Assembly: GCF_024609765.1 (NCBI RefSeq)
Contig: NZ_JANFDG010000001.1
Location: forward strand, 1-64,000
Length of the DNA stretch: 64,000 nucleotides
Reading direction: 5' to 3'
From: Shinella pollutisoli
Lineage (GTDB): Bacteria; Pseudomonadota; Alphaproteobacteria; Rhizobiales; Rhizobiaceae
The notes under the pieces were generated by a model. The model searched no databases and was not told where the DNA came from. It worked only from the letters and a program-made list of their open reading frames with translations. A program made the position numbers and the translations under genes. Of the stretch, positions 1 through 64,000 are shown one piece after another; position 1 is the first letter of the stretch, and each line of letters opens with the position of its first letter.

Positions 1-1
1 T

Positions 2-91
2 GATCAGCAGGTCGTCAGACGTTATATCCGTAATCAGGAAAAGGCCGACAAAGCTTCCGACTTTGCCGACCTCTTTAATCGTAGCTACTAA
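2..91 (+). CDS. C-terminal fragment of IS200/IS605-type TnpA transposase (partial)
   Basis: Twenty-nine codons plus TAA, open at the window edge. The peptide contains VVRRYIRNQEKAD, which resembles the C-terminal helix of IS200-type TnpA, where a segment of the kind 'VxxYIxxQ' follows the catalytic tyrosine region. TnpA is the single-strand HUH/Y1 transposase of these elements. The catalytic HUH and Tyr lie upstream of the window and cannot be checked. The base composition is clearly less GC-rich than the genes that follow, as expected for a mobile element. It could instead be the end of some other short helical protein, but the palindrome just downstream favours TnpA. Confidence 0.5.
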   Translation, partial: DQQVVRRYIRNQEKADKASDFADLFNRSY

Positions 92-135
92 CTTATAACA
101 AAACCGCTTCTAGCGGTTCAAGCGCAGCGTTTCAA

Positions 136-156
136 ACCTCCACCTCTGGTGGAGGT
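136..156. repeat. Subterminal palindrome of the IS200/IS605-like element
   Basis: ACCTCCACC and GGTGGAGGT form a perfect 9-bp stem around a TCT loop. A second perfect 7-bp stem with the same TCT loop lies at 102-118 (AACCGCT/AGCGGTT), just after the transposase stop, and may act as a terminator. Paired hairpins at the 3' end are typical of this family. Confidence 0.55.
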
Positions 157-165
157 CATGACTTT

Positions 166-559
166 ATGCACGCCGCAAAAACAGGTGAAATAATTTTCCG
201 ATTGTACAATAATTTCCAAAAAACCGTTGCTGCCGCAAAAAAAGCAACTATAAAGGCGCCGCAAGTGAACTTTAAGATTCACGTCGGGGTTCGAAGGCAG
301 ACCGGAACGGTTCGCGGCGTGGCGCCTGCGCCGAGGCGCAGTCCCTGCCTTTGCAATCTTCAAGCAATCCGCCGGCGGAACCAGGCGGCCTTCAGCAGTC
401 ACAGCGGTTATGCGTCCGATCCCCAAAGGGGCCGGGCGCAGTTCAGTATATCGGGCAGATTCCGGCGGATACCCGCCGGCACGCTTTCGGAATGCGCGCC
501 GACGGAACCGTTCGGGGCCGGCCGGAAACGTTCAAGAGAGATGGGGCCTGGGGACACAG
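166..559. other. Gene-free stretch between IS end and first chromosomal gene
   Basis: About 390 bases with no convincing gene. The first ~90 bases are AT-rich with poly-A runs and could hold a promoter; the rest is GC-rich with short palindromes such as GGCGCCTGCGCCGAGGCGC near 320. Open frames here lack a ribosome site and read as low-complexity Arg/Pro-rich peptides. Probably the 5' regulatory region of the gene starting at 560, displaced or interrupted by the IS. Confidence 0.4.
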
Positions 560-1006
560 GTGTTCAAGATTACCAAGACTGATCTTTCCTCGCCGTTCCT
601 GCCGGGGTCGATGGAGTTCGGCGCCTCGGACAACGAGATGCTGACGCAATACTGCGTGACGGAACGCTGGAGCGGCGACCTTTCCAACGGTCTCTTCACG
701 CTCGGCGAGAAGGCCACGCTCGCCCACGGCCTGCAGCAGCGCACCTGCGGCCTCCTGAGCCTGATCCGCTGTTACGAGCCGCGGGACCGTCCCTTCCTGC
801 TCGAACTGTTCGAGCAGGCGGCCTCCTCCTCCTCGTCCTTCTGCTTCTCCACGACGATCCATACAGAAGGCACGCCGGGCCAGCCGGTGTTCTGCATCGG
901 TGAATCGACGGGCCTCGAGGACCGCTATGCGGGATCGATCATCGGCGTCTTCATCATGCCGCGCTTCCAGGTCGATCTCGAGGGCCGGCGTTTCCAGCGG
1001 CAGTAG
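560..1006 (+). CDS. Conserved-looking hypothetical protein (148 aa)
   Basis: A 148-residue protein of unknown function read from a GTG at 560. The frame stays open further upstream, but the upstream translation is Arg/Gly-rich and looks non-coding, so the GTG is preferred; a purine-rich tract (GGGGAC) sits just before it. The body contains a mid-protein helix-rich part, a run of five serines and a C-terminal segment ending in a beta-like stretch (GSIIGVFIMPRF). No signal peptide or membrane segment is evident. It converges with the ferredoxin reductase gene, with three bases between the two stops. The fold is not recognised; a ligand-sensing (PAS-like) domain is only a guess. Confidence 0.5.
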   Translation: MFKITKTDLSSPFLPGSMEFGASDNEMLTQYCVTERWSGDLSNGLFTLGEKATLAHGLQQRTCGLLSLIRCYEPRDRPFLLELFEQAASSSSSFCFSTTIHTEGTPGQPVFCIGESTGLEDRYAGSIIGVFIMPRFQVDLEGRRFQRQ

Positions 1007-1009
1007 CCC

Positions 1010-2227
1010 CTACAGCGCCAGCGCCTTCAGGTCCGACTGCGGATCCTCGATTACCGCGCGGTCGGGCGTGCGGCCCATCTCGATCAACTTCTTGCCGACC
1101 ACATAGGCCTTGGCGTCGTTGACCGCGTCGACGGCGATGAGACGGCCCTCGCGGAAATACCACACGGAGACGCTGCCATCGCGCTGGCCGGGACGCACGA
1201 CCGTCTCGTCGAAGCCCTGGCAGAAGCCGGCGATCTGCAGCTTGACGTCGTACTGGTCGGACCAGAACCACGGTTTCGGCACATAGGGCGCATCGCCGCC
1301 GGCGATGACGGTGGCGGCCGCCTCCGCCTGGTCGACGGCGTTCTGCACCGATTCCAGCCGCACGCGCCGGCCCTCGAAGGGCAGGACCGTGCAGTCGCCG
1401 ATCGCGAAGATCGAGGGATCGGAGGTGCGCGCGCGATCGTCGACGACGATGCCGCCGGCGACCTCCAGCCCCGCCTCGCGGGCGAGCCTGTCGTTCGCCG
1501 CGACGCCGATGCCGACGATCACGAGGTCGACCGGCAGCACGAAGCCGTCGGACAGTTCCGCGCCCGTTACCCGGCCGTTCTCGCCGATCAGCCGCACGAG
1601 GCCGGTCTTCTCGCGGATGTCGACGCCGCGCGCGCTGTGGATCGCCTTCAGGATGGTCGCGGTCGCCGGCGAGGCGACGCGGGCGAGGATGCGCTCGGCC
1701 ATCTCGATGACGGTGACGTGCAGCCCTCGCCCGCGGGCGACCGCCGCCGCCTCCAGCCCGATATAGCCGCCGCCGACGACCAGCGCGCGCCGGCCCTCCT
1801 GCATCTCGATGCCGAGCCGGTCGGCGTCGCGGTAGTCGCGCACGGTGAAGACGCCGTCAAGGTCGCCGCCGATCTCGGCCGGCAGGCGCCGGGGCGCCGC
1901 GCCGGTGGCGAGCGCCAGGTATTCGTAGGCGAGCGTCGAACCGTCGCCGAGCGTCACGGTCTTCTCCGCCCGGTCGATGGCGACGATCTCCGTCGACAGG
2001 CGCATCTCCACGTCGTTTTCCGGGTACCAGTTCTCCGGGCGGAACATCAGCCGGTCGAGATCGGCCTCGCCGAGCAGGTATTTCTTGGAGAGCGGCGGGC
2101 GCTGGTAGGGATGGCTCGCCTCGGCGGAGACGATGGTGATCGGCCGCATGTCCTTCAGCGCGCGCAGTTTGGCGACAAGGGCGAATGCGGCCTGGCCGCC
2201 GCCCGCAACAACCAGTCTTCCGGTCAC
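1010..2227 (-). CDS. FAD-dependent ferredoxin/rubredoxin reductase (putidaredoxin reductase-like)
   Basis: A 405-residue NAD(P)H:ferredoxin reductase of the pyridine nucleotide-disulfide oxidoreductase superfamily, which passes electrons from NADH via FAD to a [2Fe-2S] ferredoxin that usually serves a P450 or dioxygenase. Seen in the sequence: an N-terminal FAD dinucleotide fold (VVAGGGQAAFALV), YQRPPLSK typical of the family near residue 42, a second Rossmann motif for NAD (VVGGGYIGLEAA) near residue 155, SIFAIGDCT as the second FAD motif near residue 275, and the reductase C-terminal domain. Length matches the family. No ferredoxin or oxygenase gene is adjacent, so the partner is unknown. 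The downstream-facing neighbour (GST) is 85 bp upstream on the same strand. Confidence 0.85.
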   Translation of the reverse strand: MTGRLVVAGGGQAAFALVAKLRALKDMRPITIVSAEASHPYQRPPLSKKYLLGEADLDRLMFRPENWYPENDVEMRLSTEIVAIDRAEKTVTLGDGSTLAYEYLALATGAAPRRLPAEIGGDLDGVFTVRDYRDADRLGIEMQEGRRALVVGGGYIGLEAAAVARGRGLHVTVIEMAERILARVASPATATILKAIHSARGVDIREKTGLVRLIGENGRVTGAELSDGFVLPVDLVIVGIGVAANDRLAREAGLEVAGGIVVDDRARTSDPSIFAIGDCTVLPFEGRRVRLESVQNAVDQAEAAATVIAGGDAPYVPKPWFWSDQYDVKLQIAGFCQGFDETVVRPGQRDGSVSVWYFREGRLIAVDAVNDAKAYVVGKKLIEMGRTPDRAVIEDPQSDLKALAL

Positions 2228-2312
2228 GAATGGCTCCCTGTTTTCACGAGAGGTAGCGCGGCGGCGATGCCTGCGTCAACGCGCGCCGGCGTCGCCCGGT
2301 TCTTCGTTTGCG

Positions 2313-3020
2313 TCAGGGATCGGCGGGGACGGCAAGGCCCTTCACCGCCGCCGGACGGGCGAGGCAGCGCTCCAGCCAGGCCATGACGGCGGGGAAATCC
2401 TTGTAGCCGAGCGCCTCGCGCCCGCCGTAGAAGACGTCGGCGCCGCGCACCCAGGGATAGGTGGTGATGTCGGCGATGGTGTGCTCCTCGCCCATGATCC
2501 ATTCGCGGTCCTTCAGGCGGCCCTCCAGCACCGAGAGCAGGCGCCGCGCCTCGTCGCGGTAGCGCTCCACCGGATAGGGATTGTCGGCGACCTTGTCGGC
2601 GGCGAACTTGTGGAAATGGCCGAACTGGCCGAACATCGGGCCGATGCCGCCCATCTGGAACATCACCCAGGCGATCGTCTCGTAGCGGGCGGCCGGGTCG
2701 GCGGGGATGAGGCGGCCGGTCTTCTCGGCGAGGTAGAGGAGGATCGCGCCCGACTCGAACAGGCCGATCGGCCTGCCGCCCGGGCCGTCGGGATCGATGA
2801 TCGCCGGAATGCGGCCGTTCGGGTTGAGCGAGACGAATTCCGGCGACTTCTGCTCGTTGGCGCCGAAATCGACGCGGTGGACCTCGTAGGGCAGGCCCAG
2901 TTCCTCGAGCGCGATCGCCACCTTCACGCCGTTCGGCGTCGCCAGCGAATAGAGCTGGATCACGTCGGGGTTCTTCGCGGGCCATTTCTTGGTGATGGGG
3001 AAGGCGGAAAGGTCGGACAA
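2313..3020 (-). CDS. Glutathione S-transferase family protein (YfcG/Nu-class-like)
   Basis: A two-domain cytosolic GST. The N-terminal thioredoxin fold contains IQLYSLATPNGVKVAIALEE, the Nu-class pattern in which Thr/Asn next to the sheet replaces the classical Tyr/Ser. It also has the glutathione gamma-glutamyl contact region NPNGRIPAI..FESGAIL. The C-terminal helical domain has the capping-box pattern HTIADITTYPW. The TTG start at 3020 is chosen because AGAAGGAG lies seven bases upstream and family proteins start here. An in-frame ATG ten codons earlier would place that Shine-Dalgarno inside the gene and add an Arg/Lys-rich leader. The protein would be 235 aa. Members act as disulfide-bond reductases; the substrate is not predictable. 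Confidence 0.85.
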   Translation of the reverse strand: MSDLSAFPITKKWPAKNPDVIQLYSLATPNGVKVAIALEELGLPYEVHRVDFGANEQKSPEFVSLNPNGRIPAIIDPDGPGGRPIGLFESGAILLYLAEKTGRLIPADPAARYETIAWVMFQMGGIGPMFGQFGHFHKFAADKVADNPYPVERYRDEARRLLSVLEGRLKDREWIMGEEHTIADITTYPWVRGADVFYGGREALGYKDFPAVMAWLERCLARPAAVKGLAVPADP

Positions 3021-3083
3021 GGCGGGCTCCTTCTGTCGTCGCTTCCGCATATAGGCGCGGGAAGCGACCGCCGCAAGCGACGA

Positions 3084-3686
3084 TCAGCCGGCCTTTCGGG
3101 CGAGCCAGACGGTCGCGCCGCCACAGTCCGGGTCCTCCGCCACGTGGTCGACGACGGCAAAGCCGTTCTCCGCGAGAAGCGCGCGGTACTCCGCGGCGTC
3201 GAGGCTCGCATGATAGAGCGGCTCGCCCTCGAAGCGGCCGACGGCGACGCCGTGCGACGGGCCGGAGGTGAACATCAGCATCGCGCCCGCGTCCGCCAGC
3301 GCCGCGAAGCGCGGGAACATCGCCCGCTGGTCGTCATGCGCGAGATGGAAGAAGCTGTGCCACGCGAGGATACCGGCGAAGGTTTCTTCGGCCGCGAAGC
3401 GGCGCATGTCGGCGACGTGCCAGGTCGCCTGCGGATGGCGCGCCCGGCAGAGGCCGATCAGCGTTCCGGAGGTGTCGACGCCGGTGACGCGCAAGCCGCG
3501 CGCGATGAGGTCGGCGGCCAGGGGCTCGCCGGAGCCGCAGCCGAGATCGAGGACGGGGGCGCCCGGAGCGAGCGGCGCGGCGAAGCGGTCGAGCCAGGGC
3601 CTTTCGACGAGGGTGCGGCCGCGGAGCCGATCGAAGGCGGCGGCATGGCGTTCGTAGAGGCCGGCGATGCGCTCCGCCTCGCTCAC
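3084..3686 (-). CDS. Class I SAM-dependent methyltransferase
   Basis: A 200-residue methyltransferase. Motif I ([16 protein letters not shown], residues ~42-57) binds SAM, followed by the acidic residue after strand 2 (VTGVDTS) and motif post-I (HVADMRRF). The GTG start is fixed by a 4-bp overlap (GTGA) with the hisG stop, so it is translationally coupled to hisG. The substrate is unknown; its place as last gene of a hisS-hisZ-hisG run does not by itself imply a histidine role. The N-terminal pattern (Y-x-R-x-A-x-x-F-D) is common in small-molecule methyltransferases of the UbiE-like type. Confidence 0.8.
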
Positions 3687-4381
3687 CTCAACGTGTCCCG
3701 CACGCGCCCGACGATATCGGTGACGACCGGGTCGCCGGCATGCGCTTCCTTGCGGGCGCGCACGAGGCAGGCCTCGGATTTCAGGATCACGCCGTCGGTG
3801 AGGATCTTCAGGTGGTTGGCCGTCAGCGTCGCCCCCGTCGAGGTGATGTCGACGATGATGTCGGCGGAGCCGGAGGCGGGCGCGCCCTCGGTGGCGCCGA
3901 GGCTCTCGACGATGCGGTAGAGCTGGATGCCATGGTTGCCGGAGAAGAACTGCTGCGTCAGCCGCCAGTATTTCGTGGCGATGGTGAGCCGACGGCCGTG
4001 GCGGGCGCGGAAATCGGCGGCGACGTCGCCGAGATCGGCCATGGTGTCGACGTCGAGCCAGATCTCCGGCACGGCGACGACGACGTCGGCATGGCCGAAG
4101 CCGAGCCGGGCGCAGAACTCCACCCGCGCATCCGCCTCCGCGAGCCCCTCGCGCACGAGATCCTCGCCGGTGACGCCGAAATCGATCGTGCCGTTGCCGA
4201 TCTCGCGGGAGATCTCCGAGGCCGAGAGGAAGGCGATCTCGATGTCGTCGCGCCCCTCGACGCGGCCGCGATAGGAGCGGTCGTTGCCGACGGCGACGAC
4301 GGGAAGGCCGGCGCGGGCGAGGATCGCCGAGGCGTCCTCCTTCATGCGCCCCTTCGAGGGCAGGCCGATGGTGATCGTCAT
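3683..4381 (-). CDS. hisG: ATP phosphoribosyltransferase catalytic subunit, short form
   Basis: HisG joins ATP and PRPP in the first step of histidine synthesis. At 232 residues it is the short form lacking the C-terminal ACT-like regulatory domain, and this form works only as a hetero-octamer with HisZ, encoded directly upstream. Recognisable are the N-terminal IGLPSKGRM, the FGVTGEDLV segment, and the PRPP-binding loop in [13 protein letters not shown]. Its ATG overlaps the hisZ stop by four bases and its TGA overlaps the methyltransferase GTG, so the three genes are coupled. Confidence 0.95.
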
Positions 4382-5511
4382 GCCGCACCTCGCTCAGCCG
4401 CCGCGATACGGTCGAGCCAGAGCGCGAAGCCGACGGCAGGGATGCGGTCCGTAGCACCGAGCAGCGTCAGCAGCCGGTCGAAGCGGCCGCCGCCGGCGAG
4501 CACCGCCGGGTCGCCCTTCGGCGTCACCTCGAAGACGAGGCCGGTATAGTAGTCGAGCGGGCGACCGAAGGCGGCGCGGTAGGTGATCGCCGCCGCGTCG
4601 ACGCCCGCGTCCGAGAGCGCCGCGACGCGGGCATCGAAACGGGCGAGCGCGTCGTCGAGCGCCAGCCCCGCCTTGCCGGCGAAGGCGGCGAGGGCCGCCG
4701 GCGCCTCGGCGAGCGTCAGCTCCAGCGACAGGAAGCCGGTGAGCAGCGACAGCGTGCGGGCATCGAGGCGGGTGCTGGCGAGCTCGATCTTCTCGCGCAG
4801 GCGCCTTGCGATCTCGACCGGGCTGCGGCTCGCATTGGTGGAATAGCCGGTCGCCTCCATCGTCGCGTCGATATGGGCGGCAAGGGCCGCCTCGTCGTCG
4901 AGCTTGCCGAGGATGGCGAGGCGCTCGACCTCCGGGCCGAAGACGCCGGAAGGCTCCGGCGAGGAGAGATCGGCGATCAGCCGGGAGAGCCGCTCCTGGT
5001 TGCCGAAGGCGTGCACCAGCCGCTTCTGCCAGCCGGCCGGCAGGCCGCAGGCTGCCACCACCGCCTCGAACACCGACTGGTCGCCGAGGGTGACGGCGAG
5101 CGGCACGCCCGGCAGGCGGTTGGCAAGGACGTGCAGCGCGTCATGGACGGCGCGGGCGTCGGCGCGGGCGGCGTCGGGCTCGCCCAGGTCCTCGATGCCG
5201 GCCTGGTAGAACTCGTTCGCGCCCTCGCGGCGCTGGCGGAAGACCTCCCCGAGATAGGCATAGCGCTTCGGCGTGCCGGTCGCCGTCTCGATGTGGCGCA
5301 GGCACACGGGGATGGTGAATTCCGGGCGCAGGCAGAGGCTCTTGCCCGTCTCGCTCTCCGTCATGAAGATGCGGCGGCGCAGGTCCTCGCCCGCCATGTC
5401 GAGAAACGGCTCCGCCGGCTGGATCACCGGCGTGTCGACGCGCTCGGTGCCGAGCGATTCGAGATCGGCGACGAGATCGGCGGCGAAGGGCGGCAGGTTG
5501 GTCAGGGGCAT
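4378..5511 (-). CDS. hisZ: ATP phosphoribosyltransferase regulatory subunit HisZ
   Basis: A 377-residue histidyl-tRNA synthetase paralogue without aminoacylation activity that makes short-form HisG active and confers histidine feedback. The class II synthetase core is visible: motif 2-like sequence around [16 protein letters not shown] and [27 protein letters not shown], and the [13 protein letters not shown] and [10 protein letters not shown] motifs shared with HisRS. The C-terminal anticodon-binding domain of true HisRS is missing, in line with HisZ. A RIME block separates it from hisS upstream. Confidence 0.95.
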
Positions 5512-5521
5512 GGGGAGATAG

Positions 5522-5640
5522 CCCCCTCATCCGCCTGCCGGCACCTTCTCCCCGACGGGGAGAAGGGGAAAACGAGAGGTCGGCGATCATCTCCTTCTCC
5601 CCGTCGGGGAGAAGGTGGCCGAAGGCCGGATGAGGGGGCC
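5522..5640. repeat. RIME-type intergenic palindromic mosaic, block 1
   Basis: Two inverted modules built around CTTCTCCCCG..CGGGGAGAAG, flanked by CCCCTCATCC and its complement GGATGAGGGG at the outer edges, lying between hisZ and hisS. The same modules recur eight more times in the window, always between genes. They can fold as long hairpins in the hisS-hisZ transcript. Confidence 0.85.
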
Positions 5641-5649
5641 AGCGATGCG

Positions 5650-7164
5650 TCAGGCATTGCGCGCCCGGTCTTCCGCCTGCGCGGCGAGCATCTCGCGCAC
5701 CTTCGCCACGAGGTCGGCCTCGGGCACGGAGACCTGCGCCACGCGGGCCTCGCGCCAGGCGGCGTTGTCCTCGATCTCGCCGGAGAGCCGCTTGCCCTCG
5801 ATCAGGTCCTTGACCTGGACGATGCCCTCGGCGCGCTCGTTGCCGCCCTGGATGACGGCGAGCGGGGCGCCGCGGCGGTCGGCATATTTGAGCTGGTTGC
5901 CGAAGTTCTTCGGATTGCCCTGGTACATCTCAGCGCGGATGCCGGCGTTGCGCAGCTCCTGCGTGAAGCGCTGGTAGCGGCCGAGGCTGTCGATGTCGCG
6001 GTCCATGACGCAGACGACCACCGGCGCGAGCACCTCGTCCTGCCCGAGCTTGCCGAGGTTCTTCAGCGCCGTCATCAGCCGCGAGACGCCGATGGAGAAG
6101 CCCGTCGCCGGCACCGGCTGGCCCATGAAGCGGGAGACGAGCCCGTCATAGCGCCCGCCGCCGCCGACCGAACCGAAGACGACCTTCTCGCCCTTCTCGT
6201 TGGTGACGGCGAACTGCAGCTCGGCCTCGAAGACCGGGCCGGTGTAATATTCGAGGCCGCGGACCACGGAGGGGTCGATCTTGATGCGGTCCGGTCCGTA
6301 GCCGGCCGAGGCGACGAGATGGCCGATCTGGTTCAGCTCCTCCACGCCCTCGCCGCCGCGGGCGCTGCCGGAAACGAGCGCGGCGAGATCGGCCGCGCTT
6401 GCGGCATAATCCTTGATGCCGACGAAGAAGAGCACCTTGTCGATCTGCTCTTCGAAGAGGCCGGCGCCCTTGGTGAAGTCGCCGCTTTCGTCCTTGCGGC
6501 CCGGCCCGAGCAGCAGGCGCACGCCGTCGGGACCGAACTTGTCGAGCTTGTCGATGGCGCGCAGCACGGTCAGGCGCGCATTGGCGTTCGCCTCGCCGGC
6601 AAGGCCGATCGCCTCCATCACGCCGTCGAGGACCTTGCGGTTGTTGACGCGGATGACGTAGTCGCCGCGGGCGATGCCGAGCGCTTCCATCGTGTCGGCC
6701 ATCATCATGCACATCTCGGCGTCCGCCTGCACGCCGGCGGCGCCGACCGTGTCGGCGTCGAACTGCATGAACTGGCGGAAGCGGCCGGGGCCGGGCTTCT
6801 CGTTGCGGAAGACGTAGCCGGCGCGATAGGTGCGGTAGGGAAGCTGGATCTCGTTGAAACGCTCCGCGACGTGGCGGGCGAGCGGGGCCGTCAGGTCGTA
6901 GCGCAGGCTCATCCACTGCTCGTCGTCGTCCTGCAGCGAGAAGACGCCCTCGTTCGGCCGGTCGGCATCGGGCAGGAATTTTCCGAGCGCGTCGGTATAT
7001 TCGAACAGCGGCGTCTCGACCGGGTCGAAGCCGTAGCGCTCGTAGACCTCGCGGATCTTCGCCGTCATCTCGGCGACGGCGCGGATGTCGGCGGCGTCGC
7101 GGTCGACGAAGCCGCGCGGCAGGCGGGCCTTCAGCTTCTGCGGTTTCTTCTGTTTCTCGCTCAT
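5650..7164 (-). CDS. hisS: Histidine--tRNA ligase
   Basis: A 504-residue class II aminoacyl-tRNA synthetase charging tRNA-His. Motif 2 is visible as [41 protein letters not shown], the histidine-specific motifs as [16 protein letters not shown] and [10 protein letters not shown], motif 3 as [12 protein letters not shown], and the C-terminal anticodon-binding domain spans roughly the last 100 residues (VVVCVMDRD... [15 protein letters not shown]). The N-terminus is Lys-rich ([18 protein letters not shown]). First gene of the run that continues to hisZ and hisG. Linking hisS with hisZ-hisG is usual in Rhizobiaceae. Confidence 0.95.
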
Positions 7165-7314
7165 CGGATGCCCGAAAGTCCTGTATGTCCGTTGGGGGTT
7201 TCCCTAGCGGATTGGGGGGCGGGCGGCAAGGCGCGCCGAAATGCCTCCTTCCAATTTTCCGCCCGGCCGCTATCCCTTTTGCCGGAACGGCCTTTTCAGG
7301 ATTGGAGCAAGACG

Positions 7315-7677
7315 ATGATGAACAGAAAGACGCTTCTCGCCGCGCTGGCGGCCCTCGCCCTCGCCGTCCCGGCCCTTGCCGAGGATGCCCACCAGGGCCA
7401 CGGCGCAGCCGCGGGCGCGGAAAGCCCGTCGAGCACGGCCTTCGCCGAGGCCAACGCCCGCATGCACGAGGGCATGGCCATCGACTACACGGGCGATGCC
7501 GACGTCGACTTCGTGCGCGGCATGATCGCCCACCACCAGGGCGCGATCGACATGGCGCGCGTCGAGCTCGAATTCGGCAAGGACCCGGCGCTGCGCAAGC
7601 TCGCCGAGGAGATCATCGCCGCGCAGGAGGGCGAGATCCGGATGATGCGGGAGTGGCTGGAGAAGAACGGCCGGTAG
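7315..7677 (+). CDS. DUF305 family periplasmic protein
   Basis: A 120-residue secreted protein: signal peptide with hydrophobic core LLAALAALALAVPALA and AxA-type cleavage, then a His-rich linker, then a DUF305 helical bundle carrying FVRGMIAHHQGAIDMA. DUF305 proteins are ferritin-like four-helix-bundle proteins often found with copper or other metal handling; the HH and following His/Glu/Met residues are candidate metal ligands. Two adjacent ATGs (7315, 7318) are possible starts; GGAG lies upstream. No metal-resistance neighbour is present, so the role is open. Confidence 0.75.
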   Translation: MMNRKTLLAALAALALAVPALAEDAHQGHGAAAGAESPSSTAFAEANARMHEGMAIDYTGDADVDFVRGMIAHHQGAIDMARVELEFGKDPALRKLAEEIIAAQEGEIRMMREWLEKNGR

Positions 7678-7742
7678 GGAGCCGCACGCGCGACATGCCC
7701 CGTCCTCCCCGCTGGCCCGCCGGCAGGGCCATCGCCTCCAGC

Positions 7743-7871
7743 TTTGCCCCTCGCCCCGCAAGCGCGGAGAGGGGCCTGCCCTGCGAACGGTCATCGGCCG
7801 GGGAAACCGGTGCGGCAAATCTCCTTCTCCCCGCCTGCGGGGAGAAGGCGGCCGGCAGGCCGGATGAGGGG
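7743..7871. repeat. RIME-type intergenic mosaic, block 2
   Basis: Contains CCGCAAGCGCGGAGAGGGG, a conserved spacer CTGCCCTGCGAACGGT, and the CTTCTCCCCGCCTGCGGGGAGAAG palindrome ending in GGATGAGGGG. The same composite, including the spacer, occurs at 53620-53761, so this is a specific subtype rather than generic GC-rich hairpins. No gene sits between 7678 and 7932. Confidence 0.8.
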
Positions 7872-7932
7872 CAGCCGGCATATCGGCACCCTCCCCGCCA
7901 GGAGAGCCAACGCCAACGCCAGGAGCCTGCCG

Positions 7933-8145
7933 CTACTCGCCCGCGTGCCGCGGCCGCGAGGCGTCCATCAGCGAGGCGGCGATGGCGCGGGCCATCATCA
8001 GGCTCGTCTCGCGGATTTCGGTATTGGTGCCGTTTCGGGCGGAGCGGATGAGGCGGAACCCCTCCCGCAGCATGATCTCCTGAGCCTTGTCGCAGGCCCA
8101 CTCCTCTATGCGGACATTGTCGCGCACCGACGTCTCTGGCGCCAT
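7933..8145 (-). CDS. Small hypothetical protein (70 aa)
   Basis: A 70-residue cytosolic-looking protein (starts MAPETSVRDNVRIEEW), start chosen at 8145 because GAGGGG lies six bases upstream; an in-frame ATG seven codons earlier has no such site. Predicted mainly helical, with no signal peptide or membrane segment. It is separated from tag by ~150 AT-richer bases. Not recognised as a named family; small proteins of this kind are common in Rhizobiaceae. Confidence 0.6.
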   Translation of the reverse strand: MAPETSVRDNVRIEEWACDKAQEIMLREGFRLIRSARNGTNTEIRETSLMMARAIAASLMDASRPRHAGE

Positions 8146-8297
8146 GATCCCCTCGTGCCAAATCATTCAGCATCAAGCGGCATGCCGCGAGAAACGCACG
8201 CACCCAACCGAAAACTTCAATGTCTGAAACCGCCGCTTGAGCCTACGTTACATGATTCGTTGCAAATTCAAACATTTATTTATGACGAATGCATAAA

Positions 8298-8927
8298 TCA
8301 CGGACGCGCGAAGGCCGCCCGCTCCCGCTCCACCTCCTCGCGGCAGAAGCAGCCCTCGACATGGTCGTTGACGAGGCCCATGGCCTGCATGAAGGCGTAG
8401 ACGGTCGTCGGGCCGACGAAGGTCCAGCCGCGCTTCTTCAGGTCCTTCGACAGGCGCACGGAGACGGGCGTCGTCGGGTTGGCGACGAGCGTGTCCCAGT
8501 CGACGCGGGCGGGGCGGTCCTCCGGGCCGGGCTCGTAGCGCCAGAAATAGCGGGCGAGCGAGCCGAACTCGTCGCGCAGCTCGCAGGCGCGGCGCGCGTT
8601 GTTAATGGTCGAGACGATCTTGCCGCGATGGCGGACGATGCCGGGATCGGCGAGGCAGCGGGCGACGTCCTCCTCGCCGAAGGCGGCGACGCGGTCGAAG
8701 TCGAAGCCGGCGAAGGCGGCGCGGAAACCCTCGCGCTTGCGCAGGATGGTGAGCCAGGAGAGGCCCGACTGGAAGCCTTCCAGGCAGATCTTCTCGAACA
8801 GGCGGCGGTCGTCCGTCACCGGCCGGCCCCATTCGGCGTCGTGGTAGCGGCGGTAGTCGTCGAGATTGCCGTGCCAGGCGCAGCGGTCGCGCCCGTCCTC
8901 GCCTGCGAGAAGTCCCCTCTCGGTCAT
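8298..8927 (-). CDS. tag: DNA-3-methyladenine glycosylase I
   Basis: Constitutive base-excision repair enzyme removing 3-methyladenine from DNA. The family signatures are plain: CAWHGNLDDYRRYHDAEWG at the N-terminus (Cys of the zinc snap plus the YHDxEWG motif), FEKICLEGFQSGLSWLTILRKRE in the helix-hairpin-helix region, and the C-terminal zinc-snap His and Cys (NDHVEGCFC). About 209 residues from the ATG at 8927, which has GGAG seven bases upstream; an ATG twelve codons earlier is possible but adds a Glu/Lys-rich leader not typical of the family. Confidence 0.93.
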   Translation of the reverse strand: MTERGLLAGEDGRDRCAWHGNLDDYRRYHDAEWGRPVTDDRRLFEKICLEGFQSGLSWLTILRKREGFRAAFAGFDFDRVAAFGEEDVARCLADPGIVRHRGKIVSTINNARRACELRDEFGSLARYFWRYEPGPEDRPARVDWDTLVANPTTPVSVRLSKDLKKRGWTFVGPTTVYAFMQAMGLVNDHVEGCFCREEVERERAAFARP

Positions 8928-9145
8928 ATGCGTCTCCGTTTCCCTTTTGTTCTCATTTACCATATATCAACCAGCTTTGGAAAGCCGGCAATAACCCTAC
9001 CCGTTACTTTATCGGCGCCGGACAAGTTTCATGAACGGGCGTTTACCTTTCGCTTGGCCGCGCGGTGCAAGCATTTCCGCGAACCTGCGCCGTTCCCTTC
9101 GTTCCCGCGGCGCGATCCGGCGACGATCAGTAGCGAGTACGTCCG

Positions 9146-9883
9146 ATGTCGATACGATTTCTCCTGGCCACGAGCCTCCTTCTTGCCTCCACCGCGGCTG
9201 GGGCCAACGACCGGTACATGAACCGGCCGCCGATCATCATCAGCCCCGATCTCTCCGCGCCCTGGGTGATGCAGCTCACCGGCGAGGGCGTGCGGCCGGC
9301 CGTCACGACGCGGCGCATCGTCGAGCGGCAGCGCGTTGAGCAGCGCCGCGTCCTGAAACGCGACGGCGCCGCGCGCATCGAGCGCGTCGCCGCCGTCCGG
9401 GCGGAAAGGCCGGTGCGCTCGAAGATCGACCCGATGTACCTGCCGCAGATCGTCTCCTACGAGAGCGGGTACAAGCCGGGCACCATCGTCATCGACACCA
9501 ACAACCGCTTCCTCTACCTGGTGATGGCGGACGGCAAGGCGCGGCGCTACGGCGTCGGCGTCGGCAAGCCGGGCTTCGAATGGGCCGGCACGCACAAGAT
9601 CACCCGCAAGGCCGAGTGGCCGGACTGGGTGCCGCCGAAGGAGATGATCGCGCGCGAGGCGGCCAAGGGCCACTACCTGCCCGCCCGCATGGAAGGCGGG
9701 CCGGACAACCCGCTCGGCTCGCGCGCCATGTATCTCGGCTCGACGCTCTACCGCATCCACGGCACCAATGCGCCCTGGACGATCGGCTATGCGGTCTCCT
9801 CCGGCTGCATCCGCATGCGCAACGAGGACGTCGTCGACCTCTACGAGCGCGTGAACGTCGGCACGAAAGTCATCGTCATCTAG
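9146..9883 (+). CDS. Secreted L,D-transpeptidase (YkuD domain)
   Basis: A 245-residue envelope enzyme. A signal peptide (hydrophobic FLLATSLLLASTAAGA) is followed by an Arg-rich linker and a C-terminal YkuD domain from about residue 105. The catalytic His and Cys sit in IHGTNAPWTIGYAVSSGCIRM near residues 211-231. Such enzymes make 3-3 peptidoglycan cross-links or anchor outer-membrane proteins to peptidoglycan, which in rhizobia is a major cross-linking mode. A close paralogue follows 112 bp downstream on the same strand. Confidence 0.9.
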   Translation: MSIRFLLATSLLLASTAAGANDRYMNRPPIIISPDLSAPWVMQLTGEGVRPAVTTRRIVERQRVEQRRVLKRDGAARIERVAAVRAERPVRSKIDPMYLPQIVSYESGYKPGTIVIDTNNRFLYLVMADGKARRYGVGVGKPGFEWAGTHKITRKAEWPDWVPPKEMIAREAAKGHYLPARMEGGPDNPLGSRAMYLGSTLYRIHGTNAPWTIGYAVSSGCIRMRNEDVVDLYERVNVGTKVIVI

Positions 9884-9995
9884 GCACGGGCCGAACAAAT
9901 CCGCCTTCACGATCGTCTTACCCTGGGCAGCCGGTCTTGCAATCGGTCAAGACTCGGCTAGCCTTCGCGTATCGAGAGTGAGAGAGGGGAACAGC

Positions 9996-10691
9996 ATGCG
10001 GACATACGCATCGATCCTGCTGGCTGCGGCGGTCGCCGTCACGACGGCCCTGCCCGCGACCTCGGCGAGCGCCTTTCCCGGCGTGACGCAGGGCATGGGC
10101 ACGACGTCCGACGTGACGCTCGTCGCCACGCAGTCGAAGAAGCAGGTTGCGGCGAAGTACAAGCGCCAGAAGGTCCGCCTCGTCACCGACGAGGCGCCGG
10201 GCACCATCATCGTCGATACGAACAACAAGTTCCTCTACTATGTCGAGAGCAAGAACCGGGCGACGCGCTACGGCATCGGCGTCGGCCGCGAGGGCTTCGG
10301 CTGGTCCGGCGTGGTGAAGGTCGGGCGCAAGGAGGAATGGCCGGGCTGGACGCCGCCCGCCGAGATGCGCCGCCGCGAGGCGAAGAAGGGCCGCATCCTG
10401 CCCGCCTACCAGCCCGGCGGCGAGGACAATCCGCTCGGCGCCCGCGCGCTCTACCTCTTCAAGGGCGGCCGCGACACGATCTTCCGCATCCACGGCACGA
10501 ACCAGCCCTGGACGATCGGCCAGAACATGTCGTCCGGCTGCATCCGCATGATGAACAAGGACGTGGAGCACCTCTATGCCCGCGCCGGCATCGGCACCAA
10601 GGTCATCGTCGTCGGCCCCGGCAACAAGCACGGCAAGGTGAGCTTCGACGACCGCGGCATGGACTTCTTCGGCTCGCTGTTCGGCGGCTGA
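9996..10691 (+). CDS. Secreted L,D-transpeptidase (YkuD domain), second copy
   Basis: A 231-residue paralogue of the preceding gene with the same order: signal peptide (ASILLAAAVAVTTALPATSASA), short basic linker, YkuD domain from about residue 70, catalytic HGTNQPWTIGQ..SSGCIRM. The ATG at 9996 follows GAGAGGGGAACAGC. The paralogue has a phenylalanine- and glycine-rich tail (MDFFGSLFGG). The two share the domain core but differ completely in the N-terminal linker, so they arose by an old rather than recent duplication. A strong terminator follows. Confidence 0.9.
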   Translation: MRTYASILLAAAVAVTTALPATSASAFPGVTQGMGTTSDVTLVATQSKKQVAAKYKRQKVRLVTDEAPGTIIVDTNNKFLYYVESKNRATRYGIGVGREGFGWSGVVKVGRKEEWPGWTPPAEMRRREAKKGRILPAYQPGGEDNPLGARALYLFKGGRDTIFRIHGTNQPWTIGQNMSSGCIRMMNKDVEHLYARAGIGTKVIVVGPGNKHGKVSFDDRGMDFFGSLFGG

Positions 10692-10709
10692 GCCTGCGCC
10701 AGGAAGACA

Positions 10710-10738
10710 GACGATGCCGGCCCCGCGCCGGCATCGTC
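10710..10738. terminator. Bidirectional hairpin terminator between convergent genes
   Basis: A perfect 12-bp stem (GACGATGCCGGC / GCCGGCATCGTC) with a CCCGC loop, placed between the stop of the second L,D-transpeptidase and the stop of the convergent gene. A T-poor tail on the + side (GTCTTC) makes it a moderate rather than ideal intrinsic terminator. Confidence 0.7.
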
Positions 10739-10742
10739 GTCT

Positions 10743-11180
10743 TCAGCCGACCGAGCAGGTGACCCTGCCCGTCCGGCGCAGCGGCTCGCCGTCGCCGTCC
10801 GCACGGTAGAGGATCAGCGTGTAGTCGCCGGCATAGGCCGTCTCGTCCTCCGTCGCCTTCGTCATCACCACCAGGTCGGCGGAAGCGAAGGGCAGGTCGC
10901 CGCCGGTCTCGGCATGGACGAGCAGGCGCAGCTCGCCGTCGTAGAGCCAGTCATGCGCGAGGTGGGAGGGTTCGAGCGCGACATTTTCCAGCCCCTGCGG
11001 CGCGAGGCCGGCGGGCAGCGCCAGCTCGCCGCGGAAGTTCAGGAGGCCGCCGCCGATCGAGTAGCTGAAGCCGGCCTCGGCGGTGAAGGCGAGGTTCCCG
11101 TCCTTCGCCGTGCAGCCGAAGCCGTCGGTGGCGTAGGCCGGCGAGGCGACGAGGGCGAGGCAGAGCGGCAGGATGCGCAT
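10743..11180 (-). CDS. Secreted hypothetical protein (145 aa)
   Basis: A 145-residue exported protein with a cleavable signal peptide (ILPLCLALVASPAYA) and a predominantly beta-strand mature part holding two cysteines (FGCTAKD near the start, VTCSVG at the end) that may form a disulfide linking the termini. No known domain recognised. It lies 24 bp downstream of glcF in the same direction and may be read through from that operon, but its content gives no link to glycolate use. Confidence 0.7.
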   Translation of the reverse strand: MRILPLCLALVASPAYATDGFGCTAKDGNLAFTAEAGFSYSIGGGLLNFRGELALPAGLAPQGLENVALEPSHLAHDWLYDGELRLLVHAETGGDLPFASADLVVMTKATEDETAYAGDYTLILYRADGDGEPLRRTGRVTCSVG

Positions 11181-11204
11181 GGGAGGCTCCGTTGCGGGGT
11201 GGCC

Positions 11205-12503
11205 TCAGGAAAGCATGTCCGGCTTCCTTCCGCCATAGGCCCAGTCGAGGAGCTCCACCGTGTGCAGGATCGGGATGTCCGTGCCGGTGGCGATCTGCGT
11301 GATGCAGCCGATGTTGCCGGTGGCGATCACGTCCGGCTTCGTCGCGGCGATGTTCTTCACCTTGCGCGCCTTGAGCTTCCGGGAAATCTCCGGCTGCATG
11401 ATGTTGTAGGTGCCGGCGGAGCCGCAACAGAGGTGGCCTTCCGCCGGATCGCGCACGGTGAAGCCCGCCTTCTTCAGCAGGATCTTCGGCGCCATGGTGA
11501 TCTTCTGGCCATGCTGCATCGAGCAGGCGGAGTGATAGGCGACCGTCATCCCCCTCGCCGCCTGCTGCGGCAGGTCGAGCGTCGACAGGAATTCCGTCAC
11601 GTCCTTCGCCAGCGCCGAGACCCGCGCGGCCTTCTCCGCATAGGCCGGGTCGAGGCGCAGCATGAAGCCGTAGTCCTTGATCGTCGTGCCGCAGCCGGAC
11701 GCCGTGACGATGATGGCGTCGAGGCCGCCCGCCTCGATCTCCCGGAGCCAGACGTCGACATTTTTTCGCGCGGCCTCCAGCGCCTCACCCTCGCGGCCCA
11801 TGTGATGGACCAGCGAGCCGCAGCAGACCTCGCCCGCCGGCGCCACCACCTCGACGCCGAGGCGGGTGAGCAGGCGGATCGTCGCCTCGTTGATCTCCGG
11901 CTTCAGCACCGGCTGGGCGCAGCCGGTGAGGATGGCGACGCGCGCCCTGCGGGGACCGGCCGCCGGATGGGTGCCCGGCCGTGCAGCCGGCGACGGCGCC
12001 GGCAGGCGGCTGGGTGCGAGATCGAGCATGGCGGCGAAGGGTTCGAGCGGCTTCACCCGCCTGAGGAGGCCCGCGAAGGGCCGGCCGAGGCTTGCCGCCC
12101 TAAGCGCCAGGCGGAAGCGGCGCGGATAAGGCAGCACGGCGGCGAGCAGGTTCCGCGTCATCCGGTTCCAGAACGGGCGGCGATAGGTCTCCTCGATATG
12201 GGCGCGGGCATGGTCGACGAGGTGCATGTAGTCGACGCCGGAGGGACAGGTCGTCATGCAGGCGAGGCAGGAGAGGCAGCGGTCGATATGGGTGACGACC
12301 TGCTCGTCGGCGGGCCGGCCGTTCTCCAGCATGTCCTTGATGAGGTAGATGCGGCCGCGCGGGCTGTCGAGCTCGTTGCCGAGCGTGACGTAGGTCGGGC
12401 AGGTCGCGGTGCAGAAGCCGCAATGCACGCATTTGCGGAGGATTTTTTCGGACGTCGCGACATGGGGGTCGGCGAGTTGTTCGGGGGTGAAGTTGGTCTG
12501 CAT
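11205..12503 (-). CDS. glcF: Glycolate oxidase iron-sulfur subunit
   Basis: A 432-residue iron-sulfur protein that carries electrons from the GlcD/GlcE flavin dehydrogenase to the membrane quinone pool. Two [4Fe-4S] motifs are visible: CVHCGFCTATCPTY near residue 25 and CLSCLACMTTCPSGV near residue 78. Two CCG domains follow (CCGSLVHHMG and CCGSAGTYNIMQPE), which bind a further cluster. Length matches the family. It follows glcE after a ~220 bp gap filled by a repeat block. Confidence 0.95.
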   Translation of the reverse strand: MQTNFTPEQLADPHVATSEKILRKCVHCGFCTATCPTYVTLGNELDSPRGRIYLIKDMLENGRPADEQVVTHIDRCLSCLACMTTCPSGVDYMHLVDHARAHIEETYRRPFWNRMTRNLLAAVLPYPRRFRLALRAASLGRPFAGLLRRVKPLEPFAAMLDLAPSRLPAPSPAARPGTHPAAGPRRARVAILTGCAQPVLKPEINEATIRLLTRLGVEVVAPAGEVCCGSLVHHMGREGEALEAARKNVDVWLREIEAGGLDAIIVTASGCGTTIKDYGFMLRLDPAYAEKAARVSALAKDVTEFLSTLDLPQQAARGMTVAYHSACSMQHGQKITMAPKILLKKAGFTVRDPAEGHLCCGSAGTYNIMQPEISRKLKARKVKNIAATKPDVIATGNIGCITQIATGTDIPILHTVELLDWAYGGRKPDMLS

Positions 12504-12544
12504 CAGCGGGCATCCCTGTTGCGGACTGGGACGGCGCGAGCGGC

Positions 12545-12699
12545 ACCCCCCTCTGCCCTGCCGGGCATCTCCCCCTCAGGGGGGGAGATTGGATGAAGCG
12601 CCCTCCCGCCCCTCTTGGACGGTGCAATTCGAGCGAGGGTTTCACGTCTTGCCGATCTCCCCCCTTGAGGGGGAGATGCCCGGCAGGGCAGAGGGGGGC
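12545..12699. repeat. RIME-like intergenic palindromic mosaic, block 3 (distinct subtype)
   Basis: A large inverted repeat inside the glc operon: CCCCCCTCTGCCCTGCCGGG..ATCTCCCC on the left and GGGGAGATGCCCGGCAGGGC..AGAGGGGGG on the right, about 60 bases apart. The outer sequence differs from the CCCTCATCC-type blocks elsewhere in the window, so it is a second repeat family. It may attenuate glcF relative to glcDE. Confidence 0.75.
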
Positions 12700-12723
12700 A
12701 ACTGCTGGCTTCAAACATCGACA

Positions 12724-13926
12724 TCACCCCACCATCCGCGACACGAAGACCCCCGAAGGGTCGAAGCTCGCCTTCACCTGCGCGCTCAGCGCCGCGACCG
12801 CCTCGGCCTGCGGCTCGAAGACCGGCGTCGCGGCCAGCACCTCCGGCCGTGCCCGGACGAGCGTCGCATGGCCGCCGCCGAGCGCCTTGACGTAGCGGCG
12901 CAGGAGGGCTGCCTCGGGATCGGCCTCCATGCGCAGCCAGAGGAGGCCGCCCTGCCAGTCGTAGAAGGCGTCGACGCCGGTTTCGAGGCGCAGTGCCGCG
13001 ACGAGCTGGTGGCCCATGGTCGGGGCGACGGAGACGCGCCAGAGCGGCCGCGCCGTGCCGTCGGCATAGGGAGCAGCGTCGCGGATCTCGCGCCAGAGCG
13101 CTTTCGTCGTCTCCGCGTCGAGGACGGAGACCGGGCCGAAGGCGGCGAGTTCCGCGGCGAGCTTCTCCTGCCGCACGGCGACGGAGGCGGCGAGCCCTTC
13201 GAGGCGCAGCACCGTCGCGGCCCCCTCGCCCGGCAGCGCGCCGCCGGCGAAGCGACCGCGCACGCTCTCGGGCAGGTGCGCCGCCCCCGACACCTCGACC
13301 GGCAGCGCCATCGCCGTCGCCATGGCGGCGGCGGCCTCGGCGTCGTTGAGGCCTGAGACGACGACGGTGGCAGCGGTCTCCGGCACCGGCAGGACGCGGA
13401 AGGTGACTTCGGTGACGAGCGCCAGCGAGCCGTGCGAGCCGGCGAGCACCTTGGCGAGGTCGAGGCCGGTGACGTTCTTCATCACCCGGCCGCCGGCCTT
13501 GACGATCTCGCCGCAGCCGTTGACGAAGCGCACGCCGAGCAGGCTGTCGCGCGCCGCCCCCGCCACGAAGCGGCGCGGGCCGGAGGCGTTGGTTGCGAAG
13601 ACGCCGCCGATGGTGGAGGCGCCCTCAGCGCCGGTCAGCGCCTTGAGGTCGGTGGGCTCGAAGGCGAGCATCTGCCGCTTTTCGGCGAGCGCCGCCTCGA
13701 TCTCGGCAAGCGGCGTGCCGGACCGCGCCGTCATCGTCATCTCGGCCGGATTGTAGGCGGTGATGCCGGCGAGCGCGCGGGTGGAGAGCGCCTCCGTCCC
13801 TTCGGGCGGAGAGAAGAGGCTGCGCGTGCCGCCGCCGCGGATGACGAAGCGGGCGGAGGATAGGCTCGCGACCTGGACAAGGCGGGCGGCGGCCTCCTCG
13901 GAGAGCGGTTCGTGGACGGCGGTCAT
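12724..13926 (-). CDS. glcE: Glycolate oxidase FAD-binding subunit GlcE
   Basis: A 400-residue subunit of the glycolate oxidase complex, paralogous to GlcD's FAD domain. It has FVIRGGGTRSLF (PCMH FAD pyrophosphate loop), LAFEPTDLKAL, TIGGVFATNASGPRRFVAGAARDSLLGV and GGRVMKNVTGLDLAKVLAGSHGSLALVTEVTFRVLP, all typical of GlcE. The ATG at 13926 overlaps the glcD stop by four bases, so a much longer open frame running upstream in this phase is only a shadow of glcD. Confidence 0.95.
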   Translation of the reverse strand: MTAVHEPLSEEAAARLVQVASLSSARFVIRGGGTRSLFSPPEGTEALSTRALAGITAYNPAEMTMTARSGTPLAEIEAALAEKRQMLAFEPTDLKALTGAEGASTIGGVFATNASGPRRFVAGAARDSLLGVRFVNGCGEIVKAGGRVMKNVTGLDLAKVLAGSHGSLALVTEVTFRVLPVPETAATVVVSGLNDAEAAAAMATAMALPVEVSGAAHLPESVRGRFAGGALPGEGAATVLRLEGLAASVAVRQEKLAAELAAFGPVSVLDAETTKALWREIRDAAPYADGTARPLWRVSVAPTMGHQLVAALRLETGVDAFYDWQGGLLWLRMEADPEAALLRRYVKALGGGHATLVRARPEVLAATPVFEPQAEAVAALSAQVKASFDPSGVFVSRMVG

Positions 13927-15359
13927 GCGGCGGGGCGCCCTTCGAGCGGAAAGACCTTGGACGGGTTGAGCAGCCATTGCGGATCGAAGGCGGCGCGCAC
14001 GGCCATCTGCTGGGCGAGGTCGACCTCGGCATATTGATGGCGCATCAGGTCGCGCTTCTCGACGCCGACGCCGTGCTCGCCGGTAAGGCAGCCGCCGGCG
14101 TCGACGCAGAGCTTGAGGATATCGTTGCCGGCGGCTTCCGCGCGGGCGGCGTCCTCCGGGTCGTTGGCGTTGAAGAGGATGAGCGGATGCATGTTGCCGT
14201 CGCCGGCGTGGAAGACGTTGGCGACGCGCAGGCCGTATTTCGCGACGATCTCCGCCGTGCCGCGCAGCACATGCGACAGCTGGCCGAGTGGCACCGTGCC
14301 GTCCATGCAGATATAGTCGGCGATGCGGCCGGTGGCGCCGAAGGCGGACTTGCGGCCCTTCCAGATCAGCGCCGCCTCCGTCGCCGACTGGCTTTCCTTG
14401 ACGACCCTGACGCCGTGGCGGCCGGCGATCTCGATGATCTTTCCGAGCATCGCGTCCATCTCGGCATCCGAACCCTCGACCTCGACGATCAAGAGCGCCT
14501 CGACGTCCATCGGATAGCCGGCCTGGGCAAAGGCCTCGCAGATCTCGATCGCCGGCTTGTCCATGAACTCGATGGCGACCGGGATGATGCCGGCGCCAAT
14601 GACGTCGGCGACGCAGGCGCCCGCGTCCTCCGACGAGTCGAAGCCGAAGAGCACGGGGCGCGCGCCCTCGGGCCTGGCGATGAGGCGCACCGTCGCCTCG
14701 GTGACGACGCCGAGCTGGCCCTCGCCGCCGCAGACGAGGCCGAGGAGATCGAGCCCGCCGGCATCGAGGGCCTTGCCGCCGAGCTCCACCACCGTGCCGT
14801 CGATCAGAACCAGCTTGACGCCGAGCAGGTTGTTGGTCGTCACGCCGTATTTCAGGCAATGGGCGCCGCCGGAATTCATGCCGATATTGCCGCCGATCGT
14901 GCAGGCGAGCTGCGAGCTCGGGTCGGGCGCATAGAAATAGCCGTCGGCGGAGACGGCATCCGAAATGGAGAGATTGGTGACGCCCGCCTGCACCGTCGCC
15001 GTGCGGTTGGCATAGTCGACCTCCAGGATGCGCGACATCTTCGAGAGGCCGAGCACCACCGCATCCTCCTGCGGGATCGCCCCGCCGGCAAGCGAGGTGC
15101 CCGCGCCGCGCGGCACGACGGGCACGCCGTAGCGATGACAGTATTTCAGCACGGCGGCGACCTCAGCCGTCGTCTCCGGCAGGGCGACGGCGAGCGGCAG
15201 GCGGCGATAGGAGACGAAGGCATCCGTCTCGAAGGGCACGAGCTCGCGCTCCTCATGGACGAGACAGCCGGGCGGCATGAGGTCGAGAAGGTCGGCGACG
15301 ATCTCGCGGCGGCGCGCGAGGACCGCCGGACGCGGCGCCAGGAAACCGATCTGATCCAT
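13923..15359 (-). CDS. glcD: Glycolate oxidase catalytic flavoprotein subunit GlcD
   Basis: A 478-residue FAD enzyme oxidising glycolate to glyoxylate. Visible are PVVPRGAGTSLAGG (FAD phosphate loop), ACTIGGNIGMNSGGAHCLKYGVTTNNLLGVKLVL, CGGEGQLGVVTEATVRL, and the C-terminal NVFHAGDGNMHPLILF and GCLTGEHGVGVEKRDLM motifs with substrate-side histidines. The ATG at 15359 is chosen because AGGAGGGCC lies close upstream and the family begins here; the open frame extends 24 codons further without support. Head of glcDEF, divergent from a LysR gene. Confidence 0.95.
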   Translation of the reverse strand: MDQIGFLAPRPAVLARRREIVADLLDLMPPGCLVHEERELVPFETDAFVSYRRLPLAVALPETTAEVAAVLKYCHRYGVPVVPRGAGTSLAGGAIPQEDAVVLGLSKMSRILEVDYANRTATVQAGVTNLSISDAVSADGYFYAPDPSSQLACTIGGNIGMNSGGAHCLKYGVTTNNLLGVKLVLIDGTVVELGGKALDAGGLDLLGLVCGGEGQLGVVTEATVRLIARPEGARPVLFGFDSSEDAGACVADVIGAGIIPVAIEFMDKPAIEICEAFAQAGYPMDVEALLIVEVEGSDAEMDAMLGKIIEIAGRHGVRVVKESQSATEAALIWKGRKSAFGATGRIADYICMDGTVPLGQLSHVLRGTAEIVAKYGLRVANVFHAGDGNMHPLILFNANDPEDAARAEAAGNDILKLCVDAGGCLTGEHGVGVEKRDLMRHQYAEVDLAQQMAVRAAFDPQWLLNPSKVFPLEGRPAA

Positions 15360-15463
15360 CGTGCGGGCCCTCCTGCCTGACTGGTCTTTTTTCTTTACCA
15401 CTTCCGCAAAAGCGAGGCAAATGCTAAGCATCTTCTCCCCTTCGGCAACAATGGGCGCGGCTT

Positions 15464-16360
15464 GTGACCAATCTGGGCGATCTCGAAATCTTCTCCCGCG
15501 TCATTTCCACCGGCAGCATGTCGGCGGCCGGCCGCGCGCTGGGGCTCTCGCCCGCCGTCGTCTCCAAGCGGGTGAAGCGGCTGGAGGAGCGGCTCGGCAC
15601 GCGGCTCCTGCAGCGCACCACGCGGCAGATCTCGCTGACGGAGGCGGGACAGGGTTTTTACGAGCGCATCGTCGGCGTGCTCGCCGGCATCGAGGAGGCG
15701 GAGGCCTTCGTCTCCGGCCGCTCCGGCGCGGCGCGCGGGACGCTGCGCGTCTCCGCCCCCACCTCCTTCGGCCGCATGCACATCGCCCCGCATCTCAAGG
15801 GCTTCATGGACGCCCATCCGGAGCTGACGCTCAATATCGTGCTGACCGACGAGTTCTCCGACATCGTCGGCGGCGGCTTCGACCTCGCCATCCGCATCGG
15901 CGAGCTCAGCGATTCCTCGCTGGTGGCGCGGCGGCTGGCGCCGGTGCGCCGGGTGCTCTGCGCCACGCCCGGCTATCTCGAAAAGCACGGCACGCCGGGG
16001 ACGCTCGACGATCTCGCCGCCCATGTCTGCCTGCCGCAGCACACGCAGGACGTCTGGCGGCTAGAGGGACCGGACGGCAGCGTCGTCCACAAGCCGACCG
16101 GGCCGCTCGTCACCAATTCGAGCGAGGTCATCCGCGAGGCGGTGCTCTGCGGCATGGGGATCGCCCTACGCTCGACCTGGGACGTCGGGGCGGAGCTGAA
16201 GGACGGCCGGCTCGTGCAGGTGCTGCCGGGCTACGAGGGCTCGCGCAACGTCGTGCTCTCGGCGGTCTATCCGAGCCGGCAGTTCCTGCCGGTCAAGGTG
16301 CGCCTCTTCATCGACTACCTCGCCGAGCTGTACGGGCCGCTGCCCTATTGGGAGCGGTGA
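15464..16360 (+). CDS. LysR family transcriptional regulator
   Basis: A 298-residue LysR regulator: N-terminal winged helix-turn-helix (LEIFSRVISTGSMSAAGRALGLSPAVVSKRVKRLEERLGTRLLQRTTR split over residues 6-53) and a periplasmic-binding-like effector domain (GTLRVSAPTSFGRMHIAP, FDLAIRIGEL). It starts with GTG 104 bp from glcD on the opposite strand. The divergent layout suggests it controls glcDEF; the effector could be glycolate, but that is inference. The subgroup (DSDG/SLVARRLAPVRRVLCATPGYL) is the common CrgA-like type. Confidence 0.9.
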   Translation: MTNLGDLEIFSRVISTGSMSAAGRALGLSPAVVSKRVKRLEERLGTRLLQRTTRQISLTEAGQGFYERIVGVLAGIEEAEAFVSGRSGAARGTLRVSAPTSFGRMHIAPHLKGFMDAHPELTLNIVLTDEFSDIVGGGFDLAIRIGELSDSSLVARRLAPVRRVLCATPGYLEKHGTPGTLDDLAAHVCLPQHTQDVWRLEGPDGSVVHKPTGPLVTNSSEVIREAVLCGMGIALRSTWDVGAELKDGRLVQVLPGYEGSRNVVLSAVYPSRQFLPVKVRLFIDYLAELYGPLPYWER

Positions 16361-16361
16361 G

Positions 16362-16476
16362 CCCCCTCATCCGGCCCTTCGGGCCACCTTCTCCCCGCTG
16401 GGGAGAAGGAGGACATGGCGCCGCTGGAAGTCCCCTTCTCCCCAGCGGGGAGAAGGTCCCGGAGGATGAGAGGGAC
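16362..16476. repeat. RIME-type intergenic mosaic, block 4
   Basis: CCCCCTCATCCGGCCCTTCGGGCC, then CTTCTCCCCGCTGGGGAGAAG and CTTCTCCCCAGCGGGGAGAAG, ending GGATGAGAGGG. Between the LysR gene and a convergent DUF3422 gene. Confidence 0.85.
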
Positions 16477-16490
16477 TTGCGATCATTCCC

Positions 16491-17768
16491 TCAATGCCGG
16501 TCCTCGTCCGCATGGCGCTTGCGGATGGCGCGGACGAGCAGCCACATGCCGGCGATGACGAAGGGGACGGCGATGCCGGTCAGCGTCTCGGGCTTCACCG
16601 GCACGCCGAGCCCGTTCGCGGCCTTCGCCACGTAGCCGAACAGGCCGACGACATAATAGGAGATCGCCGCGACCGACAGGCCCTCGACGGTCTGCTGCAG
16701 GCGAAGCTGCAGCCGCGCGCGCCGGTCCATCGAGTTGAGCAGCGTCGTGTTGAGCTTCTCCAGTTCCACGTCGATCCAGCTTCTCAGCAGCGCGGTGGCG
16801 CGGGCGAGCTTTCGCGACAGGTTCGCCTGCCGCTCCTCCACCGACTGGCAGGTGCGCATGGCGGGCGCCAGCCGCCGTTCGAGGAAGAAGCCGAGCGTCT
16901 CGTAGCCGGGCATCGCCGTCTCGGCGAGCGTGCGGATGCGCTCCTGGACGATGCCGTAATAGGCGCGGCTCGCGCCGAAGCGGTAAAGCGAGAGCGCGGC
17001 GTTCGCCTCCAGCTCGGCGGCGAGACGGGTGATCTCGGTGAGCAGCGTGTCGGCATGGTCGCGGGCCTCAAGCTTCATCGCGTTGGTGATGCCGGTCAGC
17101 CCGTCCTCGATGCGGCGGATGTCCGGCGAGAGCGACTGCGCCAGCGGCAAGCCCATCATCGCGAGCGTGCGGTAGGTCTCGATGTCGAGCAGGCGCTGCA
17201 CCAGCGCGCCGCGCCCGGCCTCCGTCATGCCGCGGTCGATGACGAGGATCTGCGTCAGCCCGTCGCCGTTCTGGCGGAAGTCGGTGAGGATCGCCGCCTG
17301 GCCGCCCTTGACCTCGCTGTAGCAGAGGCTCGTCGGGTCGAAGACGGAGATCGCCTCGCGCGTCTCTTCCGTGTCGGGACGGATCTCCAGGCGGATGCCG
17401 GAGATCAGCGTGCCGGGCGGCGCAAAACTGTCGCCGAAGGGATGGACCGGCACATCGCCGCCGAAGCGCTCGGGTGCCGGCGCGTCCCAGAAATAGGTGG
17501 AGAATTCCGTGTGCCGCTCCCAGCGCAGCGTCCCCTGCCCCCAGCTCAGCGCGTGGTGGCTGGCGTCGCGGCCGGGCGGCGATATGCCGCGCGAGCGCGA
17601 CAGTTCCGCCATCACGGCGTGGTCGACCGCCGAGCCGCCGTCGGTGAGGAAGGCGAGCTGGAAGATGACGCGCGGCGACGGCACCAGCGCATAGGGTCTC
17701 GCGTGGATCTCGCCGAGCGCCTGCGCGCGCGTCGTCGCCTGCGGAAAGGCGAAACTGCCCTTGGCCAT
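16491..17768 (-). CDS. DUF3422 family membrane protein
   Basis: A 425-residue member of the DUF3422 family, found widely in proteobacteria without an assigned function. N-terminal half is soluble with family motifs (ALGEIHARPYALVPSPRVIFQLAF; SHHALSWGQGTLRWERHTEFSTYFW), then a long helical part (residues ~200-360), then two C-terminal membrane segments (AAISYYVVGLFGYVAKA and IAVPFVIAGMWLLVRAI) with a charged tail. Start at 17768 fits the conserved beginning; the frame's upstream extension is a shadow of the divergent regulator. Some relatives resemble CorA-like topology, but this is not established. Confidence 0.85.
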   Translation of the reverse strand: MAKGSFAFPQATTRAQALGEIHARPYALVPSPRVIFQLAFLTDGGSAVDHAVMAELSRSRGISPPGRDASHHALSWGQGTLRWERHTEFSTYFWDAPAPERFGGDVPVHPFGDSFAPPGTLISGIRLEIRPDTEETREAISVFDPTSLCYSEVKGGQAAILTDFRQNGDGLTQILVIDRGMTEAGRGALVQRLLDIETYRTLAMMGLPLAQSLSPDIRRIEDGLTGITNAMKLEARDHADTLLTEITRLAAELEANAALSLYRFGASRAYYGIVQERIRTLAETAMPGYETLGFFLERRLAPAMRTCQSVEERQANLSRKLARATALLRSWIDVELEKLNTTLLNSMDRRARLQLRLQQTVEGLSVAAISYYVVGLFGYVAKAANGLGVPVKPETLTGIAVPFVIAGMWLLVRAIRKRHADEDRH

Positions 17769-17913
17769 GCGTGCACCGTCCCCCTCGTGCTGCAACAGCA
17801 CTTTCTTAACAAATGTCAGTGCCGTGAAGATAGGACGCATTGACGCAGGCACACAGGTTTCGAGTGGCCAAGATTCTTGACCAGTTTCGCCTCCGCTTGC
17901 TAGTCTTGCCGCC

Positions 17914-18702
17914 GTGACCGACACCGCCTTCGACCTCTTCGCCCGCATCAGCCACAGCCGCACCGCCGACGAGGTCGTGCGGCAGATCGAGCTCCTGCTT
18001 CTGGAGGGGGTGCTGCGCGACGGCGACCGGCTGCCGGGGGAACGGGAGCTGGCGCGCCGCCTCGACGTCTCGCGGCCGATCCTGCGCGAGGCGCTGAAGG
18101 AACTGGAGGCGCGCGGCCTCCTCGTCAGCCGCCAGGGCGGCGGCACCTATGTCGCCGACATCATCGGCGAGATCTTCTCCCGCCCGTTGGTCGAGCTCAT
18201 CGCCCGCCACCCGCAGGCGACGGCGGATTACGTCGAGTACCGGCGCGAGCTCGAGGGCATCACCGCGGAGATGGCGGCGGGCCGCGCAACCGAATACGAC
18301 CGGCGGATGCTGACGCGCATCGTCGAGGCGATGCGCACCGCCCACGAGAGCGGCTCCTTCGAGGCGGAGCTCGCCGCCGACGTGGAGTTCCACAACGCCA
18401 TCGGCGAGGCGGCGCACAACATCGTGCTGCTGCACACGCTGCGCGCCTGCTACCGGCTGCTCGCCCAGGGCATCTTCTTCCACCGCCACCTCGTCTTCTC
18501 GTCCGAGCCGGCGCGGCTTCAGCTGCTCCTCCAGCACGAGGCGATCCATGCCGCCATCATGGCCGGCGACGGGGCGGCGGCGAAGGCGGCGGCGCGGAAC
18601 CATATGGACTACATCGCCGTTGCCATCCGGGAGGCCGAGCGGACCGGCGAATGGCAGCGCATTTCCCGGCTGCGCCTCAAGCAGCGCGGGCTTGAAACGT
18701 AA
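17914..18702 (+). CDS. FadR/GntR family transcriptional regulator (FCD domain)
   Basis: A 262-residue regulator with an N-terminal GntR winged helix (GDRLPGERELARRLDVSRPILREALKELEARGLL and RQGGGTYVAD) and an all-helical FCD effector domain with candidate metal-ligand residues (DVEFHNAIGEAA, LLQHEAIHAAI, ARNHMDYI). FCD regulators of this type (PdhR, LldR, GlcC) sense 2-hydroxy or 2-oxo acids. GTG start. It is divergent from DUF3422 and about 2.5 kb from glcD; a role in glycolate or lactate control is possible but not shown. Confidence 0.88.
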   Translation: MTDTAFDLFARISHSRTADEVVRQIELLLLEGVLRDGDRLPGERELARRLDVSRPILREALKELEARGLLVSRQGGGTYVADIIGEIFSRPLVELIARHPQATADYVEYRRELEGITAEMAAGRATEYDRRMLTRIVEAMRTAHESGSFEAELAADVEFHNAIGEAAHNIVLLHTLRACYRLLAQGIFFHRHLVFSSEPARLQLLLQHEAIHAAIMAGDGAAAKAAARNHMDYIAVAIREAERTGEWQRISRLRLKQRGLET

Positions 18703-18773
18703 ACCCTGCGCAAGCAAGATGCGCTACAACGCACGTGCGTCGCCGCCGCTCGACCGAAAGGACAGACAAGGAC

Positions 18774-19259
18774 GTGAATCTCCTCCACCGCATAGCCAGC
18801 GATGTGCATCTGATGTTCCGCCGGCCGGCCCGCGTGCAGTACGGCGCGCTGTGCTACCGGCTGCGCAAGAAGCGGAGCGCGGTGGAAATCCTGCTGATCA
18901 CCAGCCGCGACACCGGGCGCTGGGTGATCCCCAAGGGCTGGCCGATGGCCGGCCGCGCGGCCCACGACGCGGCGGCGCGCGAGGCCTGGGAAGAGGCGGG
19001 CGTCAAGGGCCGGACGGATCCGGAGGCGATCGGCCACTACATGTACAAGAAGGGCATCGCCCAGGGCATGAAGATCGACTGCAAGGTGCAGGTCTATGCG
19101 CTGGAGGTGGAAACCCTGTGCAAGAACTTCCCGGAGAAGAGCGAGCGGCAGCTCGAATGGGTGAGCTGCGAGGAAGCCGCACGGCGCGTGCAGGAGCCCG
19201 GCCTCAAGGAGCTCATCCTGGCCTTCGAGCGCACGATTCTGCCGGACGGAAAAAACTGA
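18774..19259 (+). CDS. NUDIX hydrolase with atypical Nudix box
   Basis: A 161-residue hydrolase, probably acting on diphosphoinositol-like or dinucleotide polyphosphates: WVIPKGWPMAGRAAHDAAA then REAWEEAGV. The Nudix box (Gx5Ex7REUxEExGU) is complete except that the first Glu is replaced by Arg; the catalytic REUxEE part is intact. GTG at 18774 is preferred to the earlier frame opening because ACAAGGAC lies just upstream and the earlier residues are Arg-rich filler. The substrate is unknown. Confidence 0.85.
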   Translation: MNLLHRIASDVHLMFRRPARVQYGALCYRLRKKRSAVEILLITSRDTGRWVIPKGWPMAGRAAHDAAAREAWEEAGVKGRTDPEAIGHYMYKKGIAQGMKIDCKVQVYALEVETLCKNFPEKSERQLEWVSCEEAARRVQEPGLKELILAFERTILPDGKN

Positions 19260-19352
19260 TCGCCCGCAAAAAAGCCGACGGGCGGCCTGCCCGCGATATT
19301 GCCCTTCCCCTCGCCCGGCGATAGTCCCAAGCGGGACGATGGAGCGTAATCG

Positions 19353-20858
19353 ATGGCGAATTCACAGGCACGGCTGGGCAAGCCCACGCTGGACAAGGAC
19401 CTCGACAAGGTGACGCGGGTCGAGGAGGCCGCGCAGTTCGTCTCGAGAAGCCTCGTCGCGCCCGGCGTCGGCCTGATCTTCCTCGTGCTCGCCATGCTGT
19501 TTTCCGGCGTCTACGTGATCGACCAGCCGGGGGCCGTCGTGACCGTCGCGGCGGCGGCCATCGCCGCCTACATGGCGATGAACATCGGCGCCAACGACGT
19601 CGCCAACAATGTCAGCCCCGCCGTCGGCTCGCGGGCGATGACCATGGCGCGCGCGCTCGTCATGGCGGCCGTCTTCGAGACGGCGGGCGCGCTGATCGCC
19701 GGCGGCAAGGTGGTCGAGACGATCTCCGAGGGCATCATCACCCCGGATGCCCTGCCGACGCCGGACATCCTCGTCTGGGTCATGCTGGCGGCACTGCTCG
19801 CCGCGGCGCTGTGGGTCAACCTCGCCACCTGGATGGGCGCGCCCGTCTCGACCACGCACACCATCGTCGGCGGCGTGATGGGCGCCGGGATCGTCGCGGC
19901 GGGAACGGCCTCGGTCGACTGGACGGGCATGGCGGCGATCGTCGCAAGCTGGGTTGTCTCGCCGCTGCTCGGCGGCGTCATCGCGGCGGGCTCCCTCTTC
20001 GTCATCAAGGAACTGGTCATCTACCGCGACGACAAGATCGCCGCCGCCCGCACCTGGGTGCCGGTGCTGGTGGCGGTGATGACGGGCAGCTTCATCGCCT
20101 ATCTCGTGGCGATCGGCCTCGGCAACGTCATGGCGATCGGGCTTGGCACCGCGCTCCTGATCGGCCTTGCCGCGGGGGCGGCCGCCTATGCCGGCGCCGT
20201 TCCGGTCGTGCGGGGCCAGTCGGTGGGGCTGGAGAACCGAAACCAGTCGCTGCGCACGCTGTTCCGCATCCCGCTGATCTTCTCGGCCGCGCTTCTCTCC
20301 TTCGCCCATGGCGCCAGCGACGTTTCGAACGCCGTCGGCCCGCTCGCGGCGATCGTCCGCGCAGCCCAGGTCGCCGACATGACGCCCGGCTTCGACGTGC
20401 CCTTCTGGGTCATGCTGATCGGCGCGCTCGGCATCTCGCTCGGCCTCCTGCTCTACGGGCCGCGCCTCGTGGCGCTGGTCGGCGAGCAGATCACCAAGCT
20501 CAACCCGATGCGGGCCTTCTGCGTGGCGCTGTCGACGGCGCTGACCGTGCTCGTCGCCGCGGCCCTCGGCCTGCCGGTCTCCACCACCCATGTCGCCGTC
20601 GGCTCGGTCTTCGGCGTCGGCTTCTTCCGCGAATGGTACACGCGCCATTCGAAGCGGCGCATGGACTACATCCGCCGCCGCGGCGGACGGCCCGACGCCG
20701 AGGAGCCGGAGGAGCACAATTCCGAGGAGATGCGCCGCCGCTACCTCGTGCGCCGCTCGCATTTCATGACCATCGTCGCCGCCTGGATCATCACCGTGCC
20801 GGTGACGGCGGCGCTGGCGGCGGTGCTGTTCTTCGTCCTGAGCGGCCTGTTCGGCTGA
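19353..20858 (+). CDS. Inorganic phosphate transporter, PiT family
   Basis: A 501-residue polytopic inner-membrane phosphate:H+ (metal-phosphate) symporter. The PiT signature is present twice, once per inverted half: MNIGANDVANNVSPAVGSRAM near residue 75 and FAHGASDVSNAVGPLAAI near residue 320, with duplicated APVSTTHTIVGGVMG / LPVSTTHVAVGSVFG motifs. Around ten hydrophobic segments are visible. The N-terminal ~45 residues are hydrophilic, and a charged loop near residues 430-465 separates the last segments. ATG at 19353 has GGGACG upstream. It is followed 9 bp later by rsmE. Confidence 0.93.
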   Translation: MANSQARLGKPTLDKDLDKVTRVEEAAQFVSRSLVAPGVGLIFLVLAMLFSGVYVIDQPGAVVTVAAAAIAAYMAMNIGANDVANNVSPAVGSRAMTMARALVMAAVFETAGALIAGGKVVETISEGIITPDALPTPDILVWVMLAALLAAALWVNLATWMGAPVSTTHTIVGGVMGAGIVAAGTASVDWTGMAAIVASWVVSPLLGGVIAAGSLFVIKELVIYRDDKIAAARTWVPVLVAVMTGSFIAYLVAIGLGNVMAIGLGTALLIGLAAGAAAYAGAVPVVRGQSVGLENRNQSLRTLFRIPLIFSAALLSFAHGASDVSNAVGPLAAIVRAAQVADMTPGFDVPFWVMLIGALGISLGLLLYGPRLVALVGEQITKLNPMRAFCVALSTALTVLVAAALGLPVSTTHVAVGSVFGVGFFREWYTRHSKRRMDYIRRRGGRPDAEEPEEHNSEEMRRRYLVRRSHFMTIVAAWIITVPVTAALAAVLFFVLSGLFG

Positions 20859-20867
20859 GGGTTTTCG

Positions 20868-21605
20868 ATGCGCGCCAACTACCGCATGCAGCGTCTTTTC
20901 GTCGAGGACGGCCTTGCCGCCGGCCGGGCGTTCGAGGCCTCGAAGGAGCATTTCCACTATCTCGCCAATGTGCTGCGCATGGAGGACGGCGGAAACGTGC
21001 TGATCTTCAACGGGCGCGACGGCGAGTGGCGGGCGGAACTCTCCTTCCCGACGCGCAAGCGGCTGACGCTGACGCCGGTCGAGGAGACGCGGCCGCAGCC
21101 AAAACCCTCCGACCTCCACTATCTCTTCGCTCCGCTGAAGACCGGCCGGCTCGACTATCTGGTGCAGAAGGCGGTGGAGATGGGCGCCGGCGTGCTCCAG
21201 CCCGTCCTGACACAGCATGTGCAGGGCAAGATCGCCAGCCTCGACCGGCTGCAGGCGAACGCCGTCGAGGCCGCCGAGCAATGCGGCATCCTGGCGATCC
21301 CGACGGTCGCGCCGCCCCGGAAGCTGGAAGACCTGCTGGCCGGCTGGCCGCAGGAGCGCCGCATCGTCTTCTGCGACGAGGGCCACGGCAGCCAGAACCC
21401 GCTGCCGGTGCTGTCGGCGATCGAGGAGCGCAGGCTGGCGCTGCTCGTCGGTCCCGAGGGCGGCTTTTCCGACGAGGAGCGGGCGCTGCTCGGAAGCCTT
21501 CCCTTCGTGACGGCGATCCCGCTCGGCCCGCGGATCCTCAGGGCCGACACGGCTGCGGTCGCGGCGCTCGCCGTGCTCCAGGCGACGATCGGCGACTGGC
21601 GCTGA
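20868..21605 (+). CDS. rsmE: 16S rRNA (uracil1498-N3)-methyltransferase
   Basis: A 245-residue SPOUT methyltransferase modifying U1498 of 16S rRNA. N-terminal PUA-like domain ([10 protein letters not shown].. [25 protein letters not shown]), then the trefoil-knot catalytic domain with [41 protein letters not shown] and [16 protein letters not shown]. Two starts possible (20868 and 20886); the first is used since rhizobial relatives carry the short extension. Confidence 0.93.
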
Positions 21606-21734
21606 CGCCGTCTGTCCCTCGTTTTTTTGAACCTGCCTTGAAAGAAATTTGCTTGCACCGCATGTAAATCCGGTTCAAGCACCCATCAGGCCCGACGGTT
21701 CCGCCGGGCGCCATCCGTTCGGAAGAAGACGCCC

Positions 21735-23108
21735 ATGGCCCGTGACACCACCGACCAGACGCCGGTCCGCTCGACTGCGGACATGGCGGAGTACCTCGCC
21801 TCCGGCTGCAAGCCGAAGGACAAGTTCCGCATCGGTACGGAGCACGAGAAATTCGTCTTCTTTACGGCAGACAACAGCCCCGTGCCCTATGCCGGCACGG
21901 CCAGCATTTCCGCCCTTCTGAACGGCATGCAGGAGAAGACCGGCTGGGAGCCGATCGTCGACGCCGGCAACATCATCGGCCTTGCCGAGCCCACCGGAAT
22001 GGGGGCGATCTCGCTGGAGCCCGGCGGGCAGTTCGAGCTCTCCGGCGCGCCGCTGGAAAACCTGCACGAGACCTGCCGCGAATCGAACCAGCATCTCGCG
22101 ACGCTGCGCGAGATCGCCGAGCCGCTCGGCATCCGCTTCCTCGGCATGGGCGGCAGCCCGAAATGGACCTTCGCCGAGACGCCGCGCATGCCGAAGAGCC
22201 GTTACGACATCATGACCCGCTACATGCCGAAGGTCGGCACGCAGGGGCTGGACATGATGTACCGCACCTGCACGATCCAGGTGAACCTCGACTTCTCCTC
22301 CGAGACCGACATGCGCCGCAAGATGCAGGTGTCGCTGAAGCTGCAGTCGCTCGCCACCGCCCTCTTCGCCTCCTCGCCCTTCACCGAGGGCCGGCCGAAC
22401 GGCCTCCTCTCCTGGCGCGGCGACATCTGGCGCGACACCGACAACAACCGCGCCGGCCTCATCCCCTTCGCCTTCGCGCCGGATTTCGGCTTCGAGCATT
22501 ATGTCGAATGGGCGCTCGACGTGCCGATGTATTTCGTCGTGCGCGACGGCAGGTACCACGACTGTACCCACGTCACCTTCCGCCAGTTCATGGCCGGGGC
22601 GCTGAAGGGCGAGATCGCCGACTGGGAGCCGAACCTCGGCGACTGGACCAACCATCTGTCGACGCTCTTCCCCGACGTGCGGCTGAAGCGCTTCCTCGAG
22701 ATGCGCGGCGCCGACGGGGGCCCATGGCGGCGCATCTGTGCGCTGCCCGCCTTCTGGGTGGGCCTGCTCTACGACGACGCGGCGCTCGGCGCCGCGGAGG
22801 ATTTCACGCGCGACTGGACGGTCGAGGAGGTGACGGCGCTGCGCGATGCCGTGCCGGCGAAGGCGCTCGGCGCCGAGTTCCGCGGCCGGCCGCTCCTCGA
22901 CGTGGCGAAGCAGGTGCTGGACATCGCCCGCAGCGGCCTCGCCGCCCGCGCCCGGCTGAACGACGAGGGCTTCGACGAGACGGTCTTCCTCTCGCCGCTG
23001 GAGGAGGTGCTCGCCAAGCGCGCGACCCTCGCCGAGGACATGCTGTCGCTCTATCACGGCCGCTGGGGCGGCTCCGTCGAGCCGGTCTTCACCGACTACC
23101 AGTACTGA
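21735..23108 (+). CDS. gshA: Glutamate--cysteine ligase (alphaproteobacterial/plant type)
   Basis: A 457-residue ATP-dependent ligase that makes gamma-glutamylcysteine, the first step of glutathione synthesis. The family is the plant/alphaproteobacterial one rather than the E. coli GshA type: MAEYLASGCKPKDKFRIGTEHEKFVF at the start, AISLEPGGQFELSGAPL, FLGMGGSPKW, RTCTIQVNLDFSSETD and the substrate region near YHDCTHVTFRQFMAG. Start is ATG with GGAAGAAGACGCCC upstream. It stands alone between rsmE and an unrelated gene; glutathione connects with the GST gene earlier in the window. Confidence 0.94.
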   Translation: MARDTTDQTPVRSTADMAEYLASGCKPKDKFRIGTEHEKFVFFTADNSPVPYAGTASISALLNGMQEKTGWEPIVDAGNIIGLAEPTGMGAISLEPGGQFELSGAPLENLHETCRESNQHLATLREIAEPLGIRFLGMGGSPKWTFAETPRMPKSRYDIMTRYMPKVGTQGLDMMYRTCTIQVNLDFSSETDMRRKMQVSLKLQSLATALFASSPFTEGRPNGLLSWRGDIWRDTDNNRAGLIPFAFAPDFGFEHYVEWALDVPMYFVVRDGRYHDCTHVTFRQFMAGALKGEIADWEPNLGDWTNHLSTLFPDVRLKRFLEMRGADGGPWRRICALPAFWVGLLYDDAALGAAEDFTRDWTVEEVTALRDAVPAKALGAEFRGRPLLDVAKQVLDIARSGLAARARLNDEGFDETVFLSPLEEVLAKRATLAEDMLSLYHGRWGGSVEPVFTDYQY

Positions 23109-23193
23109 GCCTCCCAGAAAGCGGGTTTGCGAGACCGGATTTGCCGTTATAGTGCAGGCACATGCTTGTGCCTGACGGCGGGGAGGTTTCACG

Positions 23194-24033
23194 ATGCTTT
23201 CGCTCTACGACATGATGATGCAGGCACAGAGCGGCAAGGCCGTGGAGGCGATGGCCAAGCAGTTCGGCCTCGCCCAGGAGCAGACGGCGAAGGCGATGGC
23301 GGCGCTGATGCCGGCCTTCTCCGAGGGTTTCAAGCGCAATGCCACCACCCCCTACGACTTCGCCGCCTTCATGAAGGCGCTCACCTCCGGCGCACATGCG
23401 CAATATTTCGAGGACCTGGGCAAGGCCTTCACGCCGCAGGGCATGGCGGAGGGCAACAGCATCCTCGGCCACATCTTCGGCAGCAAGGAGGTCTCGCGCG
23501 CCATCGCCGCGCAGGCCGAGCAGATGACCGGCATCGGCCAGGAGATCTACAAGCAGATGCTGCCGGTGATGGCGAGCGCGCTGATGGGCGGCCTTTTCAA
23601 GCAGTCGCTCGGCACCTTCTTCCCCGGGCTGGACACGGGCGGCAAGACGCCGGCCAATCCCTACGCCGACATGATGCAGCAATGGGCCGAGGCGACGGGC
23701 TTCGCGAGGAAGCCGGAGCCTGCGAACCCCTTCGACAATCCCTTCACGCAGGCCGCGCAGGATTTCTTCGGTACCGCGCCGAAGAAGGACGCGCCCGCCA
23801 ATCCCTTCACCGACAACCCCTTCGCCAAGGCCTTCCAGGAGATGTTCGCCGGCGCCCCGGCGCCTGAGGACAAGCCGGAGGGGACGGCCGCGGACGCGCT
23901 GAAGACACTCGTCAACACGATGTTCGACACCGGCCTCGAAATGCAGAAGGATTATCAGCGCAACATCGAGTCCGTCTTCGAGACGATGCGCGCCGGCATG
24001 GACGCCCCCGCCGGCACCGCGAAGAAAGACTGA
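23194..24033 (+). CDS. DUF937-like hypothetical protein with NPF(x)NPF repeats
   Basis: A 279-residue protein. The first ~150 residues look like a DUF937 helical domain (LYDMMMQAQSGKAVEAMAKQFGLAQEQTAKAMAALMPAFSEGF and a second similar helix set with VMASALMGGLF). The linker contains repeated ANPFxxPFxx units at about residues 170-215 (PANPFDNPFTQ, PANPFTDNPFAK), and the C-terminal part is helical (MFDTGLEMQKDYQRNIESVFETM). No signal peptide. The N-terminal part is reminiscent of phasin-like association proteins as well, so a granule or envelope role remains open. ATG follows GGGGAGG. Confidence 0.65.
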   Translation: MLSLYDMMMQAQSGKAVEAMAKQFGLAQEQTAKAMAALMPAFSEGFKRNATTPYDFAAFMKALTSGAHAQYFEDLGKAFTPQGMAEGNSILGHIFGSKEVSRAIAAQAEQMTGIGQEIYKQMLPVMASALMGGLFKQSLGTFFPGLDTGGKTPANPYADMMQQWAEATGFARKPEPANPFDNPFTQAAQDFFGTAPKKDAPANPFTDNPFAKAFQEMFAGAPAPEDKPEGTAADALKTLVNTMFDTGLEMQKDYQRNIESVFETMRAGMDAPAGTAKKD

Positions 24034-24049
24034 TCCCGGAAACGAAAAA

Positions 24050-24082
24050 GCCCGACGCGGACGTTTCCGTCGCGCGCCGGGC
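24050..24082 (-). terminator. Intrinsic terminator for the minus-strand DUF1127 gene
   Basis: GCCCGACGCGG and CGCGCGCCGGGC pair imperfectly around GACGTTTCCGT, followed on the minus strand by TTTTT. It lies just after the stop of the convergent DUF937-like gene and may serve both directions. Confidence 0.6.
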
Positions 24083-24160
24083 AAGCAGCAGGGTTATTGG
24101 CTCTCACCCTGCGGGGAAGAGGGGCGCGGCCCGGGGAGGACGGGCCGGCGCCGCGGACGA

Positions 24161-24457
24161 TCAATCCGGATGGCCGCAGCGCAGGTGGCGACGGGCGCGC
24201 TCGCGCGCAGCGATCGTCAGGTGCAGGCCGGCGTCGGAGAAGAAGGAGGACGTGATCGCCTCGCGGACGTCCTCGCGGGTCAGCCCCAGGTCGAGAAGCT
24301 GGCGGTCGTCGAGCTCGCGCAGGCGGTTGAGCGCGCCGCGGTTCAGCCATGCCCGGAGCACTTTCGAGGCGGCGTTGCCGAGGCGGGCGGCAAGCCCGGG
24401 CGCCGGCTTGCGGCCGGCAAGGATGTCGAGGTCGAGACTGCGGTCGATCATGCGCAT
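24161..24457 (-). CDS. DUF1127 domain protein (98 aa)
   Basis: A 98-residue Arg-rich protein with the DUF1127 signature near residues 45-66 (NRLRELDDRQLLDLGLTREDV) preceded by a typical W-x-N-R-G-A segment. Short DUF1127 proteins in alphaproteobacteria bind RNA or tune sRNA turnover and stress/phosphate/carbon metabolism. The ATG at 24457 follows AAAGGAG at good spacing; longer in-frame extensions lack a site. It is divergent from a LysR gene 137 bp away, so it is a plausible target. Confidence 0.8.
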   Translation of the reverse strand: MRMIDRSLDLDILAGRKPAPGLAARLGNAASKVLRAWLNRGALNRLRELDDRQLLDLGLTREDVREAITSSFFSDAGLHLTIAARERARRHLRCGHPD

Positions 24458-24594
24458 GGCATCTCTCCTTTCCGGCATGGCGCCCCTTCGCTCCTCGATG
24501 GGGTCGTGCCGTGCCCGCGATGTCGATCGCGTTTTCGCAGAAAGGCATTGATCAGTCCAACGAATGTTTCTAATAGTATCAATCAATCACTCTG

Positions 24595-25560
24595 ATGGGT
24601 AACGCCATGTCCGCACCGCTCGACATCGACCAGCTCCAGACCTTCGTCGCCATCGCCGACACCGGCAGCTTCACGCGGGCGGCCGAGCGGGTGTTCAAGA
24701 CGCAATCGGCGGTCTCCATGCAGATGCGCCGGCTGGAGGAGCGCATCGGCAAGCAGCTCTTCATGAAGGACGGGCGCGGCAACCGGCTGACCGCGGAGGG
24801 CGACCGGCTGCTCAACTACGCGCGCCGGATGATCCGCCTCAACAACGAGGCGATCGCCGCCTTCGACGACAACCGCCTGGAAGGCACGCTGCGCATCGGC
24901 ACGCCGGACGACTATGCCGACCGCTACATGCCGGAAATCATCATGCGCTTCGCCAAGACGCATCCGAACGTCGAGCTCTTCATCGTCTGCGAGCCTTCGG
25001 TCGACCTCGCGGAGAAGATGAACAGGGGCGAGCTCGACATCGCGCTCGTCACCCACAACCCGCGCCAGCGGCAATCCGACGTGGTGCGCACCGAGCCGCT
25101 CTGCTGGGTGATGTCGGCGAACCATCCGCTGCCGGAGAACGCGCCGGTGCCGCTCGCCGTCGGCCGGCGGGACTGTCAGTGGCGGCAGATCGCCTGCGCG
25201 GCGCTCGATTCGGTCGGGCGCGAATACCAGGTGCTGTTCACGAGCTGGTCGTCCACCGTCGTCGCCGCGGCGGTGATGGCGGGCATGGCGGTCTCGGTGC
25301 TGCCGGAATCGGCGCTGCGCCCGGGCATGAAGGTGCTGACCCAGGCCGACGGCTTCCCGCCGCTCGCCCCCGTGCAGATCGGCATCATGCGGCGGCCGGG
25401 GCTCTCGCCGTCGCTCTCCAACGCCATCACCAGCCACATCACGGCCTGTCTCGACAACATCACGCCGCTCGCCGGCAACGACGACCTGCCGGAGGCCGAG
25501 GTCAAGGTCTTCCCGCGCCTGCCGCGCCTCAGGCCCGGCCACATCCTGCCGGGCTGGTGA
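24595..25560 (+). CDS. LysR family transcriptional regulator
   Basis: A 321-residue LysR regulator: winged helix-turn-helix at residues ~8-65 (LQTFVAIADTGSFTRAAERVFKTQSAVSMQMRRLEERIG) and effector domain (GTLRIGTPDDYADRYMPEIIMRF). Two ATGs (24595 and 24607) are possible. The AT-rich intergenic with DUF1127 contains ATTGAT and ATCAATCA elements suited to T-N11-A LysR boxes. The C-terminal extension is Pro/Arg-rich. Effector unknown. Confidence 0.88.
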   Translation: MGNAMSAPLDIDQLQTFVAIADTGSFTRAAERVFKTQSAVSMQMRRLEERIGKQLFMKDGRGNRLTAEGDRLLNYARRMIRLNNEAIAAFDDNRLEGTLRIGTPDDYADRYMPEIIMRFAKTHPNVELFIVCEPSVDLAEKMNRGELDIALVTHNPRQRQSDVVRTEPLCWVMSANHPLPENAPVPLAVGRRDCQWRQIACAALDSVGREYQVLFTSWSSTVVAAAVMAGMAVSVLPESALRPGMKVLTQADGFPPLAPVQIGIMRRPGLSPSLSNAITSHITACLDNITPLAGNDDLPEAEVKVFPRLPRLRPGHILPGW

Positions 25561-25575
25561 GCGGAGACTGCAAGG

Positions 25576-25693
25576 CCCCCTCATCCGGCCGCCGCTACCT
25601 TCTCCCCGATGGGGAGAAGGGGAAAAACGCAACGTCGGCGCCCCTTCCTTCTCCCCAGCGGGGAGAAGGTGGCCTGAAGGGCCGATGAGGGGG
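25576..25693. repeat. RIME-type intergenic mosaic, block 5
   Basis: CCCCTCATCCGGCC, CTTCTCCCCGATGGGGAGAAG, CTTCTCCCCAGCGGGGAGAAG, GGCCGATGAGGGGG, between convergent LysR and MAPEG genes. Confidence 0.85.
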
Positions 25694-25695
25694 TG

Positions 25696-26115
25696 TCACG
25701 TAACCGCAAGCCAGACCGCGAGCCACGCCCAGAGCAGCATCACCACGACGAGCCCCGCGATGAACAGCGGCCGGCGGTAGCGCAGCCGGTTGCTCGTCAC
25801 GTGCACATAGGCATGGGCATAGCGCAGCGCCACGAAGAGCCAGCCGCCCGCCACCGTTACCGCATTGTCCGCGTCGACGAGGTAGAGGAGGATGCTCACC
25901 GCGTAGAAGAGCACCGGCAGCTCGAACTGGTTGGCGAGGCTGTTGCGCACAGGCAAGCTTTCGGCCGGCTCCTCGCGGTTCTCGCGGAACTGCGCCGCCG
26001 TCGCGCGGCCGCCCCTGACGGCGCCGACGCGCCGGGCGGACAGCAGAAAATAGAGGATGAAGACGAGCGCGGCATGCGCGATCATCGGCCAGATCGTGGC
26101 TTCCGTGGGAGACAT
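25696..26115 (-). CDS. MAPEG family membrane protein
   Basis: A 139-residue integral membrane protein of the MAPEG (membrane-associated eicosanoid/glutathione metabolism) family with four hydrophobic segments: IAHAALVFILYFLLSA, NQFELPVLFYAVSILLYL, VTVAGGWLFVALRYAHAYVHV, LFIAGLVVVMLLWAWLAVWLAV. The conserved N-x-x-E (NQFELP) and RYxHxxVH motifs are present. The start at 26115 has GAAGGGTCCC upstream; an ATG ten codons earlier does not. Substrate unknown; some bacterial MAPEG proteins have glutathione transferase activity. Confidence 0.85.
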   Translation of the reverse strand: MSPTEATIWPMIAHAALVFILYFLLSARRVGAVRGGRATAAQFRENREEPAESLPVRNSLANQFELPVLFYAVSILLYLVDADNAVTVAGGWLFVALRYAHAYVHVTSNRLRYRRPLFIAGLVVVMLLWAWLAVWLAVT

Positions 26116-26273
26116 GGGACCCTTCGGCGTGTCGTTTCCTGCCATCCATAGGCGGTTCCGGCGCCGGCCTCAAGACGCGAGGAGCCGCGGGCCGGCAGGG
26201 CATTCCGCTTTTCCAAGAAGCACGGCATGCCCTGCCTGTCGTTCCTGCGCTTCGCACTCCCGCTGGAGCCGTT

Positions 26274-26633
26274 CTATTGCGGCGTCAGCCGCTCCGTTCC
26301 GGAGCCGTCCTGGCCGCTGATCGTCCAGGCGCCTTCCAGCGAGCCGTCGCCCTTGACTTCGTAGACGATGAGGCCGACGGCGTCATCGAGCACGTAGGCG
26401 GCGGCAAACGCGTTGTCGTAGAGCATGCAGATGCCCTGCGACGTGGTGGTGCCGGTGTTCCATTCGATCGCGCAGGTCGTCTCGCTCGTCAGCTCGATCG
26501 TCGCCGTGCCGCCGTAGGACGAGCCGTCGAGGTTCGTCCCCTCGACGTCGTAGGTGCCGGCGTTGACCGTCTGCGCATGCGCGGACGCGGCAAGCCCCAG
26601 GCCCAGCAGGGCGCCAGCCAGTATCGTCTTCAT
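26274..26633 (-). CDS. Secreted hypothetical protein (119 aa)
   Basis: An exported protein with signal peptide TILAGALLGLGLAASAHAQ and a beta-rich mature part with two cysteines (TTCAIEW, GICMLYD). The mature sequence (GTYDVEGTNLDGSSYGGTATIE..GAWTISGQDGSGTERL) resembles the small beta-barrel fibronectin-like secreted proteins common in rhizobia. ATG at 26633 has GGGGGA upstream. Family not named here. Confidence 0.7.
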   Translation of the reverse strand: MKTILAGALLGLGLAASAHAQTVNAGTYDVEGTNLDGSSYGGTATIELTSETTCAIEWNTGTTTSQGICMLYDNAFAAAYVLDDAVGLIVYEVKGDGSLEGAWTISGQDGSGTERLTPQ

Positions 26634-26739
26634 GATGTCCCCCAGGTGAAGCCGGCGAGATTGCCGGCACACCGGAGACTAGGGCCTCGCCGCGGAAAAC
26701 GGAACAGGAATCGCGGGCGCGCCCGCGGTCAGGCCGAAC

Positions 26740-28236
<1,497 letters not shown>

Positions 28237-28432
28237 GGGCCAAGTTCCTTCGGTGTAAAGCGAGCGCCCCAGGGGGAACATCGGGAGTTGTCCACCTTGG
28301 TCGCTTGCAAGAAATTCTTGGAAGTTGGCGAGGGCTGGTAACACGTTCCCGCCGGAATGGAAATAGGAAAACGCCTTTAGGCCGCACCGCCTGCCCCAAG
28401 GCGTGATCGCAGATGAAATACGACCTCGCCGT

Positions 28433-28560
28433 TCTTCCTTCTCCCCTCGGGGAGAAGGTGGCCCGGAGGGCCGGATGAGGGGGCGGAACGCACCGTGGCC
28501 TCGCCGCGGCGTCCCCCTCATCCCGCTGCCGCGACCTTCTCCCCGACGGGGAGAAGGGGC
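28433..28560. repeat. RIME-type intergenic mosaic, block 6, in guaB/MFS divergent region
   Basis: CTTCTCCCCTCGGGGAGAAG, GGATGAGGGGGCGG, then TCCCCCTCATCC and CTTCTCCCCGACGGGGAGAAG. It occupies much of the 443-base divergent interval between guaB (28236) and the MFS gene (28680). The rest (28237-28430) is moderately AT-rich near guaB and presumably contains its promoter; no riboswitch was recognised. Confidence 0.85.
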
Positions 28561-28679
28561 AAAAGGCAACCCTCATAGACCATATCCAATTGCTGCCCCT
28601 GCGGCCGCCATTTGACAGCGCCGCGCACGAGGCGCAGAAGACGGGCGGGCTCGCCCAGGAGCCCGGTTGCCGGTGCCCG

Positions 28680-30086
28680 ATGAATCGTATCGTTCCCCTC
28701 ATCCTCGCCGTCGCGCTCTTCATGGAGCAGATGGATTCGACGGTGATCTCCACCTCGCTGCCGGCGATCGCCGCCGATCTCGGCGTCGGCCCGATCACGC
28801 TGAAGCTGGCGCTCACCTCCTACATGATCGCGCTCGCCACCTTCATTCCGCTGAGCGGCTGGATGGCCGACCGCTTCGGCGCCAAGCGCGTGTTCCGGCT
28901 GGCGATCCTCGTCTTCGTGGCGGGCTCGGTGCTCTGCGCGGGCGCGGAAAGCCTCGTCGGCTTCGTCGTCTCCCGCTTCCTGCAGGGCATGGGCGGTGCG
29001 ATGATGACGCCGGTCGCCCGCCTCGTGCTGGTGCGCTCGACCTCGCGCAGCGAGCTCGTCTCGGCGATGGCCCTGCTGACGATCCCCGCGCTGGTCGGTC
29101 CCCTCGCTGGGCCGCCGCTCGGCGGCTTCATCACCACCTATTTCTCCTGGCACTGGATCTTCCTCATCAACGTACCGGTCGGCATTCTCGGCTTCGTGCT
29201 CTCCGGCATCTACCTGCCGGAAATCCGCGCAGCGCCGCCGCCGCTCGACTGGAAGGGCTTTCTGCTGAGCGCCGTCGCCGCGTCGGGCACCATGTTCGGC
29301 CTCTCGGTGGTCAGCCTGCCGGCGCTGCCGCCGCAGGTGGGTTTCGCGGCGACCGCCGTCGGCCTCTGCTGCGGCGCGCTCTACGTGCGCCACGCGCGTC
29401 GGCATCCGGCGCCGCTTCTCGACCTCACGCTCTTCCGCGACAGCGCGTTCCGCGCCGCGGCGATCGGCGGCACGCTGTTCCGCGTCTCCGTCGGCGCCGT
29501 GCCCTTCCTGATGCCGCTGATGCTGCAGGTGGGCTTCGGGCTGACGCCGTTCCAGTCGGGCCTCGTCACCTTCACCGGGGCGATCGGCGCGATCACCACC
29601 AAGTTCCTCGCCAAAAAGGTGCTGTCGTTCGCCGGCTTCCGCACGACGCTGATCGTCGCCTGCCTCTCGGGCACGGTGCTGACCTTCGTCAACGGCCTCT
29701 TCACGCTGCAGACGCCCTTCGCGCTGATCGCCGCGGTGCTGCTCGTCGCGGGCTTCGCCCGCTCCTTCTTCTTCACCAGCGTCAACGCGCTCGCCTTCGC
29801 CGACATCCCCGACCGGGACGCGAGCAAGGCGACGGCGATGACCGCCGTCCTGCAGCAGATGAGCCTTGCGCTCGGCGTGGCGGTGGCCGGCTCCATCCTG
29901 GAGATCGAGACGGCGATCACCGGCTCGGCGCTCACGCTCTCCGACTTCCAGCTCGCCTTCATGATCATCGCCGGCCTGACGCTGACGGCGGTTTTTCCGT
30001 TCCTCACGATGGCGCGCAATGCCGGCGCCTCGGTCTCGGGGCATCGCCTGGGCGAGGTGGAGCGGGAGACGACGGCGGTGAAGTGA
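28680..30086 (+). CDS. MFS efflux transporter, DHA2 (EmrB/QacA-like) type
   Basis: A 468-residue major facilitator with roughly 13-14 hydrophobic segments. Seen: motif D1/A region MDSTVISTSLPAI in TM1, motif A GWMADRFGAKRVFRLAIL after TM2, RFLQGMGGAMMTPVARLVLVR (motif B-like), and motif C-like GPLAGPPLGGFITTYFSWHWIFLINVPVG typical of drug:H+ antiporters. The TM1 charged Asp in MDSTV suggests a proton-coupled DHA2 member. Start at 28680 is preferred over an earlier in-frame ATG within the repeat. Substrate unknown. Confidence 0.88.
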   Translation: MNRIVPLILAVALFMEQMDSTVISTSLPAIAADLGVGPITLKLALTSYMIALATFIPLSGWMADRFGAKRVFRLAILVFVAGSVLCAGAESLVGFVVSRFLQGMGGAMMTPVARLVLVRSTSRSELVSAMALLTIPALVGPLAGPPLGGFITTYFSWHWIFLINVPVGILGFVLSGIYLPEIRAAPPPLDWKGFLLSAVAASGTMFGLSVVSLPALPPQVGFAATAVGLCCGALYVRHARRHPAPLLDLTLFRDSAFRAAAIGGTLFRVSVGAVPFLMPLMLQVGFGLTPFQSGLVTFTGAIGAITTKFLAKKVLSFAGFRTTLIVACLSGTVLTFVNGLFTLQTPFALIAAVLLVAGFARSFFFTSVNALAFADIPDRDASKATAMTAVLQQMSLALGVAVAGSILEIETAITGSALTLSDFQLAFMIIAGLTLTAVFPFLTMARNAGASVSGHRLGEVERETTAVK

Positions 30087-30097
30087 AGGGGGTCGTC

Positions 30098-30241
30098 CGC
30101 CCCTCATCCGCCTGCCGCACCTTCTCCCCGCAAGCGGGAAGAAGGGATATGCCGCGCGGCTTTCCGGATTTCAGGAAATCTTTGCCAAGTTCTCCTTCTC
30201 CCCGCTCGCGGGGAGAAGGCGCGGCAGCGGGATGAGGGGCA
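30098..30241. repeat. RIME-type intergenic mosaic, block 7
   Basis: CCCCTCATCCGCCTGCCGC, CTTCTCCCCGCAAGCGGGAAGAAG, and CTTCTCCCCGCTCGCGGGGAGAAG ending GCGGGATGAGGGG, between convergent MFS and rlmE genes; can pair end to end. Confidence 0.85.
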
Positions 30242-30250
30242 GCGCCCCGA

Positions 30251-30967
30251 TCAATCCGCCGCACCAGCCTCCGGCTTGCGTCCCTTGAACCCCTTGGCGA
30301 GGAGGAACATCTCCACCGATTCGGCGCGCGAGGCGGCCGGCTTCACGTGGATGACCTGCTTGAAATTCTGCTTGAGCATGTTGAGAAGCTCGCGCTCCGT
30401 GCCGCCCTGGAAGGTCTTCGCCAGGAAATGCCCGCCCTCCGCCAGCACCTCGACGGCGAAATGGGCGGCGACCTCGCACAGATGCATGGTGCGCAGGTGG
30501 TCCGTCTGGCGATGGCCGGTGGTGGGGGCGGCCATGTCGGAGAGGACGAGGTCCGGCGTGCCGCCGACCGCCTCGATCAGCCTCTGCGGCGCTTCCGGGT
30601 CCAGAAAGTCCATCTGCAGGATGCGCACGCCCGGCAGCGGGTCCATCTCCAGGAAGTCGATGGCCGCCACGCGCGGGTCCGCATCCGTCGAGCCCGTGAC
30701 CTTGGCGGCGATCTGCGACCAGCTTCCGGGCGCCGCCCCGAGGTCGATGATGCGCCGGGCGCCGGCGAGGATGTGGTGCTTCTCGTCGATCTCCAGGAGC
30801 TTGAAGGCAGCCCGGGCGCGATAGCCCTCCAGCTTCGCCCGCTGCACGTAGGGATCGTTGATGTGGCGCTCGATCCAGCGGCGCGAAGAGGCCTTGAGCT
30901 TGCCCTTCTTCACCTTCTGGCCGAGCTTGCGGCCGGTGCGGTTGCCGCCGACGGGGGGCTTGGTCAT
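30251..30967 (-). CDS. rlmE: 23S rRNA (uridine2552-2'-O)-methyltransferase RlmE (FtsJ/RrmJ)
   Basis: A 238-residue ribose methyltransferase. SAM motif [15 protein letters not shown] near residue 72; catalytic K-D-K-E tetrad candidates fall in the N-terminal [31 protein letters not shown] and the following Glu region. A lysine-rich N-terminus ([26 protein letters not shown]) is usual for rhizobial members. ATG overlaps the stop of the preceding ppx/gppA by four bases. Confidence 0.94.
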
Positions 30968-32514
30968 GAGGCCTGTCCTTCGGGCTTGCGCGGGCCGCGG
31001 TGGAAGCGGCGGTGGCGGCCGCGCCGCCACACGCCGTCGTCGGCCATCATGTCGGTGAGCAGGCCCTCGCGCAGGCCCCGGTCGGCGACGCGCATGCGCT
31101 GCGAGGGCCAGCGCTTGCGGATCGCCTCCAGGATCGCGCAGCCGGCGAGCACGAGGTCGGCCCGGTCCGGGCCGATGCAGGGATTGGCCGCGCGGGTGGA
31201 GAAATCCCAGGAGAGGAGGCGTGCCTGCATCGCCGTCACCTCGTCGTCGGAAAGCCAGACACCGTCGACGCGCCGCCGGTCGTAGCGCGGCAGGTCGAGA
31301 TGGACCCCGGCGAGCGTCGTCACCGTGCCGGAGGTGCCGATCAGGTGGAAGTCGTCCGGCGCCTGGACGGCCGAATCGCTCGGGCAGTCGAAGGCGGCGA
31401 GCATGCCCTCCACCTCGGAGACCATGTTGGAGAAGCTCTCCGGCGTCACGTCGCGCCCGCCGTGGCGTTCCGACAGCGTCACCACGCCGACGGGCAGCGA
31501 CGTCCAGTGGGTGATGTGGTTGGCGAGCCGGCTGGAGCGGTTCTCGCCGATGCGGATGACGGCGATCTCCGACGAGCCGCCGCCGATGTCGAAAAGCACG
31601 ACCGACTTCGTCTCGCGCCCGACGAGCGAGGAGCAGCCGGACACGGCAAGCCGCGCCTCGGTCTCGCGGTTGATGATCTCCAGCTCCAGCCCGGTCTCCT
31701 CGCGCACGCGGGCGAGGAAGAGCTCGCCGTTCTCCGCCGAGCGGCAGGCCTCGGTGGCGATCAGCCGGCTGCGGCGGATGTTGCGGTTGCGGAGCTTGGC
31801 GGCGCAGATCCTCAGCGCCTCGACGGAGCGGTCCATCGCCTCGTCGGAGAGCCGGCCGCTCGCCCCCAGCCCCTCGCCGAGCCGGACGATGCGCGAGAAG
31901 GCGTCGACGACACGGAACTGGCCCGGCCGCGTCGGCTGGGCGACGAGCAGGCGGCAATTGTTGGTGCCGAGGTCGAGGGCGGCATAGAAGGGCGAGTCGT
32001 TGGGCTCGCGCTCGGCCGGCCGGTGATGGGCGGGCGCGGGGTCGCGGCGCGGCTCGGCCATGGCCTCGCGGACCGGCCGCGGCTCCGGAGCGGGCGCGAC
32101 GGCAGCCGACGCGGCCGCTCCGGCGGGCGCCGGCTTCGGCGCGGCCTTGCGACCGCGATGCTTGCGCCTGCCCTTGCGGCCGTCGGCATGGCGGCCTTCG
32201 GCCTGGGGCTGTTCGGACGCCTGGGCGTCGCGCTGGCCGACGGGCGCGAGCGGACGCACGTTCTCGCTGCCGCCGCCCTTGCCGCGGCGGCGTCGCTTGT
32301 TCCTGCGGGCGGCATCGCCGCCGTCTGCGGTCGGGGGGCGCTCTGTCGCTCCGGTCGGGCCGGCCGACTGGCCTGCGGACGGGAAAACGGTGGACGGAAT
32401 CCTGGCTCCGGCCTGCTTTCCCTTGCGGCGGCGCGACCGCTTCGGCAGCGCCCCGTTGCCCGCATCTCGCGCCCCGGAAACGGGCGGCTTCACGCCGCTG
32501 TCGGGGTCGTTCAC
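30964..32514 (-). CDS. Ppx/GppA family phosphatase with long basic N-terminal extension
   Basis: A 516-residue exopolyphosphatase/pppGpp phosphohydrolase-type protein. The Ppx/GppA actin-fold domain starts near residue 174 ([17 protein letters not shown], phosphate 1 loop; [16 protein letters not shown], phosphate 2 loop). The first ~170 residues are a low-complexity Arg/Lys/Ala/Pro tract ([33 protein letters not shown]), presumably disordered and RNA- or polyphosphate-binding. Coupled to rlmE by ATGA overlap. Ppx versus GppA activity cannot be told from sequence alone. Confidence 0.9.
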
Positions 32515-32739
32515 GTCTCAGCCTATCGCGCCGCGCAAAGCCTTGTCCGCTGCAGCAGGCGCTCTCTCGATTTTCGTTGGGACGACCTTACCAGCGGCAC
32601 GGCCTTTCGCCAAATTCTTTTTGTGACCGAACGACGACACGGCCCGGCCGCGGCATCTTCCCGAAAAAAACCATTTGCATCGGCGCGCCTTTTGTTTATA
32701 AGCCCGCCTCACGGGCAACGGCCACGCCGCCGCCCACGG

Positions 32740-32813
32740 TGGGGAATAGGTTAACGGTAGACCCACGGACTCTGACTCCGTTAGTCCTGGTTCGAATCCA
32801 GGTTCCCCAGCCA
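32740..32813 (+). tRNA. tRNA-Gln (anticodon CTG), integration site of a mobile element
   Basis: A complete cloverleaf with encoded CCA: acceptor TGGGGAA/TTCCCCA with discriminator G, D-arm GGTTAACGGTAGACC, anticodon arm ACGGA-CTCTGAC-TCCGT giving CTG at 34-36, variable TAGT, T-arm CCTGG-TTCGAAT-CCAGG. The last 17 bases of the gene are part of the att repeat, so the tRNA stays intact after integration. Confidence 0.95.
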
Positions 32814-32814
32814 A
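32797..32814 (+). repeat. attL core (18-bp direct repeat)
   Basis: TCCAGGTTCCCCAGCCAA, the T-arm 3' side, acceptor strand and CCA of tRNA-Gln plus one base. Identical to the repeat at 43864. Divergence starts immediately outside on both sides. Confidence 0.85.
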
Positions 32815-32865
32815 TTTCACTGTTATAATTCAATAACTTAGCTTCATGTCGCCAGCGTCGGGAAT

Positions 32866-32886
32866 ACCCCCACGCTGCACCCCCAC
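32866..32886 (+). promoter_or_regulatory. Putative left arm-type integrase sites
   Basis: Two direct ACCCCCAC octamers, at 32866-32873 and 32879-32886, at 13-bp pitch, between attL and the integrase start. An identical pair at the same pitch lies at 43780-43800 near attR. Arm-site role is inferred from this placement. Confidence 0.5.
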
Positions 32887-32901
32887 AAGGTGCCTTTGGC
32901 G

Positions 32902-34644
32902 ATGTCGAACTTCCTCCGGCGCGAAGCCGATTCCTTCTTCTTCCGGCGGCGCGTCCCCACCCCTCTGCAAGCTCGCCTTGGTCAGTCCGAAATATACAGG
33001 TCTTTAAAGACCACCGTGCGAAGAACAGCCAGAGCGCGAGCAGCGCACCTGTTTATTGCCACAGAGAGTTTGTTTCGGATGTTGGAAGAAGACGATGAAT
33101 TTCCATTGACGGATGACGATATCCGGGTTGCCGTGCGCAGATGGCTGGACACGCCACCGTGGAAGCAACGCCTCAAGATCGTGGACGAGATGTCGCCCGG
33201 TAGCCTCAGGGCGTATCATGAATCCCTGCCGGACACGCTCCTCAAGATGAGCGCGGATGAAGGCGTCTCTTACGGTGACAATCTCGGCCAGGAAGCGAAT
33301 GCCGCGCTGGACCACTCAGAATATTTTGATGTTCGAAGCGGGGACCGTCTTCGAAGGACAGCGACAGCGATTCAGAGACAGCTACGCGAGTATGTCGATC
33401 GTCGAATGGACGACGTCTTTGGAGAGGAACTCAAGGCGACGACCACAATGCAGACCGTAGCTACAGTAGCGCCATCAGAACCACCCGCGAACATGACGAA
33501 GCTTTCGACGTTCATCAAGGCATGGCAACAGGACATCATCGCCGGATACAACTACAACAAGGCTCTTGGCGACGAGACGACGGATCAGTACCTCAAGACC
33601 GTGGAAATGTTCGTCGCGTTGATGGGCGACCTCCCTGTTGGAAAGATCACCTTCGACACAGCCGCCGAGTTCCGTGAGTTAGTTCTTCAGATGCCTGCGG
33701 CGCATGGCAAGGGCGGGACGACATCCGCCAAAAAGGAACTTGCCCGCGCCAAGGCTGACAAGGACCTACGCCGCGTCAGCATGAAGACCGCCAAGCGCCA
33801 TTTCTCTGGCATGAACTCCATCTGGAAATGGCTCGTCCACAAGAAGCACATCCCCGTGGCCGTCCAACCGTTTTCCGGCCATTCGTTTCCGGGAACGAAG
33901 TCGAAGAAATCCGCCCGTGACGACTGGTCACGCGAAGACCTGCAACGCCTCTTCACATCGAGAGAATACCGCGATGCGCCGGATTCCGGTGCATTGCACT
34001 GGCTACCCCTCATCTCACTGCATTCCGGCATGCGACTGGAGGAGATATGCCGTCTGCGCCCGGAGACAGACATCATCACGAGGGACGGCATCCACTGCTT
34101 CAACATTACTGCCCGAACCGGATGGGACCCCAAGACTGAATCTGGAACCCGCCTCATACCGATCCACTCGTGGCTGATCCAGCACGGATTCATGAACTTT
34201 GCCACGCAACAGCGTTCCAGAGGCTCAGAACACCTGTTTTCCCCCGAGTTGACGCTTCATAAAGGAAAGGTCAGCTCCGGGTTCAGCCGCGAGTTCTCGA
34301 AGCTGAAGATCGATCTAGGGGTGGGATCGAAGACCTCATTCCATTCCTTCCGCCATACCTTCCGAACAGTACTGGGCTCCACCAATCTTCAGAACGATCA
34401 CATCGACGCGATCATGGGACACGAGGGTGGAGGTAGCGAAGGCCGCACGTACACCAAGCGGTTCACAACCGACAAACTTCAAGAAGTCGTGGAAGCTTTC
34501 AGATCGCCTATCGACCTTGGCTTCATCGGCACATCAACGGGAAGCGCACCTCCACCACTTCCAAAGGTCACAGTGAAGAAAAGGAAATTGACCCCGCCCG
34601 TTCTGGACGGAAACGGTCGGATCATTCGGCAACGCCATCGGTGA
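32902..34644 (+). CDS. int: Site-specific tyrosine recombinase (integrase) with DUF6538-like N-terminus
   Basis: A 580-residue integrase expected to recombine the tRNA att sites. The N-terminal region FLRREADSFFFRRRVPTPLQARLG..IYRSLKTTVRRTARARA is the DUF6538-type domain common in proteobacterial island integrases. It is followed by a SAM-like core-binding domain (residues ~200-310) and the catalytic domain with R378 (HSGMRLEE), H481-x-x-R484 (HSFRHTF), H507 (IMGHEGG) and nucleophile Y517 (RTYTKRF). A GTG twelve bases upstream (32890) is an alternative start. The gene is 76 bases after the tRNA, the usual layout. Confidence 0.93.
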   Translation: MSNFLRREADSFFFRRRVPTPLQARLGQSEIYRSLKTTVRRTARARAAHLFIATESLFRMLEEDDEFPLTDDDIRVAVRRWLDTPPWKQRLKIVDEMSPGSLRAYHESLPDTLLKMSADEGVSYGDNLGQEANAALDHSEYFDVRSGDRLRRTATAIQRQLREYVDRRMDDVFGEELKATTTMQTVATVAPSEPPANMTKLSTFIKAWQQDIIAGYNYNKALGDETTDQYLKTVEMFVALMGDLPVGKITFDTAAEFRELVLQMPAAHGKGGTTSAKKELARAKADKDLRRVSMKTAKRHFSGMNSIWKWLVHKKHIPVAVQPFSGHSFPGTKSKKSARDDWSREDLQRLFTSREYRDAPDSGALHWLPLISLHSGMRLEEICRLRPETDIITRDGIHCFNITARTGWDPKTESGTRLIPIHSWLIQHGFMNFATQQRSRGSEHLFSPELTLHKGKVSSGFSREFSKLKIDLGVGSKTSFHSFRHTFRTVLGSTNLQNDHIDAIMGHEGGGSEGRTYTKRFTTDKLQEVVEAFRSPIDLGFIGTSTGSAPPPLPKVTVKKRKLTPPVLDGNGRIIRQRHR

Positions 34645-34761
34645 CTTTCTCTCAGATTGAGGCATTATTTTCTGCGACTTAAAATGGTCTATTATCAACG
34701 AATTGACTCTAGCGTGTGCCTGCTGCAACTTCCCTCCCGGTAACGGACTATGGGGGGATAT

Positions 34762-35568
34762 GTGAAGATTCACGAGTTTGGACTAAAGCTTCGATTCTCA
34801 GGAGGGGAGGCGGATGAACATCGGCTGGAGTTGTATGACGGCACCAACTCATTTCATGGTTTCGCTCAAGCGTTGCAGATCGCGACGCACGCATATCTGA
34901 ACAGAGAAGTCGTCAGCAGAGCGACCGCCCTGAAGGGCGCTACTTTCTATATGAAAGCTCCGCGTCATGGCAGCGTTCTTCTCGATATCATCGCGGTCAT
35001 CGAGAAGTATCCAGCAACCGTCGCGGTAGCTGCGCCTATCTTCTACGACTTCATCAAGTACTCGTTCAGCAAAGCCACGGGGCAGCTAGACGTTGAGCCT
35101 GAGACCCCTTACGTATCGCGCCTCAGCACGGACGACGAACCTTTCTTCGATGATCTCGCTGAGACCTTGGAAGGAAGCCTTCAGCGCGGGCACCGCGCCA
35201 TCGACGAGGGCATCCCCAAAATCACTCTTGAACGCCCTCGCTCTCCACTTCTTGAGTTTGACTCGGAGACAAGTGCGTGGGTGAACACTCGGCACGGGAA
35301 CGACCAGGTCGAGGAAATGCAAGGAAATGTGACTAGATACAACTCAATCACTGGGAATGGTCGTGCCTACGTCAATGAGTTGGCGCGGATCGTCCCATTT
35401 CGATCGGGTGAAGATTTTCCCTCCTTGAAGGCCGGATACTTGACGTGGTCCCTACATGGCAATGCGACCGCCGTGCCGCATCAATTGAAGCTGTTCGCGA
35501 CAAAAATCCGTTCTGCCAACGGAGAGGTCAAGCGACTGATTCTTTCCGATGTCACCCAACTAAACTGA
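34762..35568 (+). CDS. Hypothetical accessory protein (~268 aa)
   Basis: Unnamed cargo protein of about 268 residues. The N-terminal half is strand-rich (VKIHEFGLKLRFSGGEADEHRLELYDGTNSFHGFAQALQIATHAYLN). A hydrophobic helix-like stretch near residues 78-100 (IIAVIEKYPATVAVAAPIFYDFIKYSF) could insert in a membrane, and the C-terminal half contains a beta domain. It resembles a recurrent family of unknown function in proteobacterial islands that starts MKI..LRxxGGxADxHxLxLYD; no activity is known to me. GTG at 34762 is chosen since GGGGGG precedes it at five bases; an ATG at 34750 is the alternative. GC is clearly lower than in the backbone. Confidence 0.6.
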   Translation: MKIHEFGLKLRFSGGEADEHRLELYDGTNSFHGFAQALQIATHAYLNREVVSRATALKGATFYMKAPRHGSVLLDIIAVIEKYPATVAVAAPIFYDFIKYSFSKATGQLDVEPETPYVSRLSTDDEPFFDDLAETLEGSLQRGHRAIDEGIPKITLERPRSPLLEFDSETSAWVNTRHGNDQVEEMQGNVTRYNSITGNGRAYVNELARIVPFRSGEDFPSLKAGYLTWSLHGNATAVPHQLKLFATKIRSANGEVKRLILSDVTQLN

Positions 35569-36096
35569 TGAACGCTACGCCGGAGGCAGTCGGTCCCAGT
35601 CGCCGCCGCAGCGCGTTGCTGGACTTCCTGCGGCTGCCTTTCATCCGGTCTCAGCATGCGCGAATTCCCGCCTCTAGCTACCACGGCGCGATGCTGACAG
35701 CTCCGATATGCTCACCCCTTGTATTTCGGCAGGGGTAGCCTCACGCCCTTCCACGCCAATTGTTTCCTATCCTTCGGATCGAGCCACGTGTCTCGATCCG
35801 ATCCGCAACGCGGACCGGGGAAACAATGGACGCGGAACCTTCGCGATCGGTGACAGCGGGAGGGGCGGCTCTTATGCCCTTCGGGCACCGCCATGCCCTG
35901 TTAGGCCAAGGCGGGACAAGAGCCTATGCCGCCCCTCGCACTGTCAACCCCAGCCTGCCGCCGTGCCATCCTGAATCACGTTAACAACTTCGACGCCTTG
36001 TTTCCGGGAGCCCGGAAATCATTTCCGACCGTCCTGGGCTCAACTCTCGGAATCTGCTATAAAATTCATGTTTTCAATGAGTTATGGAGATTTCGG
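35569..36096. other. Non-coding interval holding a structured element
   Basis: Some 528 bases with no convincing gene. A 56-codon frame begins at the TGATG overlapping the previous stop (35568-35738) but has a Pro/Arg/Ser-rich, unstructured product. The central part is the folded segment listed separately. 35985-36090 is AT-richer and includes the likely promoter for the small-gene run that starts at 36097. Confidence 0.5.
35759..35945 (+). ncRNA. Strongly folded segment: candidate ncRNA or single-strand origin
   Basis: Two adjoining domains. Domain 1: outer stem ATTGTTTCC (35759-35767)/GGAAACAAT (35819-35827) enclosing a perfect 9-bp hairpin CGGATCGAG/CTCGATCCG (35775-35800) and a hairpin TCCGC-AAC-GCGGA (35802-35814), a three-way junction. 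Domain 2: long stem 35852-35868 with 35929-35945 (GACAG/CTGTC, GAGGGGCGG/CCGCCCCTC), CTCTT/AAGAG, then hairpins TGCCC-TTC-GGGCA and CCGCC/GGCGG. The pairing shows structure but not its role: an RNA, or an ssDNA origin for the element's Rep. Strand of transcription unknown (+ shown). Confidence 0.5.
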
Positions 36097-36336
36097 ATGA
36101 AGACGACGACCACCGTAATTCGCGGACTCGCAATCGATGTCCTCGTCATCGAAACCGTACATGCCGATGTCGTCGGCACTCTCTTCTACCGTGCCGAAAT
36201 CCTCATCCGGGAGCGGAAGTCGGGCGCGCAGCATCTTGTCCGGCGGACCCGCATTCCGGGAACCGGGCAAGCCCTTGCGCGCGACGTTCAGCGCCGGGGT
36301 CTCCGAGCTCTGGAAACTTTCAAGCAAGCCGCATGA
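36097..36336 (+). CDS. Small hypothetical protein (79 aa)
   Basis: 79 residues (MKTTTTVIRGLAIDVLVIETV...), with a Ser/Arg-rich basic middle. ATG follows GGAG at 10 bases (TATGGAGATTTCGG). First of three small same-strand genes ending at a terminator near 37145. Not recognised. Confidence 0.5.
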   Translation: MKTTTTVIRGLAIDVLVIETVHADVVGTLFYRAEILIRERKSGAQHLVRRTRIPGTGQALARDVQRRGLRALETFKQAA

Positions 36337-36356
36337 CAATCAGAAAGGACTTGAAC

Positions 36357-36641
36357 ATGAAGCACACTGTCACGATCGAAGAATGGGCGGGAGACGTTGC
36401 ATTCGTAACCGAGGCGACGGCATCCGATGGCCGCTTCCTCTCCCTATATGCCGCGCCGCTGCCTGCCGACACACAGGGCCGCTGGGTTTATACCGTAGAC
36501 ACGCACATCGATGCGGGTGACCATGAACTCAGGCACGTGACGCTGGACATCGCCTACAGCAAGGAAGCGGCACTTGCCGCCGCCGAGGAAGCCGCCCGGC
36601 AGTGGCTGCGGCCCACCCCTCGGCTGGAAGTGGTTGCGTAA
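36357..36641 (+). CDS. Small hypothetical protein (94 aa)
   Basis: 94 residues, mixed alpha/beta, ending in an Ala/Glu-rich helix (SKEAALAAAEEAARQWLRP). An AAAGGAC tract lies seven bases before the ATG at 36357; an overlapping ATG at 36333 (sharing ATGA with the previous stop) would extend it by eight residues. Downstream of the 79-aa gene with a 20-base gap. Not recognised. Confidence 0.55.
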   Translation: MKHTVTIEEWAGDVAFVTEATASDGRFLSLYAAPLPADTQGRWVYTVDTHIDAGDHELRHVTLDIAYSKEAALAAAEEAARQWLRPTPRLEVVA

Positions 36642-36658
36642 CGAAAGGAACAGAGAGA

Positions 36659-37045
36659 ATGGGATTCGAACGACAGGTCCGAGAGCGGATCGAAGATGTC
36701 CTCAGCGGCGACAAGAAGCCGGAAGAAATCCCCGGCGCGACATCCGTCCGGTGCGCGATGGGTCTTGTGCTTGGAACGCTGGAAGGCATAACGACGCTGT
36801 CGGAGAGCGATGCGTGGGACTATCTCGACTCTGGCAACGTCGCGCTCGTCCATGAACTCCGCGACCAATATCGTGACAGGACCGCGCAATGGCGAAAGCG
36901 GTACGAGGCCGATAAAGCGGCACTCGCCGAAGCCGAGGAAGCAGCGCGAGCGAATAGGGCAAATGAGCCGCTCAGAGAAATGAAGGCACTCTCGAAGGCA
37001 CTGTGGGACGAGTTCGATGCGCAGAACGCCACGCAGCGAGAATAG
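36659..37045 (+). CDS. Hypothetical coiled-coil protein (128 aa)
   Basis: 128 residues; a short N-terminal helical part, then a long charged helix from about residue 55 (LVHELRDQYRDRTAQWRKRYEADKAALAEAEEAARANRA) that would form a coiled coil. GGAACAGAGAGA precedes the ATG. Third gene of the small run, followed by a hairpin terminator. Could be a mobilization or partition accessory, but nothing diagnostic is visible. Confidence 0.55.
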   Translation: MGFERQVRERIEDVLSGDKKPEEIPGATSVRCAMGLVLGTLEGITTLSESDAWDYLDSGNVALVHELRDQYRDRTAQWRKRYEADKAALAEAEEAARANRANEPLREMKALSKALWDEFDAQNATQRE

Positions 37046-37144
37046 CGGCGACAGGAGGCATAACCAGATTTGGACGGGTAAAGACACCACCCGACTGCTC
37101 AGAAGGCCTCCTACGGCCTTTAAAATCGATTACAAAGTGGACAG

Positions 37145-37166
37145 CGGGGCTCATCGGCCCCGTTTT
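37145..37166 (+). terminator. Intrinsic terminator of the small-gene run
   Basis: CGGGG (37145-37149) and CCCCG (37158-37162), extended by one pair, then TTTT. Also a hairpin AAGGCC-TCCTAC-GGCCTT ~40 bases earlier. Confidence 0.65.
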
Positions 37167-37170
37167 CGCG

Positions 37171-37581
37171 TCATTGGGTCACGACGATGGTCACGCCCGC
37201 CGTCTCCGTTGCTCCTGTCGAATCCGTTGCCGACACCCAGACTCGATGCGATCCGGTTTCCAGCGCCCGCCCGCCGATCCATCCCGTCGAGGCATCGAAG
37301 GTCGCACCGGGTGGCAGCTTCCCGAACAGCAGATAGGTGACAGGTGGCGGTTGCCGTCCGGTTACGACCGGATGGATGACCGCACGAAGATCGAGTGCCG
37401 CCCCTGTCGTCACGGACGCCTCCCCCGCGATGGACAGCGAGAAGGCTGCGGGTGGTGGCACGAACTCCGACCAGTGCGCCACGTCGGATTCGCCGCCCCA
37501 CGTCAGGGCGGGCGAGATCGATTCCGCGTGGACCGGCACGGCTACGGCGAGTCCGAGAAAGAACACGACGGCGCGGATCAT
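37171..37581 (-). CDS. Secreted Ig-like (He_PIG) protein, envelope cassette gene 3
   Basis: 136 residues with a signal peptide (MIRAVVFFLGLAVAVPVHAE) and a beta-sandwich of the putative Ig domain type: LPPGATFDASTGWIGGRALETGSHRVWVSATDSTGATETAGVTIVV matches the LPpGLxxDxxTGxxxGxPxxxGxYxxxVxAxDxxGAxxxxxxxxxV pattern. The ATG overlaps the previous stop by four bases, so it is coupled to the acidic protein gene. Presumably acts in the periplasm or on the surface, partner unknown. Confidence 0.7.
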   Translation of the reverse strand: MIRAVVFFLGLAVAVPVHAESISPALTWGGESDVAHWSEFVPPPAAFSLSIAGEASVTTGAALDLRAVIHPVVTGRQPPPVTYLLFGKLPPGATFDASTGWIGGRALETGSHRVWVSATDSTGATETAGVTIVVTQ

Positions 37582-37862
37582 TCTTCGCCCCATTCGATTG
37601 CGTCGAAGTCGAAGCCATCGTCATCACCCGGATCATCGGCCCACCCCTTCCAGTCGAATCCGGGTGGATCGAGATCGGCGATCAGGTCCGCCGCCTCAAG
37701 GACCAGATCGGCGCAGCCGTTCGCATCTGGATCATCGCTCGCAAGCGCGTCGGCAAGCTTCTGATCGATGGCAATCACGCGGTCGCGGGCCGCTTGAGGC
37801 AGTCCGATCCGGGCGAGGAAATCGGAGAGGCTGGGGGCGGTCATGGTGATGTTGTCGCTCAT
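37578..37862 (-). CDS. Small acidic protein, envelope cassette gene 2
   Basis: 94 residues starting MSDNITMTAPSLSDFLARIGLP. A helical N-terminal part is followed by a strongly acidic tail with DDPDAN, DDPGDDDGFDFDAIEWGEE. It overlaps its neighbours on both sides by ATGA, so it is translated with them. The tail is of the DNA-mimic or chaperone-binding kind in charge, but no family is recognised. Confidence 0.6.
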   Translation of the reverse strand: MSDNITMTAPSLSDFLARIGLPQAARDRVIAIDQKLADALASDDPDANGCADLVLEAADLIADLDPPGFDWKGWADDPGDDDGFDFDAIEWGEE

Positions 37863-38593
37863 GGTTTCAATCCTGTTCCGGAATCTGGCTCTCCCGAACC
37901 GTCCGTCCCCTGATCGGGCTTCGGATCGGGTTCCGGTGGCTTCGCTTGCGCAGCCTCCCATTTCTTCGCCTCGGCAAGTGCTGCGGCGGCGATCTCGTCG
38001 TCACTGGCGCCGTCCCGGCCCAATTGCCGGAGAGACAGCCAGTCCTCGAAGAAGACGCGGTTTCTCAGCCACTCCACGGCCTCCGGCGGTACGCGGTATT
38101 CGAGCAGGGCGGCGGCCTTTTCCTTGCTCCGCGAGCGCTTCAAATCCTTGACTAACCGCGACCAGGTTGGCGCGGCGCGACTACTCGTCTGATAGTACGG
38201 CGGATCGATACCCCGTTCCATCTTCCACGCGGTCGGGCCGCGATCCTCGTCATCGAGAGGGCTGATCTCAGCCCTCCGGACAGACCGAGGTTCGGACTCC
38301 CGGGATGCCACCGGAGAACGAATTCCATCGCCGTCGGACAGACGACGTATCGCCTCACCCGGAGGCGAGGAAACACCGGGTGAAGGCCGTGGCCGACGCG
38401 GCGGCGGGGAGAATGAGAACGCAGGCATCGGAAGCGGTGGCATGACGGCGAGCACGGCAGACAGGATGCCGAGAAGCTGAAGCGCCACTTTCCCGGCCGG
38501 ATCGCCGCCCCGTCGTTGCCGCTGACGTTCGATGAGAGCTTGCCGCATCCGATCGGCGCAGTTTCGACGCTTCTTCTTTTGTTCCGGCTTCAT
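37859..38593 (-). CDS. Hypothetical membrane-anchored protein, envelope cassette gene 1
   Basis: 244 residues. Basic N-terminus (KPEQKKKRRNCADRMRQ.. RQRQRRGG), then one hydrophobic segment (VALQLLGILSAVLAVMPPLPMPAFSF), a Pro/Ser/Arg-rich stretch, and a helical domain (residues ~140-225) ending in a Pro/Asp/Gly-rich tail. Start ATG at 38593 follows GAGGTGGCAGCC; a longer frame opening lacks a site. N-terminal charges suggest an N-in topology with the C-terminal domain in the periplasm. Coupled to the next gene. No match recognised. Confidence 0.6.
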   Translation of the reverse strand: MKPEQKKKRRNCADRMRQALIERQRQRRGGDPAGKVALQLLGILSAVLAVMPPLPMPAFSFSPPPRRPRPSPGVSSPPGEAIRRLSDGDGIRSPVASRESEPRSVRRAEISPLDDEDRGPTAWKMERGIDPPYYQTSSRAAPTWSRLVKDLKRSRSKEKAAALLEYRVPPEAVEWLRNRVFFEDWLSLRQLGRDGASDDEIAAAALAEAKKWEAAQAKPPEPDPKPDQGTDGSGEPDSGTGLKP

Positions 38594-38871
38594 CGGCTGC
38601 CACCTCACTCTTGGTCCTTCAGGAAGGATGCGGGCCGGAGGGGACCGGCGCAAATGACGGACAGGGAAGGCGACTCCCGGAACAAGGATTCGACGTCGAA
38701 TCCCGGCGTGTCCGAATACGTCCTTCGGCGCGGAAGGCCCTCCACGGCCTTCTCTGGCGCTCGTTTTTTTGGCAGATTGGGATTCTCAGGGGATTCCGGT
38801 GCAAGCGGGCGGTGCCGCCAGAGGCACGGGCGGCACCGCTTGTCGATATGGTCGGTTGGCAGACCATCGGA

Positions 38872-39441
38872 TTATGCTGCGAGCGGCAACCCGCGCATGC
38901 GCGTGAACTTCGCCGAGACCGCTTCGCCCATGTTGGTCTGAACCTGAACATGGGTGCTGGTGACGTTGTTCGGAAGGATTGCCTTCGCGATCACAGTCCA
39001 GTCGAAAGGCTGGACGATACCACGGATGACCGAAGGGCTACCCGCAGGCATCTTCACGACGACTTCGACTTCGGTCGTACCCGACTGCGTTCCCGCACGG
39101 TAGTGGCCATCGTAGATCCCGCCGCCGAGATCAAAGCCGTAGACCTTTCCATCCTTGAAGGTGAGGGTTGCGCCACCAACGCCAGCCGAACCCGCGAATT
39201 CAATTACATACATGCCTTCCATATCTGAATGTCCTTTCACTTGAGATAGTTGGAGGGTTTGCAGAGACGACGGCAGGCTTTCAAAGAGCTTGATGAAAGC
39301 AATCACAGGGCCCGGGATGGCACGCGCTTCCGCAAGCCATTGGGTCACGGCGCCAGGTGAAACCTGAAGCCATTGCGCGAATTCCGTCTGAGAAAGATTC
39401 CAACCGGAAATTTTCGCTCGAAGCTGACTGCTGTTCATCAC
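38872..39441 (-). CDS. XRE-type HTH regulator with GrlR-like C-terminal domain
   Basis: 189 residues. The N-terminal ~65 residues form an XRE-type helix-turn-helix (LSQTEFAQWLQVSPGAVTQWLAEARAIPGP). The C-terminal part (from MYVIEFAGSAGVGGATLTFKDGKVYGFDLGGGIYDGHYRAG onward) is strand-rich and recalls the GrlR calycin-like fold. The family match is by eye and tentative. Probably autoregulated through the dyads at 39466-39495, and perhaps a repressor of the mob genes just upstream. Nearby interval 38594-38871 has no gene but a small hairpin near 38733. Confidence 0.6.
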   Translation of the reverse strand: MMNSSQLRAKISGWNLSQTEFAQWLQVSPGAVTQWLAEARAIPGPVIAFIKLFESLPSSLQTLQLSQVKGHSDMEGMYVIEFAGSAGVGGATLTFKDGKVYGFDLGGGIYDGHYRAGTQSGTTEVEVVVKMPAGSPSVIRGIVQPFDWTVIAKAILPNNVTSTHVQVQTNMGEAVSAKFTRMRGLPLAA

Positions 39442-39465
39442 ATTGAGTTCCTTATACCAATCGAT

Positions 39466-39495
39466 GTGAATAATATCACTTCATTGAGGCGAAGT
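39466..39495. promoter_or_regulatory. Candidate operator dyads for the XRE regulator
   Basis: GTGA-ATAATA-TCAC (39466-39479) and an adjoining ACTTC-N8-GAAGT (39478-39495), in the 96-base interval between the regulator start and the end of the relaxase gene. Two abutting palindromes in front of an XRE gene are typical of autoregulation. Confidence 0.45.
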
Positions 39496-39537
39496 AAACA
39501 CTCATCGTGAATTCAGACGGAAGCCCAGACAGGCGCG

Positions 39538-40815
39538 TCATTGTCTCGGCGGAGCTGGTGTCAAACTTGGAACGGGGTCCTGCGGACGTAGCGCGGCAAG
39601 CTCCTGTCTGACCGTCGCCAGATCGCGCCCGGTCTCCGTCAGCGCTGCCCGGAGGTTCTTCGCCCGCGCCTCCGCCTCCCGCCGCCCCGTATCGGCGGCA
39701 CTGGCCCGATCGGCGGCATCTGCTGCAGTTCGCCGGAGCGCTTCCATCTCGGCCTCGACGGCGGCACGGATGCGAGACGCGACCTTCGAAATCCGGAAGC
39801 CGTCTAACACGCTACGAAGTGCACCCGGCAGGCGTTGAAGCCTTGCCGTCGCCTCACGGACACGAGCGGCTTCCTCCCGGACTCGGGCCATCATCGACCT
39901 TGCCTTGCGTTGCGCGGCGATGGCCTTGTCCTGTGCCTCCCTGGCGGCTTCCGTGGCAACCTTGGCGGCGGCAAGCTGACGGGCCGCTTCCGCCTTCGCC
40001 GCAGCCACCTCCGCCGTGATCCGGGCGACATCGTCCTTCGTGGCCGCGATGAAGGATTCCCCCTTCTCTTTCACGGCCTTCGCCCGCTCGACAGTGGCCT
40101 TCAAGGCTTTGGCCTGAACCTGCTCTGCCCGCCATTCCGCCCGTGTCAGACGGCGGCGTTGTGGGCCGAGGCGAGCCAGACCGCACGGCAAGCCGACAGC
40201 ATCATGATAAGAGTCTTGCCATGACCGCATGGCGTTCCTGTAAGCCGCATCAGCCTTCTTCGACAGCGCCTTCGTGTCCGCGCCTTCGGTAGGTCCGGCC
40301 GCCATCACGGCGCGCTTAGCCACGACTCCCGGATGATGCCGGAGCGCCCGCATTTCTGGATCGTCGGTTGGCACGATGTAGGCGTGGACATGGAAATGGG
40401 ACTCGTCTTCATGACGCACTACGGATTTCAGATCGTCTCCGTATTGTGAACGAAGCCAGTCGATCGTTCGCCTTTCCCATTCCTCGGCTTCCCGGAGTTT
40501 GGCCGGATTGGCTCGAACCTCTTCCATCGTGAATGGATGACTTGCAATGATCGTGTGGAGGGTCTTGTGATCCTGCCGCAGTTTACGCGGCTTACCGCCC
40601 TTGACCGCCGTCATCGCGACGGCTGCGGCACCGTCGTGCATTGCCTCGACTTCATCGATCGTCGATCCATAGACGACGACCGGAGGGGATGGATTCGTGA
40701 CATGGACAGAGGCCACCGGATCGCGGCGAGCTTCGCTGAAGACGAAGGATACCGTGCGCCCCTTACCGTCGCCCTTGCGGCTGTATCCCTCCATGTGAAT
40801 GAATTGAAAGCTCAT
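39538..40815 (-). CDS. MobV-like relaxase (plasmid mobilization / Pre family)
   Basis: 425 residues. The relaxase domain is N-terminal: the diagnostic HUH segment reads HEDESHFHVHAYIVP at residues ~135-149 (three His in HFHVH, cf. HxDExxPHxHxxxVP of MobV/Pre). A long Ala/Arg/Glu-rich coiled coil spans residues ~215-410, as in many MobV proteins, and the C-terminus is Pro-rich. It would nick at oriT and pilot the strand. Starts by TGATG overlap with the small upstream gene. The nucleophilic residue (Tyr or His-based) was not pinned down. Confidence 0.8.
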   Translation of the reverse strand: MSFQFIHMEGYSRKGDGKGRTVSFVFSEARRDPVASVHVTNPSPPVVVYGSTIDEVEAMHDGAAAVAMTAVKGGKPRKLRQDHKTLHTIIASHPFTMEEVRANPAKLREAEEWERRTIDWLRSQYGDDLKSVVRHEDESHFHVHAYIVPTDDPEMRALRHHPGVVAKRAVMAAGPTEGADTKALSKKADAAYRNAMRSWQDSYHDAVGLPCGLARLGPQRRRLTRAEWRAEQVQAKALKATVERAKAVKEKGESFIAATKDDVARITAEVAAAKAEAARQLAAAKVATEAAREAQDKAIAAQRKARSMMARVREEAARVREATARLQRLPGALRSVLDGFRISKVASRIRAAVEAEMEALRRTAADAADRASAADTGRREAEARAKNLRAALTETGRDLATVRQELAALRPQDPVPSLTPAPPRQ

Positions 40816-41087
40816 CAGTGCTTCCGGGAGGTCACCGCGCGTTCAGCGTGGACATCTCGAATGAGCCGTTCGAGAAGATCGACGTTGCCGCCGACCATTC
40901 CGAGCGTTTTCGCCTCCAGCCTCAGGGAGTCCTCGTATGCCGCCTTGTGCTCGTCAGAGAGCGGTCCGAAGGTCGGATCATCCTTGATCTGCGTCATCAG
41001 AGCGATCCCGAGTCCTTCGGCGCGGGCCTTGGCATAGACCATGCGGCGAACGCGATCGCGCAGCGTGTCACTAATGTTCAGAACCAT
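40815..41087 (-). CDS. Small protein coupled to the relaxase (90 aa)
   Basis: 90 residues (MVLNISDTLRDRVRRMVYAKARAEGLG.. LLERLIRDVHAERAVTSRKH), helical and basic. Its stop shares TGATG with the relaxase start, so it is translated just before it. By position it is a mobilization accessory (relaxosome DNA-binding) protein, but no ribbon-helix-helix or similar motif is certain. Confidence 0.65.
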   Translation of the reverse strand: MVLNISDTLRDRVRRMVYAKARAEGLGIALMTQIKDDPTFGPLSDEHKAAYEDSLRLEAKTLGMVGGNVDLLERLIRDVHAERAVTSRKH

Positions 41088-41099
41088 ATGAAAACTCCC

Positions 41100-41310
41100 T
41101 CCCGGTGAATGCTGGTGGAAAAATCTTCAGCGCCGGCGGAGCCTGAAACAACCCAATAGTAGTGACCGATTACCACTAGCTGCGCTAGTGTCGGCCCTGC
41201 CGGGAGCCTCTTCCGAGGGACCACTTCATGGAGAGCCTTCCGGCGGACCTGGCAGGGGCCTTGTCGTCGCCCAGATGGACGACGAGCATCACGTAAAAGC
41301 ACGTGATGCA
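41100..41310. promoter_or_regulatory. Candidate oriT/replication origin region
   Basis: Gene-free interval between the Rep-like gene and the mob operon with two perfect hairpins: CACTAGC-TGC-GCTAGTG (41174-41190) and GCATCACGT-AAAAGC-ACGTGATGC (41286-41309). Placed directly upstream of the relaxase operon and downstream of Rep, it is the natural site for oriT or for the double-strand origin. The nic site was not identified. Confidence 0.4.
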
Positions 41311-41332
41311 TGGTGACGACTGTTGCCTGTCG

Positions 41333-43045
41333 TCACGCCGCGATGCGGCAACCGCTGGCGGCGGCAGATGCCCGCCATTCCGCCCAGCGGGCCTCGCTCC
41401 GGGCGAGGCTTTCCCGTAGTTCGGCGCAGCGTCTCTCACGATCCGGCGCTTCGAACGGGATTTCATCGTCTTCGGTGGGCGTTCGGGGCTTCAATCTGAC
41501 GACCTTCCCCCCTTCGAAGAGCTTCACGATGCTCATCACATCATCATCAAGCTCTTCTTCATCCACCTCTTCATCGTCGCTCAGGACAGTTGGCCGACAT
41601 GTGTGAACGATATACGGGGCGGCCTCTGCCGCCTCGCGTACATCGTCCGCAGACATGGCCTTGTCCATCGCCATGCGGGCCACGCGCAGGGCTTCCTCTG
41701 GCTCTGGTCCGAAGGCTGCGTCCCACCACTCCCGCGCCTGTTTCTGCCACTCCCGGATATCGAGGCCATCCTCCTCGGACAACCTGGCGGGGTCGTAGTG
41801 CTGGACCATGATCATGGGTTCCGCCCACGGCGAATGCCGCCACTGTGGCAGGGACAGGCCGAGGACGATGTTCGCGGGTGGCGATCCATCCCCCGACTCG
41901 TTCCGTGTCTTCCGATCCGGCTTTTCCGGAGGAACGTCAGACACGGCGCCATCCTCATGAACATCATCGTCGGTGTCGGTCAACTCGCCATCGTCGGTCC
42001 TGCGCGACAGCTTCCGCACGCGCATCAGCTTGCCGTCGCCGTGTCCGACATGGACGCGCACGACCTTTTCCTTGCGCTTGTTCAGGTCCCGCAGCCACTC
42101 CGCGAACGGCCCCAGTGGCTGGCAGATTTTCAGGCGCTGGGTCTGCCTGTACAGCCACACCAATTCGTCGTCGCTCGCCGCGAGGGTGTCGGCGGGCTTC
42201 GAGCAATATTTCACGATCTCCTCGACGCTCTCGACCCTGCCGTTGTCCTTCCACTCGGAACCCATGAATTCATGCGTCTCCCGCAGGAACTTCTCCCACT
42301 CGCCTTTCATATTGTGGGTCGGCCAATAGATGACGTTGGCATGGACGTGGTAGAGGATCGTATCCGGCGCGTACCGATCCGTCATGCCGCGCTCTTCCGC
42401 CGTCTTCCTCGTGAACTCGATCCCCCGGAACAGAACCTTGACGCCGTATTTTTTGACCCGGTGCGCCCATTTCGAAATCCGGCGGGAGAGCGCCCGGATT
42501 TCCTCACGGAGCGTCCCATAGGCAGGAACAGGCTGGGGCGCCGTGAACACGGCATAACGCATGTACTTGCCGATGTACGCGGTCTTGTGGCTGGCACCGG
42601 ACATGTACAGCTTCAAGGCATTGACCATCGGACGGCGATCACGGGCGGCGATCGTCGGGAGGAACCGCACCGCCCTGTAGACCGGAAGGGATTCCACAAT
42701 GCCCGTCACGGCCGAGATCAGCGTCACGTCACCGTCGCGGATGACATCGACCCCAGCGCGGGCCAGCGCTGACGCGATACACTCAGTCTGTTCAGTCAGG
42801 AGCCGGGTGGCTGTGACTCGTTTGGCCCATGCGATTGGGTCCATCTCCCATCCGGTATTCGATTGCAGAACGTCATGATGAGATTTCTTTGCAGGCCCGT
42901 TCGCAACCATCTCCATGGCGGTGCGGGCTGCCAGAGCTTCGGCAGCGCGTTTCGCGAGGCCGGACGGGGCGTTGTCAACAATTTGGTTTTGAAAAACAGT
43001 CTTCGGCGCGGCTTCGGATGGGTGATATCCGCGCCGGGCGCTCAA
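41333..43045 (-). CDS. HUH endonuclease resembling rolling-circle Rep (570 aa)
   Basis: A 570-residue protein with an HUH nuclease core: possible motif I MRYAVFTAP (residues ~162-170), HVH in ILYHVHANVIYWP (residues 233-235), and the catalytic tyrosine in EIVKYCSKPAD (Y280). This order matches Rep_1-type rolling-circle initiators. The N-terminal ~150 residues are an extra helical region, and the C-terminal ~230 residues are an acidic/charged tail (DDDEEVDEEELDDD), unusual for small plasmid Reps. Its role would be replication after excision, or a second relaxase-like activity. The match is by motif only. Confidence 0.7.
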   Translation of the reverse strand: MSARRGYHPSEAAPKTVFQNQIVDNAPSGLAKRAAEALAARTAMEMVANGPAKKSHHDVLQSNTGWEMDPIAWAKRVTATRLLTEQTECIASALARAGVDVIRDGDVTLISAVTGIVESLPVYRAVRFLPTIAARDRRPMVNALKLYMSGASHKTAYIGKYMRYAVFTAPQPVPAYGTLREEIRALSRRISKWAHRVKKYGVKVLFRGIEFTRKTAEERGMTDRYAPDTILYHVHANVIYWPTHNMKGEWEKFLRETHEFMGSEWKDNGRVESVEEIVKYCSKPADTLAASDDELVWLYRQTQRLKICQPLGPFAEWLRDLNKRKEKVVRVHVGHGDGKLMRVRKLSRRTDDGELTDTDDDVHEDGAVSDVPPEKPDRKTRNESGDGSPPANIVLGLSLPQWRHSPWAEPMIMVQHYDPARLSEEDGLDIREWQKQAREWWDAAFGPEPEEALRVARMAMDKAMSADDVREAAEAAPYIVHTCRPTVLSDDEEVDEEELDDDVMSIVKLFEGGKVVRLKPRTPTEDDEIPFEAPDRERRCAELRESLARSEARWAEWRASAAASGCRIAA

Positions 43046-43107
43046 GTAGCCGTCAACGGCGGCTTTACAATTTCAGCAATCTCGTTCAGCATTGTTGAAC
43101 ATCCTGT

Positions 43108-43149
43108 GAAAACCGCCGGAGGGTTGCGAGCCCTGTGATGGCGGTTTTT
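43108..43149. terminator. Hairpin terminator between the Rep-like gene and the next gene
   Basis: GAAAACCGCC (43108-43117) pairs with GGCGGTTTTT (43140-43149), with an inner AGGG..CCCT arm. It has A- and T-rich ends, so it can stop transcription either way; it lies downstream of the 43214-43645 gene and upstream of the Rep-like gene. Confidence 0.6.
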
Positions 43150-43213
43150 CTATGCTGGCTTGTCGGCGTGATCCGGTCAACTCTGCAACCGGGAACAAAT
43201 AGAGCCCGTGGTC

Positions 43214-43645
43214 CTACGTCCGATAAACTCCTCGTAGGAGGCGATAACCAGCGTTATCGCTCACCAACATCACCAACGCCCGATCCATATCCAAATTCGG
43301 ATAATGGCGGCAATAAAATCTTATATTTGCCAATAAATGCTTTGCATCTTTTCTGTAGTCCATAATCCGTAACTGATGCATTGGCTTCCTGATCCCGGTT
43401 CCACCAACGCCATTAGAAATTTGGATCAGTATTTCATCAAATAGCCAGTAATCAAAGTTGCTGTTCTTCTTCTTGTCGAACGTAACCATAAATTTCTTTA
43501 GCTTGCCCCTTCGATCCTCAAGACCGCGATCTTCCGCAGTTTCAATTATAAAATCTCGAAGGTCCTCTGCCCGCGTCCTCTTTTTCCTGCGGAAAGGCAT
43601 GTCGAGCGCAAACAAGCGCTCCTGGAATTCCGATCTCTTCGCCAT
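43214..43645 (-). CDS. Hypothetical protein (143 aa), low GC
   Basis: 143 residues starting MAKRSEFQERLFALDMPFRRKKRTRAED, basic, mostly helical, with the AT-richest coding sequence in the window. ATG at 43645 follows GGGGGGTGG; a longer frame lacks support. Last gene before the right end of the element. No family recognised. Confidence 0.6.
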   Translation of the reverse strand: MAKRSEFQERLFALDMPFRRKKRTRAEDLRDFIIETAEDRGLEDRRGKLKKFMVTFDKKKNSNFDYWLFDEILIQISNGVGGTGIRKPMHQLRIMDYRKDAKHLLANIRFYCRHYPNLDMDRALVMLVSDNAGYRLLRGVYRT

Positions 43646-43779
43646 CCACCCCCCAATTTGTTGCCGTGACCAAGAATGCGAACCCAATCACTCCCTCTTA
43701 GGTGGTTTTTATTGAAATAATGTTAAATTAAAGGTTGCGTTAATAAGCTCGACGGGGAATGATCGACGTAATTGTTGAC

Positions 43780-43800
43780 ACCCCCACAAAACACCCCCAC
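43780..43800 (+). promoter_or_regulatory. Putative right arm-type integrase sites
   Basis: Two ACCCCCAC octamers, 43780-43787 and 43793-43800, at 13-bp pitch, ~64 bases before attR. They mirror the left pair. ATTGTTGAC also repeats twice here (43771 and 43800). Confidence 0.5.
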
Positions 43801-43863
43801 ATTGTTGACGCGACATTGAGCAACGCATTGAAAGTAAATGTGATTCAGGAGCGCTCGTCCGGC

Positions 43864-43881
43864 TCCAGGTTCCCCAGCCAA
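43864..43881 (+). repeat. attR core (18-bp direct repeat)
   Basis: TCCAGGTTCCCCAGCCAA, identical to the tRNA-Gln 3' end repeat at 32797; marks the right end of the element. Confidence 0.85.
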
Positions 43882-44896
43882 CCGCCTTAAGCAATAAAAT
43901 CGATACCTTACCGTACGACAGATGTCTGAAGAGGGCGATGCTGTCGAATGGGCTGCCTGGGTTGCTGGAAGGCGCATCCGGATCGATCGCAGGCTACCTT
44001 GGCATCCCACCAATCTCCTCGCCACATGGGGAAGATGTGGATGGCAGCGGATTTTCAGGTGCGCCGATCAAGCGTCGCGACAGGCAGGCAAGCGCGAAAC
44101 GGCTCGCCGCCATGGAAACCGTCCGCCGAAGAACGCACGCTCACGCGCCAGTCCGCCTCGTCGATTACGCCTCGACTGCGTCTCCGTGCGGGAGGCGACC
44201 TGCGCGAAGAGGATAGCGAGCTTTGGGTGACCTGGTTTCGATTCACGCCTCCGCGTAGGAGGCGACCGCCCTTGTTTAAGCCACTGTAGAAAAAAGGGAA
44301 AGTGCGGCGAAAGAGCGAAAGGGGATGTGAGGCGCGGTTGCCGGGCGGGCGGGACGCTCCGGAGCGTTTTTCCTCACGATTTCAAGGCACTCGGGCACGT
44401 GCGAACCTGGCGGCGTTCTCCGGCACGCTTCCGGTTCGCGCCGATCCGGATGCCATCATCATCTGGTCGGACGGTCAGCGGGCCGCTGGATCCGCAGCAC
44501 GCTTGATGCCGAAGCGCTCCACCTTGCGGCGCCAGCTCGAGCCGGGACAATGGCGGCGCGGGCTGTCGGATTCAGGCTGCCGCGAGGCGGCGGCGTTCGG
44601 CGAGAAGGTCCCGAGCCCCTGAACCGGCTCGACGTGGACGCCTGCGGACGTGAAACGCATATCGAACGAGGAGGCCGCCGAACCAGTGGCCGCCCGTCTC
44701 CTCGATCGCGTTCGATGTCATGCCGGCAGCCCATGAAGCCGCTGCCATTCCCGAGCCCCGTCGTGTCGGGCTCGCCGCACGGTGTAGACCGCCTTCCGCA
44801 AAGACGTCGAATCGCCCGCCCGACGCCCGTGGGTCGCACGGGCGTTCGAGGACGCGGTGACCGAAGCTTCGGCACCGCCGTGAGGATTGCCCTCGC
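43882..44896. other. About 1 kb after attR without a convincing gene
   Basis: Open frames here (e.g. 43938-44216 + and 44302-44622 +) lack ribosome sites and read as Arg/Pro/Ser-rich filler. 44440-44620 on the minus strand contains a stretch resembling an HTH remnant (WRRKVERFGIKRAA), broken by stops; this could be the scar of a former gene. Nothing supportable beyond that. Confidence 0.4.
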
Positions 44897-45445
44897 TCAG
44901 AAGGTCGGCGGGGTGCAGGCGCTGATCACCTCGCAGGGGACGGGGCCGACGCAGCGGAAGCGGTGGGGACGGCGGCTCTCGAAATAATAGGCGTCGCCGG
45001 GGCCGAGGATGCGGCGCTCGTCGTCAACCGTCACCTCCAGCCGGCCGGAGAGCACGATACCGCCCTCCTCGCCCTCGTGCACCAGCGGCACCTTGCCGGT
45101 GTCGGCGCCCGGCTGGTAGCATTCCTTCAGGATCTGCAGGCTGCGGCCGAAGAGATTGTCGCCGAGCTGGCGGTAGGAGATGCCGCCCTTGCCGATCTCC
45201 GTCAGCTCGTCGGCACGATAGAAGGCCTTCTTCGGCCGCTCCGGCTCGAAGGCGAAGAATTCTGCAAGGCCGATCGGGATGCCGTCGAGGATGCGCTTCA
45301 GCGCGCCGACGGAGGGGTTGCTGGCGTTCGATTCGATCAGCGAGATCGTCGAATTGGTGACGCCCGCACGCTTGGCGAGCGCGCGCTGCGAGAGATTGTG
45401 CGCCATGCGCAGGTGGCGCAACCGGCCTCCGATATCGACCGACAT
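44897..45445 (-). CDS. XRE-family regulator with cupin domain
   Basis: 182 residues: XRE helix-turn-helix at the N-terminus (GGRLRHLRMAHNLSQRALAKRAGVTNSTISLIESNASNPSV) and a C-terminal cupin domain (GKVPLVHEGEEGGIVLSGRLEVTVDDERRILGPGDAYYFESRRPHRFRC) of the PuuR-like type that senses amines or amino acids. It is divergent from the aminotransferase gene 145 bp away and probably represses it, as PuuR-like regulators do for polyamine or beta-amino acid catabolism. Confidence 0.9.
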   Translation of the reverse strand: MSVDIGGRLRHLRMAHNLSQRALAKRAGVTNSTISLIESNASNPSVGALKRILDGIPIGLAEFFAFEPERPKKAFYRADELTEIGKGGISYRQLGDNLFGRSLQILKECYQPGADTGKVPLVHEGEEGGIVLSGRLEVTVDDERRILGPGDAYYFESRRPHRFRCVGPVPCEVISACTPPTF

Positions 45446-45590
45446 GGCCGGCTCCTGTTCGGGATGTTCGGAATATCGAAAAATCGACGTACCGCATCCT
45501 TGATTTTCAAAGGCTTGATGTCAACGAGAAAAGGACTTGTTGGGCACGGCAAATCGTGGCGTCAATCGGCGACCGCAGAGGAGATTTGCC

Positions 45591-46928
45591 ATGAACGTCC
45601 ACAACAGACCCAACGCGCCGGTGCTCGACAGCTACTGGATGCCCTTTACCGCCAACCGCCAGTTCAAGGCGGCGCCGCGGCTGCTCTCGGGTGCCGAAGG
45701 CATGTACTACACCAGCAGCGACGGCCGTCCGGTGCTCGACGGCACGGCGGGGCTCTGGTGCGTCAACGCCGGCCACGGCCGCCGGCAGATCGCCGCGGCG
45801 GTGGAGCGCCAGCTCACCGAGATGGACTACGCGCCCTCCTTCCAGATGGGCCATCCGGTCGCCTTCGACTTCGCCGAGCGGCTCGCCGAGATCGCGCCCG
45901 GCCCGGACGGCGCGAAGCTCGACCGGGTGTTCTTCACCGGCTCGGGCTCGGAATCGGTCGACACGGCGCTGAAGATCGCCATCGCCTACCAGCGCGCCAT
46001 CGGCCAGGGCACGCGCACGCGCCTCATCGGCCGCGAGCGCGGCTATCACGGCGTCGGCTTCGGCGGCATCTCGGTCGGCGGCATCGTCAACAACCGCCGC
46101 GTCTTCCCGCAGCTCGCCGGCAGCGATCATCTCCGCCACACCCACGATCTCGCCAGGAACGCCTTCGTCAAGGGCCAGCCGGAGCATGGCGCCGAGCTTG
46201 CCGACGACCTCGAACGGCTGGTCGCGCTGCACGGGGCGGAGACCATCGCCGCCTGCATCGTCGAGCCGGTCGCGGGCTCCACCGGCGTGCTCATCCCGCC
46301 GAAGGGCTATCTGGAGCGGCTGCGGGCGATCTGCGACAAGCACGGCATCCTGCTCATCTTCGACGAGGTCATCACCGGCTTCGGCCGCCTGGGTGCCGCC
46401 TTCGCCACCGACTATTTCGGCGTGACGCCGGACATCGTCACCACGGCGAAGGGGCTCACCAACGGCGCGATCCCGATGGGCGCGGTCTTCGCGAGCCGCA
46501 AGGTGCACGACGCGCTGATGCAGGGGCCGGAAAACGCGATCGAGCTGTTCCACGGCTACACCTATTCCGGCCACCCGGCCGCCTGCGCCGCCGGCATCGC
46601 CACGCTCGACATCTACCGCGACGAGGGCCTGCTGACGCGCGCGGCGGAGCTGCAGGCGGACTGGCACGCGGCGATGCATTCGCTGAAGGGCCTGCCGCAC
46701 GTCATCGACATCCGCACCATCGGCCTCATCGCCGGCATCGAGCTCGCGCCGCGGGACGGCGCACCGGGCACGCGCGCCTACGACGTCTTCGTCGACTGCT
46801 TCGAGAAGGGGCTGATGATCCGCGTCACCGGCGACATCATCGCGTTCTCGCCGCCGCTGATCGCCGAGAAGAAGCATTTCGAGGACATCGTCTCGATCCT
46901 CGGCGACGCGCTGAAGCGCGCGGCCTGA
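45591..46928 (+). CDS. Omega-amino acid:pyruvate aminotransferase (class III)
   Basis: 445 residues, PLP-dependent class III transaminase. The PLP lysine is in IVTTAKGLTNGAIPMGAVF near residue 288, with FDEVITGFGRLG upstream (Asp/Glu contacts) and FTGSGSESVDTALK. The N-terminal pattern SYWMPFTANRQFKAAPRLL is that of beta-alanine--pyruvate aminotransferase, which turns beta-alanine or other omega-amino acids plus pyruvate to malonate semialdehyde plus alanine. ATG at 45591 has AGAGGAG upstream. Which omega-amine is used is not fixed by sequence. Confidence 0.9.
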   Translation: MNVHNRPNAPVLDSYWMPFTANRQFKAAPRLLSGAEGMYYTSSDGRPVLDGTAGLWCVNAGHGRRQIAAAVERQLTEMDYAPSFQMGHPVAFDFAERLAEIAPGPDGAKLDRVFFTGSGSESVDTALKIAIAYQRAIGQGTRTRLIGRERGYHGVGFGGISVGGIVNNRRVFPQLAGSDHLRHTHDLARNAFVKGQPEHGAELADDLERLVALHGAETIAACIVEPVAGSTGVLIPPKGYLERLRAICDKHGILLIFDEVITGFGRLGAAFATDYFGVTPDIVTTAKGLTNGAIPMGAVFASRKVHDALMQGPENAIELFHGYTYSGHPAACAAGIATLDIYRDEGLLTRAAELQADWHAAMHSLKGLPHVIDIRTIGLIAGIELAPRDGAPGTRAYDVFVDCFEKGLMIRVTGDIIAFSPPLIAEKKHFEDIVSILGDALKRAA

Positions 46929-46994
46929 TCCGGCTGCACGACGGACAAAAGCTTGCTATAAGCCGGGCTCGTCACCACACGGGCCCGGTTTTCC

Positions 46995-47357
46995 ATGTCG
47001 TCATCGTCCGCCAGAGCACCGAAGATCATCTTCCGCATCCAGATCGGGGCGGAGGGGCGGATCGGGCGCGGCAAGATCGAGCTTCTCGGCCATATCCGCG
47101 AGACGGGCTCGATCTCGGCGGCCGGGCGGGCGATGGACATGTCCTACCGGCGGGCGTGGCTGCTCGTCGACGAGATGAACCGGCTGTTCCGCGAGCCCGT
47201 GGTCGCCTCGCAGCGCGGCGGCAAGCAGGGCGGCGGGGCGGTCGTCACCCCCTTCGGCGAGGCGCTGCTTGCCCGCTACCGGTCGATGGAGGCGACGATG
47301 GCAACGGCCGTCGCCGACGATCTCGGCTGGATCCGCGCCAATCTCGCGGAGGACTAG
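46995..47357 (+). CDS. modE: ModE-like molybdate-responsive regulator (winged HTH)
   Basis: 120 residues, N-terminal winged-helix domain of ModE without the C-terminal molybdate-binding TOBE domains. Features: FRIQIGAEGRIGRGKIELLGHIRETGSISAAGRAMDMSYRRAWLLVDEMN..GGKQGGGAVVTPFGEALL. Standalone ModE_N proteins occur in alphaproteobacteria. It converges on modC with a six-base gap, linking it to molybdate uptake; how it would sense Mo without TOBE is unclear. Confidence 0.85.
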   Translation: MSSSSARAPKIIFRIQIGAEGRIGRGKIELLGHIRETGSISAAGRAMDMSYRRAWLLVDEMNRLFREPVVASQRGGKQGGGAVVTPFGEALLARYRSMEATMATAVADDLGWIRANLAED

Positions 47358-47363
47358 CTGCGG

Positions 47364-48437
47364 TCATTCCAGCGCCACCGTCTTGACGACGGCATAGACC
47401 GGAAGGCCGGGGGCGAGGCCGAGCCGGCCCGCGGAGAAGGCGGTGATGCGCGCACGGATGCGGTCGCCGCGGCAGGAAAGGACGAGGCTCGTCATGCCCT
47501 CCCCGTCCGGCTCGACCGCCTCGACCGTGCCTTCCAGGATGTTGAGCGCGCTCAGGCCCTCCGGCCGCACGGTCGCGACCATCACGTCGCGGGCGGGAAT
47601 GCGCAGGCGCACCGCCTCGCCGGCCGAAACGCCGGCGGCGGGCACGACGAGCGGCAGGCCGCCCTGCAGGCGGATGGTGGCGAGGCCGTGCGCGGCGTCG
47701 CAGGCCTCGACGCGGCCGGAAAGCACGCTGCCCGCTTCGCGGCGCTCGGCGGCGGAGACGAGGCGCGGGCCGCCCAGCACCTCGGAGGCGGGGCCGACCG
47801 TCTCCACGCGTCCGGCGTTCATCAGCACCACGCGGTCGGCGATGCGCGCGACCTCGGCGACGGAATGGCTGACATAGACGATGGGGATGCCGACCTCGTC
47901 GCGCAGGCGTTCGAGATAGGGCAGGATCTCCGCCTTGCGGTCCTCGTCGAGGGCCGCGAGCGGCTCGTCCATCAGCAACAGGCGCGGGGCGGAGAGCAGC
48001 GCGCGGCCGATGGCGACGCGCTGCTTCTCGCCGCCGGAGAGGTTCGCCGGCCGGCGCTTGAGCAGGTCGCCGATGCCGAGGAGATCGACGATGCAGGCGG
48101 GGTTTTCGGCGCGCGCGCCCTTCGGCGCGAACCAGCGGCCGTAGTCGAGGTTCTGCCGCACCGTCATGTGCGGGAAGAGCCGCGCCTCCTGGAAGACATA
48201 GCCGAAACGGCGGCGGTGGGCCGGCACGAAGACGCCGCGGGCGGTGTCGACCAGCACGTCGCCGGACAGCACCACCCGTCCTTCATCCGGCCGGGCGAGG
48301 CCGGCGACGATGCGCACGAGCGAGGTCTTGCCCGAGCCCGAGCGGCCGAACAGCGCGGTGACGCCGCCCTCGGCGGTGAAGGCGGCGTCGAGCGCGAAGG
48401 TGCCGAGCCGCTGGCGGACGTCGACCACGAGGCTCAT
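47364..48437 (-). CDS. modC: Molybdate ABC transporter ATP-binding protein
   Basis: 357 residues. Walker [11 protein letters not shown], signature [16 protein letters not shown], Walker [18 protein letters not shown]-loop [14 protein letters not shown], and C-terminal MOP/TOBE region (residues ~285-357). Coupled to modB by ATGA overlap. Confidence 0.95.
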
Positions 48438-49135
48438 TCGAGATGCACCTTGCGGCCGATGCGCTGGGCGAGCATTTCCGAGGCGACGAGGGCCGCCATG
48501 GAAATGGCGATGGCGACGAGCGTGAGGCGCATCGCCCCCGCGTCGCCCCCCGGCACCTGGGTGAAGGTGTAGATCGCGGCCGACAGCGTCTGCGTCTCGC
48601 CGGGGATGTTGGAGACGAAGGTGATCGTCGCGCCGAACTCGCCCATGGCCTTGGCGAAGGAAAGGATCATGCCGGCAAGCACGCCGGGCAGGATCAGCGG
48701 CAGGGTGACGGTGGCGAAGACCGGGACGGGGCCGGCGCCGAGCGTGCCGGCCGCCTCTTCCAGCTTGCGGTCGACCGCCTCGATCGACAGGCGGATGGAG
48801 CGCACCATCAGCGGGAAGCCCATCACGGCGCAGGCAAGCGCCGCCCCGGTCCAGCGGAAGGAAAGCACGATGCCGAACCAGTCCGACAGGAACGCGCCGA
48901 TCGGCCCGCGCCGGCCGAACAGCACGAGCAGGATGAAGCCGGTGACGACCGGCGGCAGGACGAGCGGCAGATGGACGAGGCCGTTCAGCAGCGACTTGCC
49001 CCAGAAGCGCCCGCGCGCGAGCGCCAGCGCCACCAGGATGCCGGGCGGCAGGCTCGCCAGCATGGCGACCGTCGACACCCGCAGGCTGAGCCGGATCGCC
49101 GTCCATTCCTCGTCGCTCAGGGTTGGCCAGTCCAC
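48434..49135 (-). CDS. modB: Molybdate ABC transporter permease
   Basis: 233 residues with five to six membrane segments and the permease-ATPase coupling loop [26 protein letters not shown]-terminal [39 protein letters not shown] is standard for ModB. Lies between modA (a RIME block in the gap) and modC. Confidence 0.95.
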
Positions 49136-49211
49136 ATCGTTCTCCCGGGCCGTTGCGTCAGCATTACGCCCTGCCCCACCGTCGAGAATAGAGGAAAACA
49201 GCGCGTCGATC

Positions 49212-49332
49212 CTTCTTCGCCCCGTTTACGGGGAGAGGATGCCGGCAGGCAGGTGAGGGGCGGAGTCGACTGGAGATGTCGCAATTGCCCCTCATCCCCC
49301 TGCCGGGACCTCTCCCCGCAAGCAGGGAGAAG
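49212..49332. repeat. RIME-type intergenic mosaic, block 8 (inside the mod operon)
   Basis: CTTCTTCGCCCCGTTTACGGGGAGAGG.., GGCAGGTGAGGGG, then CCCCTCATCCCCCTGCCGGG and CTCTCCCCGCAAGCAGGGAGAAG; a degenerate member in the modA-modB gap. Confidence 0.75.
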
Positions 49333-49368
49333 GAGCAAGAGGCGCACGCTCCTGTTACCGGCTCACGC

Positions 49369-50142
49369 TCACTTGAGGATCGTGAAGCCCTGCTCGGTGA
49401 AGAAGGGCCCGGCCTTGTCGGACTTCAGGAAGTCGAGATAGGCGGCGGACGCCGGGCTTGCCGATTCGGAAAGGACGGCGACCGGATAGATGATCGGCGG
49501 GTGGCTGTCTTCCGGGAAGGTGCCGACGATGGCGACGTCCGGGTCGGCGGCGGCGTCCGTCTGGTAGACGATGCCGTAGGGCGCCTCGCCGCGCGAGACG
49601 AGCGCCAGGGCGGCGCGCACGCTCTCGGCGCCCGCGACCTTGCCCTCGACCGCCGCCCAGGCGCCGAGCTTCTCCAGCGCCGCCTTGCCGTACTTGCCGG
49701 CCGGCACCGAATCGACTGCGCCCATGGCGAGCCTGCCGTCGCCGACGAGGCCGGCGAGGTCGAAGCCTTCCCTGATCTCGACCGGCTCGGCCTTGTCCTT
49801 CGGCGCGACCAGCACGATGCGGTTGCCGAGCAGGTTCGCGCGGGTGTCCTCCCTGATCAGCTTCTTCTCGGCGACATAGTCCATCCAGGCGAGGTCGGCG
49901 GAGATGAAGAGGTCGGCCGGCGCGCCCTGCTCGATCTGCTTGGCGAGCGCGGAGCTTGCGGCATAGGAGACCGCCGTCTCGTTGCCCGTCTCCTGCTGCC
50001 AGGCGGCGTTGGCGGCATCGAGCGCGTTCTTGAGGCTCGCGGCGGCGAAGACGGTGACCTTGTCCGCCGCGGCGACGGGCATGGCGAGCGGCAGCGCCGC
50101 AAGGAAGGCGACGGCGAGTTTCAAAAGCAGACGACGGTTCAT
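49369..50142 (-). CDS. modA: Molybdate ABC transporter substrate-binding protein
   Basis: 257 residues with a signal peptide (LLLKLAVAFLAALPLAMPVAAAD) and the ModA fold: VTVFAAASLKNALDAA, YAASSALAKQIEQGAPADLFISADLAWMDY, GAVDSVPAGKYGKAALEKLG. Delivers molybdate/tungstate to ModBC. First gene of the operon; a ModE-like box lies ~60 bases upstream. Confidence 0.95.
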   Translation of the reverse strand: MNRRLLLKLAVAFLAALPLAMPVAAADKVTVFAAASLKNALDAANAAWQQETGNETAVSYAASSALAKQIEQGAPADLFISADLAWMDYVAEKKLIREDTRANLLGNRIVLVAPKDKAEPVEIREGFDLAGLVGDGRLAMGAVDSVPAGKYGKAALEKLGAWAAVEGKVAGAESVRAALALVSRGEAPYGIVYQTDAAADPDVAIVGTFPEDSHPPIIYPVAVLSESASPASAAYLDFLKSDKAGPFFTEQGFTILK

Positions 50143-50203
50143 TCCTGTTCTCCCGGGCAGCGTGATGTTTTCCCGAATATATCGATGCCGGCGGCTTTGT
50201 CAG

Positions 50204-50227
50204 CGCTCTATTTTCAAAAATACAACG
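50204..50227. promoter_or_regulatory. Candidate ModE box upstream of modA
   Basis: CGCTCTATTTT-CA-AAATACAACG-like imperfect dyad (CGcTcTA..TAcaaCG) fits the CGNTATA-type ModE operator; ~60 bases before the modA start. Fits autoregulation of molybdate uptake by the modE-like product. Confidence 0.45.
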
Positions 50228-50266
50228 AAACAGTCTGCGGCGGGGAAAGGCGGGTCCTGAAATGGA

Positions 50267-50420
50267 AAAGCCTGCCGCGGGAGGAGGTGCGGCAGGCTTT
50301 CCGATAGAACCGAACGGCGATTGGGAGGAGGAATATCGCCGTTCCCGCAGGCGTCCTTGGGAGGAGGAGTAGGCCGCCTGCAATATCGAAGCTTTGCGGG
50401 AGGAGGTGCATCGCTTCGAT
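50267..50420 (-). ncRNA. Four-hairpin CCUCCUCCC sRNA array (CcsR/cuckoo-type)
   Basis: Read on the minus strand, four tandem stem-loops each expose CCUCCUCCC in the loop: 50420-50385 (ATCGAAGC/GCTTCGAT), 50381-50347 (GCAGGCG/CGCCTGC), 50344-50312 (GAACGGCGAT/ATCGCCGTTC) and 50300-50267 (AAAGCCTGCCGC/GCGGCAGGCTTT, 12 bp). The last has a T-run after it and would terminate. This matches the alphaproteobacterial cuckoo/CcsR RNAs, which carry the anti-SD-like CUCCUCCC motif and are processed from a DUF1127 transcript; the DUF1127 gene is directly upstream (50609-50755). Confidence 0.75.
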
Positions 50421-50551
50421 AAATATGACTATATCTGACTCGCGCTCATTTGATAGGCATTATATTGCAATGCAGCTATGCGCTATGCGCTTATCGAATA
50501 ACTGGACCGGTGCCGGGACCAGCCTGCGAAGCGCTTCTTTTTGCAATGCAA

Positions 50552-50578
50552 AAACGCCCGCCGGAGGGGCGGGCGTTT
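50552..50578 (-). terminator. Hairpin between DUF1127 and the sRNA array
   Basis: AAACGCCCGCC (50552-50562) and GGCGGGCGTTT (50568-50578) with a T-run on the minus-strand 3' side. It would stop or partly attenuate the DUF1127 transcript before the sRNA array. Confidence 0.6.
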
Positions 50579-50608
50579 CAAAACCATGCCTTGCGGCCGG
50601 CGGTCGGA

Positions 50609-50755
50609 TCAGAAGCCGACGGCGGCGCGGGCGACCGTCTTGATCTCGGAGCGATTGATGCCGAGATCCTGGAGTTCGCGTGCGTTCATGCGGCTCAGCT
50701 CGTTGACGGTCTGACGATATTTGCGCCAATTGCTGAAGGAACGTGCCATGTTCAT
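50609..50755 (-). CDS. Small DUF1127 protein (48 aa, CcaF1-like)
   Basis: 48 residues: MNMARSFSNWRKYRQTVNELS then RMNARELQDLGINRSEIKTVARA, the compact DUF1127 form. ATG at 50755 has AAGGGGA upstream. In Rhodobacter the small DUF1127 protein CcaF1 is co-transcribed with and helps process the CcsR sRNAs; the same gene order is seen here. Role by analogy only. Confidence 0.75.
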   Translation of the reverse strand: MNMARSFSNWRKYRQTVNELSRMNARELQDLGINRSEIKTVARAAVGF

Positions 50756-51046
50756 GATGATCCCCTTTCCTGAGGCTCTCTGTTCGGCACCGTCCGTGGC
50801 GCCGCGTCTTTCGATGGCCTCCATATAGGCTCATGCTGCATTGCATAAAAGCGCGCAAGGAGCAGGACACCCATGCGGATGATGCATGGGTCCGGCAAGG
50901 TTTCGTTAAGGACGCAGTCGGGCGCCTTCCCCCGCGCCGCCCGCGGCGGCTGTCGGAACTGGTCGCGCGCTAGTCGCAGACAGGCTGAAACGGCAGGATG
51001 GCAGGCCCTAAGATCGGCTCGAACACTCCAAGCAGGGGCGCAAGCA

Positions 51047-53608
51047 ATGGCAGAATTTCCGCAGAAGGCGAAGGTCGTCATCATCGGTCTGGGCGGCATC
51101 GTGGGCGCGTCGATCGCCCATCATCTCATCGAGCGGGGATGGGACGACATCGTCGGCATCGACAAGTCCGGCATCCCGACCGACATCGGCTCGACCGCGC
51201 ACGCCTCCGACTTCTGCTACACGACCAGCCACGACTATCTTTCGGTCTGGACGACGCAATATTCCATCGATTTCTTCGAGAAGATGGGCCACTACGCCCG
51301 CATCGGCGGCCTCGAGGTGGCGCGCACCGGCGACGAGACCTGGATGGAGGAGATCAAGCGCAAGCTCTCCTCGGCAAAAGCCTTCGGCACCCGGGCGCAC
51401 TACGTCTCGCCGGCGGAGATCAAGAAGCTGTTCCCGCTGATCGAGGAAGACCAGGTGATGGGCGGCATGTTCGACCCGGATGCCGGCCTCGTCATCCCGC
51501 GCTCGCAGACCGTCGCCGGCAAGCTGGTCGACGCCGCCGAGAAGAGCGGCAAGCTTGCGGCCTTCGCCAACACGCCGGCCAAGTCGCTGATCGTCGAGGG
51601 GGGCCGCATCAAGGGCGTCGTCACCCATCGCGGCACGATCATGGCCGACCATGTCATCGTCTGCGCCGGGCTCTGGGGCCGGCTGATCGCCGAGATGGTG
51701 GGCGAGGACCTGCCGGTGATGCCGGTCGACCATCCACTGACCTTCTTCGGCCCCTATGACGAGTTCGAAGGCACCGGCAAGGAGATCGGCTATCCGCTGC
51801 TGCGCGACCAGGGCAACTCCGCCTATATGCGCGACACCGGCGACCCGAAGACCACCGAGGGCGGCCAGATCGAGTGGGGCTACTACGAGACCGACAATCC
51901 GCGCCTCTGCCACCCGCGCGACCTGCTCGAGAAGCACGAAGCGCGCCTTTCGCCCTCGCAGCGCGATCTCGACATGGAGCAGATCATCGCGCCGCTCGAA
52001 CGCGCCATGGAGCTGACGCCGATCCTCGGCGAGCTCGGCTACAACGAGAGCCATTCCTTCAACGGCCTCCTGCAGGTCTCGGCCGCCGGCGGCCCGTCCT
52101 GCGGCGAGAGCCAGAAGGTGCGCGGCCTCTGGTACTGCGTCGCCATCTGGGTGAAGGACGGCCCCGGCTACGGCAAGCTGATCGCCGACTGGATGACGGA
52201 CGGCCGGACGGCGATCGACCACAACAGCATCGACTACGCCCGCTTCTATCCGCACCAGCTCACCGAAGAGTTCATCGAGAACCGCTGCCGCGAGGCCGCG
52301 CAGAAGATCTACTTCCCGGCCGTGCATCCGCGCGAGCCCTATGCGACGAGCCGCGGCGTCAAGCGCTCGCCCTTCCACGAGCGCGAAGTCGAGCTCGGCG
52401 GCCATTTCATGGAGCTCGGCGGCTGGGAGCGCGCGCACGGCTACAAGGCCAACGAGCACCTCCTGGAGAAATACGGCGACCGTGTGCCCGTGCGCGAGAA
52501 CGAATGGGACAACCGCCACTTCTGGCGCGTCTCCAATGCCGAGCACCTGGCGATGAGCGAGGATTGCGGCATCGTCAACCTCTCGCATTTCCACATGGTG
52601 GACATCGAGGGGCCCGACCACGTCGAACTCTTGGAGTGGCTTTGCGCGGCAAAAATCGGCGGCGACGGCAATGTCGGCAAGGGCATCTACACCCACTTCC
52701 TCGACGACGAGGGCATGGTGCGCGCCGACTTCACCGTCTTCCGCATGGCCGACCGCTGCCGGCTCGTCAACGGCGCCGACGCCGGCCCGCGCGACTTCCA
52801 CTACATGAAGCGGGTGGCAGAGGACCGCGGCCTCGACGTCACCATCACCGACGTCTCGGAAAAATTCATCACCATCGGCATCTGGGGGCCGAACGCCCGC
52901 GAAACGCTGAAGAAGGTCGTCGCCGACCCGGCCGGGCTCGACCCGGAGAACTTCGCCTTCGCGGCGATCAAGCCGATCGAGATCGCCGGCAAGCCGGTCA
53001 CCGCCTTCCGCATCTCCTATGTCGGCGAGCAGGGCTGGGAACTGCACATGAGATACGAGGACGGGCTCGCCGTCTGGGATGCGCTGCGCGCGACCGGCGT
53101 CATGGCCTTCGGCGTCGAGACCTATGCCAACTCGCGCCGCATGGAGAAGAGCCTGCGCCTGCAGAATGCCGACCTGCTCACGCAGTACAACCTGATCGAG
53201 GCGGACCTCGCCCGCCCGAAGGTCAAGGAGGCCGATTTCCGCGGCAAGGCCAAGCACCTCGAATACAAGGCCCGCGACCACCAGCCGGCGATGCTCTGCA
53301 CGCTGGTGATGACGGAGAACACCGACAAGAACGGCGTGAAGCGGTACCCGGTCGGCACCCTGCCGGTGATCGACCCGGAGACGGGCGCGGTGCTGGTCGA
53401 CGAACTCGGCCGCCGCTCCTACACGACCTCCATCGCCTACGGCCCGACGATCGGCAGGAACATCGCGCTCGCCTACCTGCCCTGGGAATACTGCCAGGAA
53501 GGCCGCAAGCTGCAGGTCGAGTATTTCGCCGAGGCCTATCCGGTCGAGGTGGCGGGGGTCGGCTACAAGCCGCTCTACGACCCCGAGAATCAGAAGCCGC
53601 GGACGTAA
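51047..53608 (+). CDS. FAD-dependent GcvT-domain dehydrogenase (dimethylglycine/sarcosine dehydrogenase-like)
   Basis: 853 residues in two parts: an N-terminal FAD oxidase domain (VVIIGLGGIVGASIAHHLIERGW, the dinucleotide fold) and C-terminal GcvT/aminomethyltransferase domains (from about residue 440, e.g. ENEWDNRHFWRVSNAEHLAMSEDCGIVNLSHFHMVDIEGPDHVELLEWLC). Members demethylate dimethylglycine, sarcosine or related methylamines and pass the methyl group to tetrahydrofolate. The ATG at 51047 is used; the longer frame opening has no ribosome site. Specific substrate not decided here. Confidence 0.85.
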   Translation: MAEFPQKAKVVIIGLGGIVGASIAHHLIERGWDDIVGIDKSGIPTDIGSTAHASDFCYTTSHDYLSVWTTQYSIDFFEKMGHYARIGGLEVARTGDETWMEEIKRKLSSAKAFGTRAHYVSPAEIKKLFPLIEEDQVMGGMFDPDAGLVIPRSQTVAGKLVDAAEKSGKLAAFANTPAKSLIVEGGRIKGVVTHRGTIMADHVIVCAGLWGRLIAEMVGEDLPVMPVDHPLTFFGPYDEFEGTGKEIGYPLLRDQGNSAYMRDTGDPKTTEGGQIEWGYYETDNPRLCHPRDLLEKHEARLSPSQRDLDMEQIIAPLERAMELTPILGELGYNESHSFNGLLQVSAAGGPSCGESQKVRGLWYCVAIWVKDGPGYGKLIADWMTDGRTAIDHNSIDYARFYPHQLTEEFIENRCREAAQKIYFPAVHPREPYATSRGVKRSPFHEREVELGGHFMELGGWERAHGYKANEHLLEKYGDRVPVRENEWDNRHFWRVSNAEHLAMSEDCGIVNLSHFHMVDIEGPDHVELLEWLCAAKIGGDGNVGKGIYTHFLDDEGMVRADFTVFRMADRCRLVNGADAGPRDFHYMKRVAEDRGLDVTITDVSEKFITIGIWGPNARETLKKVVADPAGLDPENFAFAAIKPIEIAGKPVTAFRISYVGEQGWELHMRYEDGLAVWDALRATGVMAFGVETYANSRRMEKSLRLQNADLLTQYNLIEADLARPKVKEADFRGKAKHLEYKARDHQPAMLCTLVMTENTDKNGVKRYPVGTLPVIDPETGAVLVDELGRRSYTTSIAYGPTIGRNIALAYLPWEYCQEGRKLQVEYFAEAYPVEVAGVGYKPLYDPENQKPRT

Positions 53609-53619
53609 ACACCCGGAAG

Positions 53620-53761
53620 CTTTGCCCCTCACCCTAACCCTCTCCCCGCAAGCGGGGAGAGGGGACCTGCCCTGCGAACGGTACCGGTCGAGGAAAACGA
53701 CGCGGCATCTCCCTTCTCCCCGCCTGCGGGGAGAAGGTGGCCGGCAGGCCGGATGAGGGGC
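53620..53761. repeat. RIME-type intergenic mosaic, block 9 (twin of block 2)
   Basis: CTCTCCCCGCAAGCGGGGAGAGG, the CTGCCCTGCGAACGGT spacer and CTTCTCCCCGCCTGCGGGGAGAAG ending GGATGAGGGG, like 7743-7871. Confidence 0.85.
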
Positions 53762-53784
53762 CTGGCGCACGGCGACCTTTGCAG

Positions 53785-54885
53785 TCACCTCCCCAACAAA
53801 GCCTTCGCGTGGATCGCCATCATGCGCTCCTCGTTTGCCGGGATCACCAGCGTCTCGAACGGCGGCAGGAAGGCGAGGTTCGCGAGGATGGCCTCGCGCA
53901 CGGGCGCGGCGTTCTCGCCGATGCCGCCGGTGAAGACGAAGGCATCGAGGCCGCCCATCGACACCGCCATCGCCGCCGCATGCTGGGCGACCTTCAAGGC
54001 ATAGTAGTCGAGCGCGAAGGCGGCGCGCGGATCGTCGCTTTCGAGCAGCGTCTTGACGTCGTTGCTGATGCCGGAAAGCCCCTTGAGGCCGGAGCGCTCG
54101 TAGAGCGTCTCCTCGATCTGCTCCACCGTCATGCCGAGTCCGCGCATCATGTAGGTGACGGCGCCGGGGTCGATCGAGCCGGTGCGGGTGCCCATCGGCA
54201 GGCCGTCGAGCGCGGTCATGCCCATCGTCGTGTCGATGCTGAAGCCGTTTTTCATCGCGCAGAGGCTCGCCCCGTTGCCGAGATGGCCGACGACGACGCG
54301 GCCTTCCGCAAGCTCCGGCCGCTCGGCGGCAAGCACCCGGGCGATCCACTCGTAGGAAATGCCGTGGAAGCCGTAGCGTCGGATGCCTTTCTCGCGCAAC
54401 GCCGCCTCCAGCGCGAAGGTGTGGAACAACTCGCCGTGGCCGGCATGGAAGGCGGTGTCGAAGCAGGCGATGTCCGGGGCACGGCCGGAAAGCCGCTTGG
54501 AGGCGGCGATGCCGGCGAGATTGTAGGGCTGATGCAGCGGGGCCAGCGGGTTCAGCGCTTCGAGCGCCACGAGGATCTCCGGCGTGACGACCACCGGCGC
54601 CACGAAGGTGCCGCCGCCGTGGACGACGCGGTGGACGGTCGCCACCGTGCGCCAGCCGTCGTCGTAGCGGTCGATGAGATCGACGACGGCGCCCATGGCC
54701 GCCTCGTGGTCGTGGGCGGACAGCGGCCGGTCGATCGCCGTCTCGCCGATCGTCGCGGCAAGCCGCGCCCGGGTGCCGATCCCGGTCACCTTGCCCTTGG
54801 CGCGCCTGGCGAGCGTCGCATGGTCGAAGATCTCGAATTTCAGGCTCGAGGAGCCGCAATTGAGCACCAGCAGGACGTCGATCAT
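53785..54885 (-). CDS. ackA: Acetate kinase
   Basis: 366 residues. N-terminal VLLVLNCGSSSLKFEIF (phosphate-1), VHRVVHGGG, FDTAFHAGHGE, RYGFHGISYEW, VVVGHLGNGASLCAM and FVFTGGIGENAAPVREAIL are the acetate kinase signatures. Somewhat shorter than the usual ~400. Start overlaps the stop of the upstream pta by four bases. Acetyl-P/acetate interconversion with Pta. No phosphoketolase gene in the window. Confidence 0.9.
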   Translation of the reverse strand: MIDVLLVLNCGSSSLKFEIFDHATLARRAKGKVTGIGTRARLAATIGETAIDRPLSAHDHEAAMGAVVDLIDRYDDGWRTVATVHRVVHGGGTFVAPVVVTPEILVALEALNPLAPLHQPYNLAGIAASKRLSGRAPDIACFDTAFHAGHGELFHTFALEAALREKGIRRYGFHGISYEWIARVLAAERPELAEGRVVVGHLGNGASLCAMKNGFSIDTTMGMTALDGLPMGTRTGSIDPGAVTYMMRGLGMTVEQIEETLYERSGLKGLSGISNDVKTLLESDDPRAAFALDYYALKVAQHAAAMAVSMGGLDAFVFTGGIGENAAPVREAILANLAFLPPFETLVIPANEERMMAIHAKALLGR

Positions 54886-55811
54886 TTGATGACGCCCCTG
54901 GCGCGCGCATCGGCGACGAGCACGGCGAGTGCCGAGGAGAGGAGCCGCGCGCGCTCGTCGTCGGCCCGGCTCGTCAGGATCACCGGCACGCGCGCGCCGA
55001 GCACGATGCCCGCCGCCTCCGCCCCGCCGAGGAAGGTCAGCTGCTTGGCGAGCATGTTGCCGGCCTCGATGTCCGGCACGACGAGGATGTCCGCATCGCC
55101 CGCCACCTGCGAGACGATGCCCTTCTCGCGCGCGGCGGCGCGGCTGATGGCGTTGTCGAGCGCGAGCGGGCCGTCGATCAGGCAGCCGGTGATCTGCCCG
55201 CGGTCGGCCATCTTGCAGAGCGCCGCGGCATCGAGCGTCGCCTGCATCTTCGGATTGACGGTCTCGACGGCGGCAAGCACGGCGACCTTCGGCGGCACCG
55301 CCTCGCCGAAGACGACGCGCCAGAGGTCGACGGCATTCTGGACGATGTCGGCCTTGGCCACGAGGTCCGGCAGGATGTTGACGGCCGCGTCGGTGATGAC
55401 GAAGGGCTTCGGATAGGTGGCGATGCTCATCAGGTAGGCGTGCGAGATCCGCCGCTCGGTGCGCAGGCCGGAGCTCGCGCCGACGATGGCGCCGAGCAGC
55501 TCGTCGGTGTGGAGCGCCCCCTTCATGATGGCGTCGACATGGCGGCCGGCGGCGAGCTCGGCGGCCCTGGCGGCGGCGGCATGGCTGTGCTCGGTGTCGA
55601 CGACCTCCCAGCCGGCGATGTCGATTTCCGCCGCGGCCGCCGCCTCGGCGATCCGCGCGGCCGGGCCGACGAGGACGGGGACGATCAGCCCTCCGCGGGC
55701 CGCCTCCTGCGCGGCCTCGATCACGTTCGCCCTCACCGGATGGACGATGGCCGTGCGCGCCGGCGGCAGCGTCCGGCAGAGGTCGAGAATGGCGTCGGTC
55801 TGTCGGCTCAT
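54882..55811 (-). CDS. pta: Phosphate acetyl/butyryltransferase
   Basis: 309 residues of the PTA_PTB family, converting acetyl-CoA plus phosphate to acetyl-P. Typical: RANVIEAAQEAARGGLIVPVLVGP at the N-terminus, DAIMKGALHTDELLGAIV, DAAVNILPDLVAKADIVQNAV, ALDNAISRAAAREKGI, and VPDIEAGNMLAKQLTFLGGAEAAGIVLGARVPVILTSRADD. The compact length suits the Ptb-like type, so butyryl specificity is possible. Coupled to ackA. ATG has GAGGG upstream. Confidence 0.85.
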   Translation of the reverse strand: MSRQTDAILDLCRTLPPARTAIVHPVRANVIEAAQEAARGGLIVPVLVGPAARIAEAAAAAEIDIAGWEVVDTEHSHAAAARAAELAAGRHVDAIMKGALHTDELLGAIVGASSGLRTERRISHAYLMSIATYPKPFVITDAAVNILPDLVAKADIVQNAVDLWRVVFGEAVPPKVAVLAAVETVNPKMQATLDAAALCKMADRGQITGCLIDGPLALDNAISRAAAREKGIVSQVAGDADILVVPDIEAGNMLAKQLTFLGGAEAAGIVLGARVPVILTSRADDERARLLSSALAVLVADARARGVIK

Positions 55812-56005
55812 CGGATCACCCTCGCCCGGCCGGAGGCGCGCTGCGTTTCGGAATCGGCCCGCCCGCAACTTACAGGCGGCGCGCCGCCGGCGCGACAGGA
55901 AATTCGCCCGGAGCGACGGCGCCGCACGGCAGGAATGGCACGGACGCGGACGTTGATATATCGTTCCGCGAGAGGCCAGCCCGAGGACGACAAAGAGAGG
56001 TTCCC

Positions 56006-58153
56006 TTGACAGACACGGCAATCGCCGCGCCGACGACGCGCCCGGTCCCGCGCCGGTGGCTGCCGCTGGCGGAGGCGGGCTATCTCCTGCTCGTCTTCGC
56101 CTCGCTCGTCTCCTTCGGCGCCGTCTATCCGCTGCCGCTCGCCTCCTGCATCCTGCTTGCCGCCCTGCTCTCGATGGCGGGGCTTGCCGAGAGCGGCCGG
56201 CCGGTGCGGACGCGGGCGATCTTCAACGCGGCCGTCGCCCTCCTTCTCGCGCTGACGCTGTGGATCGGGCTGCAGACGCTGCCGATGCCGGTCGCCGATC
56301 TCGCCGCGCCGATCTGGCGGGAGCTGCCGGCCTTCGGCATCGCGGACGGGCGCAACAGCATTTCCGTCGCGCCCGCCGAGACGGTGGCCGGATGGCTGCG
56401 GCTCGTGCTGCCGTTCCTGGCCTTCCTCGCCGGCCTCCTGATCTTCCGCACGGACGAGCGGGCGCGCGCGGCCTTCGCCCTGTTCGCGCTCGGCGGCGGG
56501 CTTCTCGCGACCCTCTGCCTTGCGGAGTTCCTCCTGCTGCCAGGGAGCCTGCTGCTCTCCGAGCGGCAATACGACCAGGGCGGCTTCACCCTCACCTTCG
56601 TCAACCGCAACACGGCGGCGACCTGCCTCGGCCTCATCGTGCTGATGCTGCTGGTGCGGACGGGTGAGGAATGGGCGAAGCTCGACCGCAACCGCCTGCT
56701 CGCCTGGATCATGAACGGCACCCCGCTCGGGCGGTCCGTGCGGCCATGGCCCCTCCTCCTCCAGCCCGCCCTGCTCGCCGTCGTCCTCGCCGCCCTCGCG
56801 CTCACGCGGTCGCGGGCGGGCATCGCCTCCACGGCGGCGGGCGCGGCGGTGCTCGTGGTGCTCCTCGCCTGGTCCGGCGGCGGACCGGCGCCGGCCGGCT
56901 TCACGCGGCGGCGGCGCGGCCGCGCCGGCAAGGCGCTGCGCACAATCCTCGCGCTTGCCGCCGTCCTCCTCGCCGTCGCCTTCCTCGCGCCGCAGACGAT
57001 TTTCCGGGCGGAGGTGCAGGGCGGCGACGACGGGCGCTTCTGCATCCTGGATGGGCTGTTCGCCGCCGCACGCGACAATCTCCTCACCGGCGGCGGCTTC
57101 GGCGCCTTCGCCTTCGTCTTCAGCCCCTACCGCGACCCGGTCTGCGGCACCGCCAATGTCTGGGACAAGGCGCACAATCTCTATCTCGAGGGGCTCATCG
57201 GGCTCGGCATCCCGTTCGTTCCCCTGCTCCTCGCCGCCCTCTGGGCGCTGGCATGGGCCTACGGCACGGGCCTTCGGCAGCGGCGCAGCCTGCGCGCCTA
57301 TCCGGCGGCAGGCCTTGCCGGTCTCGTGCTGGTGCTCTCGCACAGCGCGCTGGACTTCCCGCTCCAGGTGCCGGGCATGGCCGTCTTCTACGCGATGTTC
57401 GCCGCACTGACGGTGACGCTCTCGCTCGGCCGGCGACAGCTGCCGGAGGCGCCCGGCCCGATCCGGCGGGTCCCCGCCTCGGGGGCGGCTCTCGTCGCGA
57501 TCGCGCTGCTCGGCACGGTGCTTGCCGCCTTCGACGCCCGGGATGCCGCGGCCGGTGCCGCCGTGCGCCGCTTCGCCCGCGCGCTCGATGCCGGCCGCCA
57601 GGTCGACGATGCGGCGCTCGCCGCGCTCATCGCCGGGCACATGCCGGCCGACCGGCTGACGGGCTGCAAGGCCGCGGTGCTGCGTCCGTCGCTCACGGTG
57701 CTGCTGGCGGCCCTCGACCGGACCGACCGCGACCGGGCCTACGAGGACTGGGCGGCGCGGCTCGCAGCGGCGGAGGAACAGGTGCGCCACGGGCTTTCCT
57801 GCATGCCGGCGGACGGCAATCTCTGGCTGCGCCTGGCGATGCTGCGGCAGGCCGGCGGCGAAGTGGCCGCCGAGCAGGCGCGCCTGATGGCGCTTTCCCA
57901 GCAGCTCAATCCGTCCGAGGGCCGCCTGCTCACCGGCCGTCTCGCCCATTGGAACCGGCTGTCGGCCGCGACCGTGGCGCTGGCGCGGGAAGAGGCGGCG
58001 GCGGACCTGCGCAACGGGCTCGTCTACCTTCCGCCGCCGGAGCTGCAGGCCGTCCTGGCTACACAATCGCAGGCGATGGCCGATCTCCTCCGGGAAACGC
58101 TGCCGCTCATTCCCGAGGAACGCCGCAAGGCGCTCGGTCCGCTCGGCGGATAG
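56006..58153 (+). CDS. O-antigen ligase/Wzy-like polymerase membrane protein
   Basis: 715 residues. The first ~460 contain about ten or more membrane segments (e.g. AGYLLLVFASLVSFGAVYPL, LRLVLPFLAFLAGLLIFRT) with the FTLTFVNRNTAATCLGL and FILARNDNLLTGGGFGAF-like features of the Wzy_C/RfaL fold; here DNLLTGGGFGAFAFVFSPY and WDKAHNLYLEGLIGLGIP are the diagnostic loop. The C-terminal ~200 residues are soluble and helical. Likely polymerises exopolysaccharide repeats in the periplasm. TTG start at 56006 with GAGAGG upstream. Confidence 0.8.
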   Translation: MTDTAIAAPTTRPVPRRWLPLAEAGYLLLVFASLVSFGAVYPLPLASCILLAALLSMAGLAESGRPVRTRAIFNAAVALLLALTLWIGLQTLPMPVADLAAPIWRELPAFGIADGRNSISVAPAETVAGWLRLVLPFLAFLAGLLIFRTDERARAAFALFALGGGLLATLCLAEFLLLPGSLLLSERQYDQGGFTLTFVNRNTAATCLGLIVLMLLVRTGEEWAKLDRNRLLAWIMNGTPLGRSVRPWPLLLQPALLAVVLAALALTRSRAGIASTAAGAAVLVVLLAWSGGGPAPAGFTRRRRGRAGKALRTILALAAVLLAVAFLAPQTIFRAEVQGGDDGRFCILDGLFAAARDNLLTGGGFGAFAFVFSPYRDPVCGTANVWDKAHNLYLEGLIGLGIPFVPLLLAALWALAWAYGTGLRQRRSLRAYPAAGLAGLVLVLSHSALDFPLQVPGMAVFYAMFAALTVTLSLGRRQLPEAPGPIRRVPASGAALVAIALLGTVLAAFDARDAAAGAAVRRFARALDAGRQVDDAALAALIAGHMPADRLTGCKAAVLRPSLTVLLAALDRTDRDRAYEDWAARLAAAEEQVRHGLSCMPADGNLWLRLAMLRQAGGEVAAEQARLMALSQQLNPSEGRLLTGRLAHWNRLSAATVALAREEAAADLRNGLVYLPPPELQAVLATQSQAMADLLRETLPLIPEERRKALGPLGG

Positions 58154-58156
58154 GGG

Positions 58157-58921
58157 TCAAGTCCCGGTCCCGCCGGTCATCTCGTTGAGGATCGTGCGCG
58201 CGATGATGCGGGCGTCGAGGGCAAGCGAGAAGGTGCGGATGTACTCGACGTCGCAGGCGATGCGGCGGGCGGCCTTCCATGGATTGTCGGTCGGGCCGCG
58301 CAGCCCGCGGCACTGGGCGAGGCCCGTGAGGCCGGGGCGCATCAGATGGCGGTAGCCGTAGCCGACGACGAGATCCTCATAGGGCCGCCCGGCCGCGAGC
58401 ATGTGGGGCACGTGAGGCCGCGGGCCGACCAGCGACAGGTCGCCCCGCAACACGTTCCAGAGCTGCGGCAGCTCGTCGAGATTGGTCTTGCGCAGGATGC
58501 GGCCAAGCCCGGTGACGCGGCTGTCGGCATCGACGGTCTGGACGAGGCCGCTCGGATCGCAGCGGTCCACATACATCGTGCGGAACTTCAGGATGTCGAA
58601 GGGAACGCCGCCGCGGCCGATGCGGCGCTGGCGGAAGAGCGCCGGCCCGTCGCTTCCGATGCGGACCAGCACAGCGACGACGAAGAGGAACGGCAGCAGC
58701 AGGGTGAGCCCCGTCCCCGCAACGGCGATGTCGAACGCCCGCTTGACGGCGCGCTGAACCCGGCGCGGCGCGCCGGCGGGCGGCGAGATGACGAAGGCGC
58801 GCGCCGGCGCCGGTTCCTTGCCGGCGACCGATCCTGCGGCATCCGGCAGCCGCCGGGCGCGCGCGCCGGGGCGCCATCCTTCCGGTTCCAACGGTCCGGG
58901 ATCGGAAAGAATGTCTTCCAT
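58157..58921 (-). CDS. ExoY-like undecaprenyl-phosphate sugar transferase (priming)
   Basis: 254 residues. C-terminal bacterial sugar transferase domain: KRAFDIAVAGTGLTLLLPFLFVVAVLVR (signature plus the re-entrant membrane helix), FDILKFRTMYVD, KTNLDELPQLWNVLRGDLSLVGPRPHVPHM, and the end HLMRPGLTGLAQCRG. It starts the repeat unit by moving a sugar-1-P to the lipid carrier. The N-terminal ~75 residues are a soluble Pro-rich leader. ATG at 58921 has GAGG upstream; the longer frame does not. Convergent with the Wzy-like gene by three bases. Confidence 0.88.
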   Translation of the reverse strand: MEDILSDPGPLEPEGWRPGARARRLPDAAGSVAGKEPAPARAFVISPPAGAPRRVQRAVKRAFDIAVAGTGLTLLLPFLFVVAVLVRIGSDGPALFRQRRIGRGGVPFDILKFRTMYVDRCDPSGLVQTVDADSRVTGLGRILRKTNLDELPQLWNVLRGDLSLVGPRPHVPHMLAAGRPYEDLVVGYGYRHLMRPGLTGLAQCRGLRGPTDNPWKAARRIACDVEYIRTFSLALDARIIARTILNEMTGGTGT

Positions 58922-59401
58922 GACGACGGCTGCCTCAAGTACTGCAAACAAAAGATCGGCGACGTTTTACTGGATCTGACAAGAGTCAAGGATATCTATA
59001 TTTTGCCCGCGCATCCGGCTGCGGGCTTCAGTCGTTAAACCTTTATTAGCCATAATAGGGGAAACTGCAAGCAGGACGGAAGAAATTCGCGCTTTGGGGG
59101 CGAAATTGCAGCCTCTGCGGGATTTTTCGCGGCTCTCCGGAATTGAGGCAGGAACCGTTCAGCAAAGAGGCCGTTTTGTGGCGAAGATTCCTCGTCATGA
59201 AACCGATATAAAAATCCGTATTGCGTCGCGTGTTTATTCCGCATTTTGCTGGCTGGATTCACCAGTTCAGGAACTTCTCATGCGTCATGGTCTTTGAGTT
59301 CTTGCTTGGCAAACGGATTCTTGCCATATTTCATGAGCGGTGACCTGCTCTCCGGCGACTGTTAATTCATTCGTAGTTTAAGGTTTGGCGGGGACGTTTT
59401 T
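58922..59401. other. AT-rich regulatory region of the EPS export operon
   Basis: 480 bases, clearly AT-richer than average, between the divergent ExoY-like and Wza-like genes. No convincing gene (a 67-codon frame at 59094-59297 lacks a ribosome site). It presumably carries the promoters of both transcription units; no defined operator was recognised. Confidence 0.5.
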
Positions 59402-60598
59402 ATGTTTACGAATTTGAAGTTAGGGCTTGGATTTACGCTCGTCGCCGCGATATTGTCGGGATGTGCGGCGACGCCGCGTGCGGGACCCGACGACCGGGCA
59501 ATAGAAGCCAACGCCTATGTCAAGGTGAGCGCCAAGGACCGCCAGGTCGGCATCGACTATGCGCTCGTCGACATCAACGCGAGCGTGCTTGCCTATTTCG
59601 GCAAGGAGGAGGCCGCAAGCTTCGGCGGTTTCGGCGGCGGCCGCGGCGGCCCGCCGACCCTGCCGCTCGGCGTCGGCGACGTCGTGGCGATCTCCGTCTT
59701 CGAGGCGCAGTCGGGCGGCCTGTTCATTCCGGCCGACGCCGGCAGCCGCCCCGGCAACTTCATCACGCTTCCCGAGCAGACGATCGACCGGGCCGGCACG
59801 ATCAGCGTTCCCTATGCGGGCCGCGTGCGCGCCGCCGGCCGCTCGGTCGACGAGGTGCAGCAGGAGATCGAGGATCTCCTCGCCAACCGCGCCATCGAGC
59901 CGCAGGTGGTCATCACCACGGTCAAGAGCCGGTCGAGCCAGGTGGCGGTGCTCGGCGACGTCCGCGCGCCGGCGAAGTTCGAGCTGAGCCCCGCCGGCGA
60001 CCGCATCCTCGACATGATCTCGCAGGCCGGCGGCCTGAGCGCGCCCGGCATCGAGACCTATGTGACGCTGCAGCGGCGCGGCAAGACCGCGACGGTGCTC
60101 TACGACCACCTCGCCAACACGCCGGCGGAAAACATCTACGTGGCGCCGGGCGACACGATCTTCGTCAATCGCGAGCGCCGCACCTATCTCGCCTTCGGCG
60201 CGACGGGCCTCAGCGGCCGCTTCGACTTCGAGGAGTCCGGCCTGACGCTCGGCGAGGCGCTCGGCAAGGCGGGCGGCCTGCTCGACGGCCGCGCCGATCC
60301 GGCGCAGGTCATGCTCTACCGCACCGTCTCCAGGGACGCGCTCGCCAAGCTCGGCGTCGATACGCGGAAGTTCGCGTCGAACGAGGTGCCGGTGATCTTC
60401 AGGGCGAACCTGCGCGACCCGGCGACCTTCTTCGCGGTGCAGAAGTTCGCGATGCACGACAAGGACATCATCTACGTCTCGAACTCGGACTCGGTCGAGC
60501 TGCTGAAGTTTCTGAACCTGGTCAATTCCGTCTCCTCGACGGCGGCCGGCGTCAGCGGAGACGTGGTGGACACGCGCAACGCGCTGAGGGCGCTGTGA
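59402..60598 (+). CDS. Wza-like polysaccharide export lipoprotein
   Basis: 398 residues. Signal peptide with lipobox LSGC (TLVAAILSGCAATP), then a polysaccharide export (PES) domain: LPLGVGDVVAISVFEAQSGGLF, IDRAGTISVPYAGRVRAAGRSVDEVQQEIEDLL, and SLBB-like repeats (VAVLGDVRAPAKFELSPAGDRILDMISQAGG; IYVAPGDTIFVNRERRTYLAFGATG). Outer-membrane channel for the exopolysaccharide. ATG with GGGGACG upstream. Confidence 0.9.
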   Translation: MFTNLKLGLGFTLVAAILSGCAATPRAGPDDRAIEANAYVKVSAKDRQVGIDYALVDINASVLAYFGKEEAASFGGFGGGRGGPPTLPLGVGDVVAISVFEAQSGGLFIPADAGSRPGNFITLPEQTIDRAGTISVPYAGRVRAAGRSVDEVQQEIEDLLANRAIEPQVVITTVKSRSSQVAVLGDVRAPAKFELSPAGDRILDMISQAGGLSAPGIETYVTLQRRGKTATVLYDHLANTPAENIYVAPGDTIFVNRERRTYLAFGATGLSGRFDFEESGLTLGEALGKAGGLLDGRADPAQVMLYRTVSRDALAKLGVDTRKFASNEVPVIFRANLRDPATFFAVQKFAMHDKDIIYVSNSDSVELLKFLNLVNSVSSTAAGVSGDVVDTRNALRAL

Positions 60599-60673
60599 GG
60601 ACAACGGCGGCGGGGCCTCCCCCGCCGCCTCCTGCATGAAGAACAACGAAGAACGCGAAACAGGAGACGAAAC

Positions 60674-61354
60674 ATGTCTGACGGAATGTTCGCAGTAAAA
60701 CTCGGAAGATTCGTCGCCGGCGTTGCCGGTGCAACCGTCGTGATGTCCGGCATCGCCATCGCGCAGGACGATCCGGCGGCAGCAACGCCCCCCGCAAGCG
60801 CCGCCGAGACGGCCTGCTTCAGCGGCCCGGCCAGGTTGTCCGACGCGGAGATACAGGCGTTCCTCGCCACGCCCGCCTCGCTGCTTGCCGAATTCCCGAG
60901 CGGCGGCCTGCCGCTCTCCACCCGCGTGCGCTCGCTCGCCGGCTCCGACGCGGCCGCGCTCGACCCGATCCTCGGCCTCGTCGCCACCGCGACGTCGAGC
61001 CAGGTCTCGGCGATCGGCGCGGGCCTCGCGCGGGCCGCGCGCGCCTGCCAGACCGTGAACCCGGAATATGCCGCGACGATCCAGGAGAAGGTCGCCTCGC
61101 TCGGCATCGACGCGCTCGAGGTCGCCTTCGAGGCGGCGCTGAAGGAGGTCCAGACCGCGGCGATCGGCGCCGTGGCGGGTGCCGGCGGCGGCGCCATCGG
61201 CGGCGGCGGGGCGATCGGCGGCGGCGGCTCGGCAGGCGGCGGCTCCGGCGGCGCCGGCGGCAGCACGTCGGCCGGCAATTCCAGCGGCAGCTTCTCCGTC
61301 GGCGGCGGTGGCGGCAGCTATACGGAAACGGAAAGCGTCAGCCCGAGCGAATAG
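60674..61354 (+). CDS. Secreted Gly-rich hypothetical protein of the EPS operon
   Basis: 226 residues with a signal peptide (FVAGVAGATVVMSGIAIAQD), a helical domain with two cysteines (ETACFSG near residue 47, ARACQTVNPE near residue 122), and a Gly/Ser-rich tail of ~50 residues (AGAGGGAIGGGG.., SGSFSVGGGGGSY). Sits between Wza-like and Wzc-like genes in the same direction, with a GGAGA ribosome site. Likely a periplasmic or surface component of the exopolysaccharide machinery; not named. Confidence 0.7.
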   Translation: MSDGMFAVKLGRFVAGVAGATVVMSGIAIAQDDPAAATPPASAAETACFSGPARLSDAEIQAFLATPASLLAEFPSGGLPLSTRVRSLAGSDAAALDPILGLVATATSSQVSAIGAGLARAARACQTVNPEYAATIQEKVASLGIDALEVAFEAALKEVQTAAIGAVAGAGGGAIGGGGAIGGGGSAGGGSGGAGGSTSAGNSSGSFSVGGGGGSYTETESVSPSE

Positions 61355-61406
61355 CCGCGGCGCGTTGCTCTCCTCGCGTCCTTTTCAGCGTTCCGGTGGG
61401 GGTGCA

Positions 61407-63707
61407 ATGTTGCAGATGCAGAACCGGTCCGGCGCCATCCGCGCCCAGGACGAATGGCCGGAGGACGACGTTCCCGGCCCATCGATCGACGTCGACCATC
61501 TCCTTGCCGCCGCCAGGCGGCAATGGCGGGTGGTGGCGGCCGGCCTGCTTGCCGGCCTCGTGCTCGCCATCCTCTACGTCCTGACGGCGGTTCCCCTCTA
61601 CACCGCCAGCACGAGCGTGCTCATCGACCGCGAGAACCGCGCGATCGCCGACCAGCTCTCGACGCTCGGGGGCGTCGTCGACGACGAGGCGACGGTGCTG
61701 AGCCAGGTCGAGCTCCTGAAATCCGACACGATCAGCCTCGCCGTCGTCGACAGGCTCAAGCTCACCGGGGACGCCGCCTTCAACGCCTCCGGCGGATCGC
61801 TCTTCGGCAGCGCCGTCTCGGCGCTCCGCACCCTTGCCGACGCGTCGTCCTGGTTCTCCGCCGAGGCCGAGCCCGCGGGCGAGGACGAGGCCCGGCGGCA
61901 GGCGGCCTCCGCCCGCGTGCAGGCCGGCATGACGGTCAGCCGCGTCGGCCGCACCTACGTGCTGGAGATCGCCTACGTCTCGCCCTCGCCGGAGCTTTCC
62001 GCGCGCATCGCCCGCGCCATCGCCGACGCCTATCTCACCGACAAGCTCGATTCCAAGTACCAGGCGACGCGCCGGGCCGGCGCCTGGCTGCAGGAGCGCA
62101 TCGAGGAGCTCCGGCAGAAGTCGCTGGAGACGGACCTCGCCGTCCAGAAGTTCCGCACGGCCAACGGGCTCGTCTCGACCGGCGGCGGCCGGCTCGTCAC
62201 CGACCAGCAGCTCGCCGAGCTCAACAGCGCCCTCATCGTCGCCCAGGCCGACACGGCCAAGGCACAGGCCAATCTCGACCGCATCCGCGACATCATCGGC
62301 AAGGGCCAGACGGACGCGATCGTGACGGACGTGCTCGACAGCTCCGTGTCGAACAAGCTGCGGGAGAAGTATCTCGACGCCTCCAAGCGCGAGGCGGAGA
62401 TCGCCGACCGGCTCGGGCCGAACCACACGCAGGCGGTCCGCCTGCGCGGCGAGATGCGCGAGTACCAGCGGCTGATGTTCGAGGAGCTCGGCCGCATCGC
62501 CGAGAGCTACCAGAGCAATCTCGACGTGGCCAAGAGCCGAGAGAGGAGCCTGACGGAGAGCGTGGCGCAGGCGACGGGCATCAGCGCGTCGGCCAACGAG
62601 ACGCAGGTGCAGCTGCGCGAGCTGGAGCGCGAGGCGGAGACCTACAAGAACCTCTACCAGACCTTCCTGCAACGCTATCAGGAGGCGATCCAGCAGCAGT
62701 CGTTCCCCGTCACGGAGGCCCGCATCATCTCGCATGCCGCCACGCCGACCCGGCCGAGCCATCCGCGCAAGGCGCTGGTGCTGGCCTTCTCGCTCGTGCT
62801 GGGCTGCTGCGCCGGCGTCGGCCTCGCCGCCTTCCGCGAGTTCCGCGACCGCTTCTTCCGCACGGGCGACCAGGTGCGCGACGTGCTCGGCCAGGAGTTC
62901 CTGGGGATCGCGCCGCTGGTCGACGGCGGAGGCCTCCGCCGCGTCGAGGACGTGGAGGCGGACGGCTTCCACCCGCGCGCCGTGCGCAAGCCGAACGCGA
63001 TCGTCAACCACGTGATCGACCATCCGCTCTCGGCCTTCGCCGAAACGATGCGCAGCGCCAAGATCGCCGCCGACCTCAGCCTTTCCGACAGGCCGTCCCG
63101 GGTGATCGGCGTCGTCTCGGTGCTGCCGGGCGAAGGCAAGTCGACGGTGGCTATCAACTTCGCCGAGCTGCTGGCGAGCCAGGGGGCGAAGGCCCTCCTG
63201 ATCGACGCGGACCTGCGCAATCCCGGCACGACGCGCGCGATCGGCCGCCATGCCGATGCGGGCCTCGTCGAGGCCGTGATGGAGGGGCGCCCGGTCAGGG
63301 ATCTCCTGCTGGTGAACCAGAAGACGAAGCTCGCCTTCCTGCCCGCCGTCGTAAAGCGGCGCATCCCGCATTCGTCCGAGCTGCTCGCCTCGATGGGCAT
63401 GGCGCAGGTGCTGTCGGCGGCCACGCAGCATTTCGACTACGTGATCCTCGACCTGCCGCCGCTCGGCCCGGTCGTCGACGCGCGGGCGATCGCCTCCAAG
63501 GTCGACGGGTTCATCTTCGTCGTGGAATGGGGCAAGACCGCCCGCCACGTCGTCCGGCAGACGCTGCGCAACGAGCCGACGATCGCCGAGAAATGCCTCG
63601 GCGTCGTCCTCAACAAGGTCGATATCGAAAAGATGAGGCTCTACCGGGAATACGGATCGTCGGAATACTACTATTCCCGCTACTCGGCCTACTACCGGGA
63701 GGGTTGA
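61407..63707 (+). CDS. Wzc-like BY-kinase / polysaccharide co-polymerase
   Basis: 766 residues. N-terminal Wzz domain with two membrane segments (VVAAGLLAGLVLAILYVLTAV near residue 36 and ALVLAFSLVLGCCAGVGLAA near residue 455), long coiled periplasmic part with PxxP-type PTRPSHPRK before TM2, then a cytoplasmic tyrosine kinase domain with Walker A VLPGEGKSTVAINFAE, A' LLIDADLRNPG, Walker B VILDLPPLGPVVDA and a C-terminal Tyr cluster (YREYGSSEYYYSRYSAYY). Controls chain length. ATG at 61407 follows GGTGGGGG. Confidence 0.9.
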   Translation: MLQMQNRSGAIRAQDEWPEDDVPGPSIDVDHLLAAARRQWRVVAAGLLAGLVLAILYVLTAVPLYTASTSVLIDRENRAIADQLSTLGGVVDDEATVLSQVELLKSDTISLAVVDRLKLTGDAAFNASGGSLFGSAVSALRTLADASSWFSAEAEPAGEDEARRQAASARVQAGMTVSRVGRTYVLEIAYVSPSPELSARIARAIADAYLTDKLDSKYQATRRAGAWLQERIEELRQKSLETDLAVQKFRTANGLVSTGGGRLVTDQQLAELNSALIVAQADTAKAQANLDRIRDIIGKGQTDAIVTDVLDSSVSNKLREKYLDASKREAEIADRLGPNHTQAVRLRGEMREYQRLMFEELGRIAESYQSNLDVAKSRERSLTESVAQATGISASANETQVQLRELEREAETYKNLYQTFLQRYQEAIQQQSFPVTEARIISHAATPTRPSHPRKALVLAFSLVLGCCAGVGLAAFREFRDRFFRTGDQVRDVLGQEFLGIAPLVDGGGLRRVEDVEADGFHPRAVRKPNAIVNHVIDHPLSAFAETMRSAKIAADLSLSDRPSRVIGVVSVLPGEGKSTVAINFAELLASQGAKALLIDADLRNPGTTRAIGRHADAGLVEAVMEGRPVRDLLLVNQKTKLAFLPAVVKRRIPHSSELLASMGMAQVLSAATQHFDYVILDLPPLGPVVDARAIASKVDGFIFVVEWGKTARHVVRQTLRNEPTIAEKCLGVVLNKVDIEKMRLYREYGSSEYYYSRYSAYYREG

Positions 63708-63726
63708 GCCGGGCCGGCAGGGCCGT

Positions 63727-64000
63727 TCACGACGCGACCGCCACAGCAGCCCTGGCGACGGCCCTGACGACGGGACCGAGCCACAGCGTGGCGCCGACGT
63801 GCGAGAACGCGACGGCCCAGGGCAGGAGCCCGATGCCGACGAGGACGGGCAGCGGCCACGACCGGGCGCCTTCCGGCGCCAGGCCGCGGGCGCGCAGGAC
63901 CAGCAGCAGATAGACGGCCCCCGTCATGTGGAAGGATATCCAGCGTCCCCAGTCGATCGCGACCGGATAGAGGGCGGCGAAGGGAAGGCCGACGGCGGCG
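63727..64000 (-). CDS. Polytopic membrane protein, partial (N-terminus beyond window)
   Basis: The frame runs off the right edge on the minus strand: an in-frame ATG at 63927 exists, but the upstream codons (AVGLPFAALYPVAIDWGRWISFH) continue a membrane protein, so the start lies outside. Visible are hydrophobic segments MTGAVYLLLVLRARG and LPVLVGIGLLPWAVAFS. The DWGRW segment recalls EpsG-like polymerases, but only the C-terminus is seen. Belongs to the EPS cluster; function undecided. Confidence 0.5.
   Translation of the reverse strand, partial: AAVGLPFAALYPVAIDWGRWISFHMTGAVYLLLVLRARGLAPEGARSWPLPVLVGIGLLPWAVAFSHVGATLWLGPVVRAVARAAVAVAS

Follow-up and report, generated by a model that had tools for sequence, protein, structure and literature searches.

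Putative PhaR-type operators at a DUF1127 gene and four-hairpin ar14/cuckoo small RNA locus of Shinella

A short DUF1127 gene followed by four hairpins that share one loop sequence raises the question of what kind of RNA the hairpins form, whether gene and hairpins are transcribed together, and what controls them. We analysed such a locus in a 64,000-nucleotide stretch of Shinella pollutisoli DNA (the window) and in its relatives; comparisons with published systems draw on excerpts of the cited papers. The original prediction, made from the sequence alone, described a cuckoo-like array matching the ccaF1-ccsR arrangement of Rhodobacter and contained no regulatory boxes.

Four hairpins with one loop motif

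The four-hairpin CCUCCUCCC array downstream of the DUF1127 gene is real. Its features are as follows.

50384..50421, minus strand: hairpin 1 (folding and covariation test; mostly outside the Rfam ar14 match)
50346..50381, minus strand: hairpin 2 (folding and covariation)
50310..50345, minus strand: hairpin 3 (folding and covariation)
50264..50302, minus strand: hairpin 4, likely also the terminator of the RNA, with a stem followed by UUUU (folding)
50263..50387, minus strand: Rfam ar14 match (108.6 bits, gathering cut-off 58.8, E 3.9e-19)
50428..50433, minus strand: candidate -10 element TATAGT (TAT invariant in the 22 rows of the genus alignment)

The nine loop bases predicted to be common to all hairpins were found as four minus-strand copies of CCTCCTCCC (50398-50406, 50359-50367, 50323-50331 and 50279-50287), the sole four in the window. 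Their number is weak evidence in itself, because 2 of 100 shuffled windows also reached four (mean 1.07); spacing and folding carry the case. Folded singly, hairpins 1 to 4 gave -15.0, -17.0, -15.8 and -25.9 kcal/mol with the motif unpaired in each (z -5.4, -3.8, -3.9 and -6.9; equalled by 0 of 200 shuffles), and the 168-nt stretch folded whole gave exactly the same four hairpins (z -7.7). The RNA would start near 50421 and extend to hairpin 4.

Cuckoo/ar14 RNAs are widespread, and a 2015 paper reportedly describes the cuckoo family as two to four adjacent hairpins with the same loop motif and variable stems; the window has four adjacent hairpins, one loop motif and variable, covarying stems. 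The Rfam ar14 model (RF02344) was matched over its full length (1-123), above its gathering cut-off, by the last three hairpins, each with CCUCCUCCC in its loop, and the fourth hairpin lies 5′ of the match. Since these three hairpins correspond to ar14, and CCUCCUCCC RNAs with four hairpins have been on record since 2011, the window RNA belongs, by sequence, to the already known ar14/cuckoo kind, as had been predicted. The 2011 report described three- and four-hairpin CCUCCUCCC families in S. meliloti together with their kinship to Rhodobacter RNA (PMC3927594). With the SmelA099 four-hairpin/cuckoo family the window shares a run of neighbouring CCUCCUCCC hairpins, three or four in number, whose stems vary; at the level of the RNA we found no difference, and an operator link is unmentioned in the excerpt of that report (PMC3927594).

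Matches to ar14 above the cut-off occurred in all 21 genus genomes searched, and 22 loci from these 21 genomes (one genome having two) with the DUF1127-terminator-four-hairpin arrangement were aligned. The original prediction had suggested counting compensatory changes among relatives. In a set of 19 loci drawn from the 22 of the genus, with 18 distinct rows, 10 of 45 base pairs were changed on both sides (0/500 shuffles; slid controls 0-2), and among the window plus 93 distinct named four-motif loci listed the figure was 24 of 43 (0/500 shuffles). The named loci were collected by searching named genomes for a hairpin-1 pattern, which yielded at least 119 stretches; all 119 listed ones were examined. 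Four motifs, counted as CCTCCTCC, were present in 101 of them and fewer in 18. The full nine bases were kept in hairpins 2, 3 and 4 of 97, 99 and 101 of the 101 listed four-motif loci, the loop of hairpin 1 being uninformative in this count because the search pattern fixed it; the same pattern fixed one side of the outer stem of hairpin 1 and partly accounts for its low variation. The stems covary and the loops stay the same, which, as the original prediction had argued, points to selection on the loops. Searching with the pattern TGCTGCANTGCAGCA was uninformative: it matched 30 places on each strand, the backward control matched 18, and many of the 15 examined lay inside long ORFs. Arrays with eight or nine hairpin motifs, above the family's usual two to four, were seen under a relaxed filter in three order-level relatives (L213, L222 and L255).

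Hairpin 4 is terminator-like, and the hairpins might on that account be read as protein-binding sites in DNA or RNA, or as a set of terminators, instead of a trans-acting RNA. We consider this very improbable: a U-run follows hairpin 4 only, the loops are nearly invariant while the stems covary as RNA, and the related RNAs are expressed and act by silencing mRNAs (PMC10746234).

The DUF1127 gene, its terminator and the Rhodobacter comparison

The unit upstream of the array consists of two features, both of which had been predicted.

50609..50755, minus strand: DUF1127 gene, 48 aa, starting MNMARSF (Pfam PF06568, E 1.5e-15)
50551..50579, minus strand: intrinsic terminator of the DUF1127 gene (12-bp GC stem, then a T-run)

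The start and ribosome-binding site of the gene are conserved in the 22-locus genus alignment, and the short DUF1127 gene beside the RNAs, a feature of the Rhodobacter CIN1 locus, is kept in the 22 loci aligned. By eye, the terminator stem is visible in all 22 rows, with the T-run broken in 2. Between this terminator and hairpin 1 lies a spacer of about 130 nt with a conserved promoter-like block.

In Rhodobacter, ccaF1 and four CcsR RNAs share a single RpoHI/RpoHII transcript, which has its terminator at the 3′ end and is cleaved by RNase E (PMC10253847). The window shares with ccaF1-ccsR1-4 (Rhodobacter sphaeroides, CIN1 locus) a DUF1127 gene followed by four CCUCCUCCC-type RNAs; it differs in its intervening terminator, where Rhodobacter has a single RNase E-cut transcript (PMC10253847). 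The predicted match thus stood for gene order and the DUF1127 association and failed for co-transcription, as the window has both an internal terminator at 50551-50579 and the promoter-like block, judged from sequence features. The Rhodobacter comparison was therefore half right: by terminator and promoter-like block, the locus appears to combine Rhodobacter gene order with an NfeR1-like transcription logic.

Relatives nearer than ccaF1-ccsR are, by sequence, ar14/NfeR1 and the four-hairpin SmelA099 family. In Sinorhizobium, NfeR1 silences mRNAs by anti-Shine-Dalgarno (aSD) pairing through three redundant loops (PMC10746234). The window resembles ar14/NfeR1 (RF02344, S. meliloti) in its ultraconserved CCUCCUCCC aSD loops, in having its own promoter, which at the window is represented by the conserved promoter-like block, and in a candidate LsrB-like site, of relaxed sequence, at the same distance (PMC10746234). 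It differs in having four hairpins instead of three, a DUF1127 gene directly upstream, and the PhaR-type boxes described below, such boxes being unmentioned for NfeR1 in the excerpt of that report (PMC10746234).

How far the Rhodobacter form extends was assessed in two further samples. Among 199 genomes of the order, 63 had a match; loci from 46 of the 62 besides the window's own genome were used, 16 weak matches being omitted. These gave 49 loci, of which 41 had an array by our filter and eight were dropped before counting. In 26 of the 41 arrays, including three from the family to which the window belongs, the DUF1127 stop lies 21-131 nt before the first hairpin, so that an operon-like form is common in the order. 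Together with the shared gene order, this would fit an operon of the ccaF1-ccsR type at the window, in which a transcript from the DUF1127 promoter reads through, RNase E frees the hairpins and the DUF1127 protein aids their maturation. We judge this unlikely for the window, where the units are kept apart by a strong terminator together with some 130 nt of conserved, promoter-like sequence, and a terminator-like structure was likewise present in 51 of the 65 listed named loci with an upstream DUF1127 gene (absent in 14). Two separate transcription units are preferred here. A same-strand DUF1127 gene preceded the array in 61 of the 105 named loci listed with at least 700 nt upstream (44 were without one), its stop lying 85-211 nt before hairpin 1 in those 61. 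Nine further Shinella arrays had no DUF1127 match in the flanks examined.

On the other side of the array, modA (solute-binding protein, Pfam SBP_bac_11) starts about 120 nt on, so that the adjacency noted in the original prediction exists; a fixed modA link was rejected, a modA match being present in the examined flanks of 10 of the 22 genus loci.

Other DUF1127 genes have been shown to act on phosphate and carbon metabolism. For DUF1127 proteins, published activities include the binding of RNA (CcaF1) and of a sensor kinase (PhoR, Agrobacterium) (PMC12501420). In the DUF1127 leader, ahead of the ribosome-binding site, an inverted repeat at window positions 50785-50805 is conserved in almost every genus locus of the alignment. 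This repeat may serve as a regulator within the leader; for S. meliloti, an attenuator in a DUF1127 leader has been described (PMC12218461).

Two other parts of the window may be described here. A second DUF1127-domain ORF (24161-24586, minus strand) is divergent to an LrhA-like LysR regulator gene (24595-25560, plus strand); the best PhaR matrix score near this ORF was 6.8, and the LysR gene is not claimed to be LsrB, its best solved match being LrhA. Intergenic palindromic repeats rich in GGGGAGAGG/CCTCTCCCC lie at 49205-49340 and 53620-53760, and resemble rhizobial mosaic elements.

PhaR-type boxes and an LsrB-like site

PhaR is a repressor of phasin genes, among others; its ligands are polyhydroxybutyrate and DNA, including the promoter of the small RNA MmgR (PMC12542648). 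At the present locus, one palindrome was seen repeatedly in the promoters. We built a position matrix for PhaR (AniA) from 28 sites in S. meliloti promoters shifted by PhaR in EMSA (PMC12542648, Table 3) and called boxes at a score of at least 13. Left out in turn, the training sites scored a median of 20.1 (range -0.6 to 26.9). The matrix is imperfect, because one left-out site scores -0.6 and binding at multi-site promoters was shown for the promoter as a whole. In the window, only three positions reached 13, all at the array locus; the next best score was 11.2.

50831..50851, no strand assigned: PhaR-type operator in the DUF1127 promoter, immediately before the -10-like CTATAT at 50823-50828 (score 22.5, rank 2)
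50536..50556, no strand assigned: PhaR-type operator overlapping the T-run of the DUF1127 terminator (score 23.3, rank 1)
50460..50480, no strand assigned: PhaR-type operator upstream of the RNA (score 19.0, rank 3)
50478..50491, minus strand: LsrB-like site HGCR-N6-GCAT, about -71 from the first hairpin, matching the spacing of the nfeR1 LsrB site

By the matrix, the 21-bp palindromic operator of the PhaR regulon is thus found at three window sites, each one base off the exact published consensus. The Bradyrhizobium PhaR consensus, which was derived from aligned promoters and DNase footprinting (PMC6201568), is independent of the matrix. This consensus, TGCRNYGCASMA, is exact in the DUF1127-promoter box, alone among the three, and occurs once elsewhere in the window, at 15609. 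A PhaR gene is present in the same genome, and both of its phasin genes, taken as positive controls, have two sites each (22.8/16.6 and 25.9/24.7). Two DUF1127 genes of the genome that lack an array had no box of at least 13 (best 12.1 and 6.8).

Within the genus, the DUF1127 promoter scored at least 13 in 20 of the 22 loci and the RNA upstream region in 9 of 22. NfeR1-type tandem loci of the genus, most of which have two DUF1127 genes downstream, carried 3-5 boxes in 19 of 21; one (L013) had one box within the stretch examined, and another (L021) was left out of the scoring for having too few motifs by our filter. The own-genome tandem locus, on contig C6 at about 82500-84100 (L001/L069), consists of a tandem ar14 RNA pair and, after it, two DUF1127 genes; four PhaR-type boxes scoring 14.6-24.9 lie there within some 1.3 kb. 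PhaR-type palindromes on or beside terminator T-runs were seen at window positions 50536-50556 and at the tandem loci of the genus. In most Shinella relatives, by eye, the palindrome after the DUF1127 terminator is one central base longer (TTTTTGCATGTGCGAA) and does not fit PhaR.

In the named genomes, 59 of the 115 distinct RNA upstream regions listed had a box of at least 13 (shuffles, 1.1%), and, relative to hairpin 1, the boxes of those 59 all fell in the bins -55 to -64 or -80 to -84. Named DUF1127 promoters had such a strong box in 8 of the 63 listed, the six named among them being all Shinella. Across the order, a box lay within 600 nt upstream of 29 of the 41 cuckoo arrays and was absent there from 12; 500 column-permuted palindromic matrices gave a mean of 0.60 (maximum 15) and 100 shuffles a mean of 0.49 (maximum 2). 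The upstream zones held 48 boxes in 24,092 nt; the other 103,812 nt of these loci held 15, of which 12 adjoin further arrays or DUF1127 genes. The footprint consensus was found in 22 of the 41 zones, with 31 matches against 5 elsewhere (200 shuffles, mean 0.17, maximum 2; backward control, 0). Outside the order, five of six array loci had a box scoring 18-25 and the sixth scored 12.9; these six, drawn from 14 matching genomes among 289, one of the 14 being the window's own, represent two families and include two near-identical loci of one genus.

Box counts such as these are not independent events, because the loci are related by descent, while the placement of boxes at the DUF1127 promoter, near -60, near -80 and on terminator tails argues against a single inherited chance match. 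With one mismatch allowed, the published PhaR consensus was not enriched genome-wide (247 places against 351 in the backward control), so the evidence for PhaR consists of the matrix and positional tests. As a sequence association the PhaR link is strong, whereas PhaR regulation itself is predicted. This link is the new part of the analysis: we found no report connecting PhaR to cuckoo RNA/DUF1127 loci among the open-licence papers listed in our searches, where the one paper naming both DUF1127 and PhaR was a taxonomic study of Rhodovulum. A published parallel is PhaR-MmgR of Sinorhizobium meliloti, likewise a small RNA with a PhaR operator, although MmgR belongs to another RNA family and its binding was shown by EMSA, whereas the operator at the window is predicted (PMC12542648). 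SMc02051 is a PhaR-repressed gene near nfeR1 (PMC12542648, PMC7143759).

A regulator other than PhaR may also be considered for these boxes. NtrC is a known regulator of NfeR1, with the site TGC-N11-GCA. LsrB activates nfeR1 from a site, TGCA-N6-GCAT, at -72 to -57 (PMC10746234). The LsrB-like site of the window fits the relaxed form HGCR-N6-GCAT near -71 and does not match the exact TGCA half; the relaxed site was present in 65 of the 115 named RNA upstream regions listed, in 64 of them at -70/-71. As this site abuts the RNA box, which is placed where a LysR activation site could be, the boxes might serve as a second site for, say, a LysR protein of the LsrB type. We hold that to be doubtful, though a shade less so than read-through from the DUF1127 promoter, as the box scores equal those of EMSA-positive PhaR promoters, the phasin controls fit, and DUF1127 promoters and further positions carry boxes as well. 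PhaR remains the preferred candidate for the boxes.

A predicted link between carbon storage and translation

We propose a two-unit locus, a model that as a whole we consider fairly probable. One unit would give the 48-aa DUF1127 protein and the other a trans-acting ar14/cuckoo small RNA of about 160 nt. Each of its four redundant CCUCCUCCC loops would pair with strong Shine-Dalgarno sequences and block translation of the targets, by analogy with NfeR1 of Sinorhizobium. PhaR (AniA) would bind the boxes just upstream of the DUF1127 -10 element and of the RNA promoter and repress both units, and LsrB, bound at the LsrB-like site, would activate the RNA. Build-up of polyhydroxybutyrate would titrate PhaR off the DNA and release RNA and DUF1127 protein together, and the released RNA would turn down uptake and metabolic mRNAs. 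A search of the own genome for the full complement, GGGAGGAGG-N3-9-ATG, gave 6 places against 1 in the control, which is suggestive of targets. Pfam assigned five of the six candidates to DUF779, no family, an AraC regulator, an ABC permease and an acyl-CoA dehydrogenase; the sixth (L267), an unlikely ORF, was left out of this check. Counted against the model are the frequencies of the RNA upstream box in the genus (9/22) and of the strong DUF1127-promoter box among the named promoters listed (8/63), as well as the boxes on terminator tails, whereas PhaR sites usually sit in promoters.

Across the Alphaproteobacteria, we lean slightly towards reading the cuckoo/ar14 aSD RNAs and their DUF1127 partners as an unrecognised branch of the PhaR regulon, through which polyhydroxybutyrate would switch on a multi-target translation brake together with a small regulatory protein. 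In the split form of the operon, of which Shinella is an example, boxes occur at both promoters. If true, much of the cuckoo/ar14 family would receive a common input, carbon storage, through a conserved PhaR operator. The link would also help to explain why DUF1127 genes travel with these RNAs, and it would couple the storage of carbon to a brake on translation.
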